The notes beneath the pieces are model-generated. The model was given only the letters and a program-made list of their open reading frames with translations. It was not told where the DNA came from and searched no databases. Shown here piece by piece: positions 1 through 64,000 of a stretch of DNA of 64,000 nucleotides. The position numbers and the translations under genes are program-made. Position 1 is the first letter of the stretch. The number at the start of each line of letters is the position of its first letter. The stretch is from NCBI GenBank assembly GCA_013822735.1, contig PNKZ01000010.1, forward strand, positions 124,001-188,000, read 5' to 3'. The stretch is from Pirellula sp. Lineage in GTDB: Bacteria > Planctomycetota > Planctomycetia > Pirellulales > PNKZ01.

Positions 1-1
1 G

Positions 2-484
2 GTATTTCAAGACTTTCAACTATTTCCGCATCTGACGGCGCTGGGCAATGTGATGGAGGCGCCGCAGCAGGTGGCCGGCAAGTCGCGCACGGCGGCGGAA
101 GCGCATGCTCGCGAGCTACTGAAGCGGGTGGGCCTCGGCGAACGGTGCGATCACTATCCTTCGCAACTTTCCGGCGGTCAGAAACAGCGCGTGGCCATCG
201 CCCGCGCGCTGGCCATGGAGCCGCAGGTGCTGCTCTGCGACGAAATCACCAGCGCGCTCGACCCCGAATTGAAACACGAAGTGCTCGACGTGCTGGCGGA
301 TCTGCGCGACGATGGACTCACGATTCTGATGGTGACGCACGAAATCGGCTTTGCCCGCCGCGCCGCCGATCGCGTGGTGGTGCTGGCCGAAGGAAAGATC
401 GTGGAAGAAGGCCCGCCGGAGCAAGTGATCGACCGACCGGAGACGGAACGGACGCAACGGTTTTTGAAGAACGTGCTGGGGTAA
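2..484 (+). CDS. Polar amino-acid ABC transporter ATP-binding protein (C-terminal part)
   Basis: The frame is open from the first base of the window, so the N terminus with Walker A lies outside. What remains starts at the Q-loop (VFQDFQLFPHLTALGNV), followed by the ABC signature LSGGQKQRVAIARAL, Walker B VLLCDEITSALDPE and the switch histidine in MVTHEIGFA. These match the GlnQ/HisP group of polar amino-acid importers, cytoplasmic ATPases that energise uptake with a membrane permease and a binding protein. The C-terminal end is of normal length for the family. No downstream partner follows on this strand: the next gene is convergent, so the permease and binding protein must lie upstream, outside the window. 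Substrate cannot be told from this fragment. Confidence 0.93.
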   Translation, partial: VFQDFQLFPHLTALGNVMEAPQQVAGKSRTAAEAHARELLKRVGLGERCDHYPSQLSGGQKQRVAIARALAMEPQVLLCDEITSALDPELKHEVLDVLADLRDDGLTILMVTHEIGFARRAADRVVVLAEGKIVEEGPPEQVIDRPETERTQRFLKNVLG

Positions 485-554
485 GAACGTAGGTGGCGAG
501 TGGCGAGTGACGAATGGGCGAGACACTCGTAACTTTGCATCAATCAGGCTTAGC

Positions 555-572
555 CCGCTCGTCCACGAGCGG
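555..572. other. Perfect stem-loop between convergent genes
   Basis: CCGCTCGTCCACGAGCGG is a perfect palindromic stem with a 2-nt centre, placed between the end of the ABC ATPase gene and the end of the convergent symporter gene. There is no U-tract on either side, so it is at best a weak bidirectional terminator or a small repeat. Just upstream (491-515) the bases show short GGCGAGTG direct repeats. Confidence 0.4.
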
Positions 573-580
573 CATCGATA

Positions 581-2317
581 TTATCGCTCTGCGGGCTTCT
601 CCACATCAAACATGCGCGAGACCAACTCCTCGTTCGGCTTCGGAGTGAGGAGCGACACGGCAATTCCCACGATGCCGGAAACGGCGATGGCCCAAACAAT
701 CGGCTCTAGCCCGAACAGAAAATACGGTCGAAACGCCGTAGTCGGACCGATTTCTTGGGCGTAGCCGGAGAAGCCGAGGCCGTAGAGCACGAGCACGACG
801 AAGGCACCGGAACCCATTGCGGCCAGCACCCCTTCCTTCGTGGCGCGGCGCCAGTAGCAGGCCATGACGATCGGCGCGAACAGGGCTCCGGTTTGTCCGG
901 ACGTGCAAAACACCACCAAGGCCTGCAGGTACTTCGGCGGATTGAGATTCGCCCCTAGCGCGACGAGGCCGACGCCGATCATCGCGATGTAGGTCATGCG
1001 GCGGATGTCATGTTCGTTGGCATGCGGATTGACGAACCGTTGGTAGACGTCGCGCACCAATCCGGACGATAGCACGACGAGGTAGCAGCTCACCGTCGCC
1101 ATCACGGCGCCAAACGGCGCCGCCAAGATCAGGCCGGAGATAAACGTGCCGCCGCGGATTCCACTGGTCATGTTGAGCGCCATTCGCGGAATCACGGTGT
1201 CGGGCTCGGATAAATCTGGCATCAGCGAACGGGCGCAGATGCAAACGACGATCAGCGGCAGGTAGATGAATAGGTTGTAGATCGAGAGCACGACGATGCT
1301 GCGCCGCAGCGTGGCCGTACTCTTGGTGGCCATCACGCGCAATACACTCGCCGGCGACGACACGCCTCCCCAGATCCAAACGACGAAGAAAGAACACGCC
1401 AAGCCGAGCGGCAGGAAGTCGCGTCCCATGCCCGGGCCGGTGACGAAGCCGACGCCGGAGAATTTTGCAGCAATCTCGGCGTGCGCGCGTTTCTTCTTTT
1501 CAGCGTCGGTAAGCGGTTCGCCTCCGGATTGGATGCGCTCTTCGTAACGCGCGAAGTCGGCTTTAGCCTTAATCGCAACTTGGTCGAGTTTCGCGGCGGC
1601 GTCTTTACTGGCCTTCTCCAAGCCGCCCGCCGCTTGGAGCGAGAGCACGAGCAAGATCATCACGCCGATCGCCATCAGCACGCTTTGGAACAGGTCGGTC
1701 CACACGCTGGCCAAGAAGCCGCCGAAGAGCGTATAGCCGACGACGACGACGGCGAAGATCGTCAGGCCGATGTAATACTGCCGATCGAGCGCGATGCCGG
1801 CGTCTTCGGCGAGCGTCATCGTCGACTCGGCGGCTCCCGGCCAAGCGAGGCTCATGACAATCGCGCCCGCCTTGAATTGGGCGATCAGCATGAACGTGAG
1901 GAAAAACAGAATCATCAAGCTGCAGATGAGCCCGACGGTGGGGCTGTCGAACCGGCCGCGAAAAAGATCAGGCACGGTGACCGCACCGGTGCGGCGCGAG
2001 AGGTGCGCAATCCGTTTACCGACGAACGAGAAACCGGTCAGCGGCACGATCATGTAGCTGCCGATCCAAAGCGCGACGATGAAACCGAAGCTGTAGATGA
2101 GCGACGGCACCCCCATGAACGTGCCGCCGCTTTGCACGGTGGCCGTGAGCGCCATGGCCCACACGCCGAGGCCGCGGTTGCCGAGAAAAAAGCCCTTGAG
2201 AAACGAGCCTTTACTCACGGCCCGTTGCGCGACGACTCCTAGCCAGCCGCTCACGCCGATGATCACCACGAGCGCCATGAGCACGCCGTAGCGCGAAAGA
2301 TCGAGCCATTCCGGCAT
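581..2317 (-). CDS. Sodium:solute symporter (SSS family)
   Basis: A 578-residue multi-pass inner-membrane protein of the SSS (PanF/PutP) superfamily, expected to move a solute with Na+. About 13 hydrophobic segments are visible, with typical SSS stretches such as GNRGLGVWAMALTATVQSGG near the N terminus. I chose the ATG at 2317 because it overlaps by one base (TGATG) the stop of the upstream small membrane-protein gene; the longer open frame upstream is Arg-rich and non-membrane. YhdT-type small proteins sit before PanF-type symporters in other bacteria, so pantothenate or another carboxylate is a possible substrate, but this is inference. An odd feature is a soluble, charged insertion of roughly 60 residues (rich in A, K, E) around residues 235-300, between membrane segments. 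Confidence 0.88.
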   Translation of the reverse strand: MPEWLDLSRYGVLMALVVIIGVSGWLGVVAQRAVSKGSFLKGFFLGNRGLGVWAMALTATVQSGGTFMGVPSLIYSFGFIVALWIGSYMIVPLTGFSFVGKRIAHLSRRTGAVTVPDLFRGRFDSPTVGLICSLMILFFLTFMLIAQFKAGAIVMSLAWPGAAESTMTLAEDAGIALDRQYYIGLTIFAVVVVGYTLFGGFLASVWTDLFQSVLMAIGVMILLVLSLQAAGGLEKASKDAAAKLDQVAIKAKADFARYEERIQSGGEPLTDAEKKKRAHAEIAAKFSGVGFVTGPGMGRDFLPLGLACSFFVVWIWGGVSSPASVLRVMATKSTATLRRSIVVLSIYNLFIYLPLIVVCICARSLMPDLSEPDTVIPRMALNMTSGIRGGTFISGLILAAPFGAVMATVSCYLVVLSSGLVRDVYQRFVNPHANEHDIRRMTYIAMIGVGLVALGANLNPPKYLQALVVFCTSGQTGALFAPIVMACYWRRATKEGVLAAMGSGAFVVLVLYGLGFSGYAQEIGPTTAFRPYFLFGLEPIVWAIAVSGIVGIAVSLLTPKPNEELVSRMFDVEKPAER

Positions 2318-2619
2318 CAAATCAGCTCCTCTTCGTCGTCGTGGTCTTCGCCGAGCGGCGCATCTTGCATAAACACGAAGGCGAACAACGCCGAAATGAC
2401 GACGCACGCGCCCCAAGGAACGACGACGCCCCAAAAAACCCAGTCGGGCCAGCCGAAGTAAAACGTCATCTCCGAGAGCGACGCGTCAAGCGGACGATTG
2501 TAGCCGTGCAAATAGCAATAGCCGACGCTATAAGCGAGCGCCGCGGCCCACAGCACCACCGTCGCCACGGCTTCACGCCGCGCACTAGTAACCAGCGGGT
2601 CTTCGTTGAGATTCGGCAT
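2317..2619 (-). CDS. Small YhdT-like symporter-associated membrane protein
   Basis: A 100-residue protein with two hydrophobic segments (about residues 18-37 and 60-85) and an acidic C-terminal tail (GEDHDDEEELI). Length, two-helix topology and position directly before an SSS symporter match the YhdT/DUF997 family, which accompanies PanF-type transporters. Its stop codon overlaps the symporter ATG by one base, so the two are almost certainly co-translated as a two-component uptake system. It is divergent from rsgA with about 115 bp between, which must hold both promoters. Confidence 0.75.
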   Translation of the reverse strand: MPNLNEDPLVTSARREAVATVVLWAAALAYSVGYCYLHGYNRPLDASLSEMTFYFGWPDWVFWGVVVPWGACVVISALFAFVFMQDAPLGEDHDDEEELI

Positions 2620-2735
2620 ACCGATCGCTGATATTTTCCGTGGGAAGTCCTACACAAGATCGGCCGATTATCAACGCTCGCGCGGCGCATCGCAACCCGC
2701 GCTTCCCCGTTTGACGAATCTGATAGAATGCAGGC

Positions 2736-3860
2736 ATGAGCGACCCCGATAAGAAGAAGAAATTTCGGACCGAGTTTCGCAAGAACCGCTCGCCGCGCAC
2801 GCGCCAAAAAGATTGGGCCAAGCATGTCGGCGAAGAGGGGAAGATCGACGACCTACCGCACGGCGAACGCCTGAGCGGCAAGGGAGAACTGACGAAAAAG
2901 CGCACCGTCGTCGGCGCCGAGGCCACGGCCGACGGCGCGATGCGCATCGACGTCGATGCCGGAAGTCTGCGCGGTCGCGTACTCAGCGTTTACGGGCTCA
3001 CGTGCCTCGTCGAAGCGGAAGACGGCACGACACTGCAATGTGCGGTACGGCGCATTCTCAAGACTCTCAGTACGGAAGATCGGCATGTCGTCGTCGCGGG
3101 CGACGAAGTCTACTACCGGCCGGACAACAACGGCGAGGGGATGATCGAGCGGGTAGAACCGCGGCGCGGCGTGATGAGCCGCACGAGCCGGGGCCGGCAG
3201 CATGTGATCGCCGCCAATGTGGAGCAGATGTGCATTGTTTCCAGTGCGGCCGAGCCCTATTTGAAACCGCACCTGATCGATCGCCTTATCGTCTCCGCGG
3301 AGATGGCCGGCATTCGACCGATCGTCTGCGTTACCAAGGTCGACCTGATTGAGCCGCACGAATTGCAGCCGCTGCTCGGCGTATATGCCCGGTGCGGCTA
3401 CGAGGTTCTTCCGCTGAGCGCTCGTGCCGGCATCAATGTCGACGCGTTGCGAAAGCTGCTCGCCGGCAAACGTTCCGTCGTCGTCGGACAGAGCGGCGTC
3501 GGTAAGTCGTCGTTGCTGAACGCCATCGAGCCGCAGCTCAATCTTCGCGTCGGCGTGGTGAGCGAAGAAACTCAAAAGGGGAAGCACACGACGACCACGG
3601 CGAGGCTCGTGAAGCTCGTCTCGGGGGGCTACGTCGTCGATACGCCCGGCATCCGCTCCATGGAGCTCTGGGACATCATTCCCCAAGAAGTTTGCGGCAC
3701 GTTCCGCGACTTGCGGCCTTTCGTCAATCACTGCCGTTTCCCGGATTGTACGCATCAGCATGAAGCCGGCTGCGCCGTGAAAGACGGCGTGGCCGACGGC
3801 CGACTCGACGTGCGCCGCTACGAAAGCTATCTGCAGCTCTTCGCCGGCGACGATGCGTAA
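2736..3860 (+). CDS. rsgA: Ribosome small-subunit-dependent GTPase A
   Basis: Circularly permuted GTPase that helps late 30S subunit maturation in the cytoplasm. The order is an N-terminal OB-fold (about residues 75-150), then G4 TKVDL (200-204), then the P-loop GQSGVGKSS (251-259), then G3 DTPG (302-305); G4 before G1 is the hallmark of the family. The C-terminal zinc knuckle has Cys333, Cys338, His340 and Cys346 in the family spacing Cx4CxHx5C. At 374 residues it is slightly long because of a Lys/Arg-rich N-terminal tail of about 60 residues, a plausible rRNA-binding extension. The gene stands alone, divergent from the symporter pair and convergent with the esterase, whose stop is 5 bp away. 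Confidence 0.96.
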   Translation: MSDPDKKKKFRTEFRKNRSPRTRQKDWAKHVGEEGKIDDLPHGERLSGKGELTKKRTVVGAEATADGAMRIDVDAGSLRGRVLSVYGLTCLVEAEDGTTLQCAVRRILKTLSTEDRHVVVAGDEVYYRPDNNGEGMIERVEPRRGVMSRTSRGRQHVIAANVEQMCIVSSAAEPYLKPHLIDRLIVSAEMAGIRPIVCVTKVDLIEPHELQPLLGVYARCGYEVLPLSARAGINVDALRKLLAGKRSVVVGQSGVGKSSLLNAIEPQLNLRVGVVSEETQKGKHTTTTARLVKLVSGGYVVDTPGIRSMELWDIIPQEVCGTFRDLRPFVNHCRFPDCTHQHEAGCAVKDGVADGRLDVRRYESYLQLFAGDDA

Positions 3861-3865
3861 GCCTG

Positions 3866-5986
3866 CTATCCGGGAACGGTCTCGCCGGGCCCAATCGGGT
3901 CGATGACATTGATCTTCTTGGCTTCGAGAGCGCGATAGAGATCCGGCAGATCGAAGCGCTCGAGTACGCCGGGCAACATCGACGAGACGGGCCACTTATA
4001 GACTTCCGTCCCGGCTAATGCGCCGAACGACGTCAGCATATTGATGACCGAGACCTGGGTCACTTCGGCGCAAAGCAGCGCCGCGATCGCGCCGGGAATT
4101 GCTCCGTATCCCTTGGCGACAAGGTGAATCTCGCGATGACCGCCGTGGCGATGCACGAAATCGATCGCCGTGCAGACGTCCTGAACGCGCTGGCGGACCA
4201 CCGCTTCGTCGAGCATCAGGCCGTACGCAGAATAGAAATAGTCGCAGCCGTAAAACGATGCATACGAGTTTTCGCCGCACGTATTCGGCCGACTATCGCC
4301 GAGGCCGCGGACGTCGCAAGCGTAAAGTGCGGCATTCTTCATCGAGCGAAAAATGTTCTGCTGCGTCGGAGCGCGCAGTTCGGCGTCGCTCGAATCGTGA
4401 GCGATGTACAACATCGCCGGCCCATCGTGCTTCGGCGGACGCGAAAAGTTGGGCGCGGCGTACCAGCGGTAAACGATCGTCGGCATTTCAATCTGCGGAC
4501 GATTTTCTGAGTCGGGCGCCGACATCGGCTGCACGAGGAACGTCGTCACGCTCGGCAACGGTTGCCCTTTCACGGTGCGCGGACGAAGTATCCGATAATC
4601 AAGTTCGTTGCTGCGCGCGTTCGGCCTCAACCACGACTCGATCCGCTTCTTCAAAACTTCCGGCTCCAGTTCTCCGCGTTTGGTAGCCAGTTGCTCGGCT
4701 TTCAACTTCGTGTACGAGTACACGGTGCGGCCGCGCATCTCGGCGACCTGTCCGCGTACCGTGCATTGCAGTACGGCGTCCTCTTCGAGCTTCAGCGGCG
4801 GTTCCTTCGCCGGAGACTCGCCAAGGCCCGTCGCCTTATTGAAGCAGGAATACATCGCCTCGCGGGCGTCTTGCGCATAGCCGTGGCCGCCGGGTCCGGT
4901 GAATAGGGAAATGTTCTCCTCCGCGCCGAGCAACTTATACAGATGCCGCACCTCTTCGAACGTCTGCCGGGCGCCGCGAACGTCAAAATAATCTTGCTCC
5001 TGCGTCAACAGCACGACCGGTCTCGGGGCCATGCAGGCGATGAAGTCGCCATGATCGAGGCCCGCGGCAATGACGCCGGGAGGACATTGTTCCGTGTCGG
5101 CCGCCAATTCATTCTCGAGGTTGCGCAAAAACGACGTGACGAAGCAACTCGGCGCCGCCATGGTCCAACGCCGTTCGACGCCGCACAGCCACGTCGTCAT
5201 CGTGCCGCCGCCGGAGTTTCCGGTGATCCCGACGTGCTTCGGATCAACTTCCTCGCGCGAGAGCAGATAGTCGAGCGCCCGCATGCCGTCCCACGCCCGC
5301 CATGCCCCGAAGAACTCTCCGACGAGGCTTTGCTGATTGCCGGCGAGCATGTGTTCGCTGGTGCCGGTGCCCATCCGCGCCTTCAAGTTCTCGTCGACAT
5401 ATTGCAGGCGTTCCCCTTGCCCGATCGGGTCGAAGATCAAGCAGACGTAGCCTTGTCGCGCGAGCCCCTGCGAGAACGATTGATAAGCTTCGTGCGCTTT
5501 CCCGTTGGCGGAATGCCCGCACGAACCGACGACGCCCGGCACACGTCCCTTGAGCCCCTTGGGAACATAAAGATTCGCCGTGACATAAAACTCCGGCCGA
5601 CTCTCGAAGATCACCTTCTCAATGCGGTAGGTATCGCGCTCGACGACGCCCGTGACGCGCGGATTCAGCGGCGTCCGCTCCGGCCAGGCTCCGGCACCCC
5701 CTAAAGTAAACGAACGCTCAATCTTGCTGCGCGCCTGCGCGATATAGTTTTCGGCGTCGGCACGCGATGCGAGCGCCATCACGCGCTCATGTCGGGCCCG
5801 TAAGATATCCCCCACGCGCGCGACGTACGCCTCCTGCACCATGCGCGGGAACCGATTCAGAAACGGCGCCGGGGCATCGGCTGCCAACAGTCCGTTGACC
5901 GCCCGCCACGGTTCGGCGACTGCGAGACAGGAGACGGCGCCGGCGTTGCGCAATAGACGACGACGAGAAAACGACGAAGAGTTCAT
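3866..5986 (-). CDS. Tat-exported two-domain alpha/beta hydrolase (acetyl-xylan-esterase-like)
   Basis: A 706-residue predicted periplasmic protein. The start at 5986 gives a twin-arginine signal (SFSRRRLLRNAG) and a hydrophobic stretch; the longer open frame has no such feature. The first half carries an alpha/beta-hydrolase core with nucleophile elbow GITGNSGGGT (Ser about 258) and GSCGHSANGK upstream, like the acetyl xylan esterase/dienelactone hydrolase families abundant in Planctomycetes. The second half resembles another hydrolase domain but its elbow is degenerate (VAKGYGAIPG, Gly where Ser is expected), so it is probably inactive or structural. Likely role: deacylation of plant or algal polysaccharide in the periplasm. 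No neighbouring polysaccharide operon is present. Confidence 0.8.
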   Translation of the reverse strand: MNSSSFSRRRLLRNAGAVSCLAVAEPWRAVNGLLAADAPAPFLNRFPRMVQEAYVARVGDILRARHERVMALASRADAENYIAQARSKIERSFTLGGAGAWPERTPLNPRVTGVVERDTYRIEKVIFESRPEFYVTANLYVPKGLKGRVPGVVGSCGHSANGKAHEAYQSFSQGLARQGYVCLIFDPIGQGERLQYVDENLKARMGTGTSEHMLAGNQQSLVGEFFGAWRAWDGMRALDYLLSREEVDPKHVGITGNSGGGTMTTWLCGVERRWTMAAPSCFVTSFLRNLENELAADTEQCPPGVIAAGLDHGDFIACMAPRPVVLLTQEQDYFDVRGARQTFEEVRHLYKLLGAEENISLFTGPGGHGYAQDAREAMYSCFNKATGLGESPAKEPPLKLEEDAVLQCTVRGQVAEMRGRTVYSYTKLKAEQLATKRGELEPEVLKKRIESWLRPNARSNELDYRILRPRTVKGQPLPSVTTFLVQPMSAPDSENRPQIEMPTIVYRWYAAPNFSRPPKHDGPAMLYIAHDSSDAELRAPTQQNIFRSMKNAALYACDVRGLGDSRPNTCGENSYASFYGCDYFYSAYGLMLDEAVVRQRVQDVCTAIDFVHRHGGHREIHLVAKGYGAIPGAIAALLCAEVTQVSVINMLTSFGALAGTEVYKWPVSSMLPGVLERFDLPDLYRALEAKKINVIDPIGPGETVPG

Positions 5987-6119
5987 GCGAGGCTCGCGGC
6001 AGGGCGGGAGAGGAAGGCGGGAGACGATTCCGTACGAGGCAAATATCGTCGGCCGCCGCGCGAGCGTCAAATTTTATCAAACCGCCGAACGTCTCAGTCC
6101 GGCGTGTCGAACAGGGCGC

Positions 6120-6161
6120 AAAAAAATGCCGCCTCGTCAAGACAAGCTCGACGAGGCGGCA
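6120..6161 (-). terminator. Rho-independent terminator
   Basis: A perfect 12-bp stem (TGCCGCCTCGTC / GACGAGGCGGCA) followed on the minus strand by a run of T. It lies 40 bp after the stop of the minus-strand gene ending at 6200, which it should terminate before the esterase gene is reached. Confidence 0.85.
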
Positions 6162-6199
6162 GGTGGGTCTCCGAACTCATTCGGATCGCATGCAATTCG

Positions 6200-7996
6200 T
6201 TAGCGGCTGGAAGAGCCCCAGCCATTCTCGTCGCGCGAGCGACGCGGCATCGCGGCCGTCGCGGCTTCCACAGTCATCGCCGACTGCGGCGCTTGCGGCA
6301 GGCCGAGCATCGGGCGAGCCGCTTCCATCGCGACAGGCGGCATTACGCCGGCGACGGCCGGTTGCGGCGCGGCCTCGACGAACTTCGCGGCGACGACGGT
6401 TTGCGCCGTTGCGTGGTTGTTCGCGCTGCTCATGCCGGTCGTGTTACTCGCGAGCGAGACACGGTGCGTGGGAATTTCGCGATAGCCCCAAGTGCGACGG
6501 ATCGGCCAGGCGGCGGCGGTCTTGTCTTCAGGATCGATCAAGTGAGGCGTCGAGGTCGGGCTGCCGATCCGCGGACCACGGTTTAATTCGTAATCGGGAA
6601 TCGGTTGCGGCATGACCGGCGGCGGATTCGTCGACGACGGCATCGGGGTCGGCATCGGCGTGCGCAGCGACGGTACCGGCGTCGGAACACCGGTCGAAGG
6701 AGTCACGCCGCTGGAGTACGGCGACTTCGCCGGCGGATTGTTCGTAGCAGGCTGCGTCGGATAACCCGAAGTGGTCGAGCCGGAGTTCACGGGGTTCGAA
6801 AGGCCCGGAGCAGGGTTGACCATGATGGTACCGACGCCGCTGGAGGGCATCGTGGCCGCGGGCGAAGCAAACGTCGAAGGCGGAACCGGCGTCATCGCGC
6901 CTCCCATCACAACGGTCGATTGCGACGGCGTGCTCAGCGTGGGAGCGCTCAACGTCGTAGCGCCGAGTGACGGAAACGGCGTAGCAAGTGTCGGTTGGCC
7001 GTAGACCGGAGTCGATGTCGTCGGACCGGAGTACACGGGAGCCGTGCCGCTCGGCGAGGCCGACGACAAGGGAGACGAGTAGCTCGGAGTCGAAGAAGCA
7101 GGCGCGGAGTAAGCAGGTGCAGAATAAGCCGGGCTCGACGACGCAGGAGCAGAGTACACCGGTGCGGCGTAGTTCGAAGTCGTGCTGGAGCCGGAGTTTG
7201 TGGGTGTCGCAACGCTCGGCGCAGCGTAAGTTGGCTGAGTGTAGGCAGGCTGAACGTAAGTCGGTTGGACCGCGGTCGGGCTCGTAACTTGAGCGCCCGT
7301 CGCATAGCCGGAAGCAGCAGCAGCCGCGCCGAACGCGCTCGGGGCGTAGTTGTAGCCGCCGATACCGCCGGGGGTCGTGGGATACGTGTAACCGACGGCC
7401 GGTCGGGAAGTCGAGGCTCCGCCGTAGGTTGGCGTGGTACTGGTCGACGGCGCATAGGTCGCGGCCGGCGCATAGTTGGCGCCGTACGTCACCGGCGTCG
7501 GCGTCGTGACCGCCGGAGCGTAGTACGTGGTCGTTGCGCCGGAATTGCATGACGAGCAACCCGTCGCCGGTGCGGCGTAGGTGGCGGCTGCTACCGGAGC
7601 ATAGTAAGCGGTCGCGGTCGTGGCGCAGGTCGGCTGCTGCAACGAGTATTGCAGACGGTACGTCGAGTACGGCGTGTACTTCACTTGTTGCTGGTAGCAA
7701 ACTTGCGGACGCATGCAAGTGGTTTGGCAACCGGTGCACGGATCACAGCTCGTGACGGGACGATACGTGGTGACGGGCACCGACACCATTTGAGCGCGAT
7801 AGCACGTCTGCGGCACGTAGTTGCAAACCAGTTGCTGGCCTTGCGGAGTGCAAACGTTGGCGCCGTATTGGGCTGCCGCGGCGTCATAGCGCTTCTGCAA
7901 GCATCCGAAGATCGCGTTCGCGTCGGCAGGCATCAGCAGCGCGGCAATCGCCGGCATCGTGGCCCAGAAACGCAGGCGTCGGTAATTTCGGTTCAT
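6200..7996 (-). CDS. Secreted Cys-containing, Pro/Thr/Ser/Tyr-rich repetitive protein
   Basis: A 598-residue exported protein of unknown function. The ATG at 7996 is preceded by a strong GGGGGAG ribosome site and begins a clear signal peptide ending ADANA. Residues about 25-140 hold paired cysteines (CTPQGQQLVC, CDPCTGCQTTC) and tyrosines; the long middle (about 140-480) is low-complexity, with repeated units such as YAAPVYSAPAS and TPTPVTYG, and the last 80 residues are more ordered (PIRRTWGYREIPTHRVSLAS). Such Tyr/Pro/Ala repeats with N-terminal Cys clusters are frequent in Planctomycetes surface or cell-wall proteins. It is monocistronic with its own terminator at 6120-6161, which suggests strong expression. 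A structural envelope role is inference. Confidence 0.75.
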   Translation of the reverse strand: MNRNYRRLRFWATMPAIAALLMPADANAIFGCLQKRYDAAAAQYGANVCTPQGQQLVCNYVPQTCYRAQMVSVPVTTYRPVTSCDPCTGCQTTCMRPQVCYQQQVKYTPYSTYRLQYSLQQPTCATTATAYYAPVAAATYAAPATGCSSCNSGATTTYYAPAVTTPTPVTYGANYAPAATYAPSTSTTPTYGGASTSRPAVGYTYPTTPGGIGGYNYAPSAFGAAAAASGYATGAQVTSPTAVQPTYVQPAYTQPTYAAPSVATPTNSGSSTTSNYAAPVYSAPASSSPAYSAPAYSAPASSTPSYSSPLSSASPSGTAPVYSGPTTSTPVYGQPTLATPFPSLGATTLSAPTLSTPSQSTVVMGGAMTPVPPSTFASPAATMPSSGVGTIMVNPAPGLSNPVNSGSTTSGYPTQPATNNPPAKSPYSSGVTPSTGVPTPVPSLRTPMPTPMPSSTNPPPVMPQPIPDYELNRGPRIGSPTSTPHLIDPEDKTAAAWPIRRTWGYREIPTHRVSLASNTTGMSSANNHATAQTVVAAKFVEAAPQPAVAGVMPPVAMEAARPMLGLPQAPQSAMTVEAATAAMPRRSRDENGWGSSSR

Positions 7997-8315
7997 GGCT
8001 TTCAAACTCCCCCACCGGCAACACAAGACTTCGCGTCTTGTTCGATTTACGAAAGTTTTTCTCAAGTAGCAACGGTCTACTACCGACGACGACGCATTTG
8101 GTAATACTTTTCGAGCGCGAAGAATGTTCGCTCTGGGCGAACTAATTCGCGAAGGAAAAATAAATCGTCGCGCGGGCACCGCCGGCTGCCGGCACATCTT
8201 GCCCAACACGCAGCCGCACCCTTGCCCGCTCAACCGTAGGTCACGGCTAGAGAACTTACGTAGTCTTCCGACGCCGTCGCCGGATACGGGCAGACTATGG
8301 TCAGCGGCCTCACCG
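7997..8315. other. Intergenic region upstream of the secreted repetitive protein gene
   Basis: About 320 bp without a supported gene. The part near 7997-8110 is AT-richer than its surroundings and should hold the promoter and leader of the minus-strand gene starting at 7996. No clear operator, riboswitch or terminator was recognised. Confidence 0.5.
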
Positions 8316-8924
8316 TTACCGGCTGCGCGACTCGTATAGGTCGTACAACCGGAAGAAGACTTCCCGTAGGTTCCCCTGCTCGGCTTCGTAGAGGCCCCGG
8401 ATTTCCGCGGCGGAAACGGCCTCCGGATGCCGGGATCGCGAGAGTAGCTCTAGCGCTAAACGCTCGGCGAGTTCCACGCCGGGGTGCGTCGCATAGATAA
8501 CCGGCAAGGGGATCGGCCAGCGCACGTTGCGATGCGACGTGACGAGCAGTCCCGCTTGGCGACGAGCGACTTCGAAAGCGAGTTTTGACCGGGCGACGAC
8601 GCCGAGTTGCTCGTAGCCGTCGACCATCAATACTTCCCCCTTCTGCGCAACGGCCTCGTCCGGCATCGCGCGGCAACCGTCGTGCAGTTCGACAAGTTTC
8701 ACGGCGATACCGCGCGCACGAAGTTCTTCGGCCAACGACGCCAGCAACGTCGACTTGCCCGAGCCGTGCGGGCCCACGATCTGCCCGCGTCGTCCGGATG
8801 CGAGAAATCGATCGACGAGCGATCGCGCATCGACGCCGGCTTCGAACAGAAACGCGATGGCGCCCGGGCGAACGGCCCGCGTGGAAAAGGGATTCTCACG
8901 CGACATAGAAGCCGACTCATTCAT
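8316..8924 (-). CDS. P-loop NTPase, third gene of the DUF3592/arrestin cassette
   Basis: A 202-residue cytoplasmic protein with Walker A GPHGSGKST (residues 51-59) and a probable Walker B GEVLMVDGYEQLG (about 96-108), where Asp ends the beta strand. No ABC signature, sensor Arg motif or membrane segment is seen, so this is a compact stand-alone ATPase of unassigned family. The start at 8924 overlaps by 8 bp the end of the arrestin-like gene, so the two are translationally coupled; a downstream ATG at 8906 (MSRENPF) is the alternative. The gene has no recognisable partner downstream. Function unknown; the coupling suggests it acts with the two preceding proteins. Confidence 0.8.
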   Translation of the reverse strand: MNESASMSRENPFSTRAVRPGAIAFLFEAGVDARSLVDRFLASGRRGQIVGPHGSGKSTLLASLAEELRARGIAVKLVELHDGCRAMPDEAVAQKGEVLMVDGYEQLGVVARSKLAFEVARRQAGLLVTSHRNVRWPIPLPVIYATHPGVELAERLALELLSRSRHPEAVSAAEIRGLYEAEQGNLREVFFRLYDLYESRSR

Positions 8925-9342
8925 GCACGGCAATCGATTCCGGCGGAGCCGGCACCGCGGCGGCCGGCACACGCCCGAGTTGAAAGGGAACTTCGGCGAC
9001 CAACTCGCGCCCGCGCGCCGGGAACAGCCGCACGCGCACGCACCAGCGCACCTTGACGATGACGCCGTCGTAGCTCAGCGGGCTGGAAGGGAGCGTCGCA
9101 CGCAATCGCTGCGGCCTGCGCAAATCGAATACGACGCCGGCATCCGTCGTTTGTCGCACGAAATGATGCACGGCAAGGTCCTCGTCTCCCTTGCCGACGG
9201 TGTACCAAATGACCGACGCTTCAATGGCTTTCGCATCGACGAGCGACAGCGAATCGATACGGTACTCGGCCGTGAGCACGTCGCCGGGCTCGAAAGCGCG
9301 GCGATTCCCTTCGAGCAAGATCGTAATGCCGGGATCGTTCAT
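8917..9342 (-). CDS. Small arrestin-fold-like beta protein
   Basis: A 141-residue protein, almost all predicted beta strand. The pattern of an N-terminal FEPGDVLTAEYRID strand pair, an alternating hydrophobic VIWYTVGKGDEDL stretch and the closing YDGVIVKVRWCVRVRLF resembles the N-terminal half of arrestin/Spo0M/VPS26-type domains. The ATG at 9342 overlaps the stop of the upstream gene by 4 bp (ATGA), and its own stop overlaps the next start by 8 bp, making it the middle gene of a tightly coupled trio. No signal peptide, so it is probably cytoplasmic. The family assignment is by eye from strand pattern and should be regarded as tentative. Confidence 0.65.
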   Translation of the reverse strand: MNDPGITILLEGNRRAFEPGDVLTAEYRIDSLSLVDAKAIEASVIWYTVGKGDEDLAVHHFVRQTTDAGVVFDLRRPQRLRATLPSSPLSYDGVIVKVRWCVRVRLFPARGRELVAEVPFQLGRVPAAAVPAPPESIAVHE

Positions 9343-10625
9343 GCGTACGGCCCTCCGGCGCGGCCGGGGTATACCAGCAGCGAGAACGCCCGTTCGAAGT
9401 CGGGCCATTTCGTTAGCTCGCCCCGTACGAGCAGCTTCCACTTCACGGCGTTGTGCGGCGACTGAAAGCTGTGCATCGCGCTTTCCGGCACCCGCAGTTC
9501 GATGCGCGCCACAAGCGGGTCGTTCCGCTCGATGCTGAAGCTTTCGCGGTGAAAGATCTCGATTTCGACGACGCGCTGAGTATGCGTGCGCGAGTTTGTC
9601 CCTTGGCGAAACGTCGCTTCCTCGTCGCACACTAATACGACGGAGAACCGTTGTACGTTGAGCCGGCCGGATTGAACGATGACCAGATCGTAACGGCCGC
9701 CGGGATAGAGCGGGTGCGTCGAGATCTCGACCAACGTCGGCTCGATGCCGCCGGCCACCATTACGGAGCGCGCGGCGAGAAACGTCAGGTAGCCGCCGGA
9801 AACCAGAAACGGCACGAGCCCGAACCAGAGTACATAGTCGGCCTTGCCTTCAAGCGATTCGGCGACCGCTTTGTAGACGAACCAACCGACCAGCGTGTTC
9901 CAGCCGATGGCGGCAAACAGCAGAAACAACGAGTTCCAACCGGGCGTGGCGTTCGGAATCCGATATTTGAGCGTCGTGCCGGGGCTGTTCGTCACGTCGC
10001 GATCGGAAGGGACAGTCGGCAACCGGCTGCCGGCGTTCACCGTATCGAATAGATCGACGCCCGCCGATTGCTGCATCAGCGCGCGCCGTTCCGCCGATTT
10101 TCCCCACGTTAGAAAGACGTAGAGCAAGCCGCCGATTCCGACGGCCACGAACGCGGCCGGCAACAGCGGCACCACCCAAGCGATCCAACTGTAGCCGCGT
10201 CGCAACACGGCATTCGACGGCGATTGAGGATCGTACCAGCAAGGATACTCTTGCCCGATTTCGAAGCCTTCGAGCACTTGTTCACAGGTGGCACGTTCAC
10301 TGAAGTAAACGCCGGCCGCATCATACGTGGCGGTCGTGTATTCTTCGCCGCCGGCCGTGTAGCGAATCTTAAACTCCGGTCGAAACCGGGGCGGTGCGTC
10401 GGCCCGCTCGGCAATATATTTCTCTAAGACGATACAGCGTGTTTCGACGAACTCGTGATTCGCGCGCCATTCCGGGGCCGTCATTTCGTTGACGACTTCG
10501 GCCAGGATCGAGCCGCCGACGATCGCCAACACCGCGAAGAAGCCCGCTAGCGCAATGCGGCCGCCGATATCCGACGTGGTGCGTCGATCGCCGCGCTTCT
10601 TCGAGAAAAACCGAAACCGAGGCAA
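9339..10625 (-). CDS. DUF3592-like membrane protein with arrestin-like C-terminal domain
   Basis: A 428-residue inner-membrane protein. One hydrophobic segment lies at about residues 23-45, then an extracytoplasmic DUF3592-like beta domain (FKIRYTAGGEEYTTATYDA ... YPCWYDPQSPSNAVLRRGYSW), a second segment (about 150-172), two further segments (about 232-255 and 267-295), and a C-terminal beta domain (about 300-428) containing GGRYDLVIVQSGRLNVQRFSVVLVC, which looks like an arrestin fold. The only in-frame start that keeps the whole first helix is a TTG at 10625 with no good ribosome site, so the true start may be different. It leads the three-gene overlapping cassette. Role unknown. Confidence 0.7.
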   Translation of the reverse strand: MPRFRFFSKKRGDRRTTSDIGGRIALAGFFAVLAIVGGSILAEVVNEMTAPEWRANHEFVETRCIVLEKYIAERADAPPRFRPEFKIRYTAGGEEYTTATYDAAGVYFSERATCEQVLEGFEIGQEYPCWYDPQSPSNAVLRRGYSWIAWVVPLLPAAFVAVGIGGLLYVFLTWGKSAERRALMQQSAGVDLFDTVNAGSRLPTVPSDRDVTNSPGTTLKYRIPNATPGWNSLFLLFAAIGWNTLVGWFVYKAVAESLEGKADYVLWFGLVPFLVSGGYLTFLAARSVMVAGGIEPTLVEISTHPLYPGGRYDLVIVQSGRLNVQRFSVVLVCDEEATFRQGTNSRTHTQRVVEIEIFHRESFSIERNDPLVARIELRVPESAMHSFQSPHNAVKWKLLVRGELTKWPDFERAFSLLVYPGRAGGPYA

Positions 10626-10792
10626 ATGCGCCGCCCATGAAAATGGCCTGTCGGCAAGCGGCGGAGAATGCCGAGCCGTACTTCATTTTCTAATCTCCGC
10701 CGTGAAGATTCGGAAGGGTATAATCACGCCGGAACGCCGCCCATGCCGCGAATCTACGGATTAAATCGCCCGCCCGCCGCCTTCGAGGTCGT

Positions 10793-12157
10793 ATGCCCGC
10801 TGAACGACGCCGCCGTCGCATCGCGCTCCGCGTCACACACGCGGTGACCGGCCTGTTGTTTCTCTTGGGCGCGCGCGGCGCGCAAGCTCAAGCAACACGC
10901 GAAGTGCAACACGCCGACTGGCCCGGCTGGCGAGGTGCAACACATGTCGGCCATGCCGAACGCGCGGCGTTTCCCGAGGCGTGGCCGCAAACCGCGCCCG
11001 CGCCTCTCTGGCAAGCCGCCACGGCCGAAGGTTGGTCGTCGCCGATCGTCGCAGAGGGAAAGGTGTTTGTTACAGATCGACGCGATAACGTCGAACGTGC
11101 CTGCGCGTTCGACGCGGCGACCGGTAAGCCGCTTTGGGAACGCGCGAACCCCGTCGACTTCGAACCGCACGCGGTCGGCAGGCGCCACGGCAGCGGTCCC
11201 AAGGCGACGCCCGTCTACAGCGACGGCCGCGTCTACACGCTCGGCATCGCAGGCTGGTTGCAATGTCTCGACGCACGAGACGGCGCCGTCGTTTGGAAGC
11301 TCCGCTTGCCCGCCGAGTTCGGTGAATTGCGATCGTTGCCCGACAACCGGATGTATGTCGACGGCGAAGATTGCGTAGTGGTGCCGGTGAGCTCCGGCCA
11401 AGGCGCTCCGGTGCCGCTCTTTGGATACACCGGTTCGCCTGTCGTGGCCGACAACCTACTCATCACGTCGGTCGGCGGCAAGCGAGGCGGCACGATCATG
11501 GCCTTCGACAAAGCGACCGGCGCCGTCGTCTGGAAAGCGCTTGATGAGAACGTCTCGTACTCCTCGCCCATCGTCGCCGCACCCGCCGGTAAACGACAGA
11601 TCATCGTCGCTACCGGCCCACGCCTAGTCGGGCTCGACATCGCCTCGGGCAAGTTGCTCTGGAGCGTGCCCTATCAGAACCAATACGACGAAACGATCGG
11701 CACGCCGGTCGTGGCCGGCGATTATGTGCTGCTCACGGCCGTCGGTCGGCCCCTCTCCGCCTGGCGCATTGCGGCAAAAGGCGACGGCTTCACGGCCGCC
11801 GAAGCTTGGCGATCGGAGGATATGTCGAGCTACCTCTCTAGCGTCGTTGTCGCCGGCGACTTGGTATTCGGCATGAACGACGGCGGCGAGTGGAACTGTG
11901 CCGGCCTACGCGACGGCCGACTCCTCTGGCGCGGCGGCAACCATGGCTACTACTGCACGCCGGTGCTCGTCGACCAACGTATCCTCGCGCTCAACGAACA
12001 AGGGGAACTCGCCGTACTGGCCGCCGACGGGCAACAGTTCCGGCAGCTCGCGCTGAACAAGCTTACGAGCGAGCCCACCTGGACTTCGCCGGCGGTCGTG
12101 GGAAACCGGCTCTTCGTGCGCAGCCGCTCGCAGCTCATGTGCTTCGAGGTTAAGTAG
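10793..12157 (+). CDS. Exported PQQ-like beta-propeller protein
   Basis: A 454-residue secreted protein with a signal peptide (Arg-rich start, hydrophobic TGLLFLLG, cleavage near AQA). The mature part is built from repeats of the PQQ/BamB type, for example AFDAATGKPLWERA, CLDARDGAVVWKLR, AFDKATGAVVWKAL and GLDIASGKLLWSVP, each with the aromatic Trp that docks the propeller blades. This indicates an eight-bladed propeller in the periplasm. Dehydrogenase active-site residues were not recognised, so a binding or scaffold role is more likely than a quinoprotein enzyme; such proteins are very common in Planctomycetes. The gene is convergent with ygfZ, with only two bases between stop codons. Confidence 0.85.
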   Translation: MPAERRRRRIALRVTHAVTGLLFLLGARGAQAQATREVQHADWPGWRGATHVGHAERAAFPEAWPQTAPAPLWQAATAEGWSSPIVAEGKVFVTDRRDNVERACAFDAATGKPLWERANPVDFEPHAVGRRHGSGPKATPVYSDGRVYTLGIAGWLQCLDARDGAVVWKLRLPAEFGELRSLPDNRMYVDGEDCVVVPVSSGQGAPVPLFGYTGSPVVADNLLITSVGGKRGGTIMAFDKATGAVVWKALDENVSYSSPIVAAPAGKRQIIVATGPRLVGLDIASGKLLWSVPYQNQYDETIGTPVVAGDYVLLTAVGRPLSAWRIAAKGDGFTAAEAWRSEDMSSYLSSVVVAGDLVFGMNDGGEWNCAGLRDGRLLWRGGNHGYYCTPVLVDQRILALNEQGELAVLAADGQQFRQLALNKLTSEPTWTSPAVVGNRLFVRSRSQLMCFEVK

Positions 12158-12159
12158 AC

Positions 12160-13137
12160 CTAGCGCACGACGAACGTGCCGCGATCGCTCGTGAGCTTGG
12201 TGCCCGGCTGATTCATGGCGACGCGCACCATTCCCAAGGCCACGACCGTGCCCGCGGCATCTCGGGCCAGCGAGCTCAAGCGGCCGACGACCTGATCTCC
12301 CACGCGCAGCTCGACGGCTTCGTCACCTCGAAGCGTCGCGGCGGCACCGGCATCGCCGCCCGCCTCAGCCTGCAAGCGCAGTAGCGCCTTGTTGACGTGC
12401 CCCATCGCATCCAGTCGGGCCACGGTCTCCTGCCCGAGGTAACACCCCTTGCGGAAGTTGAGCGTTTGAGCGTTGCGATTGATCTCCTGCGGCAGCGTCT
12501 TCTCTGAGATGTCGCGGCCGAGCAACGGCACCCCGGCGCCGATGCGAGCGGCGTCGTACCACGCAAACTCCCGCTCCGTGATGCCCGACGCCGAGAGCCG
12601 CACCTGCGCCACATCGAGCTGCTCCGGCCTACCGAAGAGCGTGTAGTTCGTCTGTTCCCCCTGCGTGCTCCGCACGAGCCAAGCTCCATCGCCCACCGCC
12701 GGGCAATCGATCGCCTCCAGCAGCTTCTCCGGCGGCGCAACCTGTAATGCGTCAGCCAGCAGCGCCGGAGCGTCCGGTCCGCCGATCCAAAGTTCGCCGA
12801 GTTCGTCCGTTTCATCGGCAAATAGCACCTTTTCCACGATCACGTACTTGCCGAGAAACTTCATCAGTCGGGCCGCAGCGTCCGTCTCAAATTCCGCGGC
12901 CGGAAGTTCCAACAGGAGCCCGTCCGCACGGCGATGCACCAGCGCGTAGAACTGAATCTGCCCCTTCGCGTCGAGCACGAACGCCTCGCAACCTTGACCA
13001 ACCGGGAGGTTCACGATGTCGTTCGTGCAAAACTTGTGCAGGTGCGACACGGCATCCGCGCCGCTCATCGACACCTTCGCGCGCGGCGACAAGTCGACGA
13101 AGGCGCAGCCTGGAGATACTTCGGCATCGACGGACAT
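12160..13137 (-). CDS. ygfZ: YgfZ/GcvT-fold tetrahydrofolate-dependent Fe-S protein maturation factor
   Basis: A 325-residue cytoplasmic protein with the YgfZ signature KGCYLGQE (about residues 230-237), whose Cys is conserved in the family, inside the aminomethyltransferase-like fold (YDAARIGAGVPLLGRDI before it). The family uses folate to help make or repair Fe-S enzymes such as MiaB. It lies 15 bp downstream of the LarA-like gene on the same strand, so they are probably co-transcribed. Length and the C-terminal beta-barrel are normal. It is not glycine-cleavage GcvT, which lacks this Cys motif. Confidence 0.92.
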   Translation of the reverse strand: MSVDAEVSPGCAFVDLSPRAKVSMSGADAVSHLHKFCTNDIVNLPVGQGCEAFVLDAKGQIQFYALVHRRADGLLLELPAAEFETDAAARLMKFLGKYVIVEKVLFADETDELGELWIGGPDAPALLADALQVAPPEKLLEAIDCPAVGDGAWLVRSTQGEQTNYTLFGRPEQLDVAQVRLSASGITEREFAWYDAARIGAGVPLLGRDISEKTLPQEINRNAQTLNFRKGCYLGQETVARLDAMGHVNKALLRLQAEAGGDAGAAATLRGDEAVELRVGDQVVGRLSSLARDAAGTVVALGMVRVAMNQPGTKLTSDRGTFVVR

Positions 13138-13152
13138 AGGCTCGATCGCTGG

Positions 13153-14472
13153 CTAGAGGACTCGCGGCGCCGCGTACTGCGCATCGCACAACACAATGCA
13201 CGACTTACGCCGCGTCGCCAAGCGTTCGACGTCGGCAGGCCCGTCCACCGGCGCCATGCCCAGTTCTTCAACGATGCTCGGATCGAGCTTGCTCAAGAAG
13301 TAAACGCGCACGCGCCGCTGCGCGCGGTCGAGCATCAGCGCTGCGAACGCATCGAGCGGCCGCACCTTGCGAATCTCCGCCTGGGCCGTGTCGCGATCAT
13401 CAATGCGCGCGAGCGCTTCCATGGCCTTGCCCGGCAGCTCGCTCAACTCGGTGCAAAGCGCAATCGCTCCGCCGTCGTCGACCACTTGCAGTGCGCCGGC
13501 CAAGGCTCGCCCGACATCGTTCCATGTTTGCGCCGCTTCGCCGCCGAGCGCCGCCACCACCAAATCGGCCCGCGATGCAAACGTCTCCGACCACATCGCG
13601 CTCCACGAAGCCGCCGCCTTCCGCGCCACGGCCTGAATCTCCCCCGCCACCACCGCGGCCTTGCCGCCGGGGCCCGGGATTACTTGCACGGTCGCCTGCA
13701 CGCCGCTCTGCCAGCCGACGAGTTCGACCTCCTGCTGCGATTTCGGAAACGCCTCGGCTTCGTTGTCGAGCAGATGCGCGTTGCGGAAGCGTTGCAAAGC
13801 GGCCGTGTCCGAGAAAGTCGGATAGAGCGCGCCATAGACGCCGCGATAAGCCCAACTCTCCGGCCCGCGATAGCAACCGATCGCCACCACCATATCGGCG
13901 TCGGTCAGCAACCGGTTCAAATACACCGGTCGGCCGGATCGCGTGTTCCCCAAGTAGCCGAGCTTCCCCCGATCGGCCGGATCGTGCCGCTCGGTGCGCA
14001 GCACTCGTGGTTCGCTGCGGAGCATATGCTGTTCGGCGCTTGTGGAAGCCGACGTCCCGCCGCTTTCCCCCACCGCCACCAAAGCCGCGGCGCCGCGCAC
14101 CTGTGCCCCTTGCAGCATTTCGCCGTCGACATGGAGCACGGTGATATCTTCGAGCGCCACGCCGCCGGCGATCAGTTGTTCCGCCGCCGCTTCCACAATG
14201 TCCCGCGACCGCGGTACGCCCGGCTCCACCACGATCGTCACATGGTCTCCCACCACGACCGAATGCGCCAGATCCGGAAACTCCAACGGGCTCGCCAGCG
14301 CCTGTCGCAAGTGGGCGACAAATTCGGCCGACTCCAACTCCGCAAACGGCTGACCCGCCACGGCCGCCGGGGTCGCCGCGGCATCCGCGCAGCCGCACTT
14401 GCCGATCAAGCGGTCGCCGTCGAGGGGAATGGTCAAATTGCCGGAAGCGCCGTAGCGCACGTGAACAGACAT
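13153..14472 (-). CDS. LarA-like (DUF2088) protein lacking the racemase ligand motifs
   Basis: A 439-residue cytoplasmic protein with the LarA/DUF2088 layout: an N-terminal Rossmann-like domain (HSVVVGDHVTIVVEPGVPRS ... GGVALEDITVLH) and the HDPADRGKLGYLGNTRSGRPVYLNRLLTDADMVVAIG block typical of the family. True lactate racemases hold a nickel-pincer cofactor with His and Lys, including a PHxFAGxSGGxK-like motif right after that block. Here the place is taken by CYRGPESWAYRGVYGALYPTFSD, and the earlier GTHR-like motif is also absent. The protein is therefore probably not a racemase of the LarA chemistry. It is transcribed with ygfZ and divergent from the large lipoprotein gene. Confidence 0.72.
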   Translation of the reverse strand: MSVHVRYGASGNLTIPLDGDRLIGKCGCADAAATPAAVAGQPFAELESAEFVAHLRQALASPLEFPDLAHSVVVGDHVTIVVEPGVPRSRDIVEAAAEQLIAGGVALEDITVLHVDGEMLQGAQVRGAAALVAVGESGGTSASTSAEQHMLRSEPRVLRTERHDPADRGKLGYLGNTRSGRPVYLNRLLTDADMVVAIGCYRGPESWAYRGVYGALYPTFSDTAALQRFRNAHLLDNEAEAFPKSQQEVELVGWQSGVQATVQVIPGPGGKAAVVAGEIQAVARKAAASWSAMWSETFASRADLVVAALGGEAAQTWNDVGRALAGALQVVDDGGAIALCTELSELPGKAMEALARIDDRDTAQAEIRKVRPLDAFAALMLDRAQRRVRVYFLSKLDPSIVEELGMAPVDGPADVERLATRRKSCIVLCDAQYAAPRVL

Positions 14473-14651
14473 TATGGGAAGCCTATGAGTTATGGAGAGA
14501 CCAGTATGTCGGCTCCCTGCTGTGGATTATCAAGGCCGACTCCGATCGGTCAAGAAGCCGAGCTTGAGGCGTGCGGCAATTCTCGGACATAATGTCGAAC
14601 ATAATGCTTGGCTGAAGCCGCCGATGCAATCGTCATCAGGGAAGGTTGTCG

Positions 14652-17108
14652 ATGTCGCAGAATGTCCGCCCCATGCTCGCCCGGTTTCTTGGCCTTGGCG
14701 TCGTTTCGACGTTCCTGGCCGCGGCGCTCGCAGGCTGTTCCGATCCCCCGTCGATCGAGTTAAAGCCGACCGGCACGGCCAACACCGCCGCGCTCAACGA
14801 AGCCGAACGTCTGCTGGCGAACATGGTCGACGCCTACGCCAAGGCCGACAGCTACGCCGATCGCGGCGAACTGCGCATCACCGGCAAGCGCCAAGGCCAG
14901 CCGACGGAATGGAAAGTCCCCTTCTCCGTCATGCTCACGCGCCCGAACAAGTTGCATCTCCGCCTCTACCAAGGCAACTTCGTTTGCGACGGCACCAACG
15001 TTTGGGGTTGGACCGAAGACCTCCCCGGCTACTTGCTCAAGCGCCCTGCCCCGAAGTTTCTCTCGCTCGGCGAAGTCTATTCCGATGAAGTGTTGCGCGG
15101 CGTGCTGAGCGAAGGACTCGCCGGCGGCTCGCTGCCGCTGGAAATGCTCTTAGGTTCCGATGCCATGGAGTTGCTCCGCGCCGGAGGCGAACGACCGGAG
15201 ACGCTCAGCGACGACTATGTCGAAGGAAAGGAATGCCGCCGCGTGCGCGTCCGTCGCGACGACGGCGACCTCATCTATTGGATCGACCGCGCTTCGCACA
15301 CGCTCCGCCGCATCGACTTTCCCACCAAGCGTTTGGCCTCGGCCTTGGCCGATCCGTACCCGCCGACCGACTTGGCGATGTTCGCCGAGTTCGTCGATGC
15401 GCAGATCAACCCGAAGATCGCGCCGGAGTCGTTCCAGTTTGATCCGCCGCCGCAAATCAAAGTCGTTGAGAAGCTCGACCCCAATTGGGCCGCGCCCCCT
15501 CCGGTTCCTCCGGCCCGCGTGCTGGGAGAGAAAGTCGGCGACTTTACCATCCAACAACTCGACGGCCCGCAGTTGAAAAGCGGCGAACTCACCGACAAGC
15601 CGACGGTGCTGATGTTTTGGTCGCTCGGCAGCAGCGAATGCCAGCCGATGCTCGCGGCGATGAATGAAGCGCTCGCCAAGCAACCGTCGCGCGACGCCGT
15701 ACGCTTCCTCGCCGTGAGCATCGACCCGACGGGCGACGGCGGCATCGCCGACGACGAACTCCGTCGAATGTTCCGTGACGCCAAACTCAACCTGCCGATC
15801 GCCCGCGATGTCGACAACAGCACGATCAAAGCGCTCGACGTTCGCTTCGTCCCCAACGTCTACTTCCTCGATAAGCAAGGGATCGTGCAAGACAACGAAG
15901 TCGGGCTGAGTCCCGACCTGGTCGAGAAGTTCACCGCGCGCGTCGCCGACCTCGCGGCAGGTAAATCCCTTATCCAAGCCTGCCGCGATCGCTACACGGA
16001 GCGTTTGAAGAAGTACGACCAATCGCAGCAAGCGCAAGCCCAAGCGAGCGCCGCCGCCTCGGTGCCGCAAGCGAAGCTCGCACCGAAATCGCCGCCCAAA
16101 TCGCTGAAGCTCACCGAAGTTTGGAAGTCGACGGAGATCAAACAGCCCGGCTATGTGCTGGTGACGGCGGAGAAAGACGGCGAAAAGAGCGGGCCGGCGA
16201 AGATCTTCGTGGTCGACGGATTGAAGAGCGTCGCCGAACTCGACGCCCAAGGCAAACTTCTCCGCACCACGGCGCTCGATTTGCCGAAAGAGCCCGAGAG
16301 CGTGGTCGGCTTCCTGCGTACCGCAGTCGACAAGTCGGGCAAGCGGTTCTTCGTCGGTTCGCTTTCGTCGCAACAGCAATTGCACGTTTTCGATTCCGAC
16401 TGGAAGCGACTCTTGAGTTTCCCCGAAGGCTCACACGCCGGCATCTCCGACGTGCAACTCGGCGACCTCGACGGCGACGGCAAGCCGGAGATTTGCGTCG
16501 GCTATTGGGGGCTCGTCGGGCTGCAAGCCGTGGAGCTCGACGGCACGCGGAAATGGAGCAACCGCCGCTTGCCGGAGAACATTCTGCGCGTCGCCGTAAC
16601 CGGAGCCGATGCCGGCGGCAAACGGTTGCTGATCTGCGCGACGGGCCTGATGACCGCGGCCGTGATCGATGAGCTCGGCCAAACCTTGAAAGAAATGCCG
16701 ATCGGCGCCCGCGCCGTGCGGTTGGTCGCCGCCGCCGATCTCAACGGCGACGGCAGCGCCGAGCTTTGCGCCTTGGCCGCGCAAGGGCCGGGCTCCGATA
16801 CGGCCGTCGGCTTCGACGGCGCCGGACGCGAACTCTGGAACTATCCGCTGCCGGCCGGCGTGCAGCCGGTGCCGCAGATGCAGAACGAAATGGTCGTCGG
16901 CGGACGCGTGTTCGACGAAGGGCCCGGCGACTGGGTCTTCGCCGGCGCCGACGGCACGGTGCACATCGTTGCCGCCGACGGCAAACCGATCGACCAATTC
17001 GCGACCGGCGAAGCCATTCACGGCATCGCCTTAGGCGCGCTCGACGGCCATGCCACACTTTTCATTTCTAACTCCAAAAGTGTGACCGCTTTCCGCTTAC
17101 AGCGATAA
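14652..17108 (+). CDS. Large lipoprotein: LolA-like domain, TlpA-like domain, FG-GAP propeller
   Basis: An 818-residue lipoprotein with lipobox LAAALAGC near residue 30. The ATG at 14652 is used because GGGAAGG precedes it. The first 270 residues resemble outer-membrane lipoprotein-sorting (LolA/LolB-like) beta domains (FSVMLTRPNKLHLRLYQGNF, IDRASHTLRRIDFPT). About residues 280-420 form a thioredoxin/TlpA-like domain (VGDFTIQQLDGPQLKSGEL ... FVPNVYFLDKQGIVQDNEVG), but the active site reads SSEC instead of CxxC, so disulphide exchange is unlikely. The remainder is a propeller with FG-GAP/VCBS calcium loops (DLDGDGKPEICVG, DLNGDGSAELCAL). A scaffold or ligand-binding role at the periplasmic face is inference. 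Confidence 0.8.
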   Translation: MSQNVRPMLARFLGLGVVSTFLAAALAGCSDPPSIELKPTGTANTAALNEAERLLANMVDAYAKADSYADRGELRITGKRQGQPTEWKVPFSVMLTRPNKLHLRLYQGNFVCDGTNVWGWTEDLPGYLLKRPAPKFLSLGEVYSDEVLRGVLSEGLAGGSLPLEMLLGSDAMELLRAGGERPETLSDDYVEGKECRRVRVRRDDGDLIYWIDRASHTLRRIDFPTKRLASALADPYPPTDLAMFAEFVDAQINPKIAPESFQFDPPPQIKVVEKLDPNWAAPPPVPPARVLGEKVGDFTIQQLDGPQLKSGELTDKPTVLMFWSLGSSECQPMLAAMNEALAKQPSRDAVRFLAVSIDPTGDGGIADDELRRMFRDAKLNLPIARDVDNSTIKALDVRFVPNVYFLDKQGIVQDNEVGLSPDLVEKFTARVADLAAGKSLIQACRDRYTERLKKYDQSQQAQAQASAAASVPQAKLAPKSPPKSLKLTEVWKSTEIKQPGYVLVTAEKDGEKSGPAKIFVVDGLKSVAELDAQGKLLRTTALDLPKEPESVVGFLRTAVDKSGKRFFVGSLSSQQQLHVFDSDWKRLLSFPEGSHAGISDVQLGDLDGDGKPEICVGYWGLVGLQAVELDGTRKWSNRRLPENILRVAVTGADAGGKRLLICATGLMTAAVIDELGQTLKEMPIGARAVRLVAAADLNGDGSAELCALAAQGPGSDTAVGFDGAGRELWNYPLPAGVQPVPQMQNEMVVGGRVFDEGPGDWVFAGADGTVHIVAADGKPIDQFATGEAIHGIALGALDGHATLFISNSKSVTAFRLQR

Positions 17109-17195
17109 AGTAAGTTCCATAACGGACACGCCGAGGGAACCGACATCACACCGCAACAAGTCATCGAACATATCCTTGGCCCCAAGTCTCTCGAC

Positions 17196-17615
17196 GTGCT
17201 GCGAGCAGTGACGGGCGGGCAATGCGTTTTGGTCGATCCCGATGACGGGATTCGCAATCCCAAACCCATTAGCGACCCTGTTGAGTTGTCGACTCAAGAC
17301 GCCGTTTTGCTCTCAAAGTTGTTGCTGAACGCCGATTCGTGGTTCTTTGCCGTGAAGCGGTGTTTGCCCAAAGGCACGGCGCGGATTCGGCTCACGTCGC
17401 CGCTCGGCGATGCGACAGTGCTGATCGGTATGCCTTGCCAAGACTGGGACGTAATTGTTGACGGCGAACACTGCGGGGGCTTCTTTGACCCGGTCGACAT
17501 AGAGATGCGAAGTCTACTCAAGCGCACATTTCCGGACTTGGCGTCTTCGGAAGCACGATCAATGTGGAAAAGCGGGGCGATCAAGCAGTTGAAGGAAGGC
17601 AAGTCATCGATTTAG
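17196..17615 (+). CDS. Hypothetical protein, probably lacking its native start
   Basis: A 139-residue ORF from a GTG at 17196. The frame is open and coding-like further upstream (a stretch reading TDITPQQVIEHILGPKSLD), back to the stop codon of the preceding lipoprotein gene, which is in the same frame, but no ATG, GTG or TTG exists in that stretch. Either translation uses a rare start or the 5' end was lost. The sequence ends with FPDLASSEARSMWKSGAIKQLKEGK. I do not recognise the family. Base composition is lower in GC than the neighbours, as for the next small ORF, which suggests acquired DNA. Confidence 0.5.
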   Translation: MLRAVTGGQCVLVDPDDGIRNPKPISDPVELSTQDAVLLSKLLLNADSWFFAVKRCLPKGTARIRLTSPLGDATVLIGMPCQDWDVIVDGEHCGGFFDPVDIEMRSLLKRTFPDLASSEARSMWKSGAIKQLKEGKSSI

Positions 17616-17669
17616 ATACCCAAGGGCCACCTTCCCGTCTAAGTGTGGCAATTACCTAAAGATTTGCCG

Positions 17670-17969
17670 ATGCCTGAACCATCGTTCACGATACGAGAGA
17701 CGTTTTTCATTGAAGGGCGAGGGTTGGTGTTGCTCTCTGATATCGATGAGCAGGCTACGCCTTCCGTTCGAGTTTTGATAGGAGATGAGTTAGATATTAC
17801 CGCGACAACGGGTTCGAGTTTGCGAACAAGGGTGACGGGAATCGAGTTGATTCACGTCAATCCGCCGAACCAGCTACCGCTTGGAATTCTCGTAAATCAC
17901 ATCCCCACTTCGTCGTCGCCTAGCCTCGTTGGAGCAATTGCGAAGGTCGTTCAGCAGGGTAGGCCATGA
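17670..17969 (+). CDS. Small beta-barrel protein resembling translation-factor domain 2
   Basis: A 99-residue protein with strand pattern FTIRETFFIEGRGLVLLSDID ... VRVLIGDELDITATTGSSLRTRVTGIELIHV ... LPLGILV. The GRGxV turn and the final GIE/GILV strands are like EF-Tu domain 2 barrels that occur as stand-alone small proteins in Planctomycetes and others. A GTG at 17643 is an alternative start. GC content is lower than the surroundings, and it sits 54 bp after the other accessory ORF. No partner gene is recognised; function unknown. Confidence 0.55.
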   Translation: MPEPSFTIRETFFIEGRGLVLLSDIDEQATPSVRVLIGDELDITATTGSSLRTRVTGIELIHVNPPNQLPLGILVNHIPTSSSPSLVGAIAKVVQQGRP

Positions 17970-18283
17970 ACAAACGAGAGCACGTCGACCGACGCCTTAT
18001 AAACGGCACTGCACCCTTACAAAAAGCAAATTTCAAACTGACTGCCGACCCGCCGTCTTCATCCCCCACATCCCCTTCTCATCCCCCTATCTCCCTTTCT
18101 TCTCTGGAAGCCCTTCGACAAAAGAAAGCGTGATGGAGTTGCCGCTACGGCACACGGAGCGTGCCTGCAACTTGGGGTACCTAGTCGGTCTGCCGGCGAT
18201 GGTGTATTCTGCTCGACGCGCTCCGGACGCGACGTTCGGGCCTGTTTTTCCTATCGCTTCTCACTTCGTTGGACCCTGCGAAT
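17970..18283. other. Intergenic region with a solo GGGAGAT-type repeat arm
   Basis: About 314 bp without a supported gene between the accessory ORFs and the PGK-like gene. It contains the polypyrimidine repeat arm listed separately, and its 3' part (about 18130-18283) should hold the promoter of the PGK-like gene. An overlapping frame that crosses into the PGK-like gene is Arg/Pro/His-rich and not gene-like. Confidence 0.55.
18054..18098. repeat. Solo arm of the GGGAGAT intergenic repeat family
   Basis: Read on the minus strand it begins GAAAGGGAGATAGGGGGATG and ends GGGGGATGAAGAC. It matches the right arm of the GxxExxY cassette (35705-35755), which also carries GTGGGGATGAAGAC at the same distance, and the right arm at 46621. 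No opposing arm is seen nearby. Confidence 0.7.
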
Positions 18284-19690
18284 ATGACCGCCACCGCCGA
18301 CAAAATGGTTCCTTGGATTCAAGCGCTCCTCACGGCTCCCCCGGCCTCGGTGTCGGGCCTGAAATTGCAAGATTATCTCGCCGGCATTCCCCGGCTGGAG
18401 TCGCTGGCCGATGTTCCTTCCGGCACGCCGGTGCTGGTTCGCGCCGACGTTGATGCCAAGCCGGGTGCGACGATCGGCGAAGGAGACATTCGCCTTCGCT
18501 CGATGGTCGAGACGCTCGAATTCGGCCGGAAGCGCGGCTGGAAGCAAATCCTGTTCGGTCATATCGGTCGCAAGCCCGACGGCAGCCTGAGCAAGGTCGC
18601 CAAGCGCCTCGGCGAAATCCTCAAGTGCGACGTGCCGCTCATCACCGATTGGCTCGATGAAAGCACCGGCACGATTCTCGACTCGGTGAAGAAGACGATC
18701 GACGCGGCCGCGCCGGGCGCCGTGATCATGCTCGAAAACACGCGCAAGTACGGCGTCGAGCGCACGCTGTGGGAAGCCGCGCCGGAAGATGCCGCGAAGG
18801 TCGCCCCGCCATTGGCGAAGCTCGCCGACGAGTTCGCCGCGAAGGTCGCTACCGTCTACGTCAACGAAGCCTTGTCGGCCGGCAGCATGGACGCCTCAAG
18901 CACCGTGGTGCCCGCGGCCATGAAGCGCGTCGCCCTGGGAGCGTACGTCGCCAACGAATTTGATAAGCCGATGCAGCGCTGCATGAACGCCGACTTCGTC
19001 TTCTTCTCCGGCCTGAAGACCGACAAGCTCGACGATCTGCGGGCCGTGGTCGATCGCGGCACGGTGCGCTGGGTGTTCGTCGCCGGCAATTTCGTGCTCG
19101 CGCTGAAGAAGGCCGACGGCGAACTCTCCGGCAAGGAATTCTGCATGGGCCTGGCCGAGAAGCCGGAGAACGCCAAGCAGCCGTGGTTTATCGAGCGGAG
19201 TCGTGTCGAACAGGCCAAACAACTGCTGGTCGACGGCCGCGCCAAGGGAATCAAGTTCATCATGCCGGTCGATTTCACGCTGGGCGACGGCACGGTCTCG
19301 GCCACGATCGGGCCGGATCAACAACAATTTGACGTCGGCCCCGGCACGTCGCAGCACTTTGCCGACGCCGTGGGGCAGTACATCGACGAATTGAAGACGC
19401 GTCCCGCGGGAAGCCCCGCTCCGGCGGCGTTCTACAACGGCGTGCTCGGCATGTTTGAAGACCCTCGCTTCGAGAACGGCACCAAGAACTTCATGCCGCA
19501 ACTGAAGCGGCTCAAGGACGCGGGCGTCGAGGTCTATATCGGCGGCGGCGAAGGTGGCGCAGCCATGGAGAAGTACGGCAGCAGCGACTGGATTACCCAC
19601 TGCTTCACGGCCGGCGGCACGGTGCTCAACGCACTCGGCAGCGCCCCGGTGCCGTATCTGCAAGCGCTCTATATGGCGGCGAAGAAGTAA
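18284..19690 (+). CDS. Divergent phosphoglycerate kinase
   Basis: A 468-residue cytoplasmic protein of the PGK fold, longer than typical PGK (about 390-415). Recognisable family blocks are VLVRADVDAKPG (usual VRVDFNVP), FGHIGRKPDG, ENTRKYGVE (usual ENVRFxxGE), FFSGLKTDK, YNGVLGMFED (usual WNGPMGVFE) and GGGEGGAAMEKYG (usual GGGDSxAAxEK). The catalytic Asp of the last block is Glu here and the 3-phosphoglycerate-binding Asn and Arg positions are altered, while the glycine-rich and Lys positions persist. It may be a PGK tuned to this lineage or a paralogue with another acyl-phosphate substrate. The start at 18284 (MTATADKM) was preferred to a TTG 15 bp upstream. A terminator follows. Confidence 0.82.
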   Translation: MTATADKMVPWIQALLTAPPASVSGLKLQDYLAGIPRLESLADVPSGTPVLVRADVDAKPGATIGEGDIRLRSMVETLEFGRKRGWKQILFGHIGRKPDGSLSKVAKRLGEILKCDVPLITDWLDESTGTILDSVKKTIDAAAPGAVIMLENTRKYGVERTLWEAAPEDAAKVAPPLAKLADEFAAKVATVYVNEALSAGSMDASSTVVPAAMKRVALGAYVANEFDKPMQRCMNADFVFFSGLKTDKLDDLRAVVDRGTVRWVFVAGNFVLALKKADGELSGKEFCMGLAEKPENAKQPWFIERSRVEQAKQLLVDGRAKGIKFIMPVDFTLGDGTVSATIGPDQQQFDVGPGTSQHFADAVGQYIDELKTRPAGSPAPAAFYNGVLGMFEDPRFENGTKNFMPQLKRLKDAGVEVYIGGGEGGAAMEKYGSSDWITHCFTAGGTVLNALGSAPVPYLQALYMAAKK

Positions 19691-19726
19691 CTTCTTGTCG
19701 CGAAAGAATTCGTAGGGAACGGCGAG

Positions 19727-19757
19727 CGGCGGGGTTCATTCCCGCCGTTTGCTTTTT
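19727..19757 (+). terminator. Rho-independent terminator after the PGK-like gene
   Basis: Stem CGGCGGG / CCCGCCG with a 7-nt loop, followed by TTTGCTTTTT, 36 bp after the stop codon. Confidence 0.85.
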
Positions 19758-19767
19758 AACGAGGTTC

Positions 19768-19800
19768 GGGCGGCCGGGGCAGAACGAAGTGATGCCCCAG
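19768..19800. repeat. GGGGCAG/CTGCCCC repeat, copy 1
   Basis: GGGCGGCCGGGGCAGAAC followed by GATGCCCCAG forms a short stem. The same element without the central 8 bases lies at 23894-23922 (GGGTGGCTGGGGCAGAATG). Both copies sit just 3' of genes. A second hairpin (GGGGCT / AGCCCC) follows at about 19821-19850 and could help end the minus-strand Hpt transcript. Confidence 0.55.
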
Positions 19801-19881
19801 ATCCGGCGTGCCTCCAAGAACCGGGGCTTCGCCTTCGGCTCCAGCCCCAGGCGCCCGAGTTTTTTCGTAGCAAGAGGTTCG

Positions 19882-20193
19882 CTACACCGTCAGCCGACCG
19901 CAAAGATCCACGAGCGCGTCGAGGCGCTGCCTGATCTCGTCTCTCGGGCAGGCCGTAACGCAGGCATCTTCCACGCGCGCCGCGAAGGCGGAGAGCTGCG
20001 GATAGCCGTAACTGCCGCCCGCCCCTTTCCATTGGTGCGCCACGCGTCGCAGTTCGTTCCAGTTCTCCTGTTCGAACGCTTCGGCCATCGCTCCCAAGCG
20101 CTGCGGAATTTCCGACAGGAACAGCTCGACCAATTCGACCATGTCCGGGTCGCTAGAGAGCGTGGAGCCGATCGTAGCGGTTGCGTCGATCAT
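19882..20193 (-). CDS. Stand-alone histidine phosphotransfer (Hpt) protein
   Basis: A 103-residue all-helical protein with the Hpt motif AHQWKGAGGSYG; His53 is the phospho-acceptor. It passes phosphate between a receiver domain and another receiver in a phosphorelay. The ATG at 20193 gives a normal Hpt length; the longer frame upstream is not conserved in character. It is divergent from the receiver protein at 20422 with about 230 bp between, which suggests the two act in one relay. The partner kinase is not in the window. Confidence 0.88.
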   Translation of the reverse strand: MIDATATIGSTLSSDPDMVELVELFLSEIPQRLGAMAEAFEQENWNELRRVAHQWKGAGGSYGYPQLSAFAARVEDACVTACPRDEIRQRLDALVDLCGRLTV

Positions 20194-20421
20194 AATACAT
20201 ATCCCACTGGCGAACGGATCACGTTGAAGCAGAACCGACCGGTATGCAAGGTTAGCTCGCGAGCAATCAGCGGCGTATGTTTTTTTAGGGCGACGCAACG
20301 GTTAACCGCAATGGGAGCCGTTTTAGCTGCGGTAAACATCAGATTCGGTTGCGTATTGAATGATGCGTCATAGCGTTATGAGTAGATCGCACCCGCACTG
20401 AAATACCACAAGGGCCGTCCT

Positions 20422-20892
20422 ATGTCCGTATCCGGCGTTAATCGCAAGATTCTTCATGTCGACGACGATCCGCAATTGACGCGGGTCGTCGGCCATATGT
20501 TGCAACGCAAAGGGTATGAAGTCGTGGCCCTGAACTCGCCGGAAGCGGCTCTGGCGGAAATCTCGCAACACGGTTATCGCGTGATTCTGCTCGACATCGA
20601 CATGCCGCGGATCGACGGCATCGAATTGCTGCGCCGGATCAAGGAGCACGACGGGGCGATCCAGGTGATCATGCTGACCGGGCTCGTCACGCTGTCGCAT
20701 GCCATGGCCGCGTTTCGCTGCGGCGCCGAGGCGTGCTTCTTTAAGCCGCTAGAAGACCTGACGCCGCTCACGGCGGCCATCGATGCGTCGTTTCAAAAAA
20801 TCGAGCATTGGTGGAAGGCGTTGCACGATCTCACGATGCAACGCCGCCAAGCCGAAGCCTGTCTGCAAAGCGTCGGCGGCGCGGCGAACTAG
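20422..20892 (+). CDS. Single-domain response regulator with C-terminal helical tail
   Basis: A 156-residue CheY-like receiver: acidic pocket Asp14-Asp16 (HVDDDPQ), phospho-acceptor Asp58 (ILLDIDMP), Thr86 (MLTG) and Lys108 (FFKP). No DNA-binding output domain; the last 35 residues form a charged helix (KALHDLTMQRRQAEACL) and may mediate partner contact. The gene is divergent from the Hpt gene, so a phosphorelay connecting them is likely. The long upstream region shared with the Hpt gene should hold both promoters. Confidence 0.9.
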   Translation: MSVSGVNRKILHVDDDPQLTRVVGHMLQRKGYEVVALNSPEAALAEISQHGYRVILLDIDMPRIDGIELLRRIKEHDGAIQVIMLTGLVTLSHAMAAFRCGAEACFFKPLEDLTPLTAAIDASFQKIEHWWKALHDLTMQRRQAEACLQSVGGAAN

Positions 20893-21299
20893 CGTTGCTC
20901 GATACCGCGGCGGATTTTCCGGCGACTTTCGCCTGAACGGCCGGCGAACTTGCGCGATTGTATCGCCCGGGTAGTTGACGCTCAGTTTTTCGATGCGCGA
21001 AGTCGAATACTTTCTTCTAGTCGTCGGGGCGTGCGTGTGCGACGCACATGTGTGACGCTCTCGCGAACGACATCCGGAAACGTTGATGCCGACTCGACTT
21101 ACGCATTGCCGGCCTGGCGCCGCCGCAGGACCCGATCTTCTATCCGGCACGGAACATCCGGCAGATCGCGAACTCTAAAAGCAAAGCCAAGCCGGCTTTG
21201 AAATCGCGCCGATAACTTGGCTTAGCTGCAGCCGAGAATTTCATCCAATCATCGGCTTGAGTTAGTGTTCGTTTCCCAACAGGAACAGGAGTCCTCCCC
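20893..21299. other. Long leader/promoter region of the Cys-rich gene
   Basis: 407 bp without a supported gene. It includes a GTGCGTGTGCGACGCACATG imperfect palindrome near 21030 and an inverted pair AGCCAAG / CTTGGCT between about 21183 and 21225. The last 20 bases carry a strong ribosome site (CAGGAG) before the ATG at 21300. An unusually long and structured 5' region would fit a highly or conditionally expressed surface protein. Confidence 0.45.
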
Positions 21300-21713
21300 A
21301 TGAAGTCGTATTTGTTCTCTTTGGTCGCCGTCGCCACTTTCGTCTGTGGTTCGAGCGCCCAAGCCGGTTTGCTTGACCGCATGATGGGTCATGGCAGCTG
21401 TGGCGCCCCCGCTTGCTGCGAAGCGACCTGCGCCGCCGCCGAACCGACGTGTGCTTGTGCCGCCCCGGCTTGTGCCGCTCCGGCTTGCGAACCGTCGTGC
21501 GCCGCTGAACCGTCGTGCGGTTGCGCTCCGGCTTGCGATAGCGGCTGCGGAAAGTGCTGCCGTCCGACCCCGGTCCGCGATTTCCTCGCCGGCCTCCACT
21601 GCAAGCTCCACAGCCTCTGCCATCGCAACAAGTGCTGCGATAGCGGCTGCTGCGAACCGAGCTGCGAAGCGACCTGCGCCGCTGCCGAACCGGCTTGCGG
21701 TTGCGCTCACTAG
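21300..21713 (+). CDS. Secreted cysteine-rich protein
   Basis: A 137-residue protein with a signal peptide (LVAVATFVCGSSAQA) and a mature part of Ala/Pro/Glu/Cys repeats such as CEATCAAAEPTC, CAAPACEPSC and again CEPSCEATCAAAEPAC. There are 26 cysteines in all, many as CC or CxC. A short non-repeat segment (RPTPVRDFLAGLHCKLHSLCHRNK) divides the two repeat blocks. High cysteine content suggests a disulphide-cross-linked envelope protein or metal binding; Planctomycetes are known for proteinaceous, cystine-rich walls. It has its own strong ribosome site and terminator. The exact function is unknown. Confidence 0.82.
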   Translation: MKSYLFSLVAVATFVCGSSAQAGLLDRMMGHGSCGAPACCEATCAAAEPTCACAAPACAAPACEPSCAAEPSCGCAPACDSGCGKCCRPTPVRDFLAGLHCKLHSLCHRNKCCDSGCCEPSCEATCAAAEPACGCAH

Positions 21714-21840
21714 TTTGCGACTGAGTTTGCGTCCGAGTTTGAGTTAGTATTGCGTCTGAATCAGTTTCTCTAACGATTGGATCTTGCCCCGCGGGAGAGC
21801 TGCAGCACCCGCCTAGCATCCATCCGATGTAGAAAATACT

Positions 21841-21885
21841 GAGCGGCCCGTTCGAGACTTCCATCGAACGGGCCGCTTCTTTTTT
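21841..21885 (+). terminator. Rho-independent terminator after the Cys-rich gene
   Basis: Stem AGCGGCCCGTTCGA / TCGAACGGGCCGCT (14 bp, perfect), loop of 8 nt, followed by TCTTTTTT. It lies 128 bp after the stop codon, so the transcript would have a long 3' untranslated part. Confidence 0.88.
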
Positions 21886-22120
21886 GCGCTCCCGGCGATT
21901 TTTCGCGGCCATTCTCGGCCCATCGCGGCGCTTCGCCGATCGTCGGCAAAAAACTACTCTGCCGCTGTTTCGCTTCGGCCCGTTCGCGGCGGCCGGAATC
22001 CGGCCCGAAGATCGCTTGACGCGACGGGCGACGAGCGGACATTCTAGAAGCGTCGCCGGAACACGCGCAGGTCGGGTTTGCCGCCCCGCGCAGGTTCCGC
22101 CGTTTCAGGAGGCTCCTGCG

Positions 22121-23875
22121 ATGTCGGCCGCACGTCGTTTGTTCGGGATCTTCTGCCTATCGTTCGCGCTCTCGTGCGCGTACCACTCGTTCGCGTATTC
22201 CGCCGAGCCGCGCGACGCCGCCTTTCAGGCGAGCTTGGCCGCCGGCGAATTTTCGACGGCGCTCTCCGCCGCCGAAAAACTTCCTGCTCCGGAGCGAGAC
22301 GCCGCCTTGCGCGACTTGGCAACCGCTCAGAGCCGGGTCGGCGCCGGCGGCGCATCGCTCGCCACCGTGGCGACGATTCGCGACGACCGCCTGCGCCAGG
22401 ACGTGCTCGGACAAATGTTCGGCCAGAGCGGCATGTCGGGCAACGACGTTCGCAGCGTCGGCTCCAACAACGCGCAAGGGGGCGGCGTGCAGCCCGACTT
22501 TGATTCGCTCATCGAACTCATGTCGTCGACCATCGCTCCGGAAACCTGGCGCGAGGCCGGCGGCACGCAAGGAGAAGTGAAATCGCATACGAGCGGCGTG
22601 TACGTGGACGCCCAAGGCGCCATGCGGCCGATTGTGAACGGCGCGGAGCTCGCGCGTCTGGCGGCCTTGCGACGCGACGCGGCCCGCGGCGAGACGACGT
22701 CGAACGTTCGTCGGGCGTCGGCAATGCGCAAAGTTTCGCTCACGCGGCTCGAGCGCGAGTTGCAAATTCGGGCGGCTCAGGGATTGCCGATCGAAGAGGA
22801 GCTACAAACGCTCGCCGGGCTGCAGAAGATTCAATACGTCTTCGTCTATCCGAACACCGGCGACGTGGTGCTGGCCGGACCTGCCGGCGATTGGTACCTC
22901 GGCCGCGAAAATCGCCGGCTGGCCGTGGAGAACGATCGCCCGGTGGTATTGCTCGACGATCTGATTACGCTGCTGCGCCGCGAGTTTACGTCCGGCGGCG
23001 AGTTCGGCTGCTCCATCGATCCGACCCCGGCAGGCATCGAGCGGCTCACGGCGTTTGTGACCGAGTCGAACAAGAAGCCTCTCGCGCCCGGCGGCCGCCC
23101 GAAATGGACCGACGAACTCGGCAAGCGGCTCGGCACGCAGAACGTTTCGATCATGGGAATCGATCCGTCGTCGCACGCCGCTCAGGTGCTCGTCGAAGCC
23201 GATTACCGTATGAAGCTGCTCGGCATCGGCAAGGAAGAGAGCATCGTACAGGTCCCGAGCTATCTGCAGATTATCGCCGACTCGAAGCCGAAGCAGCCGC
23301 CGGCCCTCGACCTAGTTCGCTGGTGGTTCACGATCAACTACGAAGCATTGCTGACCTCCGCAGAGCACGACGTATACGAACTCCGCGGCTCCGGCGTCAA
23401 ACTCCTCGGCGAGAACGAATTTCTCGCGGCACAAGGCCGACGCGTCGCCACCGGGCAAGCGAACACGGCCAACCAGCTGTTCGCCGCGAACTTCACAACT
23501 CACTTCGCCGCGCTGGCCCAAAAGCATCCGATCTACGCGGAACTACAAAACGTCTTCGACCTCGCGCTCGTGGCGGCCGTGCTGAAGCACGACGGCGTTT
23601 GCGACCGCATCCAGTGGCAACGCACGGGCTTTATGAGCCCGGCGGTCTACCAAGCCGAGCAATCGCCCGCGCCGCGGACCGTCGAAACGGTCGCGGCCAG
23701 CCGGGAATTGTCGCGAACGCTGATCATCGCCACGGCGAGCGGCGGCGTGACCGTCGACGTCGCCTCGATCGCACGGCCGGACGCGATGCAGGTCGACGGC
23801 CGCGAGCAACTCACGAAAGTGCGGCAAAGCCAACGCCCCACGAACGTGCCGACCCGCGGCTGGTGGTGGGACTAA
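22121..23875 (+). CDS. Secreted DUF1598-type protein
   Basis: A 584-residue exported protein. The ATG at 22121 follows AGGAGG and starts a signal peptide (LFGIFCLSFALSCAYHSFAYSAEP). An N-terminal helical part (EFSTALSAAEKLPAPERDAALRDLATAQSR, about 40-110) is followed by a mixed domain with YVFVYPNTGDVVLAGPAGDW and a long block FGCSIDPTPAGIERLTAF ... QVLVEADYRMKLLGIGKEE, which I associate with DUF1598, a Planctomycetes-specific family of unknown function. Regions of 400 bp on the 5' side and a repeat hairpin on the 3' side suggest a monocistronic unit. No catalytic motif is recognised. Confidence 0.7.
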   Translation: MSAARRLFGIFCLSFALSCAYHSFAYSAEPRDAAFQASLAAGEFSTALSAAEKLPAPERDAALRDLATAQSRVGAGGASLATVATIRDDRLRQDVLGQMFGQSGMSGNDVRSVGSNNAQGGGVQPDFDSLIELMSSTIAPETWREAGGTQGEVKSHTSGVYVDAQGAMRPIVNGAELARLAALRRDAARGETTSNVRRASAMRKVSLTRLERELQIRAAQGLPIEEELQTLAGLQKIQYVFVYPNTGDVVLAGPAGDWYLGRENRRLAVENDRPVVLLDDLITLLRREFTSGGEFGCSIDPTPAGIERLTAFVTESNKKPLAPGGRPKWTDELGKRLGTQNVSIMGIDPSSHAAQVLVEADYRMKLLGIGKEESIVQVPSYLQIIADSKPKQPPALDLVRWWFTINYEALLTSAEHDVYELRGSGVKLLGENEFLAAQGRRVATGQANTANQLFAANFTTHFAALAQKHPIYAELQNVFDLALVAAVLKHDGVCDRIQWQRTGFMSPAVYQAEQSPAPRTVETVAASRELSRTLIIATASGGVTVDVASIARPDAMQVDGREQLTKVRQSQRPTNVPTRGWWWD

Positions 23876-23893
23876 GCAAGCGCCGGCGACGTC

Positions 23894-23975
23894 GGGTGGC
23901 TGGGGCAGAATGCCCCAGTTCGTCACGAGAAAACTTTGGCGACACGGGCATCAATTTGTTTTTCCCCGGCCACCC
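23894..23975. repeat. GGGTGGCTGGGGCAG inverted-repeat element, copy 2
   Basis: Outer inverted repeat GGGTGGCTGGGG (23894-23905) against CCCCGGCCACCC (23964-23975), 11 of 12 matching, with an inner hairpin CTGGGGCAGAATGCCCCAG. It lies between convergent genes and shares its left half with 19768-19800. Possible bidirectional terminator or a small palindromic mobile element. Confidence 0.6.
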
Positions 23976-23987
23976 AAGGTTGGGCGA

Positions 23988-24944
23988 TCACGAAGTAAAG
24001 GCGGCCCGCATTTCGGCGAGGAACTTCGGGCAGACTTCGCGCGGGTCTTCGTCCTCTTCGTATTCCAGCACGACGTAGCCGCGGTAACCGGCGTCGCGCA
24101 GGATCTTCGCTACGCGCGGCATATCGACCGGTTCCTTCTTGGCGGTTTTCCGATCGCCGCGCTGCATCACCACCTTCACCTGAGCGTTGATCGCGTAAGG
24201 TGCGATTTGCTCCAGATCGGCGTAGGGGTCATCGGAGTGGAAGTTGCCCGAGTCGAAGTTGATGCCGAGCCAAGGGCTCTTCACATCCTTGACGAGTTTG
24301 AGCAACCCCTTCGGCTCGGCCGTGAGTCCGCCGTGGTTCTCCAAAGCCAGAAACACGCCATGCTTCCCGGCGTAGTCACAGCATTCTTCAACCGCCGCGA
24401 CCGCCAACGCGTGGGCCTGTTCTTCCGTTTGCCCCTTGCGCACGCTGCCGGCGAAAATACGAATGACCGGTGCGCCGAGGATCTCCGCGTAGTCGATCCA
24501 GGCCTTCGTGTAGGCGATCTGCTTGTCGCGGTCGGGGCCTTTGTCGTAAGTAAACTCGTTGCCGACGGCGGTGCCCGTTACGTCGAGGCCGAGTTTGAAG
24601 CACAGCGCCTTGAGCGAACGGAGGTACTCCGGCGTCGGGCTTTCCGGAAAATAATACGAAGTGAGCTCGGTGCCGTCGCAGCCGAAGCGAGCGCAATCGG
24701 CGATGAAGTCTTCGAGCGTAAGCGTCGCTTGCGGGGCGCCTGCAGGTTTCTTGCCGCGCGTGCTCGGCAGGAAATTGCGGTAGCTGTATGCCGCCAAGCT
24801 GAACTTAAACTTCGCTTGGCCGTTGCGCGCGACCGGTTCGACGGCTTGCGCGGCCCGGGGGGCGTTGAACAGTCCGGATAGCGAAAGCCCGGCTGCTGCG
24901 GCGGCTGCCGAGGTGAGAAACCCGCGTCGTTCGATCGAGGCCAT
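23988..24944 (-). CDS. Tat-exported sugar phosphate isomerase/epimerase-like TIM barrel
   Basis: A 318-residue protein with a twin-arginine signal (ERRGFLTSAAAAAAG) from the ATG at 24944. The mature part is an AP-endonuclease-2/xylose-isomerase-like TIM barrel. Likely metal ligands are Glu in DGTELTSYYF, Glu/His in FLALENHGG, Asp in GINFDSGNF and Glu in YVVLEYEEDED near the C terminus. Planctomycetes carry many such exported proteins, thought to act on sugars or polyols, but the substrate is not predictable here. Stand-alone gene convergent with the DUF1598-type gene; the HTTM gene behind it is on the same strand, 100 bp upstream. Confidence 0.85.
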   Translation of the reverse strand: MASIERRGFLTSAAAAAAGLSLSGLFNAPRAAQAVEPVARNGQAKFKFSLAAYSYRNFLPSTRGKKPAGAPQATLTLEDFIADCARFGCDGTELTSYYFPESPTPEYLRSLKALCFKLGLDVTGTAVGNEFTYDKGPDRDKQIAYTKAWIDYAEILGAPVIRIFAGSVRKGQTEEQAHALAVAAVEECCDYAGKHGVFLALENHGGLTAEPKGLLKLVKDVKSPWLGINFDSGNFHSDDPYADLEQIAPYAINAQVKVVMQRGDRKTAKKEPVDMPRVAKILRDAGYRGYVVLEYEEDEDPREVCPKFLAEMRAAFTS

Positions 24945-25044
24945 GGCTACTGCTCCGGAGCTGCACGTCGGTGAAAAAGGCGATGAGCGATCGCCGCACA
25001 TTATCACCGCCCTCGCTGTCGGGCTCAAGCAGGGAAACGCCGGC

Positions 25045-26013
25045 CTATACCCGTGCAACCGACGTCGCCTCGCCGCTCGCCCGTCGACAGAGCAAGGCCT
25101 GCCACTGCTCGGCCGAAACGAACGACAGGCCGCAACAGAACATCGCGGCGCAAAACGGCACGAGACCGGTAAGAACGGCCGTGCCGATCCAAACCGGAAT
25201 GCTCCAAGCAATCAGCAGCGGCCGCGCAGCCCGATTCCAAATCAAAACGGCGAATGCCAAATAAAACAGAATCAGCGACGACGTCCAAACGTTGATGACG
25301 TAGGGAAACTGATAGAGCCAACGGAGATCGATGAGGCACGACTCCAGGCGGGCGATCAGCCACCAAACGGCGGTGCCGTTCCACCACACCGCGTTGTATT
25401 GCAACGTTGCGCAAAACATCAGGAAGTAAATGAGCGACGTATGAACCTGAATCAACCGGCGACTGATGGTCGCCGAAAACAACGGGGAAGCAACGAGTAA
25501 AGAGGGGCTAATGGAGCGTCGGCGCCACGCATCAATCGACAAACACGCGCCGCACGGCCCGAAGCAAAGGTAGAACAATAGCAACGCGACCACCGGTTCG
25601 CCGACGCTCGTGAGCATCGGCCCCCGATGGAAGTACGACAGAAACACAACGAGCGACAAGACGGACGTGATCCGCGTCCAAAGGCCGAGCGTAAACGCTG
25701 CGAGAATCACCAAGCCGACGTAGTGCATCGCCTGCAGGGTGCCGGAATCGGCGGCATAGTCGAGATACGAGAACCGCGTCGAAACCTCCGACGGGTAGAG
25801 TCGCTCCAGCATCGAAACGCTGATGATGCCTTTGGGTCCGAAGTAGCGGAGCAAATCGAAGCTGTACGTGAGAATCATCCAGAACGCGACGGAACCTGCG
25901 CCGATCCTCAGGATGGCCAGCGGCAGCGGCTGCGAAGGGGTGAACCAGAAGCGGTTCCAACCGTCGCCGAAGCTGCGCGCCGTACTACCGATGTATTGCG
26001 AAACGGTGCTCAT
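25045..26013 (-). CDS. HTTM-domain (vitamin K carboxylase-like) membrane protein
   Basis: A 322-residue integral membrane protein with about 8-9 hydrophobic segments. The start PLPLAILRIGAGSVAFWMILTY, the loop RFSYLDYAADSGTLQAMHYVGLVI and the motif ISRRLIQVHTSLIYFLMFCATLQYNAVWWNGTAVWW are typical of HTTM proteins, the membrane part shared with gamma-glutamyl carboxylases. The catalytic lysine part of the true carboxylase is not evident, so enzyme activity is open. Its start overlaps by 4 bp the stop of the next gene upstream, so both are co-translated and probably form a complex. Confidence 0.85.
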   Translation of the reverse strand: MSTVSQYIGSTARSFGDGWNRFWFTPSQPLPLAILRIGAGSVAFWMILTYSFDLLRYFGPKGIISVSMLERLYPSEVSTRFSYLDYAADSGTLQAMHYVGLVILAAFTLGLWTRITSVLSLVVFLSYFHRGPMLTSVGEPVVALLLFYLCFGPCGACLSIDAWRRRSISPSLLVASPLFSATISRRLIQVHTSLIYFLMFCATLQYNAVWWNGTAVWWLIARLESCLIDLRWLYQFPYVINVWTSSLILFYLAFAVLIWNRAARPLLIAWSIPVWIGTAVLTGLVPFCAAMFCCGLSFVSAEQWQALLCRRASGEATSVARV

Positions 26014-26855
26014 GGCGTCCCTCCGGCGGGCGCCGCCGAGCTAGGAATCAAAGGGCTCGGCTTCAATGGTCCGGGAGTTAAAGGACTTGATGCCGGCAAG
26101 GTCGAAGCAGGTGCGCCGGGCGGCGCGGCAGCGGGTGCGGCGGCGCTAGGAGCGGCGGAGTTCGAGGCCGCGCCGACCTTGGATACCACCACGGCCTTGT
26201 CTTTCGTGACCGAAGCCAGCACTTCGTACACTGTCTCAAAATTGCCGGGAGCGTCCCGTTCGATGCTCAACACGCCGGTTCGTTCAAGATCTTGCGGAGC
26301 CATCATGTAGTTGGGAAGCAAACGTCGGCGAAACCGAATCTTCACCGGAGTCGTCTGGGCCAATTCCACGCAGTTGTTTTCGCCGATAATGCGTCGAGCG
26401 ATCCCTTCGGCCAGCACGCCGGCGGCATCGTTCTGATTCTCCCCTTCCATACCCGTCACGTGCATGAGCCGCTCCAGGCGACGAAAACGTTGACCATGTA
26501 GGTCGTCGCGGGCCGGAAGTATGACGAGCTTCGTCGAGCCGTCGGCTTGCGGGATGTCGGCCTCGACGAAGAAATCCGTATCGGTAAGGGGATAGGTCGC
26601 TTCCGGCGACGGATCGTAGTAGGTGAGATGGAACATATAGGAAAGGTCCATCCCCAGTAGCTGCAAGTACGGGCGAAGCCCGGGCACCTTACTGCGTAGG
26701 TCCTGTTCCAGTCCGGAAGAGTCGGTTCGCGACTTGATGCCGACGAGCAGGAAGAAGAAGTGAAGGAAGATGAGGTAGGTAATCACACCTCGAACGCCGG
26801 GCGACGGCATACCGTCCGGCGTCGGGGCAGGTGCCTGGGTATCGGCAGAAGGCAT
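26010..26855 (-). CDS. Membrane-anchored protein paired with the HTTM protein
   Basis: A 281-residue protein with one membrane segment near the N terminus (VRGVITYLIFLHFFFLLVGI), an extracytoplasmic domain of about 200 residues (HLTYYDPSPEATYPLTD ... HGQRFRRLERLMHV ... FRRRLLPNYMMAPQDLERTG) and a Pro/Ala/Ser-rich tail of about 60 residues. I do not recognise the domain by name. Its stop overlaps the HTTM start by 4 bp. HTTM genes in Planctomycetes often have such partners (inference from general gene order). A TTG 18 bp upstream is an alternative start. Confidence 0.72.
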   Translation of the reverse strand: MPSADTQAPAPTPDGMPSPGVRGVITYLIFLHFFFLLVGIKSRTDSSGLEQDLRSKVPGLRPYLQLLGMDLSYMFHLTYYDPSPEATYPLTDTDFFVEADIPQADGSTKLVILPARDDLHGQRFRRLERLMHVTGMEGENQNDAAGVLAEGIARRIIGENNCVELAQTTPVKIRFRRRLLPNYMMAPQDLERTGVLSIERDAPGNFETVYEVLASVTKDKAVVVSKVGAASNSAAPSAAAPAAAPPGAPASTLPASSPLTPGPLKPSPLIPSSAAPAGGTP

Positions 26856-26974
26856 GGAGAGCGCTACTCGCAATCAGGCAGTGCAAGGGGGGTAAGTTCG
26901 AGAGAGCGGCGGAACTATCTATCGTAATCAGGGGCGGCGAACTGCCGAAGTTTTTCCCGCTCGGAAACAACGTG

Positions 26975-27016
26975 CAAAAAAGAAAAAGCCGGGCCTCACA
27001 AGGAGACCCGGCTTTT
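26975..27016 (-). terminator. Rho-independent terminator after the second Cys-rich gene
   Basis: Stem AGCCGGG / CCCGGCT with A/T extension on both sides; on the minus strand the stem is followed by TTTTTCTTTTTT. It should end the transcript of the gene stopping at 27081. Confidence 0.87.
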
Positions 27017-27080
27017 CGCGGGAATTAGCGACGATCGGCACTCAGGGGTGTGCCGACCGTCGTTTTTTCAGCAGAGACAA

Positions 27081-27572
27081 CTATGCCGGGGCCTTGGCCG
27101 GAGCGGCCGGCTTCGGGGCCGGGGCAGGCGGGGCAGCCGGAGCGGCAGGGGCAGCCGGAGCAGCGCCAGCGCAGCTCGGGGCAACCGGAGCAGCACAAGC
27201 CGGTTCGCAGCAAGCCGGAGCCGGGGCACCGCAGCACGGTTCGCCACAGCACTTCTTGGCGCGGAGACGAGCGAACAGGCCTTGGCGGCCGCAGCACGGT
27301 TCGTCACAGCAGCTCGGGGCCGGAGCCGGAGCGCAACAGGTCGGTTCGGCGCCGCAGCACTTGCTACGGAGACGAGCGAACAAGCCGACGCGACCACCGC
27401 AACCGCAATCCGAGCAGCTCGGACCGCTGCAACCACCATCACAACCACCGTCGCAACCGCTGCAACCATGGCAACCGTGACCGGCGACGGCCACGTTCTT
27501 CTCACCGCCGACGAGGGCGATGCCGACTACCGCGAAGAAAATCGCGATACCAAAACAGAGAACACGATTCAT
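27081..27572 (-). CDS. Secreted cysteine-rich protein with duplicated GLFARLR module
   Basis: A 163-residue protein from the ATG at 27572, which is preceded by GGAGGAG. A signal peptide (FGIAIFFAVVGIALVGG) leads to a Gly/Cys block (GHGCHGCSGCDGGCDGGC), then two copies of a module GLFARLR-(S/A)-K-(K)-CCG, then a Pro/Ala tail with further Cys pairs. There are 25 cysteines. It has no sequence identity to the Cys-rich protein at 21300 beyond composition, but the short amphipathic insert between Cys blocks is a shared design. Probably an envelope structural or metal-binding protein; function unknown. The terminator at 26975-27016 belongs to it. Confidence 0.82.
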   Translation of the reverse strand: MNRVLCFGIAIFFAVVGIALVGGEKNVAVAGHGCHGCSGCDGGCDGGCSGPSCSDCGCGGRVGLFARLRSKCCGAEPTCCAPAPAPSCCDEPCCGRQGLFARLRAKKCCGEPCCGAPAPACCEPACAAPVAPSCAGAAPAAPAAPAAPPAPAPKPAAPAKAPA

Positions 27573-27910
27573 TCTAAACTCCTCCAACAAAAAACTGGTA
27601 CGTACCACGCAAAAGTCAATTTGCCGTCTTCTTCCCGCATCCCGCTTTGCGACGGCAAAACATTCGGGAGCGTAAACGTCTAGCATTCTTGCAATCGTTG
27701 CCGGCAAGGAACCCTGATGTGAGCCTTTTCCGATTGCATATTTTGCACGTGAGTGCACAGGCTAGGATGGATAAGTTAGCATTGAGGGTCGTGTTGTCAA
27801 GAATCAAAAGACACGACTGGAAGCAATGCGCTGAAAGCGTATTCTGGGGACAATAAGTGAAATTGTCCTGATAGCTTACCATGCCCCTCGTTCGATGCGG
27901 CTCTCGGCGC
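27573..27910. other. AT-richer intergenic region
   Basis: About 340 bp with no supported gene, of visibly lower GC than the surroundings, upstream of the Cys-rich gene. It should contain that gene's promoter and leader. TTGCACGTGAGTGCACAGG near 27742 is a short imperfect palindrome that could be an operator. Nothing else was recognised. Confidence 0.45.
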
Positions 27911-27951
27911 AAAAAAAAAGGCGATCCACGATGACTCGTGGATCGCCTTCT
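27911..27951 (-). terminator. Rho-independent terminator after the lipoprotein gene
   Basis: Stem AAGGCGATCCACGA / TCGTGGATCGCCTT (14 bp, perfect, 4-nt loop), followed on the minus strand by nine T. It is 45 bp after the stop at 27997. Confidence 0.9.
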
Positions 27952-27996
27952 TAAACACGCGCTAAGCCCTTTGGGTGCAAGGGCTTATTGGGCCAA

Positions 27997-28848
27997 CTAT
28001 TTGAGCTGTGTGCCGCCCGGAAGCTCCGGCTGTTGCGCTTGCAACGTGCCATTTCCGCTCGGCGAAGTTCCGGAAGAAAATCCGGAAACCGGTTGGACGC
28101 TACCGCCCTGCGAGGCTGGAGGAATTCCCCCGGCATTTTGAACTGTGCTGCCCGGAAGCGTCGGAGTGCCGCTCGAAATGGAGTTCGGCGTCGGATTGAG
28201 CGTCGGCGTCGAGCCGTTCACTTGCTGCGTCAAGCCGGCGGACGTGCCTGCCGTCGTGGTACCAGGCGTCGCGGCTCCCGGAGTTGTCGTCCCTGCCGCA
28301 ATCGTGCCGCCCGTCGACCCGCCGTTGAGCCGACGTTGATACTCTTGCTCCGCCATTTGCGTCTGCTTGATCATGTCTTCCGGGTTCTCGAAGTCGAGTT
28401 GCAGGAAAGGCATGTCCGGATACGGTTGCGTGGCGACGCCGCCGATGCGCCAGTGTCCCTTATCCAATCGCATCGCCCATACGAAGTCGTTCACTTCCGG
28501 CTTGCCGTCCGGGCCGACATCGGTCCAACGGCTCTCAACGTAAGCGAGTTGCCCTTGCTCGGCGACTTCCGTCGCCCCCACTTCAAACTTTGCGGTGGGG
28601 CTTCCCGGCGGGGCGACCATCAGGTCCATCGCTCGGGTTTTCTCACGAGCTAGGTCGGTGAGCATCGCCTCGGCGCCCTTGTCGTTGCCGGTGCGTACCG
28701 ACTCTAAGAACTGAAACACCACCGTATGCGGGGGAACCTGCGGAGCTGCCGGAGCCGCGGGGGCTCCCGCGTTTTCTTCCGACTTGCTGCATCCCCAAGC
28801 AACGCAGAGCGCCGCTGCCAACATTCCCGTTGTTGCGATCCTTCGCAT
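27997..28848 (-). CDS. Lipoprotein with NTF2-like domain and Thr/Gly/Pro-rich tail
   Basis: A 283-residue lipoprotein with lipobox CVAWGC at about residue 20. Residues about 40-170 make a compact alpha+beta domain (VVFQFLESVRTGNDKGAEAMLTDLAREKT ... QLAYVESRWTD ... HWRIGGVAT) resembling the SnoaL/NTF2-like fold used for ligand binding. The tail from about 180 is low complexity (GTTTPGAATPGTTTAGTSAG and PTLNPTPNS). Monocistronic with its own terminator. Function unknown; outer-membrane anchoring with a flexible linker is inference. Confidence 0.78.
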   Translation of the reverse strand: MRRIATTGMLAAALCVAWGCSKSEENAGAPAAPAAPQVPPHTVVFQFLESVRTGNDKGAEAMLTDLAREKTRAMDLMVAPPGSPTAKFEVGATEVAEQGQLAYVESRWTDVGPDGKPEVNDFVWAMRLDKGHWRIGGVATQPYPDMPFLQLDFENPEDMIKQTQMAEQEYQRRLNGGSTGGTIAAGTTTPGAATPGTTTAGTSAGLTQQVNGSTPTLNPTPNSISSGTPTLPGSTVQNAGGIPPASQGGSVQPVSGFSSGTSPSGNGTLQAQQPELPGGTQLK

Positions 28849-29101
28849 AGTCCCTCTCCTACGATGGCTTGGCGCAGAGTTCGTCTCGACGCCGCTTCAT
28901 CCATGAATCGTGTATGACGCGTCGGGCCTTCGAGCCCAATGCCGTAATTCCCGGCTCTCACAACTCTCCACGCAACGGCAGGCGTGCGACTTCGTGTCGC
29001 TATTGCGCGGAGTGTTGGGAAATCGTGGCGGAAGTCTGTCAGGAACGAAAAATCGGGTCAAGACGGGTTCTGGCCGACCCAATATTCCCAACAGATCGGA
29101 C

Positions 29102-30607
29102 TTACCCCGCTCCGACGCCGCGATCGAAGGCGTCTTGTTCGCGGCGGTAGAGTGCTAGCTGCGACTCAAACTCGGCCGCCGAAATGCGCCAAACCGGTGC
29201 ATCGTCGGTGTGAGCGTTGCAATGGGCCGACATCACGCGGTAGAGAAACTTAAACAGGTGCCGCGGCACCCGCAGCCCGCGAATTCCGTCGATCAGCCGC
29301 CGATCGCCGAGCGATTCGTCGAACATATCCTTGAGCGTCGGCTTTTTCCCCGGCAAGGCGCAGGCCCGCATGCGGGCATTGGCCACGTCGTAAAGGGCCT
29401 CGCCGGTCCATTCGAGCGTCGGCACCACGTTTTGCTTGTCGAGCCGGGAGCGTTGATAAAAGTCGCGGCTTTCCCGCTCTACAAAGTAGGAAAGCTCGAT
29501 CGGCAGCAGCAGTTTGAACCCTAGGCCGGGGTGCTTCAGGAACTTGTTGTCGAGCATCGGCCAAAGCAGGGCCTTCATCTTGTCGGGGGAGCCGTTCACC
29601 AAGTGCGGCTCGTCCAGCCGATCGACCAATACGACAATCGCTGGATAGCCGAGCGTTTGCAGCACTCCCTGAAACTTGTTGAGCATCTCGAAGCGATCGT
29701 CGGTCCGTTGCTTGTTCGGCAACGGCTGGTGCAGCAGTTCGTCGTTGGTCAGGCGCATCAGCACCTTCCGCAACAGCCCCGAATTGCGTTCGAGCACCCG
29801 CAAATTGGAGGAAATGCTCCGGGCCGTCCATGCGCGGCGGGCAAAACGCCAAGCCCACGGCATCCATCCGGCCGCCACGATGAGGTACGGCCAAACGCTT
29901 TCGAGCCACGTCCATTTGCCAAGCGAGGCCATGAGCCCGCACACCACGGCCGTGACGACGACGCCGATCAGCATCGGCTGCCAGCTTTTCCAGGTGCGGA
30001 ACTTCAACGCGCGCCGCAGCCGATGCCAGCGCACGCGAAACGGCTCGGCCGTCGATTGGTCGTAGCAGGCCGAAAGCAGCAATAGATCACGAGCTTCGTG
30101 CCGCGAAAGCTTCGCGACGTCCGGCTTGAGATCGTCGCTCGAGGGCTGCACGACCCCCGAAGTTTGAACAACCCCCGAAGTTTGAACAACACTGTCGACC
30201 AGCTTCGTCACGCCGAGGGCGAGGATCGAGTCCATGTGGTCCCAGAGCATCCATTGCTCCAACACCTTCTCCGGCGGGCGATTTCCCCAGAGCGTATCGC
30301 GAAACCGATCGAGGAACGGATTGAAATCGTCGTATTGAATGACGAACGCCCGGCGAAGCGGGCTGCGGCGATTGTGTTCCGCCAAGTGCTGGGCAATTTG
30401 CAAACGGAGGGCAGTTTTGCCGGAGCCCTTCTCGCCAAACACCACGGAAGTGGCCGGCTCCTGTGGGTCGCCGTAGATCTTATCCCAACTCGGGTGATAG
30501 GTCCCGGCGATGCAGTGCTCCTTAAACACCGGGTCGGTTTGGGCATCTTCCTCGGCGAACGGATTCTTGCCCACGCCGTGGTGTTCGAGGAACTGCTGCA
30601 ACTTCAT
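29102..30607 (-). CDS. KAP-like P-loop ATPase with internal membrane segments
   Basis: A 501-residue protein. Walker A is VFGEKGSGKTALR (about residues 57-69) and Walker B VVLVDRLDEP lies near 335, with two hydrophobic segments between them (about 212-232 and 240-258). Membrane helices inserted between Walker A and B are the mark of KAP-family NTPases, some of which act in phage defence or membrane signalling. The N-terminal FLEHHGVGKNPFAEEDA is unlike typical KAP starts, so the assignment is by architecture only. A 6-residue unit VVQTSG is tandemly duplicated before the membrane part. The gene has no obvious operon partner. Confidence 0.72.
   Translation of the reverse strand: MKLQQFLEHHGVGKNPFAEEDAQTDPVFKEHCIAGTYHPSWDKIYGDPQEPATSVVFGEKGSGKTALRLQIAQHLAEHNRRSPLRRAFVIQYDDFNPFLDRFRDTLWGNRPPEKVLEQWMLWDHMDSILALGVTKLVDSVVQTSGVVQTSGVVQPSSDDLKPDVAKLSRHEARDLLLLSACYDQSTAEPFRVRWHRLRRALKFRTWKSWQPMLIGVVVTAVVCGLMASLGKWTWLESVWPYLIVAAGWMPWAWRFARRAWTARSISSNLRVLERNSGLLRKVLMRLTNDELLHQPLPNKQRTDDRFEMLNKFQGVLQTLGYPAIVVLVDRLDEPHLVNGSPDKMKALLWPMLDNKFLKHPGLGFKLLLPIELSYFVERESRDFYQRSRLDKQNVVPTLEWTGEALYDVANARMRACALPGKKPTLKDMFDESLGDRRLIDGIRGLRVPRHLFKFLYRVMSAHCNAHTDDAPVWRISAAEFESQLALYRREQDAFDRGVGAG
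30153..30188. repeat. In-gene tandem duplication of 18 bp
   Basis: The 18-base unit ACCCCCGAAGTTTGAACA occurs twice, back to back, encoding VVQTSG twice within the KAP-like protein. The copies are identical, which suggests a recent replication slippage and a possible phase-neutral length polymorphism. Confidence 0.85.
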
Positions 30608-30730
30608 AGGGGGTCCGTCAGGATGAAGATAAGTACGCCGCCGACGCGCTGCCTAGGCATTCCAAGCAGTTCGTCGGCGGCATAAGCTGCAATTTCAATG
30701 CCCTAAAAGCAAGGCGATGGGCGGGGACGA

Positions 30731-31294
30731 CTACTTCGCCTTGAGCCCTTCGACCATCTTCATAAAGCCGGGCTCGGCGGCGGCGATGGTCTTTTCCGGA
30801 CCATACAGCTTCACGAAATACTGACCGGCCTCCTTGGTCGTAATGATCGCTCCGAGCATGCGGTAGTTCGGGCGTTCGGTGCCTGGGCCCGGCACGAAGG
30901 GACCCGGCTTGTCGAGGTAGACCCCCTTAATATTGACGACGTGTACGGCCTGATCGGCGACCTTCAGTTCCTTGACGTCGGCCTTCACTTCGGCGTCGTC
31001 CGATTTGAACTGCCCCTTCCAACGGTCGATGTTGGCTTCCACGCCGCCGCCGGCCCCCATCACCGTGACGCGGCCGGGGAATTCGTCTCCTTCGGCCTTG
31101 GGCGTTTCAAATTCGTATTCCACGATGCGCGAACGAGGCTCTTTCGCTTCCCAATTGCCCGGGGCAACCAGCACGAACTTGTCGCCGATGTTAAACGGCG
31201 TGCCGTCGGCAGCCGCGGCTTGCGACCCCGCGCCGAGCACGACGAGCGCGCTCGCAAGGAATGGAAACGACATCATCGAGATAAAGCTCTTCAT
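30731..31294 (-). CDS. Small exported protein of unknown function
   Basis: A 187-residue protein with a signal peptide (FPFLASALVVLGAGSQAAAA). The mature part has a beta-rich pattern: FVLVAPGNWEAKEPRSRIVEYEFETPK, FPGRVTVMGAGGGVEANIDRWKGQF and YRMLGAIITTKEAGQYFVKLYGPEKTI, ending in FMKMVEGLKAK. This resembles short periplasmic domains seen widely in Planctomycetes (comparison by composition). It follows the GYF-domain gene by 46 bp on the same strand, so they may form an operon. Confidence 0.75.
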   Translation of the reverse strand: MKSFISMMSFPFLASALVVLGAGSQAAAADGTPFNIGDKFVLVAPGNWEAKEPRSRIVEYEFETPKAEGDEFPGRVTVMGAGGGVEANIDRWKGQFKSDDAEVKADVKELKVADQAVHVVNIKGVYLDKPGPFVPGPGTERPNYRMLGAIITTKEAGQYFVKLYGPEKTIAAAEPGFMKMVEGLKAK

Positions 31295-31340
31295 CTTCAG
31301 ATCCTCTGGGCTGATCCACTCGGGAAAGGCTGTTCACTTT

Positions 31341-32114
31341 TTAAACGGATTGCGTCTCGGTCGGGCGACTGCTCGTTTTCTCGTCGGCCGGAATCGGGCC
31401 GCGCGAAATCACGAAATACGTCAACCAAGCGAGCGCCGCGACCAACAACACCAGGACGACGACCGTCGTCAGGTACACGCCGTTGGAACGGCGTTGGTAG
31501 TATATCGCCGCCGCCGGCGGGGAGGAACCAACGGGCGAACGGCCGACGGGTGCGCTGAGGGTCGCGTTCGTCGCCGCACCGCCGTGCGTGCTCAAAGCTC
31601 CCGCCACTGGAGCCGCATGGAGAGCGGGGGGCGGCGGTTGCGGGGCGGAAGCACCTTGCGCGCCGGCCGCCAAGTGGGGCCAGATCCGTGCCGCCGGCTG
31701 CCACTCCGGCCAATCTTGTCGCCAAACGAGCGACGTGCCCGCGATTCGCCCTTCTTGCAGCCATTGGAACATCGTGGCACCGTCGGCCGGGCCGAAAGGC
31801 TGCCCGCCGTCGGCTCCGGAAACATACCAGACCGCGGTCGGGTTCTCCGCAAGCGGGTCGACAGCGGGAGCGCCCGACACGGCGACCATCCGGCCGACCG
31901 GCGCCGCGGCACCTGCCGAGGCTTGCGCGGCAGCCGGCGGAACGCCGCCGCGAATGGCCGAGTCTTCGTCCTGTTCCTGCCGGTCGGTGAGCGTGCTCGC
32001 GAGCGGAATCTGCACCGCCGCGCCGCACTTCGGGCAGAAGCCCCGTTTGCCGGCCTGATGCTCCTTGACGTTGATCCGCTTCGTGCAAGCCGGACAAAGA
32101 AATCGAATACCCAT
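31341..32114 (-). CDS. Zinc-ribbon, GYF_2-domain, single-pass membrane protein
   Basis: A 257-residue protein. It begins with a two-CxxC zinc ribbon (FLCPACTKRINV, GFCPKCGAAV; residues about 5-40). A GYF_2 domain lies at about 94-150 (VWYVSGADGGQPFGPADGATMF ... WRQDWPEWQPAARIWPHL), which binds proline-rich peptides in other systems. After a Pro/Ala linker comes a membrane helix (VYLTTVVVLVLLVAALAWLTYFV). Such GYF_2 proteins are very numerous in Planctomycetes. Topology suggests a cytoplasmic adaptor anchored to the inner membrane. The exported protein gene follows. Confidence 0.82.
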   Translation of the reverse strand: MGIRFLCPACTKRINVKEHQAGKRGFCPKCGAAVQIPLASTLTDRQEQDEDSAIRGGVPPAAAQASAGAAAPVGRMVAVSGAPAVDPLAENPTAVWYVSGADGGQPFGPADGATMFQWLQEGRIAGTSLVWRQDWPEWQPAARIWPHLAAGAQGASAPQPPPPALHAAPVAGALSTHGGAATNATLSAPVGRSPVGSSPPAAAIYYQRRSNGVYLTTVVVLVLLVAALAWLTYFVISRGPIPADEKTSSRPTETQSV

Positions 32115-32171
32115 CCGACGACTATCTCGCGTGAAACTGGTGCTGACTTCGAATTATAGCCGCAGACCGTA

Positions 32172-32251
32172 GGGTGGGTCGAGCAAAGCGAGGGCCACGC
32201 CACTTGGTAACGACTTCCGACCGCGTGGTCCTCGCTCCGTTCGACCCATCC
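32172..32251. repeat. GGGTGGGTCGAGC inverted-repeat element
   Basis: GGGTGGGTCGAGCAAAGCGA... (32172-32200) faces its imperfect complement (32223-32251; 24 of 29 match). It is a hairpin-forming intergenic repeat, first of three in a row in the region 32172-32506. Confidence 0.75.
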
Positions 32252-32260
32252 TCCAAACTT

Positions 32261-32396
32261 GACTTACGTCGATTGGCCCGACCACGGCGTGCGCAGATAA
32301 CTCGACCTATCTGCGCACCCCTTGTGGGTTTTGAGGTTGTGCGCAGATAACCCCGAGTTATCTGCGCAGCGCCTTCTTGTCGCGTCGACGTAAGTC
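32261..32396. repeat. Nested palindromic element
   Basis: Perfect outer inverted repeat GACTTACGTCGA / TCGACGTAAGTC at the ends, enclosing two palindromes (32290-32317 and 32340-32368) that both begin TGCGCAGATAAC and end TATCTGCGCA. Outer and inner symmetry together make a cruciform-like structure of 136 bp. Confidence 0.8.
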
Positions 32397-32402
32397 TGCA
32401 AA

Positions 32403-32506
32403 GTAGTCCGCCGCTCCGTGACGGAAATGGGCGCTGAACAATCGCCTCCGATAGCCATCGTGCACGGCGATACAAGGCCCACTGCCGCCACGGAGCGGCG
32501 GCCTAC
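32403..32506. repeat. GTAGTCCGCCGCTCCGTG inverted-repeat element
   Basis: GTAGTCCGCCGCTCCGTGACGG at 32403-32424 is the near-complement of CCGCCACGGAGCGGCGGCC at 32485-32503, extended to CTACT. Third of the adjacent elements; the whole 32115-32586 gap between genes is filled by these, plus the promoter of the diheme cytochrome gene. Confidence 0.75.
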
Positions 32507-32586
32507 TATGCCACCACTCCGCAACCTACCGCCACGCTTCGCAAACCTCCAGGCGATTTTTGGCCGGCTGCTATACTGACGGCGGT

Positions 32587-33894
32587 ATGCCCGATCTCGC
32601 TCGTCGGCACGTGGAGAAAGCTCTCTTGAAATCGTTCATTCAGCAATGGCTGACTCGTTGTGCGCTGTTGTCGGCGTGCTTCGTTTGCAGCAGCATACCG
32701 ATCCTGTCGGCCGCGGAACCGTCGACTTCGCTCACCTCCGCCGAGTTCTTCGCGCGCCGCATTCTGCCGATTGCGCAGGCGCAACGCGCTTCGAGCTGCA
32801 CCGAGTGCCACTTCTCCGGCGTGGAACTCAAGCAATACGTACTCGCCGACGAAGCCTCGACATTCGCAGCGCTGCGCGCCGCAGGGCTAATCGACGTCGT
32901 GCAGCCCGATAAGTCGAAGCTCTTGCAATTCATCGCCCGCAAGCCGGAGCGCGAAGACCCGGCGTTGGCACGCGTGCGCACCGAAGAGCTCGCGGCCTTC
33001 CAAGGCTGGATCGCGGCCGCGGCGAGCAACCCGGCGCTGTTGGCTAGCTCGCCGACGGCCCAATCGATCGGCACCGAGCTGCCGCTGGAAGTGATTCGCC
33101 ACGCGCGCCGCGACCATGTCCTGAACGCCTTCATTGAGAACGTGTGGGTCGAGATGGAACGCTGCGTCAATTGCCATTCGCCGGAACGCAACGAGCGGTT
33201 CCGCAAAGAACACGGCGAACAAGTCTCCTGGATTACGCCCCGCGATCCCGCGGCGACGCTCAAGTTTCTCGCCGATCAAGGATTGATCGACGTCGACGCG
33301 CCGGAGAAGAGTTTGCTGCTTTCGAAACCGCTGGGCATCGTCGAACATGCCGGGCACGTGAAGTTCGCCGTCGGCAGCCGTACCGATCGGCAGTTTCGCA
33401 GCTTCTTGAACGACTACGCCGCCGCCGTGCAGGGAAAGTACCGAAAGGCGAGCGAACTCCCGAAGCCGGGCAAGGAAATCGCGATTGCCACGGGCCAGCA
33501 CCTCCGCGTGACCGATCTCCCGCTCGAGTTCGGCGGCCGACTCATGCGCGTGCTGCTATTTCGCCGCGACGGGGAAAGCTGGAGCAAGCACCCGATCGCC
33601 ACGGGCGACAGCGGCATCAACCCTAAGAACGGCCAATGGCAAAACTCGTTCTGCGAATTGGTCGATCGCGCGAATCTGACGCCGGAGCGACTCACGACTC
33701 CGCGCCTACTTCCCGGCGAGCGGTACTTGGCCAAGATCTACATCGACCGCGAGAACAGGGCCGCCGATAATCCGGCCTTTGAATTTATGGAAGCCGATCT
33801 CTACGCCGAAATCGAAACTGCCGGCGATTGGCAATCCGGCTACCTTAAGCCGAAGATCCTCTCGGCGAAGGAGAAGGCGAGCGTCGAGCCGTAA
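32587..33894 (+). CDS. Periplasmic diheme c-type cytochrome protein
   Basis: A 435-residue exported protein with a membrane-targeting start (LTRCALLSACFVCSSIPILSAAEP). Two CxxCH heme-binding sites, CTECH (near residue 75) and CVNCH (about 196), mark it as a diheme electron-transfer protein. The central and C-terminal parts (SKHPIATGDSGINPKNGQWQNSF, EFMEADLYAEIE) look like non-heme domains. The ATG at 32587 was chosen; a TTG 27 bases upstream is alternative. Its TAA is part of an inverted-repeat element at 33891. Likely role: electron transfer in the periplasm; no specific partner is adjacent. Confidence 0.78.
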   Translation: MPDLARRHVEKALLKSFIQQWLTRCALLSACFVCSSIPILSAAEPSTSLTSAEFFARRILPIAQAQRASSCTECHFSGVELKQYVLADEASTFAALRAAGLIDVVQPDKSKLLQFIARKPEREDPALARVRTEELAAFQGWIAAAASNPALLASSPTAQSIGTELPLEVIRHARRDHVLNAFIENVWVEMERCVNCHSPERNERFRKEHGEQVSWITPRDPAATLKFLADQGLIDVDAPEKSLLLSKPLGIVEHAGHVKFAVGSRTDRQFRSFLNDYAAAVQGKYRKASELPKPGKEIAIATGQHLRVTDLPLEFGGRLMRVLLFRRDGESWSKHPIATGDSGINPKNGQWQNSFCELVDRANLTPERLTTPRLLPGERYLAKIYIDRENRAADNPAFEFMEADLYAEIETAGDWQSGYLKPKILSAKEKASVEP

Positions 33895-34015
33895 GGCCGA
33901 CGTGTCCGGCGACCAAGACCAGGGATCGCTCAGAGTGGAAATTCGGATGAAGCTTTCCGACCTAGCGCCTAACGCCCAGTGCCTAGCGCCTGATCCGGAG
34001 ACACGTCGGGCTTAC
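33891..34015. repeat. Inverted-repeat element containing the stop codon of the diheme gene
   Basis: GTAAGGCCGACGTGTCCGG (33891-33909) faces its near-complement ending GTCGGGCTTAC at 34015. The TAA stop of the diheme gene lies inside the left arm. Inside the element, CCTAGCGCC occurs twice (33961 and about 33982). Confidence 0.7.
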
Positions 34016-34041
34016 GCCTCGACGCTCGCCCCGAAAAGCTG

Positions 34042-34266
34042 TTAGCCGAGCACTTCTTCTTGCGGCGGCTCTTCTTGTTCCAAGAGTTCTTGCGCTTTGC
34101 GGAGCATCCACACCGCGTCGTCCGACTCGAGGCACGGGCTGTAGGCGATGAAGCCGTCGTCGGGAACGGCGCCTTTATAGATCGTGCAGACATGCACGAA
34201 CTTCACCGGGCGACGGCCGAGTTCTTCGAGAATCTGTTCCGTGGTGGCCAGTTCTAGTTCGATCAT
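34042..34266 (-). CDS. Small conserved-looking hypothetical protein
   Basis: A 74-residue acidic protein from the ATG at 34266 (MIELELATTEQILEELGRR). It has a beta-strand segment KFVHVCTIYKG, a loop with DDGFIAYSPCLESDD and a C-terminal helix (AVWMLRKAQELLEQEE). No membrane segment or signal. I do not recognise a named family. It lies alone on the minus strand between an inverted-repeat element and a strong hairpin. Confidence 0.6.
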   Translation of the reverse strand: MIELELATTEQILEELGRRPVKFVHVCTIYKGAVPDDGFIAYSPCLESDDAVWMLRKAQELLEQEEPPQEEVLG

Positions 34267-34400
34267 GGGCTCGGTCCTCACACTCGCGCGGTGAATGTCG
34301 CAGGTGCTCCGGCGGCATGATGAAGATTCATCAGTCGCCGTCCCTGGTAAACTCTACCACCAACCATAGAGCGCGAATGTGCGCAGGGTTTATGGCCGTC

Positions 34401-34448
34401 GGAAAAACGCCGTTTAGCGCTCTGTAACGATTGTGAGGGCGTTTTTCC
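34401..34448 (-). terminator. Inverted repeat with T-rich arm after the PIG-L gene
   Basis: GGAAAAACGCC / GGCGTTTTTCC, a perfect 11-bp inverted repeat with a 26-nt loop, 37 bp downstream of the PIG-L stop on the minus strand. The arm contains TTTTT but no tract follows it, so it may be a terminator for the PIG-L transcript or an operator for the small gene that follows. Confidence 0.5.
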
Positions 34449-34485
34449 CACTACATTTAGCCGCGGGGCTCGTCCCTGCGATCTT

Positions 34486-35223
34486 TTACGGCACGTTGTG
34501 AAAGACGAACTGCATTAAGTTCTTCGTGCCGATCGTGCCGACGGTCGAAAGAATCTCGCCGGCTTGGAAGCCCGCCGCTTGTCCGTAATGCTCGGCCAGG
34601 GCACGCACGCGCGAAAACACATGCGATTTCGCCGGCGGAAATTGTGTGGCGTAGCAACGGATGCTGTCGAGCTTCTGCTCCAACGTCTCCGTAATATCCA
34701 CCACGACGTGCCCTGCCCCGGGCGGCAATTCCAGCGAGCTGAAGTTGAGCGTGTAGTACATGAGCGACGGCACCGTGTGCACCGGCAGACCTTCGAAGTG
34801 CTCGTCCCATTTAGTGAGCCGCGAGTAAAACACGGCCCCTTCGGTAATCATCATCGCCTGATGATGATCAGGGGACGCCAGCGGCGTCTTCTCACCGAAG
34901 CCGATGATGAGCCGCGGCCGATACTTGCGAAACTGTTTCGCCAGCGCCGTGCGGGCTTCAAACGAGTCGAACAAGCGCCGGTTCGGCAGATCGAGCTGCA
35001 CGCGCACGTGTACGCCGAGCTTCTCCGCAGCGGCCCGAGCTTCGGCGGCGCGCACCTCAGGCCCCGGCGAAAGCGGCGTCGGCTCGCCGTCGGTCAGGTC
35101 GATGATGCCGACCTTGAAGCCTTGCTTCACGAGCGAAGCCAAAGTCCCGCCGCAAGCAATCTCCACATCATCCGGATGCGCTCCGACGGCAATGACGTCG
35201 AGCTTCAAATCATCATCGGCCAT
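34486..35223 (-). CDS. PIG-L family deacetylase
   Basis: A 245-residue cytoplasmic zinc hydrolase of the LmbE/PIG-L family, which remove acetyl groups from N-acetylglucosaminyl compounds. The metal-binding motif is [14 protein letters not shown] (residues 13-26) with SPDHHQAMM near 128-136 as the second motif. Such enzymes include BshB1 of bacillithiol synthesis, and similar architecture occurs in sugar deacetylation; the substrate cannot be decided here. The ATG at 35223 begins the protein cleanly; the longer frame only runs into the upstream repeat. Confidence 0.88.
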
Positions 35224-35244
35224 GGTCTGCTGTCCTGATTTCCG

Positions 35245-35755
35245 GCAAGGGAGATGTGGGGATAGGGGGAGATAGGGGAAGTAAGAAAGCACGGTGGAAG
35301 GAGTAGCTACTTGCGCTGCGGAACGACGACGCGGCGGAAGTCTGCTTTCTCATTGGCGAAGTTGATCAACAAACCAACTTCAAGTTTCGCAGCGTGCAGA
35401 TAAGACTTCAACTGAGCGTAGTGCGCCTTGCTCAGCTGCTCGACGACTTTCAGTTCTAAGATTATCTGGCCCTCGACCACGAGATCGAGTCGATGCACGC
35501 CGACATTAACACCCTGATATAGAATGTCGACGACCTTTTCGCATTCAAACGCCAAACCAGTGTTTGCGAAATCGACAAGCAACGCCTTCTGATAGATTGA
35601 CTCGTTAGACCCAGGTCCCAATTCACGGTGGACGCGAATCACGCTCTCAATAATTCTGCGGCTGATCTCATCGTCAAAACCCGAATCCACCCCCGTTCCC
35701 TCCTTTATCTTGTCTTCATCCCCACGATCTCCTCCTATCCCCTCATCTCCCTTGC
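35245..35755. mobile_element. Cassette: GxxExxY gene between inverted GGGAGAT repeats
   Basis: A 511-bp unit. The left end begins GCAAGGGAGATGTGGGGATA at 35245; the right end, read on the minus strand from 35755, begins GCAAGGGAGATGAGGGGATA. The first 29 bases of the two arms match at 27 positions, and the arms are inverted. The single gene inside is the GxxExxY protein. The arms belong to a family also present at 18054-18098 and 46497-46621. No transposase is encoded, and no target-site duplication was identified by eye, so mobility is inference. Confidence 0.6.
35307..35690 (-). CDS. GxxExxY protein
   Basis: A 127-residue protein with the motif GPGSNESIY (GSNESIY fits GxxExxY) about residue 25-35, and the block [44 protein letters not shown], which matches the PDDEXK_3-like GxxExxY family (Asp, then ELK, as in nuclease active sites). 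The starting codon is a GTG at 35690. Family members are found in several copies in some genomes, and their function is not established. Here it is the only gene within an inverted-repeat-bounded cassette. A nuclease-like role is inferred from the fold only. Confidence 0.85.
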
Positions 35756-35776
35756 TGCTTTCCGAACAAAGCGGAA

Positions 35777-37039
35777 TTATGAAGCCGGCTTCACGACCGA
35801 GAGGACGAACGTCGGGTTAAGTGCGTCGAAGCGGATGCGTTCGAGTTGGTGGGTGCCGCGGGCTACGTTAAGCATCCAGATGTTGGCATGGCCGGCTTTG
35901 CGCTGCAGCGTAGCTTGGAGTTCCGCGAGGTTTTCAATGCTGCCGGTGTTGGCCACGAGCCGGCCGCCCGGCTTCAGGCGTTCGTAGGCCAGGTCGACCA
36001 AGCGACCGATCTCGCGACCGAGGCCGCCGACGAACACCGCGTCGGGGTCGGGCAGACCGGTCCATGCTTCGGGCGCTTGGCCGAGCACCGGTTGCAAGTT
36101 GCGCACGCCGAAGCGTTCGGCATTAGAAACAATGAGGCCATGATCGGCCGGGTCCATTTCAATGGCATAGGTCGTGCCGCCCGAGGCAATCTTGGCGGCT
36201 TCGATCGCCACGGAGCCGCTTCCCGCGCCGATGTCCCACACGACGCTGCGTGGCCCCAGGTCCATTTCGGCCAAGGCCCACGTGCGTGCTTCGGCCGGCG
36301 TAAGCAACCCTTTCTTCGGCTTGGCTTGTTGAAACATCTCGTCGGGGTTGCCGAAGAGCCGTTGACCGATCGTTTCCACGGGCCGGTCCGGCACGTTCGG
36401 CTTGCGAATCAAAATCATGACGTTCAACGGACCAAACTCTTCGGCGGCGATCTCTTTCAGCTCGCCCTGCGTCACGCACTCATCCGGCGAGCCGAGGTTC
36501 TCACAGACATACGCCGTGAAATAGTCGATGCCGCGGTCGAGCAGCGCCTTGGCCACGCCGGCCGGCGAGTGTTGCTCGCTGGTGAACATGCCGACCTTTT
36601 CGGCCGAACGGATGCGCTCAATCGCATGTTCCAGCGTATGGCTCGCCAGATTGGTGAGATACGCTTCTTCCCAGTTCTCCTTAACGCGAGCGAACGCGAG
36701 TTGCATGCTGCTCACGTGCGGCACCACGTCGAAACGATTCTTGCCAAGCTTTTCGCAGAGGAAGCGCGAGATGCCGTAGAAAAGCGGATCGCCGGAAACA
36801 AGTACCACGGCGGTGCCCGACGCGTGCGCCGCCAAGCGCGCGACGACCGGTTCCAAGTTGGCCCCCAGCACGACGCGCTCGGCCGGCGACTTGGGAATGA
36901 GCCCGAGGGTATGGTCGCTGCCGACTAACAGCGAAGCGGAGGTAATCAGTCCCCGGGCGGCCGCGGTGATGCCGTCAAGGCCGTCGTCGCCGATGCCGAT
37001 GATGTAAATTCTGCCGCCCGCCTGCGAATCAATAGCCAC
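35777..37039 (-). CDS. cobL: Precorrin-6Y C5,15-methyltransferase (CbiE-CbiT fusion)
   Basis: A 420-residue cytoplasmic enzyme of cobalamin synthesis. Residues about 1-205 are a tetrapyrrole methylase domain (IYIIGIGDDGLDGITAAARGL, VLVSGDPLFYGISRFL); residues about 225-420 are the CbiT methyltransferase/decarboxylase domain with SAM motif VVWDIGAGSGSVAIEAA. Fusion of both halves is CobL. It uses a GTG start at 37039 with AGGA a few bases upstream. No other cob genes are in the window, so the pathway is scattered or incomplete locally. No cobalamin riboswitch was seen in the 260 bp upstream. Confidence 0.93.
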   Translation of the reverse strand: MAIDSQAGGRIYIIGIGDDGLDGITAAARGLITSASLLVGSDHTLGLIPKSPAERVVLGANLEPVVARLAAHASGTAVVLVSGDPLFYGISRFLCEKLGKNRFDVVPHVSSMQLAFARVKENWEEAYLTNLASHTLEHAIERIRSAEKVGMFTSEQHSPAGVAKALLDRGIDYFTAYVCENLGSPDECVTQGELKEIAAEEFGPLNVMILIRKPNVPDRPVETIGQRLFGNPDEMFQQAKPKKGLLTPAEARTWALAEMDLGPRSVVWDIGAGSGSVAIEAAKIASGGTTYAIEMDPADHGLIVSNAERFGVRNLQPVLGQAPEAWTGLPDPDAVFVGGLGREIGRLVDLAYERLKPGGRLVANTGSIENLAELQATLQRKAGHANIWMLNVARGTHQLERIRFDALNPTFVLSVVKPAS

Positions 37040-37301
37040 GGATTGGTCCTGCGATTGTGATTACGGCCGCACGTGCCGGCACGTGGGAATTGCGGTGCGA
37101 AATTGCACTGTGAAATGACGCTGAGAAACGGCATACGATAGCGCATTGTTCCTGCCAAGCTCGGGAAGTGTCAAGCGAGGCTTGTCTCGACGCGCGGGCC
37201 GTGCATTGAATCACACCCTCAGGCGCGGTAGAACGGCGAACTTCCCCGAGCCGGAAAACCGGCACCGACTTTCCGCATTCCGCCGCTCCTTGTGAACAAG
37301 T

Positions 37302-38291
37302 ATGAATAAGCCCCGCGTGCTCGTCACGCCGCCCACGCTCGATCGTCACACCGGACCCTATTACGACGTCCTGACGGCCGCCGGCTGCGAAGTGATCTAT
37401 CCCGATCTCGAGGCGCAGTTGATGCGACCCGAGGTGCTGGTCGAGCATTTAAACGGTATCGACGCGGTACTCTGCAGCGTCGAGCCGTATTCGCGCGACG
37501 TGCTGAGCCGCAGCAACCTCCGCTGCGTGGCACGCGTCGGCGTCGGGTACGATTCCGTCGATGTCGCGGCCGCCACCGATTTCGGCGTCCCGGTTTGCAT
37601 TACTCCGGGGACCAACGAACACTCCGTGGCCGAGCAAGCCTTCGCGTTGATCTTCAGCGTCTTTCGCGAGATCGCCGTACGCGACGGCGAAATTCGCGCC
37701 GGCGGCTGGCGTCGCAATAGCGTTCGCCGTTTGGCGGGCAACACGCTCGGGCTGGTCGGCCTCGGCCGCATCGGCAAGGCGATGATTCCCCGCGCGCACG
37801 GGCTGGGGCTCAAGGTCGTGGCCTATGATCCGTATGTCGATAAGTCGTTCGCCGCCACACACGACGTGCGCCTTTGCTCGTTTGAAGAATTGCTCGCGGT
37901 ATCCGACGTCGTCAGCTTACACATGCCCTGCACGGCGGAAACCACCGACCTGATCAACCGGCGCACGCTCGCGCTGATGAAACGCGACGCCGTGCTGATC
38001 AATACTTCGCGCGGCGGACTCGTCGACGAGGACGCGCTCTTCGAGGCGCTTGCGGAAGGCCGGATCTTCGGCGCCGGTCTCGACGTGCTTAAGCAGGAAC
38101 CCCCGCCTAAGAACCATCCGCTCTTCGCCTTGAAGAATGTAACGCTCGCGCCGCATATGGGCGGCATTGACCAAACGGCCCTCGATGCGATGGCCAAGCT
38201 CGCGGCCGAGTGCATTGTGAAATTGAGTCGCGGCGAAAACCCGGAAGGGTGCGTCGTCAATTCGCAGATTATGCCCGGTTGGAAGTGGTAG
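37302..38291 (+). CDS. D-isomer-specific 2-hydroxyacid dehydrogenase (PGDH-like)
   Basis: A 329-residue NAD-dependent dehydrogenase. The nucleotide-binding motif is GLVGLGRIGKA (about 150-160); catalytic residues are Arg in NTSRGG, Glu in DVLKQEPP and His in LAPHMGG. No ACT or other regulatory domain is present, so it is a short-form phosphoglycerate dehydrogenase-like enzyme, or a general D-2-hydroxyacid dehydrogenase. It precedes the two giant cytochrome genes by 54 bp on the same strand, which suggests they are co-transcribed and that the enzyme acts on a product of their pathway (inference). Confidence 0.9.
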   Translation: MNKPRVLVTPPTLDRHTGPYYDVLTAAGCEVIYPDLEAQLMRPEVLVEHLNGIDAVLCSVEPYSRDVLSRSNLRCVARVGVGYDSVDVAAATDFGVPVCITPGTNEHSVAEQAFALIFSVFREIAVRDGEIRAGGWRRNSVRRLAGNTLGLVGLGRIGKAMIPRAHGLGLKVVAYDPYVDKSFAATHDVRLCSFEELLAVSDVVSLHMPCTAETTDLINRRTLALMKRDAVLINTSRGGLVDEDALFEALAEGRIFGAGLDVLKQEPPPKNHPLFALKNVTLAPHMGGIDQTALDAMAKLAAECIVKLSRGENPEGCVVNSQIMPGWKW

Positions 38292-38345
38292 AACGTCGGG
38301 TCGCCAAGGTAGAATGCGGGCCACCATCGCCGACCTGCCGGCGCG

Positions 38346-41300
38346 ATGACTCCCGCCTTCCTTGAGACCCTGCCGATGCCGCTCGTTCGCGTCGCTTGGG
38401 CGACCACGATTCTCGCCGCCTTTACCGCAAGTTTTTTTGCCGTAAATGTGCGCGCCGCCGAACCGGTCGACGATATCGTCTCCGCGCCCCTCTCGCCGGA
38501 AGAATCGCGACGGGCGATCGTCGTTCGGCCCGGCTTCACGGTCGAACTCGTCGCCCACGAGCCGCTCGTCGTCGATCCCGTGGCCTTCGCCTGGGACGCT
38601 CAGGCCCGGCTCTGGGTCGTCGAAATGCACGACTACCCGCTCGGGCTCGACGGCCAAGGAAAGCCCGGCGGGCGCGTGAAGGTTCTCACCGACGACGACG
38701 GCGACGGTCGCTACGACCGCGCGACGACGTTTCTCGAAGGCCTGAAGTTTCCCACCGCCGTGTTTCCCTGGCGCGATGGCGCTCTCGTCTGTGCCGTGCC
38801 GGAAATCCTCTTCGCGCGCGATACCGACGGCGACGGCCGGGCCGACGAGCGTCGCACGCTTTACGCCGGCCTGCACGTCGGCAATCCACAGCACTTGGCC
38901 AACGGCCTCCGCTGGGGCCAAGACGGCTGGATCCATTGTGCCAACGGTGCGACGAAGACCGCGGTGAAATCGGTGCTCACGGGCAAGGAGGTCGACGTCG
39001 GCACGCGCGACTTCCGCATTCAACCTGAAACGGGAGACATCGAGCCGTTGGCCGGACGGTCGCAATACCTGCGCGAGCGAGACGATTGGGGCAACTGGTT
39101 CGGCAGTTCCAACAGCAATCCGCTCTATCACTTTCCTCTGGAAGAGCGTTACCTGCGGCGCAATCCGCATGCGACGTACCCGCTGATTCAACAAGACGTT
39201 TCCGAAACGCCCGGCGCGTCGCAAGTGTTTCCGGTCAGCCGCACGGTTGCGCGATTTAACGACCTGAGCCGCGCCAATCGTTTCACTTCGGCCTGCAGTG
39301 CCGCGATCTATCGCGACGAACACCTCGGCCCCGAGTTCTACGGCAACTCGTTCGTCTGTGAGCCGGTGCACAATCTCGTCCATCGCGAGATACTCACGCC
39401 GCAGCGCGCAACCTTTACCAGCCGCAGACCGGCAGACGAAGCCCGCACGGAATTTCTCGCATCCAGCGATAACTGGTTCCGCCCCTCCATGGTGCGCACC
39501 GGCCCCGACGGCGCCCTGTGGATCGCCGATATGTACCGCTTGGTGATCGAGCATCCCGAGTGGATTCCCAAAGAATGGCAAGCCAAGCTCGACTTGCGAG
39601 CCGGCAGCGACAAGGGGCGGATCTATCGCGTGTTCCCCACGGATCTGAAGCCTTGGCCGATGACGTCGCTGCATGAGCTGGGCCCGAAGGAACTCGTCGC
39701 CAAACTCGAAAGCGGCAACGGCACCGTGCGCGACTTGGCGATGCAACTGCTCGTCGAGCGCTACAAGGGCCAAAAAACGCGCACGCCGGAAGTCGGCAAG
39801 GCTGCCGATGCGCTTCACGCACTGTTTCGCGATTCGCCCAAGCCGACCGCCCGGCTCGACGCCATGTGCACGCTCGCGCTGCTCGACGACGAACTCGATA
39901 CGCTCGTGCTGCGCAAAGCCCTCGCCGACGCACATCCGGCCGTTCGCCGCTGGGCCTTGCGATTGGTCGACGCGGAGTTCCTGAAGCTCGACAAACATCT
40001 CCTGACCGAGGTGATCACAACCGCCGACGACTCCGACACGACGGTCCGTTTGCAGGCAATCTGCACGCTTGGCGACATCGACGAGCCTAGGGCCCGGGAA
40101 GCGCTGGCCGGTGCGATCAATCACGACATCCTTTGGGCCTATAGCCTCGAAGCCGGCGCGAGTTCGTTAAACTCTCGCAACCTCGCGACCGTGGCGACAA
40201 GACTTGTCGACGCAAATCTGGATCGCGCGTCGTTTTATTTTCCCGGCCTGTTTCGTTGCATCGGCGATTCGGCGATCGGACTCGGCGACTACACGGCCGT
40301 CGATCAAATGTTGCGAGCCGTCGTCGAAATGAAGGATGCGTCGCGCCGCGTGACGTCGGCCGCACAACTGCTCGATGCGTTCGGCCGTCGCGGAATGACG
40401 ATCGCACGACGCGGCGCGGAATCCGATGAAACACGCAAACAACGACTCGCAGACTTCGATCAACTCGTCGCTTCTGCGGGCAATTCCGTACTCGACGCTA
40501 AGTTACCGGAGAACATTCGCGTCGAGAGTCTGGCCTTGCTCTGCAGAAACCCCGAGCGCACGGCCGACGACCTGCGCATTCTTGGAACCTTACTTACGCC
40601 GCAAAGTTCCGAAACCCTGCAAACCGCGACAGTCGCCGCCGTCGCACGATGCGAAGAGGTCGCAGCACTCGATCTTCTCGTCTCTCGCTGGACCTCACTG
40701 GCGCCCGCGCGCAAGTCACAAATTCTCGACGCTTGCCTGGCGCGGAAGCCGTGGACGGAACGTCTACTCGACGCCGTCGACAAAAAGCGCATCTCCTCCG
40801 CCGAACTGGATGCAACGCGCACGCAAGCGCTGCTCAACCATTCCAGCAAAGAGCTGCGCACTAGAGCCGCGCAGGTCCTCGCGGCAACGGTGAACATCGA
40901 CCGACGTCGCGTGATCGACGAATATCAATCGGCTGTTTCGCTACAAGGCGACGCCGCGCGCGGGCGCGAAGCGTTCACCAGGTCGTGCGCGAATTGCCAC
41001 AAGCTCGGGGAAGTCGGACACGCCGTCGGGCCCGATCTCGCGGCCTTGTCGGATCGTCGGCCGGAAACGCTGCTCGTATCCGTCCTCGATCCGAACCGCG
41101 CCGTCGAATCGAAATATCTGGCCTACACTGCCGAGACTTCGGGCGGCCTCACTTTCACCGGCTTGCTCCTCTCCGAAGGGACGAACGATGTGACGCTCGC
41201 GCTCGCAGACGGGCGCCGGCAAGCGATCCTCCGGAGCGAACTCGAATTGTTCGCGAGCACCGCCAAGTCGTTCATGCCGGAAGGATTGGAAAAGGACCTG

Positions 41301-41792
41301 CCGCCGCAGAAGCTGGCCGACGTGCTGGCCTTCGTCGCTTCGACCCGACTCACGCCCAAGACCTTCGCGGGCAATACGCCGCAAGTCGTCAAGCCGGAAG
41401 CATTACGCGGCGAGTTCTATCTATTACCCGAACATGCCGAAATCTTCGGGCCGACGCTCGTCTTCGAGCCGAAGTTTTCGAACCTCGGCTACTGGAAAAG
41501 CACCGCCGATCGGGCCGAATGGGAACTCGACGTCGCGAAGGCCGGCACCTACGACGTGTGGCTGGAGTATGCCTTGCCGCCCGGCGCAGGGGGTGAGTTC
41601 GTGCTCGAAGTTCCCGATGCACGCTTGCGCGGCCGAAGCGAAAGTACGGGCAGTTGGGACCGGTATCGCACCATCGCTCTTGGCCCTCTCACGCTGGCCG
41701 CCGGGCGTCGGCGTCTCGTCGTTCGCGCCGACGGTGAGCCGAAAGAAGCCTTATTCGATTTGAAATCCGTGCGAGTCAAACCGCGCGAGTAG
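38346..41792 (+). CDS. Membrane-bound-dehydrogenase/c-type cytochrome giant with HEAT repeats
   Basis: A 1148-residue exported protein. After a signal peptide comes a propeller domain of the Planctomycetes/Verrucomicrobia membrane-bound-dehydrogenase type (PGFTVELVAHEPLVVDPVAFAWDAQARLWVVEMHDYP, DDDGDGRYD). Next are HEAT-type repeats (about 440-800), a single c-type cytochrome with CANCHKLGEVG (about residue 880), and a C-terminal beta domain (AGTYDVWLEYALPPGAGGEF, about 1050-1148) like a carbohydrate-binding module. The protein probably oxidises a sugar or polyol in the periplasm and passes electrons to the heme. It lies 23 bp before a second giant of related type. Confidence 0.85.
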   Translation: MTPAFLETLPMPLVRVAWATTILAAFTASFFAVNVRAAEPVDDIVSAPLSPEESRRAIVVRPGFTVELVAHEPLVVDPVAFAWDAQARLWVVEMHDYPLGLDGQGKPGGRVKVLTDDDGDGRYDRATTFLEGLKFPTAVFPWRDGALVCAVPEILFARDTDGDGRADERRTLYAGLHVGNPQHLANGLRWGQDGWIHCANGATKTAVKSVLTGKEVDVGTRDFRIQPETGDIEPLAGRSQYLRERDDWGNWFGSSNSNPLYHFPLEERYLRRNPHATYPLIQQDVSETPGASQVFPVSRTVARFNDLSRANRFTSACSAAIYRDEHLGPEFYGNSFVCEPVHNLVHREILTPQRATFTSRRPADEARTEFLASSDNWFRPSMVRTGPDGALWIADMYRLVIEHPEWIPKEWQAKLDLRAGSDKGRIYRVFPTDLKPWPMTSLHELGPKELVAKLESGNGTVRDLAMQLLVERYKGQKTRTPEVGKAADALHALFRDSPKPTARLDAMCTLALLDDELDTLVLRKALADAHPAVRRWALRLVDAEFLKLDKHLLTEVITTADDSDTTVRLQAICTLGDIDEPRAREALAGAINHDILWAYSLEAGASSLNSRNLATVATRLVDANLDRASFYFPGLFRCIGDSAIGLGDYTAVDQMLRAVVEMKDASRRVTSAAQLLDAFGRRGMTIARRGAESDETRKQRLADFDQLVASAGNSVLDAKLPENIRVESLALLCRNPERTADDLRILGTLLTPQSSETLQTATVAAVARCEEVAALDLLVSRWTSLAPARKSQILDACLARKPWTERLLDAVDKKRISSAELDATRTQALLNHSSKELRTRAAQVLAATVNIDRRRVIDEYQSAVSLQGDAARGREAFTRSCANCHKLGEVGHAVGPDLAALSDRRPETLLVSVLDPNRAVESKYLAYTAETSGGLTFTGLLLSEGTNDVTLALADGRRQAILRSELELFASTAKSFMPEGLEKDLPPQKLADVLAFVASTRLTPKTFAGNTPQVVKPEALRGEFYLLPEHAEIFGPTLVFEPKFSNLGYWKSTADRAEWELDVAKAGTYDVWLEYALPPGAGGEFVLEVPDARLRGRSESTGSWDRYRTIALGPLTLAAGRRRLVVRADGEPKEALFDLKSVRVKPRE

Positions 41793-41815
41793 CTTCCGTA
41801 ACTTTGAGATTTGCC

Positions 41816-44800
41816 ATGCCGTTTGTGAGCTTGCGAGGAAGCCGCCTTCCGCTAATTGCCGTCGTGTTGCTGCATTCCGCGGCGGTATTTGCCGTCGATG
41901 AAGAAGACGAAGACGAACCGAAAGTTTCGCCGGGACTCGTCGCCTCGTTCAGTTCGCGCGATCTCGCGGAACCCGCCGCCGTGCGAGTCGATACGGAAGT
42001 GCAATTTGTCTGGGGCCCCCAACGGCCCGACTTGCGTGTCTCCAGCGGGCCGTTCGTCGCGCGTTGGCAAGGATTGCTTTTCACGCAGGCTACGGGAGAT
42101 TACCGGTTCCACGTTTACGCCGGCGGCGGCCGTGTGGAATTGAGACTCAAGGGGCAAGCGCTGCTCGCCGTCGAAGCCAAGGAGCCGGCCTGGCATGTGA
42201 CCGAACCGCTGCGGCTCGGCTATGCCCACTCGCCGCTCGTGCTCACGTTTCATAAGACCGGCGAGGACGCCGTGCTGAAGCTCGATTGGAGCGGGCCGCA
42301 ATTCGCGGTCGAGCCGATTCCAGATCGCCATCTCTTTCACGACCCCAAGCAAACGCCGTCGGCCGCCTTTGAGGAAGGGCGCTCCCTCGTCCGCATGCTG
42401 CGCTGCTCGGCCTGCCATACCATTCCGACAGAACGCGACCACCTGCCGGCACCGGCTCTCACGCACCTTCGCGGCAACCTGCACCCGGAATGGATCGTCG
42501 AGCATCTCGTGTCACTCCCCTCGCCCCTTGCGGGAGAGGGGCCGGGGGTGAGGGGTGAGCCTACACATTCGAATGCCATAACGCTCACGCGCCGCATGCC
42601 GCACTTCGCCGTCACGAAGGAAGACGCCGAGGCCATCGCCGCCTACCTGCTCGATGCGTCCCGTTCGTCGCCGGAAGTGAAGTTGCCGAAGGTTCAGGTC
42701 GACGAACCGAAGAAGGCTACTGCGCCCGCCGTAACGCTCGACCCGCGTGCCGCCGAGGAAGCCAAGCGCGTGAAAGCGAAGTCGAAAGCGCGCCAAGACG
42801 CGAGCGTTCGCGAAGGGGAATTACTGGCCCGAAGCGTCGGCTGTTTGGCTTGTCATACGATCGGCACGCTCGGCACGGCGTCGCTCTTCTCCGGCGGCGA
42901 CCTCACGGAGATTGCCCGCAAGCGGCCGGCGGAATTCTTTCTGCGCTGGCTCGACAATCCGGCGGCGCTGAACGCACAGCACCGGATGCCGGTCTTCAAA
43001 CTCGCGAAACTCGAACGCGACGACCTCACGGCGTATCTGAGTACGCTGAAGGGAACCGCCGACTCCACTACCACACACCAGCCCCGACGCGCAAGCGAGG
43101 GGACTTCGGCCGTAGCAACTTCCAAAGACGCCCCCTCACCCGTCTCGGCTTCGCCGAGCCACCCTCTCCCGCAAGGGGCGAGGGGAGAGAAGAAGCAGGA
43201 AACCAAGGCCGATAAGTCGCTCGTCAACCGCGGACGAAAGCTTTTCACGTCGCAATCGTGTACGGCCTGCCATCGCGGTCCGGTGGAACTGCCGCCGGTC
43301 GACGCCGCGCCGGCCCTTACGGCGGCGCATATCGCCAAGCTCGGCGACAAGCTCGCGTCCGCATGTCTCGGCGAACCCCATGCCGGGAAGCCGCGCCCCG
43401 GCTATCGGCTCGATGAAGCACGGCGGAATGCGATCGTCGCCTATCTCCGCGCGGCCGTCGCTCCGGAGAAGAAAGAATCGCTCGTGCTCGACGGCCGCTT
43501 CGTGTTGCAAGAACGCAATTGCACGGCGTGCCATGCTCGCGGGCTCGGGCAGGGTCTCGCCGGCGAAGCGCCGCGCATTACGGCAGCCGAGCCGGAACTC
43601 CTGGCCGTGCAACCGGCGCTCTTGCCCCCTTCGCTCAACGGCGTCGGCGATAAACTTACCGAAGCCGCGCTCGACGACGCACTGCTGCTGAAACGGGATC
43701 CGCTCCGGCCTTGGCTGCGCGTGCGGATGCCGAAGTTTCCGCTGGCCGGCGAAGAACTATCGGCGCTCAAAGGGCATCTTGTCGACCACGATCGCATTCC
43801 CGATCTTCCGCCGCCGGCGGAAGCCGCAACCGCCGGTGATGACGAAACGGCGCAACGTCTCGCAGCCCGACGACTCGTTACGGCCGACGGCTTCGGCTGC
43901 ACGAGTTGCCATAAGATCGGCTCGTCGGAACCGGTCGGCATCACGAACATCGCAGCCCACGGCACCGACCTCACGCTTCTGGGCGACCGCATCCGCAAGC
44001 CCTGGTTCGATCGTTGGGTGCGCAACCCTTCGCGCATTATTCCGCGCATGGAAATGCCGGCGATCCAATTGCCCGTGAAAGGGGTGATGCACGACGACGT
44101 CAATCTGCAACTCGCCAGCGTCTGGAAAGTGCTCAACGAGCCCGGCTTCACGCCGCCGCTGCCGAACCCGGTGCGCATCGTACGCTCGCGCAACGTGCCG
44201 GGCTTGAAAGAACGTGCCAACATCTTGACCGACGTTTTCGTCGTCGACGGCAAGACCTACGACAGCGCCATCGTGATCGGTCTGCCGAACCGCCACAACG
44301 TGCTGTTCGATTTGGAAACCAATCGCCTCGTCGCCTGGTGGACCGGCGATACGGCACTACAGCGCACGAAGGGAAAGAGTTGGTACTGGGAAGCCGGCGG
44401 CGCAATGGTCTTCGCTGCGAACCCGGCAAGCGACCAGAAGCAAGACATTCCAGAATCGGTGGGCACAGGCCGTTTTTCGGAGCTGTTGCTCGGTCGCGGA
44501 AAAGATCGTTGGTTCGCCCCCAATCCGACGGGACAGAACATCGCAGTTCTCGATTCCTTTGAAAGCCGAACGAACGGTGCCGCCTTTTCTTATCGGATGA
44601 ACGACGCCTCGATTTCCCAAGAGTTCGAGACGCTGCCGCCCGACGAACGAGGGCAAGGCTTCCGCCGCACCGTCGAAATCGATGCGGAAAATCTCCCCGA
44701 AGATATGCGGCGTCAGTTAGACGGCGACGTCTTGGCAATTGCGCTTCGGCTCATTCCGTATTATGAGCCTTCGCTCGTTGCCGACCATCACAAGTTTGAA

Positions 44801-46462
44801 ATCGTGCATGGCGACGGCCGGCCCACGATCGAACTGGTGAAACACAACGAGGGTCGCCTTACGCTGAATGCTCGACTCGGCGGTGTTGCATTGGAGTTGA
44901 AGCCCGATGTGAAATCGATTCGATTGGTAGTCGATTATCGCGTGAATCTTCCGGTCGATACGTTCCCCGTCGATATCCCCGTCGCGCCTAGCCCGCCGGC
45001 GGTAAAGATCGACGTCGTTCCCGGCTATGAAGCGGTGCAATTGCCGCTCGGCATCGCCGAAATGCCGACGGGTCTCGCCTGGCGCCCAGACGGCTCGCTC
45101 GTGCTCACGTCGCTCAAGGGGCGCATCATCGCGGCCCGCGACACCAACGGCGACGGACTCGAAGATCAACTTCAGACAGTGAGCGACGACCTCGCCGCGC
45201 CGTACGGCATTGCCGTCGCCGACGAAGACGGCAAAGAAGTTCTCGACGTCATTAACAAGTATGCCCTGCTCCGCCTCTTCGACGACGACGGTGACGGCTA
45301 CTACGAGCGCAATGTCGTCGCGGCGAGCGGTTGGGGACACACCGAAGACTATCACGATTGGGCCGTCGGCCTGCCACGCATTCCGAGCGACAAACTCGGC
45401 TCGGCGAAGCTCGGCTATTACGTAGGCCTGCCCTGCCAACAAGACGATCGCGTGCCGGCCAAAGCGGCCTTGCGCGGCCAAGGTCTCCGGCTTCTCGCCC
45501 GCACTCCGACGAAAGACGATCCTCGCCGTTTCACGGTCGAACCGTTCTGCGGCGGCTTGCGATTTCCGATGGGCCTGGCCGTTAACAAGGCCGGCGACCT
45601 CTTCGCGAGCGACAACCAAGGGAACTACAACCCGTTCAACGAAATCAACCATCTCGTCGACGGCCGGCGGTACGGCTTCATCAACAAGCTCGAAGCCGAG
45701 CCCGGCTTCTCACCTCCGGTGGAATCCCCCGCCGTCGAACTGCCGCATCCCTGGACCCGCAGCGTCAACGGCATTTGCTTTCTCGACACGCCGGAAAAAG
45801 TGCGCGCCGAGCGCAAGGCCGCCGGCAAGAGCGAAGAATTGTTCGGCCCCTTTGAAGGGCACATGCTCGGCTGTGAGTTTAATTACCGCTCGCTCTTCCG
45901 CATGGCCTTAGAAGACATTGACGGCGTCTATCAAGGCTCCGCGTTTCCGCTGAACGAGTTCCCGGCGGCAGGCCAGGCAACGTTCGAAGGCCCGACGGTC
46001 TGCGAAGTCGCGCCCGACGGCGACCTCTACATCGGCAACCTCCAGGACAGCGGCTGGGGAGGCGGTCGCAACACCGGTTCGCTCGTTCGAATGCGTCCGA
46101 GCGGCGAACTGCCGGCCGGCATGGCTGAGATTCGCGCCGAGCACGACGGGTTCACGATCGACTTTACGCAGCCTGTGAACCGTGAAGCGGCAGCCGATCG
46201 CAGCGTCTACACCGTCGAAATGTTCCGCCGTATCTCCACCCCGCAATACGGCGGCAACGACGTTGATCGACAAGGCGTGAAAGTTTTGCAGGCCCGCGTT
46301 GCCGACGACGGCCGAAGCGTGCGGCTTACCGTCGACAAAATGAAGCCGGGCTTCGTCTACGAATTCCATCTAGCGAATCTCGCCCCGAAATCGGCGTCGG
46401 GCGAAGCAAAATTCTTCCCTGCCGAAGGCTTCTACACGCTGAAACGGCTTGTGCGTAAGTAA
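41816..46462 (+). CDS. PA14-like, pentaheme cytochrome, propeller giant
   Basis: A 1548-residue exported protein from the ATG at 41816 (a TTG 12 bp earlier is possible). Residues about 20-170 form a PA14-like carbohydrate-binding domain (GLLFTQATGDYRFHVYAGGGRVELRLKG). Five heme sites follow: CSACH, CLACH, CTACH, CTACH and CTSCH. From about residue 1070 the sequence becomes a propeller of the membrane-bound-dehydrogenase type (LPLGIAEMPTGLAWRPDGSLVL, DDDGDGYYERNVVAASGWG). Three short genomic repeats are translated within the linkers: at 42515, 43080 and 43131. Likely role: substrate-binding electron-transfer complex of the periplasm with the preceding giant. Confidence 0.85.
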   Translation: MPFVSLRGSRLPLIAVVLLHSAAVFAVDEEDEDEPKVSPGLVASFSSRDLAEPAAVRVDTEVQFVWGPQRPDLRVSSGPFVARWQGLLFTQATGDYRFHVYAGGGRVELRLKGQALLAVEAKEPAWHVTEPLRLGYAHSPLVLTFHKTGEDAVLKLDWSGPQFAVEPIPDRHLFHDPKQTPSAAFEEGRSLVRMLRCSACHTIPTERDHLPAPALTHLRGNLHPEWIVEHLVSLPSPLAGEGPGVRGEPTHSNAITLTRRMPHFAVTKEDAEAIAAYLLDASRSSPEVKLPKVQVDEPKKATAPAVTLDPRAAEEAKRVKAKSKARQDASVREGELLARSVGCLACHTIGTLGTASLFSGGDLTEIARKRPAEFFLRWLDNPAALNAQHRMPVFKLAKLERDDLTAYLSTLKGTADSTTTHQPRRASEGTSAVATSKDAPSPVSASPSHPLPQGARGEKKQETKADKSLVNRGRKLFTSQSCTACHRGPVELPPVDAAPALTAAHIAKLGDKLASACLGEPHAGKPRPGYRLDEARRNAIVAYLRAAVAPEKKESLVLDGRFVLQERNCTACHARGLGQGLAGEAPRITAAEPELLAVQPALLPPSLNGVGDKLTEAALDDALLLKRDPLRPWLRVRMPKFPLAGEELSALKGHLVDHDRIPDLPPPAEAATAGDDETAQRLAARRLVTADGFGCTSCHKIGSSEPVGITNIAAHGTDLTLLGDRIRKPWFDRWVRNPSRIIPRMEMPAIQLPVKGVMHDDVNLQLASVWKVLNEPGFTPPLPNPVRIVRSRNVPGLKERANILTDVFVVDGKTYDSAIVIGLPNRHNVLFDLETNRLVAWWTGDTALQRTKGKSWYWEAGGAMVFAANPASDQKQDIPESVGTGRFSELLLGRGKDRWFAPNPTGQNIAVLDSFESRTNGAAFSYRMNDASISQEFETLPPDERGQGFRRTVEIDAENLPEDMRRQLDGDVLAIALRLIPYYEPSLVADHHKFEIVHGDGRPTIELVKHNEGRLTLNARLGGVALELKPDVKSIRLVVDYRVNLPVDTFPVDIPVAPSPPAVKIDVVPGYEAVQLPLGIAEMPTGLAWRPDGSLVLTSLKGRIIAARDTNGDGLEDQLQTVSDDLAAPYGIAVADEDGKEVLDVINKYALLRLFDDDGDGYYERNVVAASGWGHTEDYHDWAVGLPRIPSDKLGSAKLGYYVGLPCQQDDRVPAKAALRGQGLRLLARTPTKDDPRRFTVEPFCGGLRFPMGLAVNKAGDLFASDNQGNYNPFNEINHLVDGRRYGFINKLEAEPGFSPPVESPAVELPHPWTRSVNGICFLDTPEKVRAERKAAGKSEELFGPFEGHMLGCEFNYRSLFRMALEDIDGVYQGSAFPLNEFPAAGQATFEGPTVCEVAPDGDLYIGNLQDSGWGGGRNTGSLVRMRPSGELPAGMAEIRAEHDGFTIDFTQPVNREAAADRSVYTVEMFRRISTPQYGGNDVDRQGVKVLQARVADDGRSVRLTVDKMKPGFVYEFHLANLAPKSASGEAKFFPAEGFYTLKRLVRK
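42515..42557. repeat. CTCCCCTCGCCCC repeat, in-frame copy 1
   Basis: Begins CTCCCCTCGCCCCTTGCGGG and ends GGGGGTGAGGGGTG. Translated as LPSPLAGEGPGVRGE between the first and second heme domains. The same element, inverted and longer, occurs at 43131-43188. Confidence 0.8.
43080..43103. repeat. AGCCCCGACGCGCAAGCGAGG repeat, in-frame copy
   Basis: A 24-base element, complement TCCCCTCGCTTGCGCGTCGG..., translated as part of QPRRASEGT between the second and third heme domains. An inverted copy with one change lies in the intergenic region at 62014-62037. Confidence 0.75.
43131..43188. repeat. CTCCCCTCGCCCC repeat, inverted in-frame copy 2
   Basis: Reads CCCCTCACCCGTCTCGGCTT and ends CGCAAGGGGCGAGGGGAG, the complement of copy 1 with an added CTCGGCTTCGCCGAG hairpin. 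Translated as PSPVSASPSHPLPQGARGE, followed by a third heme domain. Confidence 0.8.
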
Positions 46463-46496
46463 ATCTCGACTGCCACGCTGCTCCGACCTCTTTTCA

Positions 46497-46621
46497 GCAA
46501 GGGAGATATGGAGATGATGGGAGATACGGGAGATTAGAGAATTGAATGAACGGCTTCAGGCCCTTCCGTCTTTCTCACTTCTTATCTCCAATATCTCCTC
46601 CTATCCCCACATCTCCCTTTC
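46497..46621. repeat. Gene-less inverted GGGAGAT element
   Basis: Left arm starts GCAAGGGAGATATGGAGATG at 46497; right arm read on the minus strand from 46621 starts GAAAGGGAGATGTGGGGATAGG. Arms are inverted about a 40-50-bp centre. Right arm and the left arm at 35245 share GGGAGATGTGGGGATAGG and a later GAAAG...CGG end. Total 125 bp, lying between the pentaheme gene and the RlmM-like gene. Confidence 0.75.
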
Positions 46622-46646
46622 TTCCTCTCCGAAACGCTAGACGCCA

Positions 46647-47888
46647 ATGCCCGACCAGCCGCAGTTCTTGTTCATGACGTGTCAGGTCGGCGCTGAGCCG
46701 ACGCTCAAGCTGGAGATGGCTCGGTTCCGTCCGAATTTTCGCTTCGCCTATTCGCGGCCCGGTTTTCTCACGTTCAAGCTCCCCGAGAAGCATCACCTCG
46801 CGGAGGATTTCGAGCTCCACTCGGTCTTTGCCCGCGCCTACGGCTTCTCCCTCGGCAAGGTCGCGGTCGACGAGGATCCGGCCGCGGCAGTGGCCGAGGT
46901 GTGGCACTTGGCCGGCGAACGACCATTCAAGGAGCTTCACGTTTGGCCCCGCGATCGCCTCGCGCCGGGCGAGCGAGGTTACGAAGTCGGGCAGACCGAC
47001 GAGGCCCGCGCGGTGGAGATCATGCTGCGGGCGGCCGCCCCATCGAAATTCGCTTCGCTCAAGACCAAGCGACTTACACAACCGGGCGACCTCGTGCTCG
47101 ACGTGGTCGTGATCGACCCGAAGCTCTGGTGGGTCGGGTACCATCGGGCCGGCAGTCCCGCATCGCGCCGCGCCGGGGGACTTTACGACGATATCGAACT
47201 TCCCTACGAGGCGGTCTCCCGCGCCTACCTGAAGATGGAAGAAGCGCTCCGCTGGTCGAAGTTGCCGGTGCGCAAAGGAGATGAAGCGGCCGAGATCGGT
47301 TGCGCGCCCGGCGGATCGTGCCAAGCATTGCTGAAGCGCGGCCTGCTCGTGACCGGAATCGATCCGGCCGAAATGCATCCGGCGGTGCTCGACCATCCGA
47401 ACTTTCGCCACCTGCAGATGCGCGGCGGCGACGTGAAAAAGCGAGAGTTCCGCGATGTTCGCTGGCTGATGACCGACATGAACGTGACGCCGACCTACAC
47501 GCTGGACACGGTCGAGGGAATCGTCACGCATCGCGAAGTGAATATCGAAGGGCTGCTGCTGACGCTCAAGCTCCTTTCTTGGGACTATGCCGAGAATATT
47601 CCGGAGTTCGTCGCGCGCGTGCAAAGCTGGGGCTTCGGCCATGTGCAATGCACGCAGCTGCAACACAATCGACGGGAATTCTGCTTGGCCGCCGTGCGCG
47701 GCGACGGCGTGCCGACGGTTGCACCGTTGCAAGAGCGGGCCGAAGAGAAACTGAAGCGGCTCGTGAAACGGAAGACCGCGCCGAAGCCGACGGCCGGTGA
47801 GAAGGGCGGCAAAGCGAAGAAGCAGACGGCGGGCGTAAAGCCCGCCGCTCGCCCGAAGCGGAATGTGCGCAAGCCGCGGAGCGAATGA
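46647..47888 (+). CDS. RlmM-like SAM-dependent RNA methyltransferase
   Basis: A 413-residue protein of the FtsJ/RlmM type. The SAM motif is EIGCAPGGS (about residues 206-214), and a K-D-K-E tetrad for 2'-O-methylation is visible: Lys186 (SRAYLK), Asp267 (WLMTDM), Lys298 (LLLTLK) and Glu334 (HNRREF). The N-terminal 170 residues resemble the THUMP-like/RlmM extension. The C terminus is a Lys/Arg-rich tail that can bind RNA. The likely reaction is 2'-O-methylation of 23S rRNA C2498 by analogy to E. coli RlmM, though the target is inference. Convergent with fliG with 9 bp between. Confidence 0.82.
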   Translation: MPDQPQFLFMTCQVGAEPTLKLEMARFRPNFRFAYSRPGFLTFKLPEKHHLAEDFELHSVFARAYGFSLGKVAVDEDPAAAVAEVWHLAGERPFKELHVWPRDRLAPGERGYEVGQTDEARAVEIMLRAAAPSKFASLKTKRLTQPGDLVLDVVVIDPKLWWVGYHRAGSPASRRAGGLYDDIELPYEAVSRAYLKMEEALRWSKLPVRKGDEAAEIGCAPGGSCQALLKRGLLVTGIDPAEMHPAVLDHPNFRHLQMRGGDVKKREFRDVRWLMTDMNVTPTYTLDTVEGIVTHREVNIEGLLLTLKLLSWDYAENIPEFVARVQSWGFGHVQCTQLQHNRREFCLAAVRGDGVPTVAPLQERAEEKLKRLVKRKTAPKPTAGEKGGKAKKQTAGVKPAARPKRNVRKPRSE

Positions 47889-47897
47889 AACGGTCGA

Positions 47898-48893
47898 CTA
47901 AACCATTTCTTCCACTTCTTCGCCGGCGCTGACCGTGATCTCGCCGCCGTCTTCCAACCTGCGTACGATATCGACGACCTGCTGCTGCATCTGCTCGACG
48001 GCCGAGCGTTTGACCGGGCCGAGGTAATCCATTTCTTCCTTGAGCATTTCCGCGGCTCGGGTCGACATATTGCCGAGCACCTTTTGGCGTAGCTCGTCGC
48101 TCGCGGTTTTGAGGGCCAGGGCCCACTGCGAATTCTCGACGTTCTTGAGCACCGTCTGGATGTCCTTGACGGCGAACTTGGCGATGTCTTCAAACACGAA
48201 CATCCGCCGGCGAATTTCTTCGACGAGATCGGGATCTTCTTGAGCCAAGTTTTCGAGCAGGGCGCGCTCCGTCGCGCGATCGGCGACGTTGAGAATCTCG
48301 GCGACCGACTCGACGCCGCCGGCCGTTTCGAACGATTGACTGGTGATGCTCGACATCCGATGTTCGAGTCCCTTTTCCACTTCCTGAATGATTTCGGGAC
48401 TCGTTTGACCCATGCGCGCTATGCGGCGTACGACCGCCAGTTGACGATCGCTGGGCAAACCGGCGATCACCTGCGCCGACTTCTGCGGGGCTAAGTGCGA
48501 GAGGATCAACGCGATCGTCTGCGGATGCTCGTCCATGATGAACGTGAGCAGGTGCGTGGCGTCGATCTTCTGTAAGAAGGCGAACGGCAACGCTTCGATC
48601 TGCTGACGCACGTTCTCGAGCGTGCTGTTGGCGTTCTTGCCGAGCGCCTTTTCGACGAGACTTTTCGCCAGGTCGAGGCCGCCGGTGCTGCTGCCGTAGG
48701 AATTGGGATTCACGTCGGCGAACTCGCGAATCATGTTCGCTTGTTCTTCGCCGGCAATGTGGCCCAGCCGGGCGATCTCAATCGAAACGAGCTCCACCTG
48801 TTTGGGATGGAGCTTCGAGAGGAGATGGGCAGCTTCTTCTTCGGGCAGGCTGGCCAACAGTACGGCGGCCTTGCGAATTTCTGCGGTTGCCAC
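47898..48893 (-). CDS. fliG: Flagellar motor switch protein
   Basis: A 331-residue cytoplasmic protein of the rotor, connecting torque generation to the MS ring. The three FliG domains are present: N-terminal FliG_N (RKAAVLLASLPEEEAAHLLSKLHPKQV), the middle with the EHPQTIALILSHLAP signature, and the C-terminal domain with charged residues (DELRQKVLGNMSTRAAEMLKEEM). Length is normal. No other flagellar structural gene is in the window; the next same-strand gene is cheX 226 bp upstream, so this is not a full motility operon. The FliG-like C terminus has an acidic tail (SAGEEVEEMV). Confidence 0.95.
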   Translation of the reverse strand: MATAEIRKAAVLLASLPEEEAAHLLSKLHPKQVELVSIEIARLGHIAGEEQANMIREFADVNPNSYGSSTGGLDLAKSLVEKALGKNANSTLENVRQQIEALPFAFLQKIDATHLLTFIMDEHPQTIALILSHLAPQKSAQVIAGLPSDRQLAVVRRIARMGQTSPEIIQEVEKGLEHRMSSITSQSFETAGGVESVAEILNVADRATERALLENLAQEDPDLVEEIRRRMFVFEDIAKFAVKDIQTVLKNVENSQWALALKTASDELRQKVLGNMSTRAAEMLKEEMDYLGPVKRSAVEQMQQQVVDIVRRLEDGGEITVSAGEEVEEMV

Positions 48894-49119
48894 GGCGACT
48901 CGCTCCCTGAGTTTTCCCGACTACCCGACGCCGGCAGCTGCGCAACTTTCGGCGCAACTCTTATCCACGGCTCCCAGCCGTTGCGACCGTTAAAGTCACC
49001 GTCGTCTCGCGCATGATCGGACGCCGGACCGGCGCAGCATGAATAAATCGCCGCAGAATTGCGGAGACGTGTCGCCGGCATTGCCGCCGGCAGCGACGGC
49101 AACCTGACAAATCGACTTC

Positions 49120-49596
49120 TTAGACCAGCACCGCAGCCGGAACTTCCGAAAGCCCGACCTCGACCGTGAGCGGTCCCCAATCGGAATCGAACGGAATGAC
49201 GATCGGCGTGACGTTCGACGGGAAGCGAACTTCGTGACCGAGTCCGGTGATGACGTTCGGCAGACTGATGGAAAGCTGCAAGTGTTCGAGTTGTGCCTTA
49301 GCACCCCCGGCGACCATATTCGTGAGTTCGCCGACGGCGTCGATGACGTCGCTGTTGATCTCCGTCATTTCCGTAAGCAACATCGTCCCTGCGGCCTGCA
49401 GCGCCACATTGCTCGAGAAGCTGAGGACCACGGTTCCGACGGCGCTACCCGAGAGGCCGATCACGCCGCTGATATCGTATTGCGGTTTCGTGTTCGCTTT
49501 GAGCGCCGGCACACCGCGACGAATTTCACAGCCCAACACTGTTTGAAAGGCGTTCACGGCGGAGGTGATGAACGGATTAATGTATTCGGCCTTCAT
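49120..49596 (-). CDS. cheX: CheX-like chemotaxis phosphatase
   Basis: A 158-residue protein with a CheC/CheX fold. The catalytic ExxN motif is GELTNMVAGG (Glu about 89, Asn about 92), which dephosphorylates CheY-P. The ATG at 49596 begins MKAEYINPFITSAVNAFQTVLGCE, the typical helix start of the family. It is divergent from the PilZ gene and near fliG, so motility regulation is likely. CheC-type duplicate motif is absent, which favours CheX. Confidence 0.88.
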   Translation of the reverse strand: MKAEYINPFITSAVNAFQTVLGCEIRRGVPALKANTKPQYDISGVIGLSGSAVGTVVLSFSSNVALQAAGTMLLTEMTEINSDVIDAVGELTNMVAGGAKAQLEHLQLSISLPNVITGLGHEVRFPSNVTPIVIPFDSDWGPLTVEVGLSEVPAAVLV

Positions 49597-49979
49597 GCAA
49601 TCCTCTCGGCTACCGCGATTCGTTCGTAAGATGGACCAACGCATTCGTCGCAGCGCAGGCATCCGATCGCGATCCGATCAGTCGGCGCAGAGTCGACCGC
49701 AAACCTACATCACGGTCAGTGAGCGTCAAAAGCTCATGCAGCAATCCACAGCGTACGGCTTGCCGCAGCCGTGCGGCGAACGATCGATCGCGACGATGGT
49801 AGCGGTCGTACGGCACGACGTAAGCGAGCGTTGCAAAATCTCCCCGAGAATCTACGAGACTTTTAAGAATTTCGGGCGTGCGCCTCAGTGAAAGCTAGAG
49901 TTGACGCGGACGATGCCATGTCACGCTCCGACGGAGGGTTCCGGGCACTCGTCGCAACTTCCCTTTCAGGTTCACTTCC
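49597..49979. other. Divergent promoter region of cheX and the PilZ gene
   Basis: 383 bp without a supported gene; a short ORF across it (49565-49891) has no family features. It should hold divergent promoters. The AT-richer part lies at about 49840-49880. No operator could be recognised. Confidence 0.5.
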
Positions 49980-51050
49980 ATGTTCTCCGAACGTCGCAAA
50001 AACTTTCGTTCGCCGGTCGTCGGCACGCGTGAAGCGAAGATTATCTTCGGCAAAACGCATTTGGCGGTGCGTCTCATTGACGAATCTGCCGGCGGTCTGA
50101 AGGTCACTTCCGAGGCGATGCCCGCATTCACGGAAGGCGCGCACGTGGAGTTGGAGACCGACGACGGCGACCTGTATCGCATGGAAGTCATTCATATCGA
50201 ACAACGGGGCCTCGTCGCCCAAATTGGTCTGCGCCGTCTGCAAATCTTGACGCACCACGGCAAGAACGTCGATGCCTCGCCGAAGCGGGAACCTCGCAAA
50301 GGTCTGCGCGTCGCGCTGTTCGTCGGCATCGGCTTGCTCGTCGGCATGGGAGCACAAGCAGAACCGATTCGGCGGCAACTGGTAAAAGTGCCGGGCTTCT
50401 CCAAGGTTTTCAGCGTACCGGACGAAAAGGGAGGCCCCGTCGGCCCGAAGATCAGCGCCGGCCTGCGAGATCGCCTTCGCCACAGTTTCGACATCGACTT
50501 GTTCAGCGAGCCGGAAATGTCGGTGCTGCTGCGATTGCGCCCGGAACAGCAGAGTAAGATCACCAGCGTGATCCAAGCGAAGAACGCGGTTTTGAAGCCG
50601 AGCGTGCCGAAGTCGCAACAAGCGGCCATTCTCTATATCACGCAAATGGCGATGCTCGGCGTGCTCGACACCGAACAAAAATATCGTCTCGAGTCGTTGA
50701 TGGAACACACCATCGGAGCGACGGACTTGCTGCAAAAGCTCGTCATGCAATATTGGCCGACGGCCGATGCCGAGGAGCTTTATCGCCGCCTGGGCGCGCC
50801 GGCCCTGGCGCTGCCGCAAATGGCCGAACATCTCAAGATGGACGAGAAGCAACTACGAGCCATTCGCACGATTATCGACGAAGCGCTCGACAAGTCCGAG
50901 CACCTCTATCGCCAAGGGAAGTCGGAAAACGCCGACAACCAACTGCTGATCGAAGCGTTCGGCTATCTCGACGACGCACAGCAAAAGTGTTTGGCCGTGC
51001 TCAATCCCGACCAACGCGCGATCGTCGAAAACCTGAGCGAGAAGAAGTAA
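49980..51050 (+). CDS. PilZ-domain-like membrane protein
   Basis: A 356-residue protein. The first 95 residues are a PilZ-like domain (MFSERRKNFRSPVVGTREAKIIFG ... RLIDESAGGLKVTSEA ... GAHVELETDDG), which in canonical members binds cyclic di-GMP via RxxxR and D/NxSxxG; RRKNFR and DESAGG fit that pattern. One hydrophobic segment follows (LRVALFVGIGLLVGMGAQA, about 108-126), then a helical domain of about 220 residues (MSVLLRLRPEQQSKITSVIQ ...). A role in c-di-GMP control of motility or surface behaviour is inference from the neighbours fliG and cheX. Confidence 0.78.
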   Translation: MFSERRKNFRSPVVGTREAKIIFGKTHLAVRLIDESAGGLKVTSEAMPAFTEGAHVELETDDGDLYRMEVIHIEQRGLVAQIGLRRLQILTHHGKNVDASPKREPRKGLRVALFVGIGLLVGMGAQAEPIRRQLVKVPGFSKVFSVPDEKGGPVGPKISAGLRDRLRHSFDIDLFSEPEMSVLLRLRPEQQSKITSVIQAKNAVLKPSVPKSQQAAILYITQMAMLGVLDTEQKYRLESLMEHTIGATDLLQKLVMQYWPTADAEELYRRLGAPALALPQMAEHLKMDEKQLRAIRTIIDEALDKSEHLYRQGKSENADNQLLIEAFGYLDDAQQKCLAVLNPDQRAIVENLSEKK

Positions 51051-51071
51051 GCGAAGGCCTGACCCGAGGCG

Positions 51072-51563
51072 TTAGAGCACCCGTTCGTAGACGCCTTCTT
51101 GTCCTTCGCACTCGTCGACAATGACGCGCAGCCGCCGGGGTCGATAGCCCGACAACTCGGCAAGACGCTCGAGCAACGTGTCGGCAATGTGCTTCGCGAG
51201 CAGCTCCGCCGTGGTTTGCACGAGCGGCAGCAGCACGCAATCTTGCCTGGGAAAGACCCACCGGCGTTCTTCGAAGCGGACCACGACCTCGCGTTCGTCC
51301 GCCTCGACGCGAATCTGCGGATGTCGCGTCGGCAACAGCATGTGATGGTCGAGCTCCAGCACGATCTTCTTCAACGTATCGCGCAACGCGATAAAGTCGA
51401 CGACGTATTCATTCTCATCCAACGGGCCGAACACCTCGACGGCGGTTCGATAGTTGTGGCCGTGCAAACGTTCACAGATATTGCCGGCGAACGTGATGAA
51501 GTGGGCCGCCGAAAAGACGAGTTCCGTCTTCCGCAGCCGAACCGAATACGACTCTTGCGACAT
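51072..51563 (-). CDS. 6-pyruvoyltetrahydropterin synthase / QueD family protein
   Basis: A 163-residue enzyme. Zinc ligands are His21 (FSAAHF), His34 and His36 (ERLHGHNY), and the catalytic Cys30 stands as CxxLHGH. LDHHMLLP and TTAELLA carry the usual His/Asp and Glu residues, and VDECEG closes the active site. QueD makes 6-carboxytetrahydropterin for queuosine; related members are found near H4MPT synthesis genes. It is 36 bp behind a CitG-like gene, also known from such clusters, so a role in pterin cofactor synthesis is plausible. No queC/queE is near. Confidence 0.87.
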   Translation of the reverse strand: MSQESYSVRLRKTELVFSAAHFITFAGNICERLHGHNYRTAVEVFGPLDENEYVVDFIALRDTLKKIVLELDHHMLLPTRHPQIRVEADEREVVVRFEERRWVFPRQDCVLLPLVQTTAELLAKHIADTLLERLAELSGYRPRRLRVIVDECEGQEGVYERVL

Positions 51564-51599
51564 GATTGACCGCTCCTGCGATTGCCTAACCCGGCACCA

Positions 51600-52493
51600 T
51601 TATAGCCGAATCGGCCGTGGAACTCGGTCGGCCAAGAGCAAGACAAACAATGCGGCTGCGAGCAAATCAGCCGTCGTACCGGGATTGCGACGATGGCCGT
51701 CGCTGCGAAGCCAGAAATCGAAATCGGCCAACGCTTCGTGAAAGGTTTCCTCGCCGAGTTCGGCGGCCTGGAGAACTTGCTCGGCCCCTTCGGCGACTTG
51801 CTGCGCCATGTCGGCGCCGCACTTCCGGGCGATGAGCGTGTCGGGGAGTTGCCGTAGTACGTGAAGTTGCGTGCGGATGACGGCATCCGATAGGCCGCGA
51901 CCGGCGGCCAGCTCTTGTTCCAAACGCGGCACAATAAAGTCGAACAAGTCGGTAAAGCCGTTCGCATACTGGCGGGCGACCGCGTCGCGATCGGCGGCCA
52001 ATCGCATGGCGTACAGCAGGTCGGCCGGCGGAGCTTCCGCGACATCGGCCTCGGCAACGCGTCCCATCCCGCCGGGATTCGCCAGAGCAATCGCGGCGTA
52101 GACCTGCGCGGCATCTTCAGCATTCAAACCCGCCAGAGTGTTGCGAAGCCCTTGGCGCAACGCATCGGGCGAACGTCCGACGGCGGACGCAGCTGCGAGA
52201 GGTGCGAAGAGCAGCACGATCCCCAAGTTGACGTTGGTCGCCGCAAATTGTCGCGTCGCGGTCACGGCGTCATACACCGTTTGCCCGATGGGCGTGCCTG
52301 CGGCGGCCCGTTGAATGGCGGGTCCGACGGCGACGGCGGCCGTGGCGAAATCGGCGAAGGTGAGGTCGGCGAAATCTGCACCCCGATGCACGTTGCCCGG
52401 CTTCGGCACAATCACTTCGAGCAAGCAAGCGAGCGTCGCGCATTGGCCGACGTTGAGCGGCGAGCTTCCATCGAGAGCCATGGCAGTACTCAC
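51600..52493 (-). CDS. CitG-type triphosphoribosyl-dephospho-CoA synthase-like protein
   Basis: A 297-residue cytoplasmic protein. Family motifs are PKPGNVHRGADF (about 30-41), NVNLGIVLLFAPL (about 89), PGGMGR (about 143) and DGHRRNPGTTADLLAAALFV (about 260-279). CitG/MdcB members transfer a ribosyl unit from ATP to dephospho-CoA. In H4MPT-containing methylotrophs homologues are found within the C1-cofactor gene clusters, with unknown function. Here it lies between oleB-like and PTPS genes in a coupled operon: its start overlaps the stop of the upstream gene by 4 bp. No citrate or malonate lyase genes are near, so a cofactor role other than citrate lyase is favoured. Confidence 0.8.
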   Translation of the reverse strand: MSTAMALDGSSPLNVGQCATLACLLEVIVPKPGNVHRGADFADLTFADFATAAVAVGPAIQRAAAGTPIGQTVYDAVTATRQFAATNVNLGIVLLFAPLAAASAVGRSPDALRQGLRNTLAGLNAEDAAQVYAAIALANPGGMGRVAEADVAEAPPADLLYAMRLAADRDAVARQYANGFTDLFDFIVPRLEQELAAGRGLSDAVIRTQLHVLRQLPDTLIARKCGADMAQQVAEGAEQVLQAAELGEETFHEALADFDFWLRSDGHRRNPGTTADLLAAALFVLLLADRVPRPIRL

Positions 52494-53431
52494 TCCCCTG
52501 CCCTCGTCGCTGCGATGTCCGCCGTCGTATTGTCGCGTGTCAGAAACTCCTCAAGCAACGGCACAATCCGCTCGAGCGCGTCTTCGATAACGTAATGCCC
52601 CGCATCGGCGAACCGGTGAACCTCGGCCTGTGGAAAGAATTCGCGAAACCGCTCCAAGAACTTCGGCGTGAAACACCAATCGCGCATGCCCCAGGCTAAC
52701 ATCACCGGCTTGTCCGCAAGGCGAGCCAATCCTCGTTCGACGCCGGTCAGCGTTGCATAGCTCGGGTGACTCGGCGCCAGCGGGATGTCTTGAACAAAGC
52801 GATGTACGGCGACACGATGTTCGTAGTTGTCGTATGGCGCCAAGTACCCGGCGCGCACCGCTGCGGTAAAACGCTCCGGCTTCTCAGTAGCCATCACCAG
52901 AGCTGCGCGTGCAAATAAGTTCAAGCCGCGAACGCCCCAGGCGCCAAGACCCGGGATTCGGCAAACACGAATCCGCCAGGGACAACTTTCGCCATGGAAG
53001 GCTCCGGTGTTGAACAATGCCAAGCGTGTGAAACGCTCCGGCATTTGCCCCGCAGCGCCGAGCCCTATGGCGCCCCCCCAATCATGCGCCAGCAACGTGA
53101 TGTCGCGAAGGTCGAGCGTTTCGATCAGTTGTCGCAGGTTCGCGATGTGATCCGCAAGTCGATACGAATAGTCTTGCGGCTTATCGGAAAGCCCGCAGCC
53201 GATGTGATCGAGCGCCACGACGCGTGCCCGGCCGCGAAACTCGGAGATAATGTTGCGCCAATAAAACGTCCACGTCGGATTGCCATGGACGCAGAGCAAC
53301 GTCGGCAGCGATGCTACGGAATCGGCGGCAATCGATATTGCCGGCTTTTCGTCGAGGTAATGAAGTCGTCCCCCCGGCACATTGAGAAAATGCGAAGGAA
53401 ACGGGTATTCGTCTTGCCAGCGATCGCTCAC
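52490..53431 (-). CDS. OleB-like alpha/beta hydrolase (beta-lactone decarboxylase-like)
   Basis: A 313-residue hydrolase of the haloalkane-dehalogenase-like group. HGNPTWTFYWRNII, DHIGCGLSDKP and LLAHDWGGAIGLG (Asp nucleophile) are close to OleB of the olefin-forming ole pathway, and the C-terminal WGMRDWCFTPKFLERF and FADAGHYVIEDALERI also match (catalytic His in GHY). OleB removes CO2 from beta-lactones made by OleC. It starts the operon with the CitG-like and PTPS genes. No oleA, oleC or oleD is in the window, so the real substrate is uncertain. Confidence 0.8.
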   Translation of the reverse strand: MSDRWQDEYPFPSHFLNVPGGRLHYLDEKPAISIAADSVASLPTLLCVHGNPTWTFYWRNIISEFRGRARVVALDHIGCGLSDKPQDYSYRLADHIANLRQLIETLDLRDITLLAHDWGGAIGLGAAGQMPERFTRLALFNTGAFHGESCPWRIRVCRIPGLGAWGVRGLNLFARAALVMATEKPERFTAAVRAGYLAPYDNYEHRVAVHRFVQDIPLAPSHPSYATLTGVERGLARLADKPVMLAWGMRDWCFTPKFLERFREFFPQAEVHRFADAGHYVIEDALERIVPLLEEFLTRDNTTADIAATRAGE

Positions 53432-53660
53432 GTACCGAGATTCCCGCAGTTCCGCGCCGCTGCGCGCCTTGCCGTAGGCGGCTATCGGTCGTGACGATTA
53501 TAGGTGAACGAAGGAAAAGTTGGTCGATCCGGCTTATCTTCCCGAGGTTGCCCGCTTTTCTTTTCGCAACCATAGCGGAGAATTGACCAAGTCCCCAATA
53601 TACCGGCCGGCGAGAACGTCGACCAGCGACGGCGTCAGGGCATGAATTCGGAGATTGATT

Positions 53661-55832
53661 GTGACCGAGCAAGAGTTTCTTCCCGAGCATTTTCTTAATC
53701 GCGAGTTGAGCTGGCTGGAGTTCAACCGGCGCGTGCTGGAAGAAGCCGAATCGCCCGACGTGCCGCTCCTTGAGCGTGTGAAGTTTCTTTCGATCTTCAG
53801 CTCGAACCTCGATGAATTTTTCATGGTGCGCGTCTCCGGTTTGCGCGAGCAGGCATTTGAAGACGGCGCACCGCAAGACTATTCCCCCGACGGTCTCCGA
53901 GCGCTGCAACAACTGGAGCGCGTCGCGCAACGCACCAAGGAACTTGTGGCGGCACAGTACCGTTGTTGGAACGAGCAGATCGTTCCCCAGTTGGCCGAGC
54001 AAAAGATCCGCATTCTGACGCCGAGCCAACTCGCGCCGGAACACCATGCGATTCTCGACAAGTTTTTCAATGAACGAGCCTATCCAATTCTGACGCCGAT
54101 GGCGGTCGACCCGGCGCATCCCAGTCCGCGGTTTCACAACCGCGGGTTGTACTTAGCCGCGCGCCTGCGTCGCCACTCGGGCCTCGGGCCCAAGAACCTG
54201 TTCGGCGTCGTGCAATTGCCGCAGGTTTTGCCGCGACTGGTGACGCTGAGCCAAGGCGAAGAACAGCTTTACATCATGCTGGAAGACGCCGTCGGCATGC
54301 GCTTGGCGGAACTTTTCGGCGGCGCCGAGGTCGTCAACCACACATACTTCCGAGCGACGCGGGATAGCGATATCGAGCTTTTGGAGCAAGAAGCGGACGA
54401 CATGCTGCAGGTGATTGAAGATCGCCTCAAAGCGCGCCAACGCGGACAAGTCGTGCGGCTGGAAGTGTCCGCGAACGGCGACGAAGAGTTGATTCGTGAA
54501 ATTGTCGAGCCGGAAAACGTTCGCGAAGGAACGTCGGCGGGGGATTCTTACAGTGAGGTGTACCGCATTCCGGGGCCGCTAGATCTGACGGCGCTCATGG
54601 AACTGCTGAAGATGCCGGGGCGCGAACATCTTCGCGACACGCCGTTTACCCCGCAGCAACCGCGCGGCCGCGGCCAGCGCGGCAAAGAGGATTTGTTCGC
54701 GGCCATTCGTCGGCACGACATCTTGCTTCATCACCCGTACGACGCATTTGACGCCGTCGTTGAGTTTGTGAGTCGGGCCGCCGTCGATCCGAACGTGTTG
54801 GCCATCAAGCAAACGCTCTATCGTACGAGCGGCGATTCGCCGGTAACGCGCGCGCTTATTCAAGCGGCGGAGAACGGCAAACATGTAACGGCGCTCGTGG
54901 AGCTCAAGGCTCGCTTCGACGAAGAAAACAACGTCGGTTGGGCGCGCAAGCTCGAACGGGCAGGCGTGCACGTGGTATTTGGGTTCCTCGACTTAAAGAC
55001 CCACTGCAAGATCTCACTAATCGTGCGACAGGAAGGCCAAACGCTGCGGCGTTACGTGCATCTCGGCACGGGCAACTACAACCCGAATACGGCTTTGATC
55101 TACACGGATCTGGGCTTGTTTACGGCCGACGAAGAGACGACGGCCGACGCCTCGGCTCTGTTCAATTTGCTCACGGGCTACTCGCAAGGGCACAAGTGGA
55201 AGAAACTCGTCGTCGCGCCGACCGATCTCCATCGCCGCACGGTCGAGCTCATTGAAGAGCAAACGAAGCGTGCCAAAGAGGGTTTACCGTCGCGCATCTT
55301 GGCGAAGCTCAATTCGCTGGTCGACTATCGCGTTATTGAGGCCCTATATCGGGCCGGGCAAGCCGGCGTGCCCGTCGATTTAATCATCCGCGGCATCTGC
55401 GGTTTGCGCCCCGGCATTCCCGGCTTCAGTGAAAACATCCGTGTTCGCAGCATCGTCGATCGGTTTCTGGAGCACAGCCGAATCTATATTTTCGGGCCGC
55501 ATGAAGATTGCCGCATCTACCTGGCGAGCGCCGATTGGATGCCGCGCAATTTCTATCGACGCGTGGAAGTGATGTTCCCCGTCGAGGCCCCCGATTTGCG
55601 CGAGCGCATTCTCGGCGAGATCCTGCCGGCCTATTTGAGAGATAACGTGAAGGCTCGCATCGTGCTGCCCGACGGCACGCACAAGCGCGTGGAAATCGGC
55701 GAGAACGAAACGCGTCATCGCTGCCAGGAAGAACTTCTTGCGGTCCGGCCAGGGATGTTGCCGATTGAAACAAACGGCACGCCCGATACGAACGGGGCGG
55801 CGTTCTTCGCGGCCGCGTCGCGGGAAGTGTGA
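53661..55832 (+). CDS. ppk1: Polyphosphate kinase 1
   Basis: A 723-residue enzyme making polyphosphate from ATP. The N-terminal LNRELSWLEFNRRVLEEA, the GPLDLTALMEL turn, and the catalytic domains with HHPYDAFDAVVEFV and the phospho-accepting His in LRRYVHLGTGNYNP and second His in FLEHSRIYIFG are all typical. I used the GTG at 53661, which has GGAG eight bases before; TTG at 53655 is too close to it. Polyphosphate reserve fits the starvation biology of many Planctomycetes. It stands alone, convergent with the prenyl synthase gene. Confidence 0.95.
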   Translation: MTEQEFLPEHFLNRELSWLEFNRRVLEEAESPDVPLLERVKFLSIFSSNLDEFFMVRVSGLREQAFEDGAPQDYSPDGLRALQQLERVAQRTKELVAAQYRCWNEQIVPQLAEQKIRILTPSQLAPEHHAILDKFFNERAYPILTPMAVDPAHPSPRFHNRGLYLAARLRRHSGLGPKNLFGVVQLPQVLPRLVTLSQGEEQLYIMLEDAVGMRLAELFGGAEVVNHTYFRATRDSDIELLEQEADDMLQVIEDRLKARQRGQVVRLEVSANGDEELIREIVEPENVREGTSAGDSYSEVYRIPGPLDLTALMELLKMPGREHLRDTPFTPQQPRGRGQRGKEDLFAAIRRHDILLHHPYDAFDAVVEFVSRAAVDPNVLAIKQTLYRTSGDSPVTRALIQAAENGKHVTALVELKARFDEENNVGWARKLERAGVHVVFGFLDLKTHCKISLIVRQEGQTLRRYVHLGTGNYNPNTALIYTDLGLFTADEETTADASALFNLLTGYSQGHKWKKLVVAPTDLHRRTVELIEEQTKRAKEGLPSRILAKLNSLVDYRVIEALYRAGQAGVPVDLIIRGICGLRPGIPGFSENIRVRSIVDRFLEHSRIYIFGPHEDCRIYLASADWMPRNFYRRVEVMFPVEAPDLRERILGEILPAYLRDNVKARIVLPDGTHKRVEIGENETRHRCQEELLAVRPGMLPIETNGTPDTNGAAFFAAASREV

Positions 55833-55861
55833 TCTCGGCGGGCGACAGGCCGAGCAAGAAT

Positions 55862-56902
55862 CTAAACGTCGCGGCGGATCACGCTTTCGGCCAAGCGATG
55901 CAATACGTCGCGAGCCGGCCCCGGCGGCAATTCGAGGAGGTCGCGCTGCGCAGCCGAGGTAAAGCGTTGTGCGGCGGCGCGAGCATAGGCCAATCCGTCA
56001 TTCCGCTGCAACCATGGATCGAGCAGCGCGCGGCGCCGTCCTTCGCCCGAAATGAGTTCCTCTTGCAGCGTCGTCCGTTCGGCGGGCGGCAACGTGGTCA
56101 ACAAACGAATGAGCGGCAGCGTCGGCTTGAGTTGCTCGAGATCGGTACCGAGCGACTTGCCGGTCAGGGCTTCATCTCCTTCGAGGTCGAGTAGATCGTC
56201 GACCACCTGAAACGCCATCCCAAGATTGCGGCCGTAACGATCGAGCGCTTCTTCCTGCTCGGGAGTCGCGCCGGCGTAGTGCCCGCCGAGCCGTGAGCAG
56301 CAAGCACATAGCTCGGCCGTCTTGGCGTTAATAATTTCGTAGTACTCCGTTTCCGGCAAATCGAGGCGACCGCGACTATTGATCTGCCGCATCTCACCTT
56401 CGCAAACGATGTTCGTCGAACGGCCGATCAGGCGACAGGCATAGGCGTCGTCGGTCGTGGCGGCGAGGAAGAACGCGTGGCTAAAGAGAAAGTCGCCGAG
56501 TAGCACGCCCGACTTGTTTCCCCAGCGGGCATTTACGGTATCCAAATGGCGACGCAGCGAGGCCTCATCGAGAACGTCGTCGTGAATCAACGTGGCGGTA
56601 TGGATCATTTCCATTACCACGGCCAGTGTGATATGCGCCGGACCGATGGCGCCGATTGCCGAAGCTGCCAACAGCAAAAGCGCCGGACGGAGGCGCTTGC
56701 CGCCAAGGCGAAAACCGTGCTTTACCAATTGATCGACATAAGGGTCGGCGCTGCGCAATTGCGCGCGAAGCAACTCTTCCACCTTCGCCATATCGTCGCG
56801 AATGCCCTCAAATAGCAAGCCGAACGCTCGCTGAGCGTTATCTTGTCGTTGCACGACGCTGGCCATTCGATGGTCTTCCTTCCGTTGCAATAGCGCCGAC
56901 AT
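55862..56902 (-). CDS. Trans-isoprenyl (polyprenyl) diphosphate synthase
   Basis: A 346-residue cytoplasmic enzyme that elongates isoprenoid chains. The first Asp-rich motif is HDDVLD (Asp108, Asp109, Asp112), and the second is VVDDLLDLEGD (about 232-242). FRLGGKRLRPALLLL and KTAELCACCSRLGG match family positions. The long N terminus suggests a medium- to long-chain product (for example octaprenyl or heptaprenyl for quinones), but chain length is not clear from the sequence. It follows moaC by 29 bp, likely the same operon. Confidence 0.93.
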   Translation of the reverse strand: MSALLQRKEDHRMASVVQRQDNAQRAFGLLFEGIRDDMAKVEELLRAQLRSADPYVDQLVKHGFRLGGKRLRPALLLLAASAIGAIGPAHITLAVVMEMIHTATLIHDDVLDEASLRRHLDTVNARWGNKSGVLLGDFLFSHAFFLAATTDDAYACRLIGRSTNIVCEGEMRQINSRGRLDLPETEYYEIINAKTAELCACCSRLGGHYAGATPEQEEALDRYGRNLGMAFQVVDDLLDLEGDEALTGKSLGTDLEQLKPTLPLIRLLTTLPPAERTTLQEELISGEGRRRALLDPWLQRNDGLAYARAAAQRFTSAAQRDLLELPPGPARDVLHRLAESVIRRDV

Positions 56903-56931
56903 CGATGTGATGTCGTCGGTCGCTTCGACGT

Positions 56932-57411
56932 CTAGCTTTCACGTACGAAGTGGCCGCTGCGCCCTCCTGATTTCTCTTCCAACCGAATCGAGTTGATCGT
57001 CATGCCGCGATCGACGGATTTGCACATATCGTAAATCGTGAGTGCCGCTACGCTGACCGAGGTGAGCGCTTCCATTTCGACGCCGGTCCGCCCCGTGCAA
57101 CGGACCGTTGCATCGACACCAAGCGTCGTGTCATCGAGAAACGTAAACGTCAGGTCGACTCCTTCAAGCGGCAGCGGATGACACAATGGAATTAGGTCAC
57201 TCGTTCGTTTTGCAGCCATGATTCCGGCCAGCCGCGCGACTTGGACGACATCCCCCTTGCGATGTCCGCCTGTGCGAATGAGATCCAGCGTCGCCGGCTT
57301 CATAACCACTTGCGCCGATGCCCGAGCGATGCGAACCGTAACGGGCTTCTCCGCCACGTCGACCATGCGAGCCGCGCCCGTAGCGTCGAAATGCGTGAGC
57401 TCCTCGGTCAT
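56932..57411 (-). CDS. moaC: Cyclic pyranopterin monophosphate synthase
   Basis: A 159-residue enzyme converting the MoaA product to cyclic pyranopterin monophosphate in molybdopterin synthesis. Signature blocks [13 protein letters not shown] and [28 protein letters not shown] are complete. The ATG at 57411 gives the usual length; an upstream TTG would add seven residues. moaA is not in the window. The next gene on the same strand is the prenyl synthase, 29 bp away. Confidence 0.95.
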
Positions 57412-57650
57412 AGAGGTCCATCCATCGGGCAAGCGGGCAAACTATGAGCTACGCGGGTCGACTAACGTACGGCCACAGAATCTAAATGAGCTTGTGAATT
57501 CTTTCACATACCCATCCTTTAGGCAAACGGGCGCTCGAAAGATTCTTGAGCCGTCGCGACGCAACTCCCAGCAGTAGCAAGTGATACGTCACCGGCACTC
57601 CGGCTCATTGTAACGCTTGCCGGCAGAGCGTCGAGTGGACTGCCTAAGCG

Positions 57651-58856
57651 TTAGAAACTTGTTTCGCCTCGCAGCATCAGCGTGTCGGAAGGGTCAAAGC
57701 CCGGATAACCGCTGTTGAACTCGATCGAACGGTTAAAAACCCAGCCGAGTTCGAACCGTGCGTTGAGCCCGTGAGGGATCTTCCGTTCCCAGCCGGCGAG
57801 TAGCCGGAGATCAGCGTACGTCATCTTGTCGGGAATGCCGCCGGGCCGATCGATGGCCCAGGTATTGCCGCCGAATTCGCCCCCGAGGTATACCCAATGC
57901 TCAAGGTCGCCGTCGGCAAACGTGCGCAGGTAAGCACGCGGCCGGGGAAAGAGAATATCGAAACGCCGGTTCTCCGTCGGTTTCCAAATGATGCCGCCGA
58001 CGGGCATTGCGACGAAATCGCTCCGGCCCAAGTAAAGCCCGCCGGCGACAACCTGTACCGTCTCGGTCCAGTTCCACGCGCCGAGCGCCCGACCCGTGAT
58101 GCGCCATGCATCGCTAGAGTCATTGTCCAAATCGCCGAAGTAACTCGGGGCGATGGCGAGATCAATTCCCAACCGAGGCGTCGCTTGCTTGAGATAGCGA
58201 AACTCCATTTCAAAATCGCGCAGCTCCGAGGGCACGGGGGCTTGGCCCGGTCCGTCGGTAAAATGGGTCGTGAAGGTCGGCGTGAAGAGAATCGGGGAGC
58301 CCTTAATAAACGGCGGCAAGGCGAACGTAAATTGATGCGAAAGCGAAGTCATGCCGAAACCGTCGGCGCCGATGCGCGGCAAGTAGGTGGCACGGCCGAG
58401 ACTTTGTTGAAAGATGCCCGACTTCGCGCCGGGGGGAGGTGCATAGGTCGGACGCAAGCTGAAGAACGGTGCCGGCGGCGGCTCGGCGATGAGCGCCGGC
58501 CCGGAAGGCTGCGGAGTGGCGTATGGCGCCAACGGCACCAGTTCTTGCTTTGCTTCGGCCGGAGGGTTGAGCGAGATCAATCGGGGCGTTACTTGCACCG
58601 GGGCAAGACCCAGCAACGACGCGGGCGTGCGCGAGGCAATGGTCTGTGCATCGCGCGGCACGTCATTGCGGCTGGGCAAGTTAAAGAAAGCTGCGTCGCC
58701 GGGCGCGGCGTCTTCGCGCCAAGCGGAATGGGTCGGAATGGCCGTCGGCGGCCCGGAGAGCTGCGCTGCGGCGTCGCCCGTCATCGCCGCGAGGCCGACG
58801 AAACAGCAACCTGCGGCAAGTAGCGCCTTCGCCGCTCGAATCGTTCGCACATCCAT
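57651..58856 (-). CDS. Outer-membrane beta-barrel-like protein, paralogue 2
   Basis: A 401-residue exported protein: signal peptide (AKALLAAGCCFVGLAAMTGDAAAQ), a Pro-rich linker, then a domain from about residue 145 with alternating aromatic strands (GMTSLSHQFTFALPPFIKGSPILFTPTFTTHF ... AGWERKIPHGLNARFELGWVFNRSIEFNSG). This is typical of DUF6268-like barrels in Planctomycetes. Its C-terminal strands align with those of the neighbouring gene (WVFNRSIEF versus YVFNRDILY), so the two are tandem paralogues. Function: outer-membrane protein of unknown ligand. Confidence 0.78.
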   Translation of the reverse strand: MDVRTIRAAKALLAAGCCFVGLAAMTGDAAAQLSGPPTAIPTHSAWREDAAPGDAAFFNLPSRNDVPRDAQTIASRTPASLLGLAPVQVTPRLISLNPPAEAKQELVPLAPYATPQPSGPALIAEPPPAPFFSLRPTYAPPPGAKSGIFQQSLGRATYLPRIGADGFGMTSLSHQFTFALPPFIKGSPILFTPTFTTHFTDGPGQAPVPSELRDFEMEFRYLKQATPRLGIDLAIAPSYFGDLDNDSSDAWRITGRALGAWNWTETVQVVAGGLYLGRSDFVAMPVGGIIWKPTENRRFDILFPRPRAYLRTFADGDLEHWVYLGGEFGGNTWAIDRPGGIPDKMTYADLRLLAGWERKIPHGLNARFELGWVFNRSIEFNSGYPGFDPSDTLMLRGETSF

Positions 58857-58870
58857 GCTTCACCGCCTGC

Positions 58871-60046
58871 TCAGTAGGTGAGGCCGGTGCGAATCATGAT
58901 GCTGTCGTCGGGCGAGACTTGCGGCTGCCCGCTAAGGTAGAGAATATCGCGATTGAATACGTAGCCGATTTCGGCATGGGCCCGGAGCCGAGGGCCTGTT
59001 CCTTCGAGGCCGATGTAGAGCCGGAAGTCGTTGTAGTTGATGACGTCGTGGGCGCCGTTGGCGTGTGCGATCGACCACTGGCCGCCGCCGTACTCGGCAC
59101 CGAGGTAGCCCCAGATGTCGTAGTTGTTCCAATTGGCAACGCGTTGTGCGAGCTTTGGCTGCGGAAACAACAACTCAAAGCGGGCGTCGTCGTGCGGTTT
59201 CCAAATGAAACCGAGGGCCGGCAAGATTTTGATGTTGAGCCGATCTAGATAGACGACGCCCAAAACGCCCTGAAGTTGCGGGCTGAACGTCCACGTGCCG
59301 ACGCCGCGTCCGAGAATACGAAGGCTCGTGTGGTCGGTGTAGGAGAAATCGGAGTAAACGCCGAGGCTAATCGCGAGATCGGCCCCGAGCCGTTCGTTAA
59401 ACTGGGGCTTCCAACTGAGTTGGCCGTAAGCGTCGTAGACGGTCGGCGGAATATCGGCGGGAACCGGACGGTTGGGACCTTGAAAAAAGTGGAAGCTGAA
59501 ACCGGGTGTGAACAGGATCGGAGCCATGTTCGGGTTTCCGAAAAACGGAAACGCCAACGAGGTCGTAAGGTCGAGATCCTGAACGCCGAACGCATCATTG
59601 CCGCCGCCTCGATTGATCCAGGTGTAACGCGCACCGATGTTTTGAAACAACCGGGTTTGCGGCGCAGTCCAATCTTGGAACGGGTAGCCGAGTTGCGGTT
59701 GCGCCGGCTGCGTTCCGTAAGCGGGAAGCGCCGGGGGAGGAGTTGCGGTCGAGCCCGGCAGAGCATACGGATCCCAAGTCGGCGCAAGCGACGGCGGAGC
59801 GCTGTACGGAGTCGTGCCCAGCGAAGGCACTCCGGTATTGGGAGCAAAAGTGCTGGGGGGAGTTGCCGGAGTCGAGAACGGATTCGCCGGCGACGTCGTT
59901 GGAAACTGCACACGCTGCGCGACCGCGAACTGACTGATGCAGACGAGAATCGCCGTCGCCATCGCGCTGCGAACCAGCGCATGGCACAATCCGGGCGCGC
60001 GTCGCAGCACGACAAGCTGAACCAGGTTGCGTACGGATACGCGCAT
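58871..60046 (-). CDS. Outer-membrane beta-barrel-like protein, paralogue 1
   Basis: A 391-residue exported protein. The start is uncertain: 60046 (MRVSVRNLVQ) is used, but 60100 or 59962 (MATAILVCISQFAVAQ) are possible. A Pro/Thr-rich linker (about 50-120) leads to barrel strands (FQNIGARYTWINRGGGNDAF, IGLEGTGPRLRAHAEIGYVFNRDILYLSGQ). Its order and C-terminal strands match the next gene, which begins 14 bp later, so the pair arose by tandem duplication and is co-transcribed. Confidence 0.76.
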   Translation of the reverse strand: MRVSVRNLVQLVVLRRAPGLCHALVRSAMATAILVCISQFAVAQRVQFPTTSPANPFSTPATPPSTFAPNTGVPSLGTTPYSAPPSLAPTWDPYALPGSTATPPPALPAYGTQPAQPQLGYPFQDWTAPQTRLFQNIGARYTWINRGGGNDAFGVQDLDLTTSLAFPFFGNPNMAPILFTPGFSFHFFQGPNRPVPADIPPTVYDAYGQLSWKPQFNERLGADLAISLGVYSDFSYTDHTSLRILGRGVGTWTFSPQLQGVLGVVYLDRLNIKILPALGFIWKPHDDARFELLFPQPKLAQRVANWNNYDIWGYLGAEYGGGQWSIAHANGAHDVINYNDFRLYIGLEGTGPRLRAHAEIGYVFNRDILYLSGQPQVSPDDSIMIRTGLTY

Positions 60047-60307
60047 AGCAGTAACGGCGTCAGAATGTTGAGCTGCCGAATCGGCGTCGCCCATAAACAT
60101 TGCGGAGCAGGAAAGTTGGGGCGATTTAGATAATGGGGACGCTTGTTCCGGTCAAGATCGACCGGTTTTTTCCGCACGTTTGGCTTGCGCTCAGGCGTTG
60201 CCGATCGGGCGGCATTTTGCTGGCCCGAGAAGTCCCGTTTGGTTACGATAGCAACCGCGTGCCGGCACCGACTGCCGCGCGAACTTTCTCTTTCTCAAGG
60301 AGCGTGG

Positions 60308-60958
60308 ATGACGACGGACCAAATGGCCGCCGATGCCGCTGAAGGGGCACCGCTATCGGATATGCAAGCTCGCAAGAAGGTCATCCGCGAACAGGCCCAC
60401 GCGGCCCGCAATGCCCTGCCCAATAAAGATGAATTAAGCCAAGGGATTTGCGAGAAGTTCGTCGCCCTGCCGGAATACGCCGCCGCGAAGACGGTGATGT
60501 ACTACGTAGACGTTCGGAGCGAAGTCCGTACGCGGCATTACCTTGCGACCGCGCTGACGCACGGCAAGCGGATCGTCGTGCCGTATTGCGTCGACGGCGA
60601 GTTAGAACTCTTCTTACTGGAAGACATGAATGAGTTGGCCATCGGCATGTACAAAATCCTCGAGCCGCGCACCGAGTTGCGAGACGTCCCGGCCAAGAAG
60701 ATTCAGCCCAACGAACTCGATCTCATCATGGTGCCGGGCGTGGCGTTCGATCGTCGCGGAGCCCGCACAGGTCACGGATTCGGCTACTACGATAAGCTCT
60801 TAGAGCACTCGCGGATGGATTGCCCGCTTGTGGCACTGGCCTTCGAATGCCAGATGTTCCCGGAAATCCCGACGATGCCGCACGACATCTTTATGGACAA
60901 AATCATCACGGAAGCGGCCGTTTACGAACGGCAAATTCCGGGGCGGCGTGGCGAGTAG
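60308..60958 (+). CDS. 5-formyltetrahydrofolate cyclo-ligase
   Basis: A 216-residue cytoplasmic enzyme that converts 5-formyl-THF to 5,10-methenyl-THF with ATP. The signature GVAFDRRGARTGHGFGYYD is complete, and the N-terminal RKKVIREQAHAARNAL provides the usual substrate-binding basics. The ATG at 60308 follows an AAGGAG site. It is 86 bp before the formylmethanofuran:H4MPT formyltransferase gene, so both C1-carrier systems are linked at one locus. Divergent from the barrel gene. Confidence 0.92.
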   Translation: MTTDQMAADAAEGAPLSDMQARKKVIREQAHAARNALPNKDELSQGICEKFVALPEYAAAKTVMYYVDVRSEVRTRHYLATALTHGKRIVVPYCVDGELELFLLEDMNELAIGMYKILEPRTELRDVPAKKIQPNELDLIMVPGVAFDRRGARTGHGFGYYDKLLEHSRMDCPLVALAFECQMFPEIPTMPHDIFMDKIITEAAVYERQIPGRRGE

Positions 60959-60980
60959 CGTTAACTTCGTTTGCTTGCAG

Positions 60981-61006
60981 CAGCCCCGGGTATGCCCCCG
61001 GGGCTG
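60981..61006 (+). other. Stem-loop between the cyclo-ligase and fhcD genes
   Basis: CAGCCCCGGG / CCCGGGGCTG, a perfect 10-bp stem with a short loop, 39 bp before the fhcD ATG. A T-rich stretch (TCTTCTTTCTC) follows, so it may weaken transcription between the two genes or be a small repeat. Confidence 0.5.
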
Positions 61007-61044
61007 TGGAAGTCTCTTCTTTCTCGACTCGGATCGGCAGCAGT

Positions 61045-61986
61045 ATGAGCGACGAACGCTTTCAACGGTTGGTCGACGACACGTACGCCGAGGCCTTTCG
61101 CAGCATTTATGCGGAGGTGCTCATCACGGCCCGTGATCGGACGTGGCTCGACCACGCGGTGCAAGCCGCGACAGGCAACGCCTCGAGCACGATCTTCTGC
61201 GACTGCGAGGCAGGGCTCGATCGATATGTAGGCCCCGGCGGAGATGAATCGTTCGCCACGCCCGACGGCCGGCCCGGCGCGATCGTGCAATTTCACGTAC
61301 CGCGCTTCCACAAAGATCGGGCTGCGAAGCTGGAACGTTCGTTATTGGTACGGCTCAGCCAAAACGTGCTGACCTGCCCGACGGCCGCGTGCTTCAACCT
61401 GCTCGACACCGAAGAGTATTTCAAGCTCGGACGAAAGATTGCCTTCTTCGGCGACGGTCATCAGAAGCGTGCGTTGCGTCACGGCCGACGCGTGTGGGTG
61501 ATTCCGATTCTCGGCGGCGAGTTTATGCTCGACCGGCGTTTCGGCTTTCGCGACGGCCTCATGGGAGGCAACGTTTGGTTTTTCGGCGATTCGGTCGATT
61601 CGGCCCTCGACGCCGCGTGCCGAGCACGCGACGCCGCGGCCTCGACGCCGGGCGTCATTCTGCCGTTTCCCGGCGGCATTGCCGGAAGCGGTTCGAAGGC
61701 CGGCAGCAAGTATTCCTTTACGATCGCCAGCACTTACGCCGAATTCTGCCCAACGCTTCGCGAGGAATTGGGCGAAAGCTCGAAGCTTCCCGCCGGAGTC
61801 GCCAGCGTGATGGAGATCATTCTGAACGGACGAGATCTCCCGACAATTGCCGAGGCGACACGTCGCGCCGTGGAGGCCGCCCTCGATACGCCGGGGCTCG
61901 TTCGCATTTCCGCCGGCAACTACAACGGCCGCCTCGGCAAGAGCTTTATCTACCTCTACCCGGAACGGCAACTCGCGGCGACTTAG
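61045..61986 (+). CDS. fhcD: Formylmethanofuran:tetrahydromethanopterin formyltransferase
   Basis: A 313-residue cytoplasmic enzyme that moves a formyl group between methanofuran and H4MPT. The family blocks are all visible: DTYAEAFRSIYAEVLITA at the start, CDCEAGLDRYVGP, TCPTAACFNLLDTEEYFKLGRKIAFFGDGHQKR, VWVIPILGGEFMLDRRFGF, PFPGGIAGSGSKAGSKYSFT and RISAGNYNGRLGKSFIYLYP. In Planctomycetes and methylotrophs FhcD belongs to the formyltransferase/hydrolase complex; fhcA, fhcB and fhcC are not in the window. It lies next to 5-formyl-THF cyclo-ligase. Confidence 0.93.
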   Translation: MSDERFQRLVDDTYAEAFRSIYAEVLITARDRTWLDHAVQAATGNASSTIFCDCEAGLDRYVGPGGDESFATPDGRPGAIVQFHVPRFHKDRAAKLERSLLVRLSQNVLTCPTAACFNLLDTEEYFKLGRKIAFFGDGHQKRALRHGRRVWVIPILGGEFMLDRRFGFRDGLMGGNVWFFGDSVDSALDAACRARDAAASTPGVILPFPGGIAGSGSKAGSKYSFTIASTYAEFCPTLREELGESSKLPAGVASVMEIILNGRDLPTIAEATRRAVEAALDTPGLVRISAGNYNGRLGKSFIYLYPERQLAAT

Positions 61987-62013
61987 CAAAACTCAACGGG
62001 CCCCTGCCATTCG

Positions 62014-62037
62014 TCCCCTCGCTCGCGCGTCGGGGCT
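62014..62037. repeat. Intergenic copy of the repeat also found inside the pentaheme gene
   Basis: TCCCCTCGCTCGCGCGTCGG..., the complement of the 24-base element at 43080-43103 with one mismatch. It sits between fhcD and birA. Confidence 0.75.
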
Positions 62038-62101
62038 AGTACGGGATCGCCCGGCCCATCCGTTGTTTAGCATTCCGCAGTCTGCAGTCCGCATTTCCTC
62101 C

Positions 62102-62869
62102 ATGCTTCTTGAACCGCATCGTCTTCGCCTACCGGAATTCATCTCGCGCGTCGAGTATGCGCGCACGCTCGACTCGACGAACGATGCGGCCCGACGATTG
62201 GCGACGGAGTTACCGCGAGGCACGGCGATGCTTGTCGTCGCCGAAGAACAGACGGCCGGGCGAGGGCGCGGGACCAACAAGTGGTGGACCGGCTCGGGCA
62301 GTTTGGCTTTTAGCGTACTTTTTGAACCCGGGCGCTACGGTATCGAACCTCGCTACACGGGCATGGTTCCGCTGGCGGCGGCGCTCGGCATCGTCGATGT
62401 CGTCACGCGCCGGCTCGGCAGTCCGGCCGTCGGCATCCATTGGCCGAACGACGTTTTCATCGGGCCGCGCAAGCTGGCCGGCATCCTGGTGGAAGCCTTG
62501 AGCGACGGACGACAGATCGTCGGCATCGGGCTCAACGTCAACAACTCCGTCGCGGCCGCGCCGCCGGAAGTTTCGCAGATCGTCGCCTCGCTTACCGATG
62601 AACTGGGCGAGTTGCTGGATCGCACCGACTTGCTCGCCGAGTTGCTCGAAGCGATCGACGTGTACTTGGCAGCGCTCGGCGACGAGCACGAGCGTGTGGC
62701 GGCCGAAGCTGACGAGGTTTGCCTGCAGAAGGGCCGGGCCCTGACGGTACAAGCCGGCGACGAAAATACGACCGGCCTCTGCGCGGGCATCGCCGAGGAC
62801 GGAGGACTGCTCCTCGAAACGCCCGCGGGCACGCGCACGATCTACTCCGGCATCGTGCTGAAGACATGA
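62102..62869 (+). CDS. birA: Biotin--[acetyl-CoA-carboxylase] ligase
   Basis: A 255-residue cytoplasmic enzyme that attaches biotin to carrier proteins. Motifs are GRGRGTNKWW (about 58-67, biotinyl-AMP loop), HWPNDVFIGPRKLAGILVE and GIGLNVNN. The N-terminal DNA-binding domain of E. coli BirA is absent, so this is a group I ligase without repressor function. The ATG at 62102 was chosen because it gives the normal group I length. Alone on its strand, convergent with the E2 gene. Confidence 0.93.
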   Translation: MLLEPHRLRLPEFISRVEYARTLDSTNDAARRLATELPRGTAMLVVAEEQTAGRGRGTNKWWTGSGSLAFSVLFEPGRYGIEPRYTGMVPLAAALGIVDVVTRRLGSPAVGIHWPNDVFIGPRKLAGILVEALSDGRQIVGIGLNVNNSVAAAPPEVSQIVASLTDELGELLDRTDLLAELLEAIDVYLAALGDEHERVAAEADEVCLQKGRALTVQAGDENTTGLCAGIAEDGGLLLETPAGTRTIYSGIVLKT

Positions 62870-62939
62870 CTTCGGAGCAACCGGCCGACTGATGTCGGGC
62901 CGCTCGCTTTAGAGAGCACACTTCGCTCTGCAGACATTG

Positions 62940-63998
62940 CTACGAGGCCAACAGCAGTCGGCCCGGTACTTGGAGATAGTTTTTCACTTCGTTGAGGAAG
63001 CGAGCCGCGGTGGCGCCGTCGATCAGGCGGTGATCGTACGACAGGCTGAGCGGCATCATTAAACGCACTTCAATCTTGTCGTTGACGACGACAGGCATGT
63101 ACCGCGAGCGTCCGAGCAACAAGATTGCCACTTCGGGCAGGCTGATGATCGGCGTTGAGTACGTGCCGCCGATAGCGCCAAGATTGCTAATGGTGAACGT
63201 CGCGCCCGTGTAGTCGGCTAAGCCGAGTTGGTTGTTCTTGGCACGATCGGCAATTTCGCCGACGGCGGCCGAAATGCCGGGAATCGACATTTGATCGACG
63301 TCGCGAATGACCGGCACCACGAGACCGCGTTCGGTATCGACGGCGCAACCGAGGTTCACGTAATCCTTGTAGATGATCTCTTCCTTCTCGAGATCAAGCG
63401 AAGCATTGAGCGCCGGATGTTGGCGAAGCGACATCGCAACGGCCTTCATTACGAACGGCAGCATCGTGAGCTTGACGTCGCCCGAGGCCGCGCCTGACAT
63501 GCTTCCCTTGCGCATCCGCTCAAGTTCCGTGATGTCGGCGTCATCAAAGTTGGTGAGTTGCGGAATCGTGAGAGAACGGGTCATGCTGCCGACGATCGTC
63601 TTGCGAACACGCGTCATCGGCTGCACACGAACCGGGCCGAACTTGTCTTGGCCGGGCGTTCCCTCGACGGCGCCTCCCTTAGTGGGCTTGCCGCTTGCGG
63701 CGGCTTTTGGCGCGGGTGCGGAGGTGCTCTTGCGCACGGCGGCGACGATGTCGTCGCGAGTGATGCGACCGCCGGGGCCGGAACCCGTCACGCGCCGTAA
63801 ATCAACGCCCAATTCACGGGCCAAGCGACGCGTCGCCGGTCCCGCAGGAGCGGCGAGTTCGGATGACTCTTCAGATTCCGCAACGGGCGGAGCAGCAGGC
63901 TTTGGCGGCGCAGCAGGTTCGGCAGCCTTTGCTACAGGTGCAGGTTGAGGAGCAGGAGCGGCCGGCTTAGGCGCCGCCGCGGCGGGTTTCACGGGCTC
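62940..63998 (-). CDS. Dihydrolipoamide acetyltransferase E2 (5' end outside the window)
   Basis: Open frame of 352 residues up to the window end, so lipoyl domains lie beyond it. Visible order: Pro/Ala/Lys-rich linker (about first 50 residues), peripheral-subunit-binding domain (ATRRLARELGVDLRRVTGSGPGGRITRDDIV) and the catalytic acyltransferase domain with SYDHRLIDGA (His and Asp of the active site) and GTYSTPIISLPEVAILLLG. The linker is typical of pyruvate-dehydrogenase-type E2. The rest of the complex is not in the window. Confidence 0.92.
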   Translation of the reverse strand, partial: EPVKPAAAAPKPAAPAPQPAPVAKAAEPAAPPKPAAPPVAESEESSELAAPAGPATRRLARELGVDLRRVTGSGPGGRITRDDIVAAVRKSTSAPAPKAAASGKPTKGGAVEGTPGQDKFGPVRVQPMTRVRKTIVGSMTRSLTIPQLTNFDDADITELERMRKGSMSGAASGDVKLTMLPFVMKAVAMSLRQHPALNASLDLEKEEIIYKDYVNLGCAVDTERGLVVPVIRDVDQMSIPGISAAVGEIADRAKNNQLGLADYTGATFTISNLGAIGGTYSTPIISLPEVAILLLGRSRYMPVVVNDKIEVRLMMPLSLSYDHRLIDGATAARFLNEVKNYLQVPGRLLLAS

Positions 63999-64000
63999 GG

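Follow-up and report, generated by a model that had tools for sequence, protein, structure and literature searches.

GxxExxY genes within inverted repeat arms: a candidate kind of small mobile DNA in Pirellula sp. and many other bacteria

The placement of a single small gene between two inverted repeats raises the question of whether such ends belong to the gene, i.e., whether gene and repeats form a unit, or whether they came to lie together by chance. It is posed here by a 511-bp cassette at 35245-35755 of a 64,000-nt stretch of Pirellula sp. DNA (the window; contig PNKZ01000010.1, positions 124,001 to 188,000). The left arm (35245..35278, plus strand) is made of GGGAGAT-type units with the purine-rich strand directed inward, and the right arm (35722..35755, minus strand) is its inverted copy; the two are 34 nt each, lie 443 nt apart and are 88% complementary, with 27 of the outermost 29 nt (93%) matching. 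Between them lies a GxxExxY gene (35307..35690, minus strand) with a GTG start, encoding a protein of 127 aa with a PD-(D/E)XK fold. The preliminary description had reported two inverted purine-rich arms exactly around one such gene, and this was borne out both for the outer bases and over the full 34 nt. The element is flanked on the left by a PIG-L-type deacetylase gene (34486..35235, minus strand) and on the right by a tetrapyrrole methylase gene of the cbiET type (35777..37039, minus strand), whose gene name we take to be cbiET; both lie outside the element. The gene content, e.g., a DUF7133 + cytochrome c protein, suggests a planctomycete as the host. A profile search of the 6.88-Mb, 38-contig genome gave one TIGR04256 match, the gene inside the cassette.

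The cassette ORF was matched by TIGR04256 GxxExxY (127 bits, cut-off 35) and by PF13366 PDDEXK_3 (124.4 bits, cut-off 22), and in 66 aligned homologues the PD-(D/E)XK residues D69, K81 and Q93 were invariant and E79 was conserved at 90% or more. The structure model of the protein had a mean pLDDT of 93.5, and its best fold match was 4ic1, SSO0001, which we take to be a Cas4, with 102 residues aligned (VIA Z 9.9; Foldseek E 1.0e-4). Next in the Foldseek ranking came lambda-type exonucleases and MGME1. For the Holliday junction resolvase Hjc, Z was 7.0, a level that may reflect just the common arrangement. A sequence search of the PDB gave a best E of 0.71, and PADLOC and PHROGs gave weak matches alone (best E 0.0011 and 0.0032, respectively). 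The substitution ratios (pN 0.25-0.30, pS 0.70-0.94) indicate that the protein is under purifying selection.

The arms are by no means confined to the cassette. The pattern GGGAGATNNGGNGA had 27 exact matches in the window's genome vs 1 for the reversed pattern, and BLAST with the cassette arm returned 24 matches, the query counted in. Within the window the same family is represented outside the cassette by a gene-less arm pair at about 46495-46622 and by a solo arm at about 18058-18098 (minus strand). Many of the matching loci, when read by eye, were convergent pairs with short non-coding interiors, and since the interiors of the gene-less pairs appeared, again by eye, to be mutually unrelated, the majority of copies do not give the impression of having been duplicated recently. 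The genome also holds 24 arms of a different type, ACCACRGAG, though its sole GxxExxY gene has GGGAGAT-type arms.

The generality of the pairing was examined with a bracket test, in which the upstream flank of a gene was locally aligned with the reverse complement of the downstream flank and a score of at least 28 was taken as a pass. A GxxExxY match was present in 103 of 196 genomes of the order, and 92 of the 102 genes tested passed (3 further loci were dropped because of short flanks), compared with 8 of 167 control ORFs from the surroundings of such genes (20 regions, the longest being 14 kb). In a second set drawn from named genomes of many phyla, 64 of 76 genes among the best 80 loci were bracketed (4 were dropped), and the passing loci included two from Methanosarcinales MAGs (L168, L198). 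The typical passing arm consists of three units of 7-8 nt, spaced about 8-10 nt apart, e.g., CACAGAG or CGCAAAG; inverted repeats of another make also passed in a few cases (e.g., L217, L225 and L233), and at several loci under the threshold weaker arms were still recognisable. The best internal period was 8-10 in 271 of 302 GxxExxY arms, and the upstream arm was purine-rich on the coding strand for 140 of 151 genes, the purine-rich strand pointing inward at both ends and the units standing in direct repeat. Among the first-found arms, no more than 14 of 30 had an inverted partner at threshold. The pairing of arms and gene is not a local oddity; it recurs across many bacterial phyla.

In four genomes (L104, L106, L113 and L114), two GxxExxY cassettes were found about 1.7 kb apart (6.2 kb in L106), and the arm types differed between the two cassettes of one locus.

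The relation between a cassette and the arms dispersed around its genome was followed genome by genome. One site, between the cbiET and PIG-L genes, holds a cassette in three species of the genus (G000, G004 and G005); these cassettes are orthologous, their proteins are 54-63% identical and their arms have diverged. The arms of the three were joined, together with a heptamer stretch from a fourth genome, G006, which is without GxxExxY, into one query. Matches to the G000, G004 and G005 arms and the heptamer numbered, in this order, at least 26, 4, 0 and 6 in G000, at least 6, 24, 0 and 0 in G004, at least 1, 2, 12 and 0 in G005, and at least 0, 0, 0 and 46 in G006. A second query, made of the arms of other cassettes (among them those of G002 and G003 and the second cassette of G004), matched the arm of the own cassette in 54 of 54 cases in G002, 69 of 69 in G003 and 18 of 18 in G004; G005 had 2 stray matches, whereas G000, G001 and G006 had none. 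These counts too are to be read as at least, as in some genomes 40 first-look candidates were scored. Convergent pairs accounted for 40 of the 54 arms in G002, 60 of 69 in G003 and 6 of 18 in G004, and within 700 bp of an arm, none of the three families had neighbours in direct or in divergent orientation. The gene-less pairs measured 130-271 bp in G002, 110-231 bp in G003, and 81 and 209 bp in G004, and each family had a single pair of cassette size (537, 511 and 501 bp, respectively), which in every case contains a GxxExxY gene. Every cassette tested thus has a private arm sequence, gene-less copies of which are spread through its own genome and in relatives are rare or were not found.

This pattern bears on how the dispersed arms are to be judged. 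It had been proposed beforehand that, if most arms lay away from GxxExxY genes, their association with the gene would be due to chance; most arms are indeed gene-less, yet the rule fails because the gene-less arms match those of the resident cassette, and relatives with another cassette have other arms. That the gene comes with its own repeat ends, as had been supposed, was confirmed in a wider form, since the arms form a repeat family that extends through the genome and is linked to the gene. The further suggestion of a minimal mobile unit needs to be divided: the gene-bearing cassette looks stationary, being found at one site in three species, and dispersal is confined to the short pairs that have no gene. 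At the corresponding site in G006 (L150) and G003 (L153), where there is no cassette, there are stretches of 7-nt repeats, GGGGTCA-like and GTTGCTA-like; as these resemble the arms of a second class described below (TIGR02436), the spot seems to attract such elements.

The association was also followed at the level of whole genomes, by searching the 196 genomes of the order for the arm pattern ACCACRGAG-N1-3-CRCRRAG-N1-3-CRCRRAG. Such arms were found in 67 genomes, of which 62 had a GxxExxY match, vs 41 of the 129 genomes without them (Fisher p 1.9e-17), and the observed 62 exceeded all of 5000 within-family permutations (mean 52.3, maximum 59). The five genomes that have the arms and are without a GxxExxY match include two that carry 16-20 arms. 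Four-helix-bundle genes were present in 59 of the 67 genomes, a weaker association than that of GxxExxY (within-family p 0.014). When the type of arm unit was mapped onto a tree of 150 GxxExxY proteins, 18 changes were required vs a shuffled mean of 52.6 (minimum 45), a contrast inflated by related genomes in a tree built on few alignment columns. With the multi-phylum loci alone, the signal was weak (10 changes vs 13.0 shuffled, 1 of 200 shuffles being as low), and the A/G state of the units gave no signal on the protein tree of these loci (56 of 200 shuffles).

Considered together, the fixed polarity, the repeated units, the private arm families and the nuclease fold are what one would expect of a protein that recognises units in both arms and makes cuts or nicks in them, and we infer that the GxxExxY protein binds, cuts or moves the arms. 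The cassette probably belongs, in our estimation, to a family of small inverted-repeat elements in which it is the one with the gene, and its protein would move or copy arm pairs in trans. The molecular events might then be as follows. GxxExxY, a minimal PD-(D/E)XK nuclease of the Cas4/lambda-exonuclease type, would recognise the repeated units of both arms and would cut or nick at them, and arm pairs would be copied or moved in trans. The gene-bearing cassette itself would remain stationary by descent and serve as the resident source of the enzyme, like RAYT genes for REPINs, whereas the movement of arm pairs would leave no target duplication and would often place elements within each other. 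Several of the observations tell against this model: the genomes with ACCACRGAG arms and no GxxExxY match, the 24 such arms in the window's genome, the link of these arms to four-helix-bundle genes, the unrelated interiors of the gene-less pairs, the first-found arms that had no partner at threshold, and the weak tree signal across phyla.

Traces of such movement were sought in and around the gene-less pairs. G003 has two oppositely oriented copies of a 172-bp gene-less element, 3.3 kb apart and 87% identical over 190 columns; the likeness stops flush with one arm, runs on for about 16 nt beyond the other, and the flanks are otherwise unrelated. This shows that an arm pair was copied as a unit, although, with the copies merely 3.3 kb apart, it could have been by local inverted duplication. 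A search for target-site duplications of 2-9 nt gave no signal in 90 ACC-type pairs, whose flanks are old and for which a recent empty site was lacking. At three sites where G000 has a gene-less pair, G004 or G005 has an element too, in each case with the arms of the own genome and with unrelated interiors, so that simple copying and insertion would not suffice without either intergenic hot spots or a concerted change of arms; either of these may account for the three sites. Gene-less pairs often contain a second inverted pair: of 31 intervals, 12 exceeded the 99th percentile of shuffles (L300 being counted twice), and one particular inner inverted type lies inside 11 of 20 short elements of G003. 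In G004 (L345), an element with arms like those of the second cassette is nested in an element with the arms of the first, as judged by eye against L051.

Several further loci were recorded in the course of this work. Pairs nested in pairs of a different arm type were seen at L300-L314, L345, L372-L391 and L009. In G057, three arm pairs of 420-707 bp (L297, L298 and L299) enclose ORFs other than GxxExxY, which are either cargo or ordinary genes with two independent elements around them. No GxxExxY remnants were seen by eye in the gene-less interiors that were read. A GxxExxY copy with an internal deletion (L106:2199-2409), from which two HMM pieces are left and the middle is gone, is a possible intermediate between a cassette and a gene-less pair. 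An origin from phages or plasmids was rejected: with one query protein (tblastn, E <= 1e-5), none of 50,697 phage records and 8 of 72,556 plasmid records gave a match.

GxxExxY is not the only gene family that is found in such a setting. TIGR02436 genes, which encode a four-helix bundle, lay in inverted arms in 26 of 28 cases (2 were dropped as short) and, in a further set, in 18 of 20, giving 44 of 48 at a score of at least 28 (L267-L296 and L347-L366). The period of these arms is 7 (51 of 52 arms; 33 of 36 in the further set). The window's genome has five TIGR02436 genes, and the two that were examined were both bracketed, one of them at the threshold score of 28. TIGR02436 is thus a second gene-repeat system, parallel to that of GxxExxY.

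The existence of the second system has to be weighed in favor of an explanation in which some other host or mobile enzyme mobilises or homogenises the arms, with GxxExxY lying between them as cargo or as a regulator of the host. As an unrelated family occurs in arms of the same general layout, periodic inverted arms could arise from some process of the host that is common to both; arm pairs without a GxxExxY match in 5 of 67 genomes, and the three pairs of cassette size or longer that lack the gene in G057, point in the same direction. Against this explanation, which we regard as unlikely, the arm sequence follows the resident GxxExxY cassette in each genome, the arm type follows the protein tree, and the periods of the two systems differ, i.e., 7 for TIGR02436 and 8-10 for GxxExxY.

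A process akin to that of homing endonucleases appears decidedly improbable. Here the arm pairs would be the cleavage targets of GxxExxY, and the cassette would spread by break repair into such pairs on sister chromosomes, which would agree with the nuclease fold, with the gene-less pairs that share the cassette's arm type and genome, with the fixed convergent polarity, and with the presence or absence of the gene at one site within the genus; however, each of three families has a single pair that holds the gene, though 2 to 29 others could receive it. Pairing of the arms in the transcript, with a role in processing or regulation rather than mobility, would suit long inverted arms around a small ORF and the family of the parallel elements, which we take to be the four-helix-bundle family of 23S rRNA intervening sequences, but it is very doubtful and was rejected, as 321 transition-type arm differences from 151 GxxExxY genes were divided into 160 that G-U pairing would tolerate in the sense RNA and 161 that it would not, leaving no trace of selection for RNA pairing. 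Equal unit spacing in the two arms (100% and 94% vs 50% and 39%) had been considered as a sign of pairing and was dropped, since it is mostly an effect of the genome (18 of 20 within elements vs 48 of 58 between elements of a single genome).

The reading of the cassette as the resident source of a trans-acting nuclease invites comparison with known systems, of which REPIN/RAYT is the nearest in layout. As described in the excerpts available of PMC3116915, one stationary gene has repeat ends that recur as short dispersed inverted doublets, the ends are private to each gene, and elements lie in or beside each other. The enzymes are different, RAYT being a Y1 (HUH) tyrosine transposase and GxxExxY a PD-(D/E)XK nuclease with matches to PF13366 and TIGR04256 alone, and so are the ends: REP is a hairpin palindrome, whereas the ends of GxxExxY cassettes are triplets of direct repeats on either side of the gene, and four of four single arms, when folded as DNA, were no more stable than their shuffles (minimum energies of 0 to -1.8 kcal/mol). 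The organisation therefore resembles that of REPIN/RAYT, while the enzyme and the ends fall outside it. The 23S rRNA intervening sequences, as far as they are covered in the available part of PMC4990558, are likewise a few hundred bp long with inverted ends and one small ORF; that ORF is of the S23/four-helix-bundle type rather than GxxExxY, and the cassette lies outside rRNA, between the PIG-L-type and tetrapyrrole methylase genes; the arm differences of GxxExxY genes show no RNA-pairing bias. MITEs of DDE insertion sequences are also short, gene-less, inverted-repeat elements dispersed through genomes, and may be set apart by the missing signal of target-site duplication in the 90 pairs with old flanks. 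The likeness to Cas4/RecB-like nucleases lies in the fold, via SSO0001; GxxExxY is a stand-alone protein, and there were no CRISPR genes among the neighbours that were read.

A closer match to the arms themselves is offered by intergenic repeats of short units. G-rich heptamer repeats of Xanthomonas and Nostoc are intergenic, and 70 and 75 convergent pairs are given for two Xanthomonas genomes in the available portion of PMC4692102. These and the TAACTGA repeats (excerpts of PMC4679880) share with the arms their short direct-repeat units and intergenic position, and their period of 7 is that of TIGR02436 arms rather than the 8-10 of GxxExxY arms; the accessible parts of both papers name no associated gene. 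In the open-access papers searched, no link of GxxExxY or TIGR02436 to such arms was found, and the mentions of GxxExxY in the extracts that could be viewed did not concern repeats.

The recurrence of the gene-arm pairing across phyla suggests small mobile DNA of a kind that has yet to be described. A bolder view, which we put forward tentatively, is that GxxExxY cassettes found a mobile DNA class of their own in many bacterial phyla and some archaeal MAGs, in which a stand-alone Cas4-like nuclease would spread short arm pairs in trans by way of unit triplets, without target duplication, that TIGR02436 proteins would run a second, independent class of period 7, and that a large part of the dispersed repeats between bacterial genes that still lack an explanation might be due to the two. 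Short dispersed repeats fill the intergenic DNA of many bacteria, and two classes of them are here tied to two tiny gene families. The link to a gene provides a candidate enzyme for each class, so that origin and function become testable, and for GxxExxY proteins the link to the arms offers a first specific hypothesis. If the nuclease does spread the arms, this would be a route of transposition without a known transposase.
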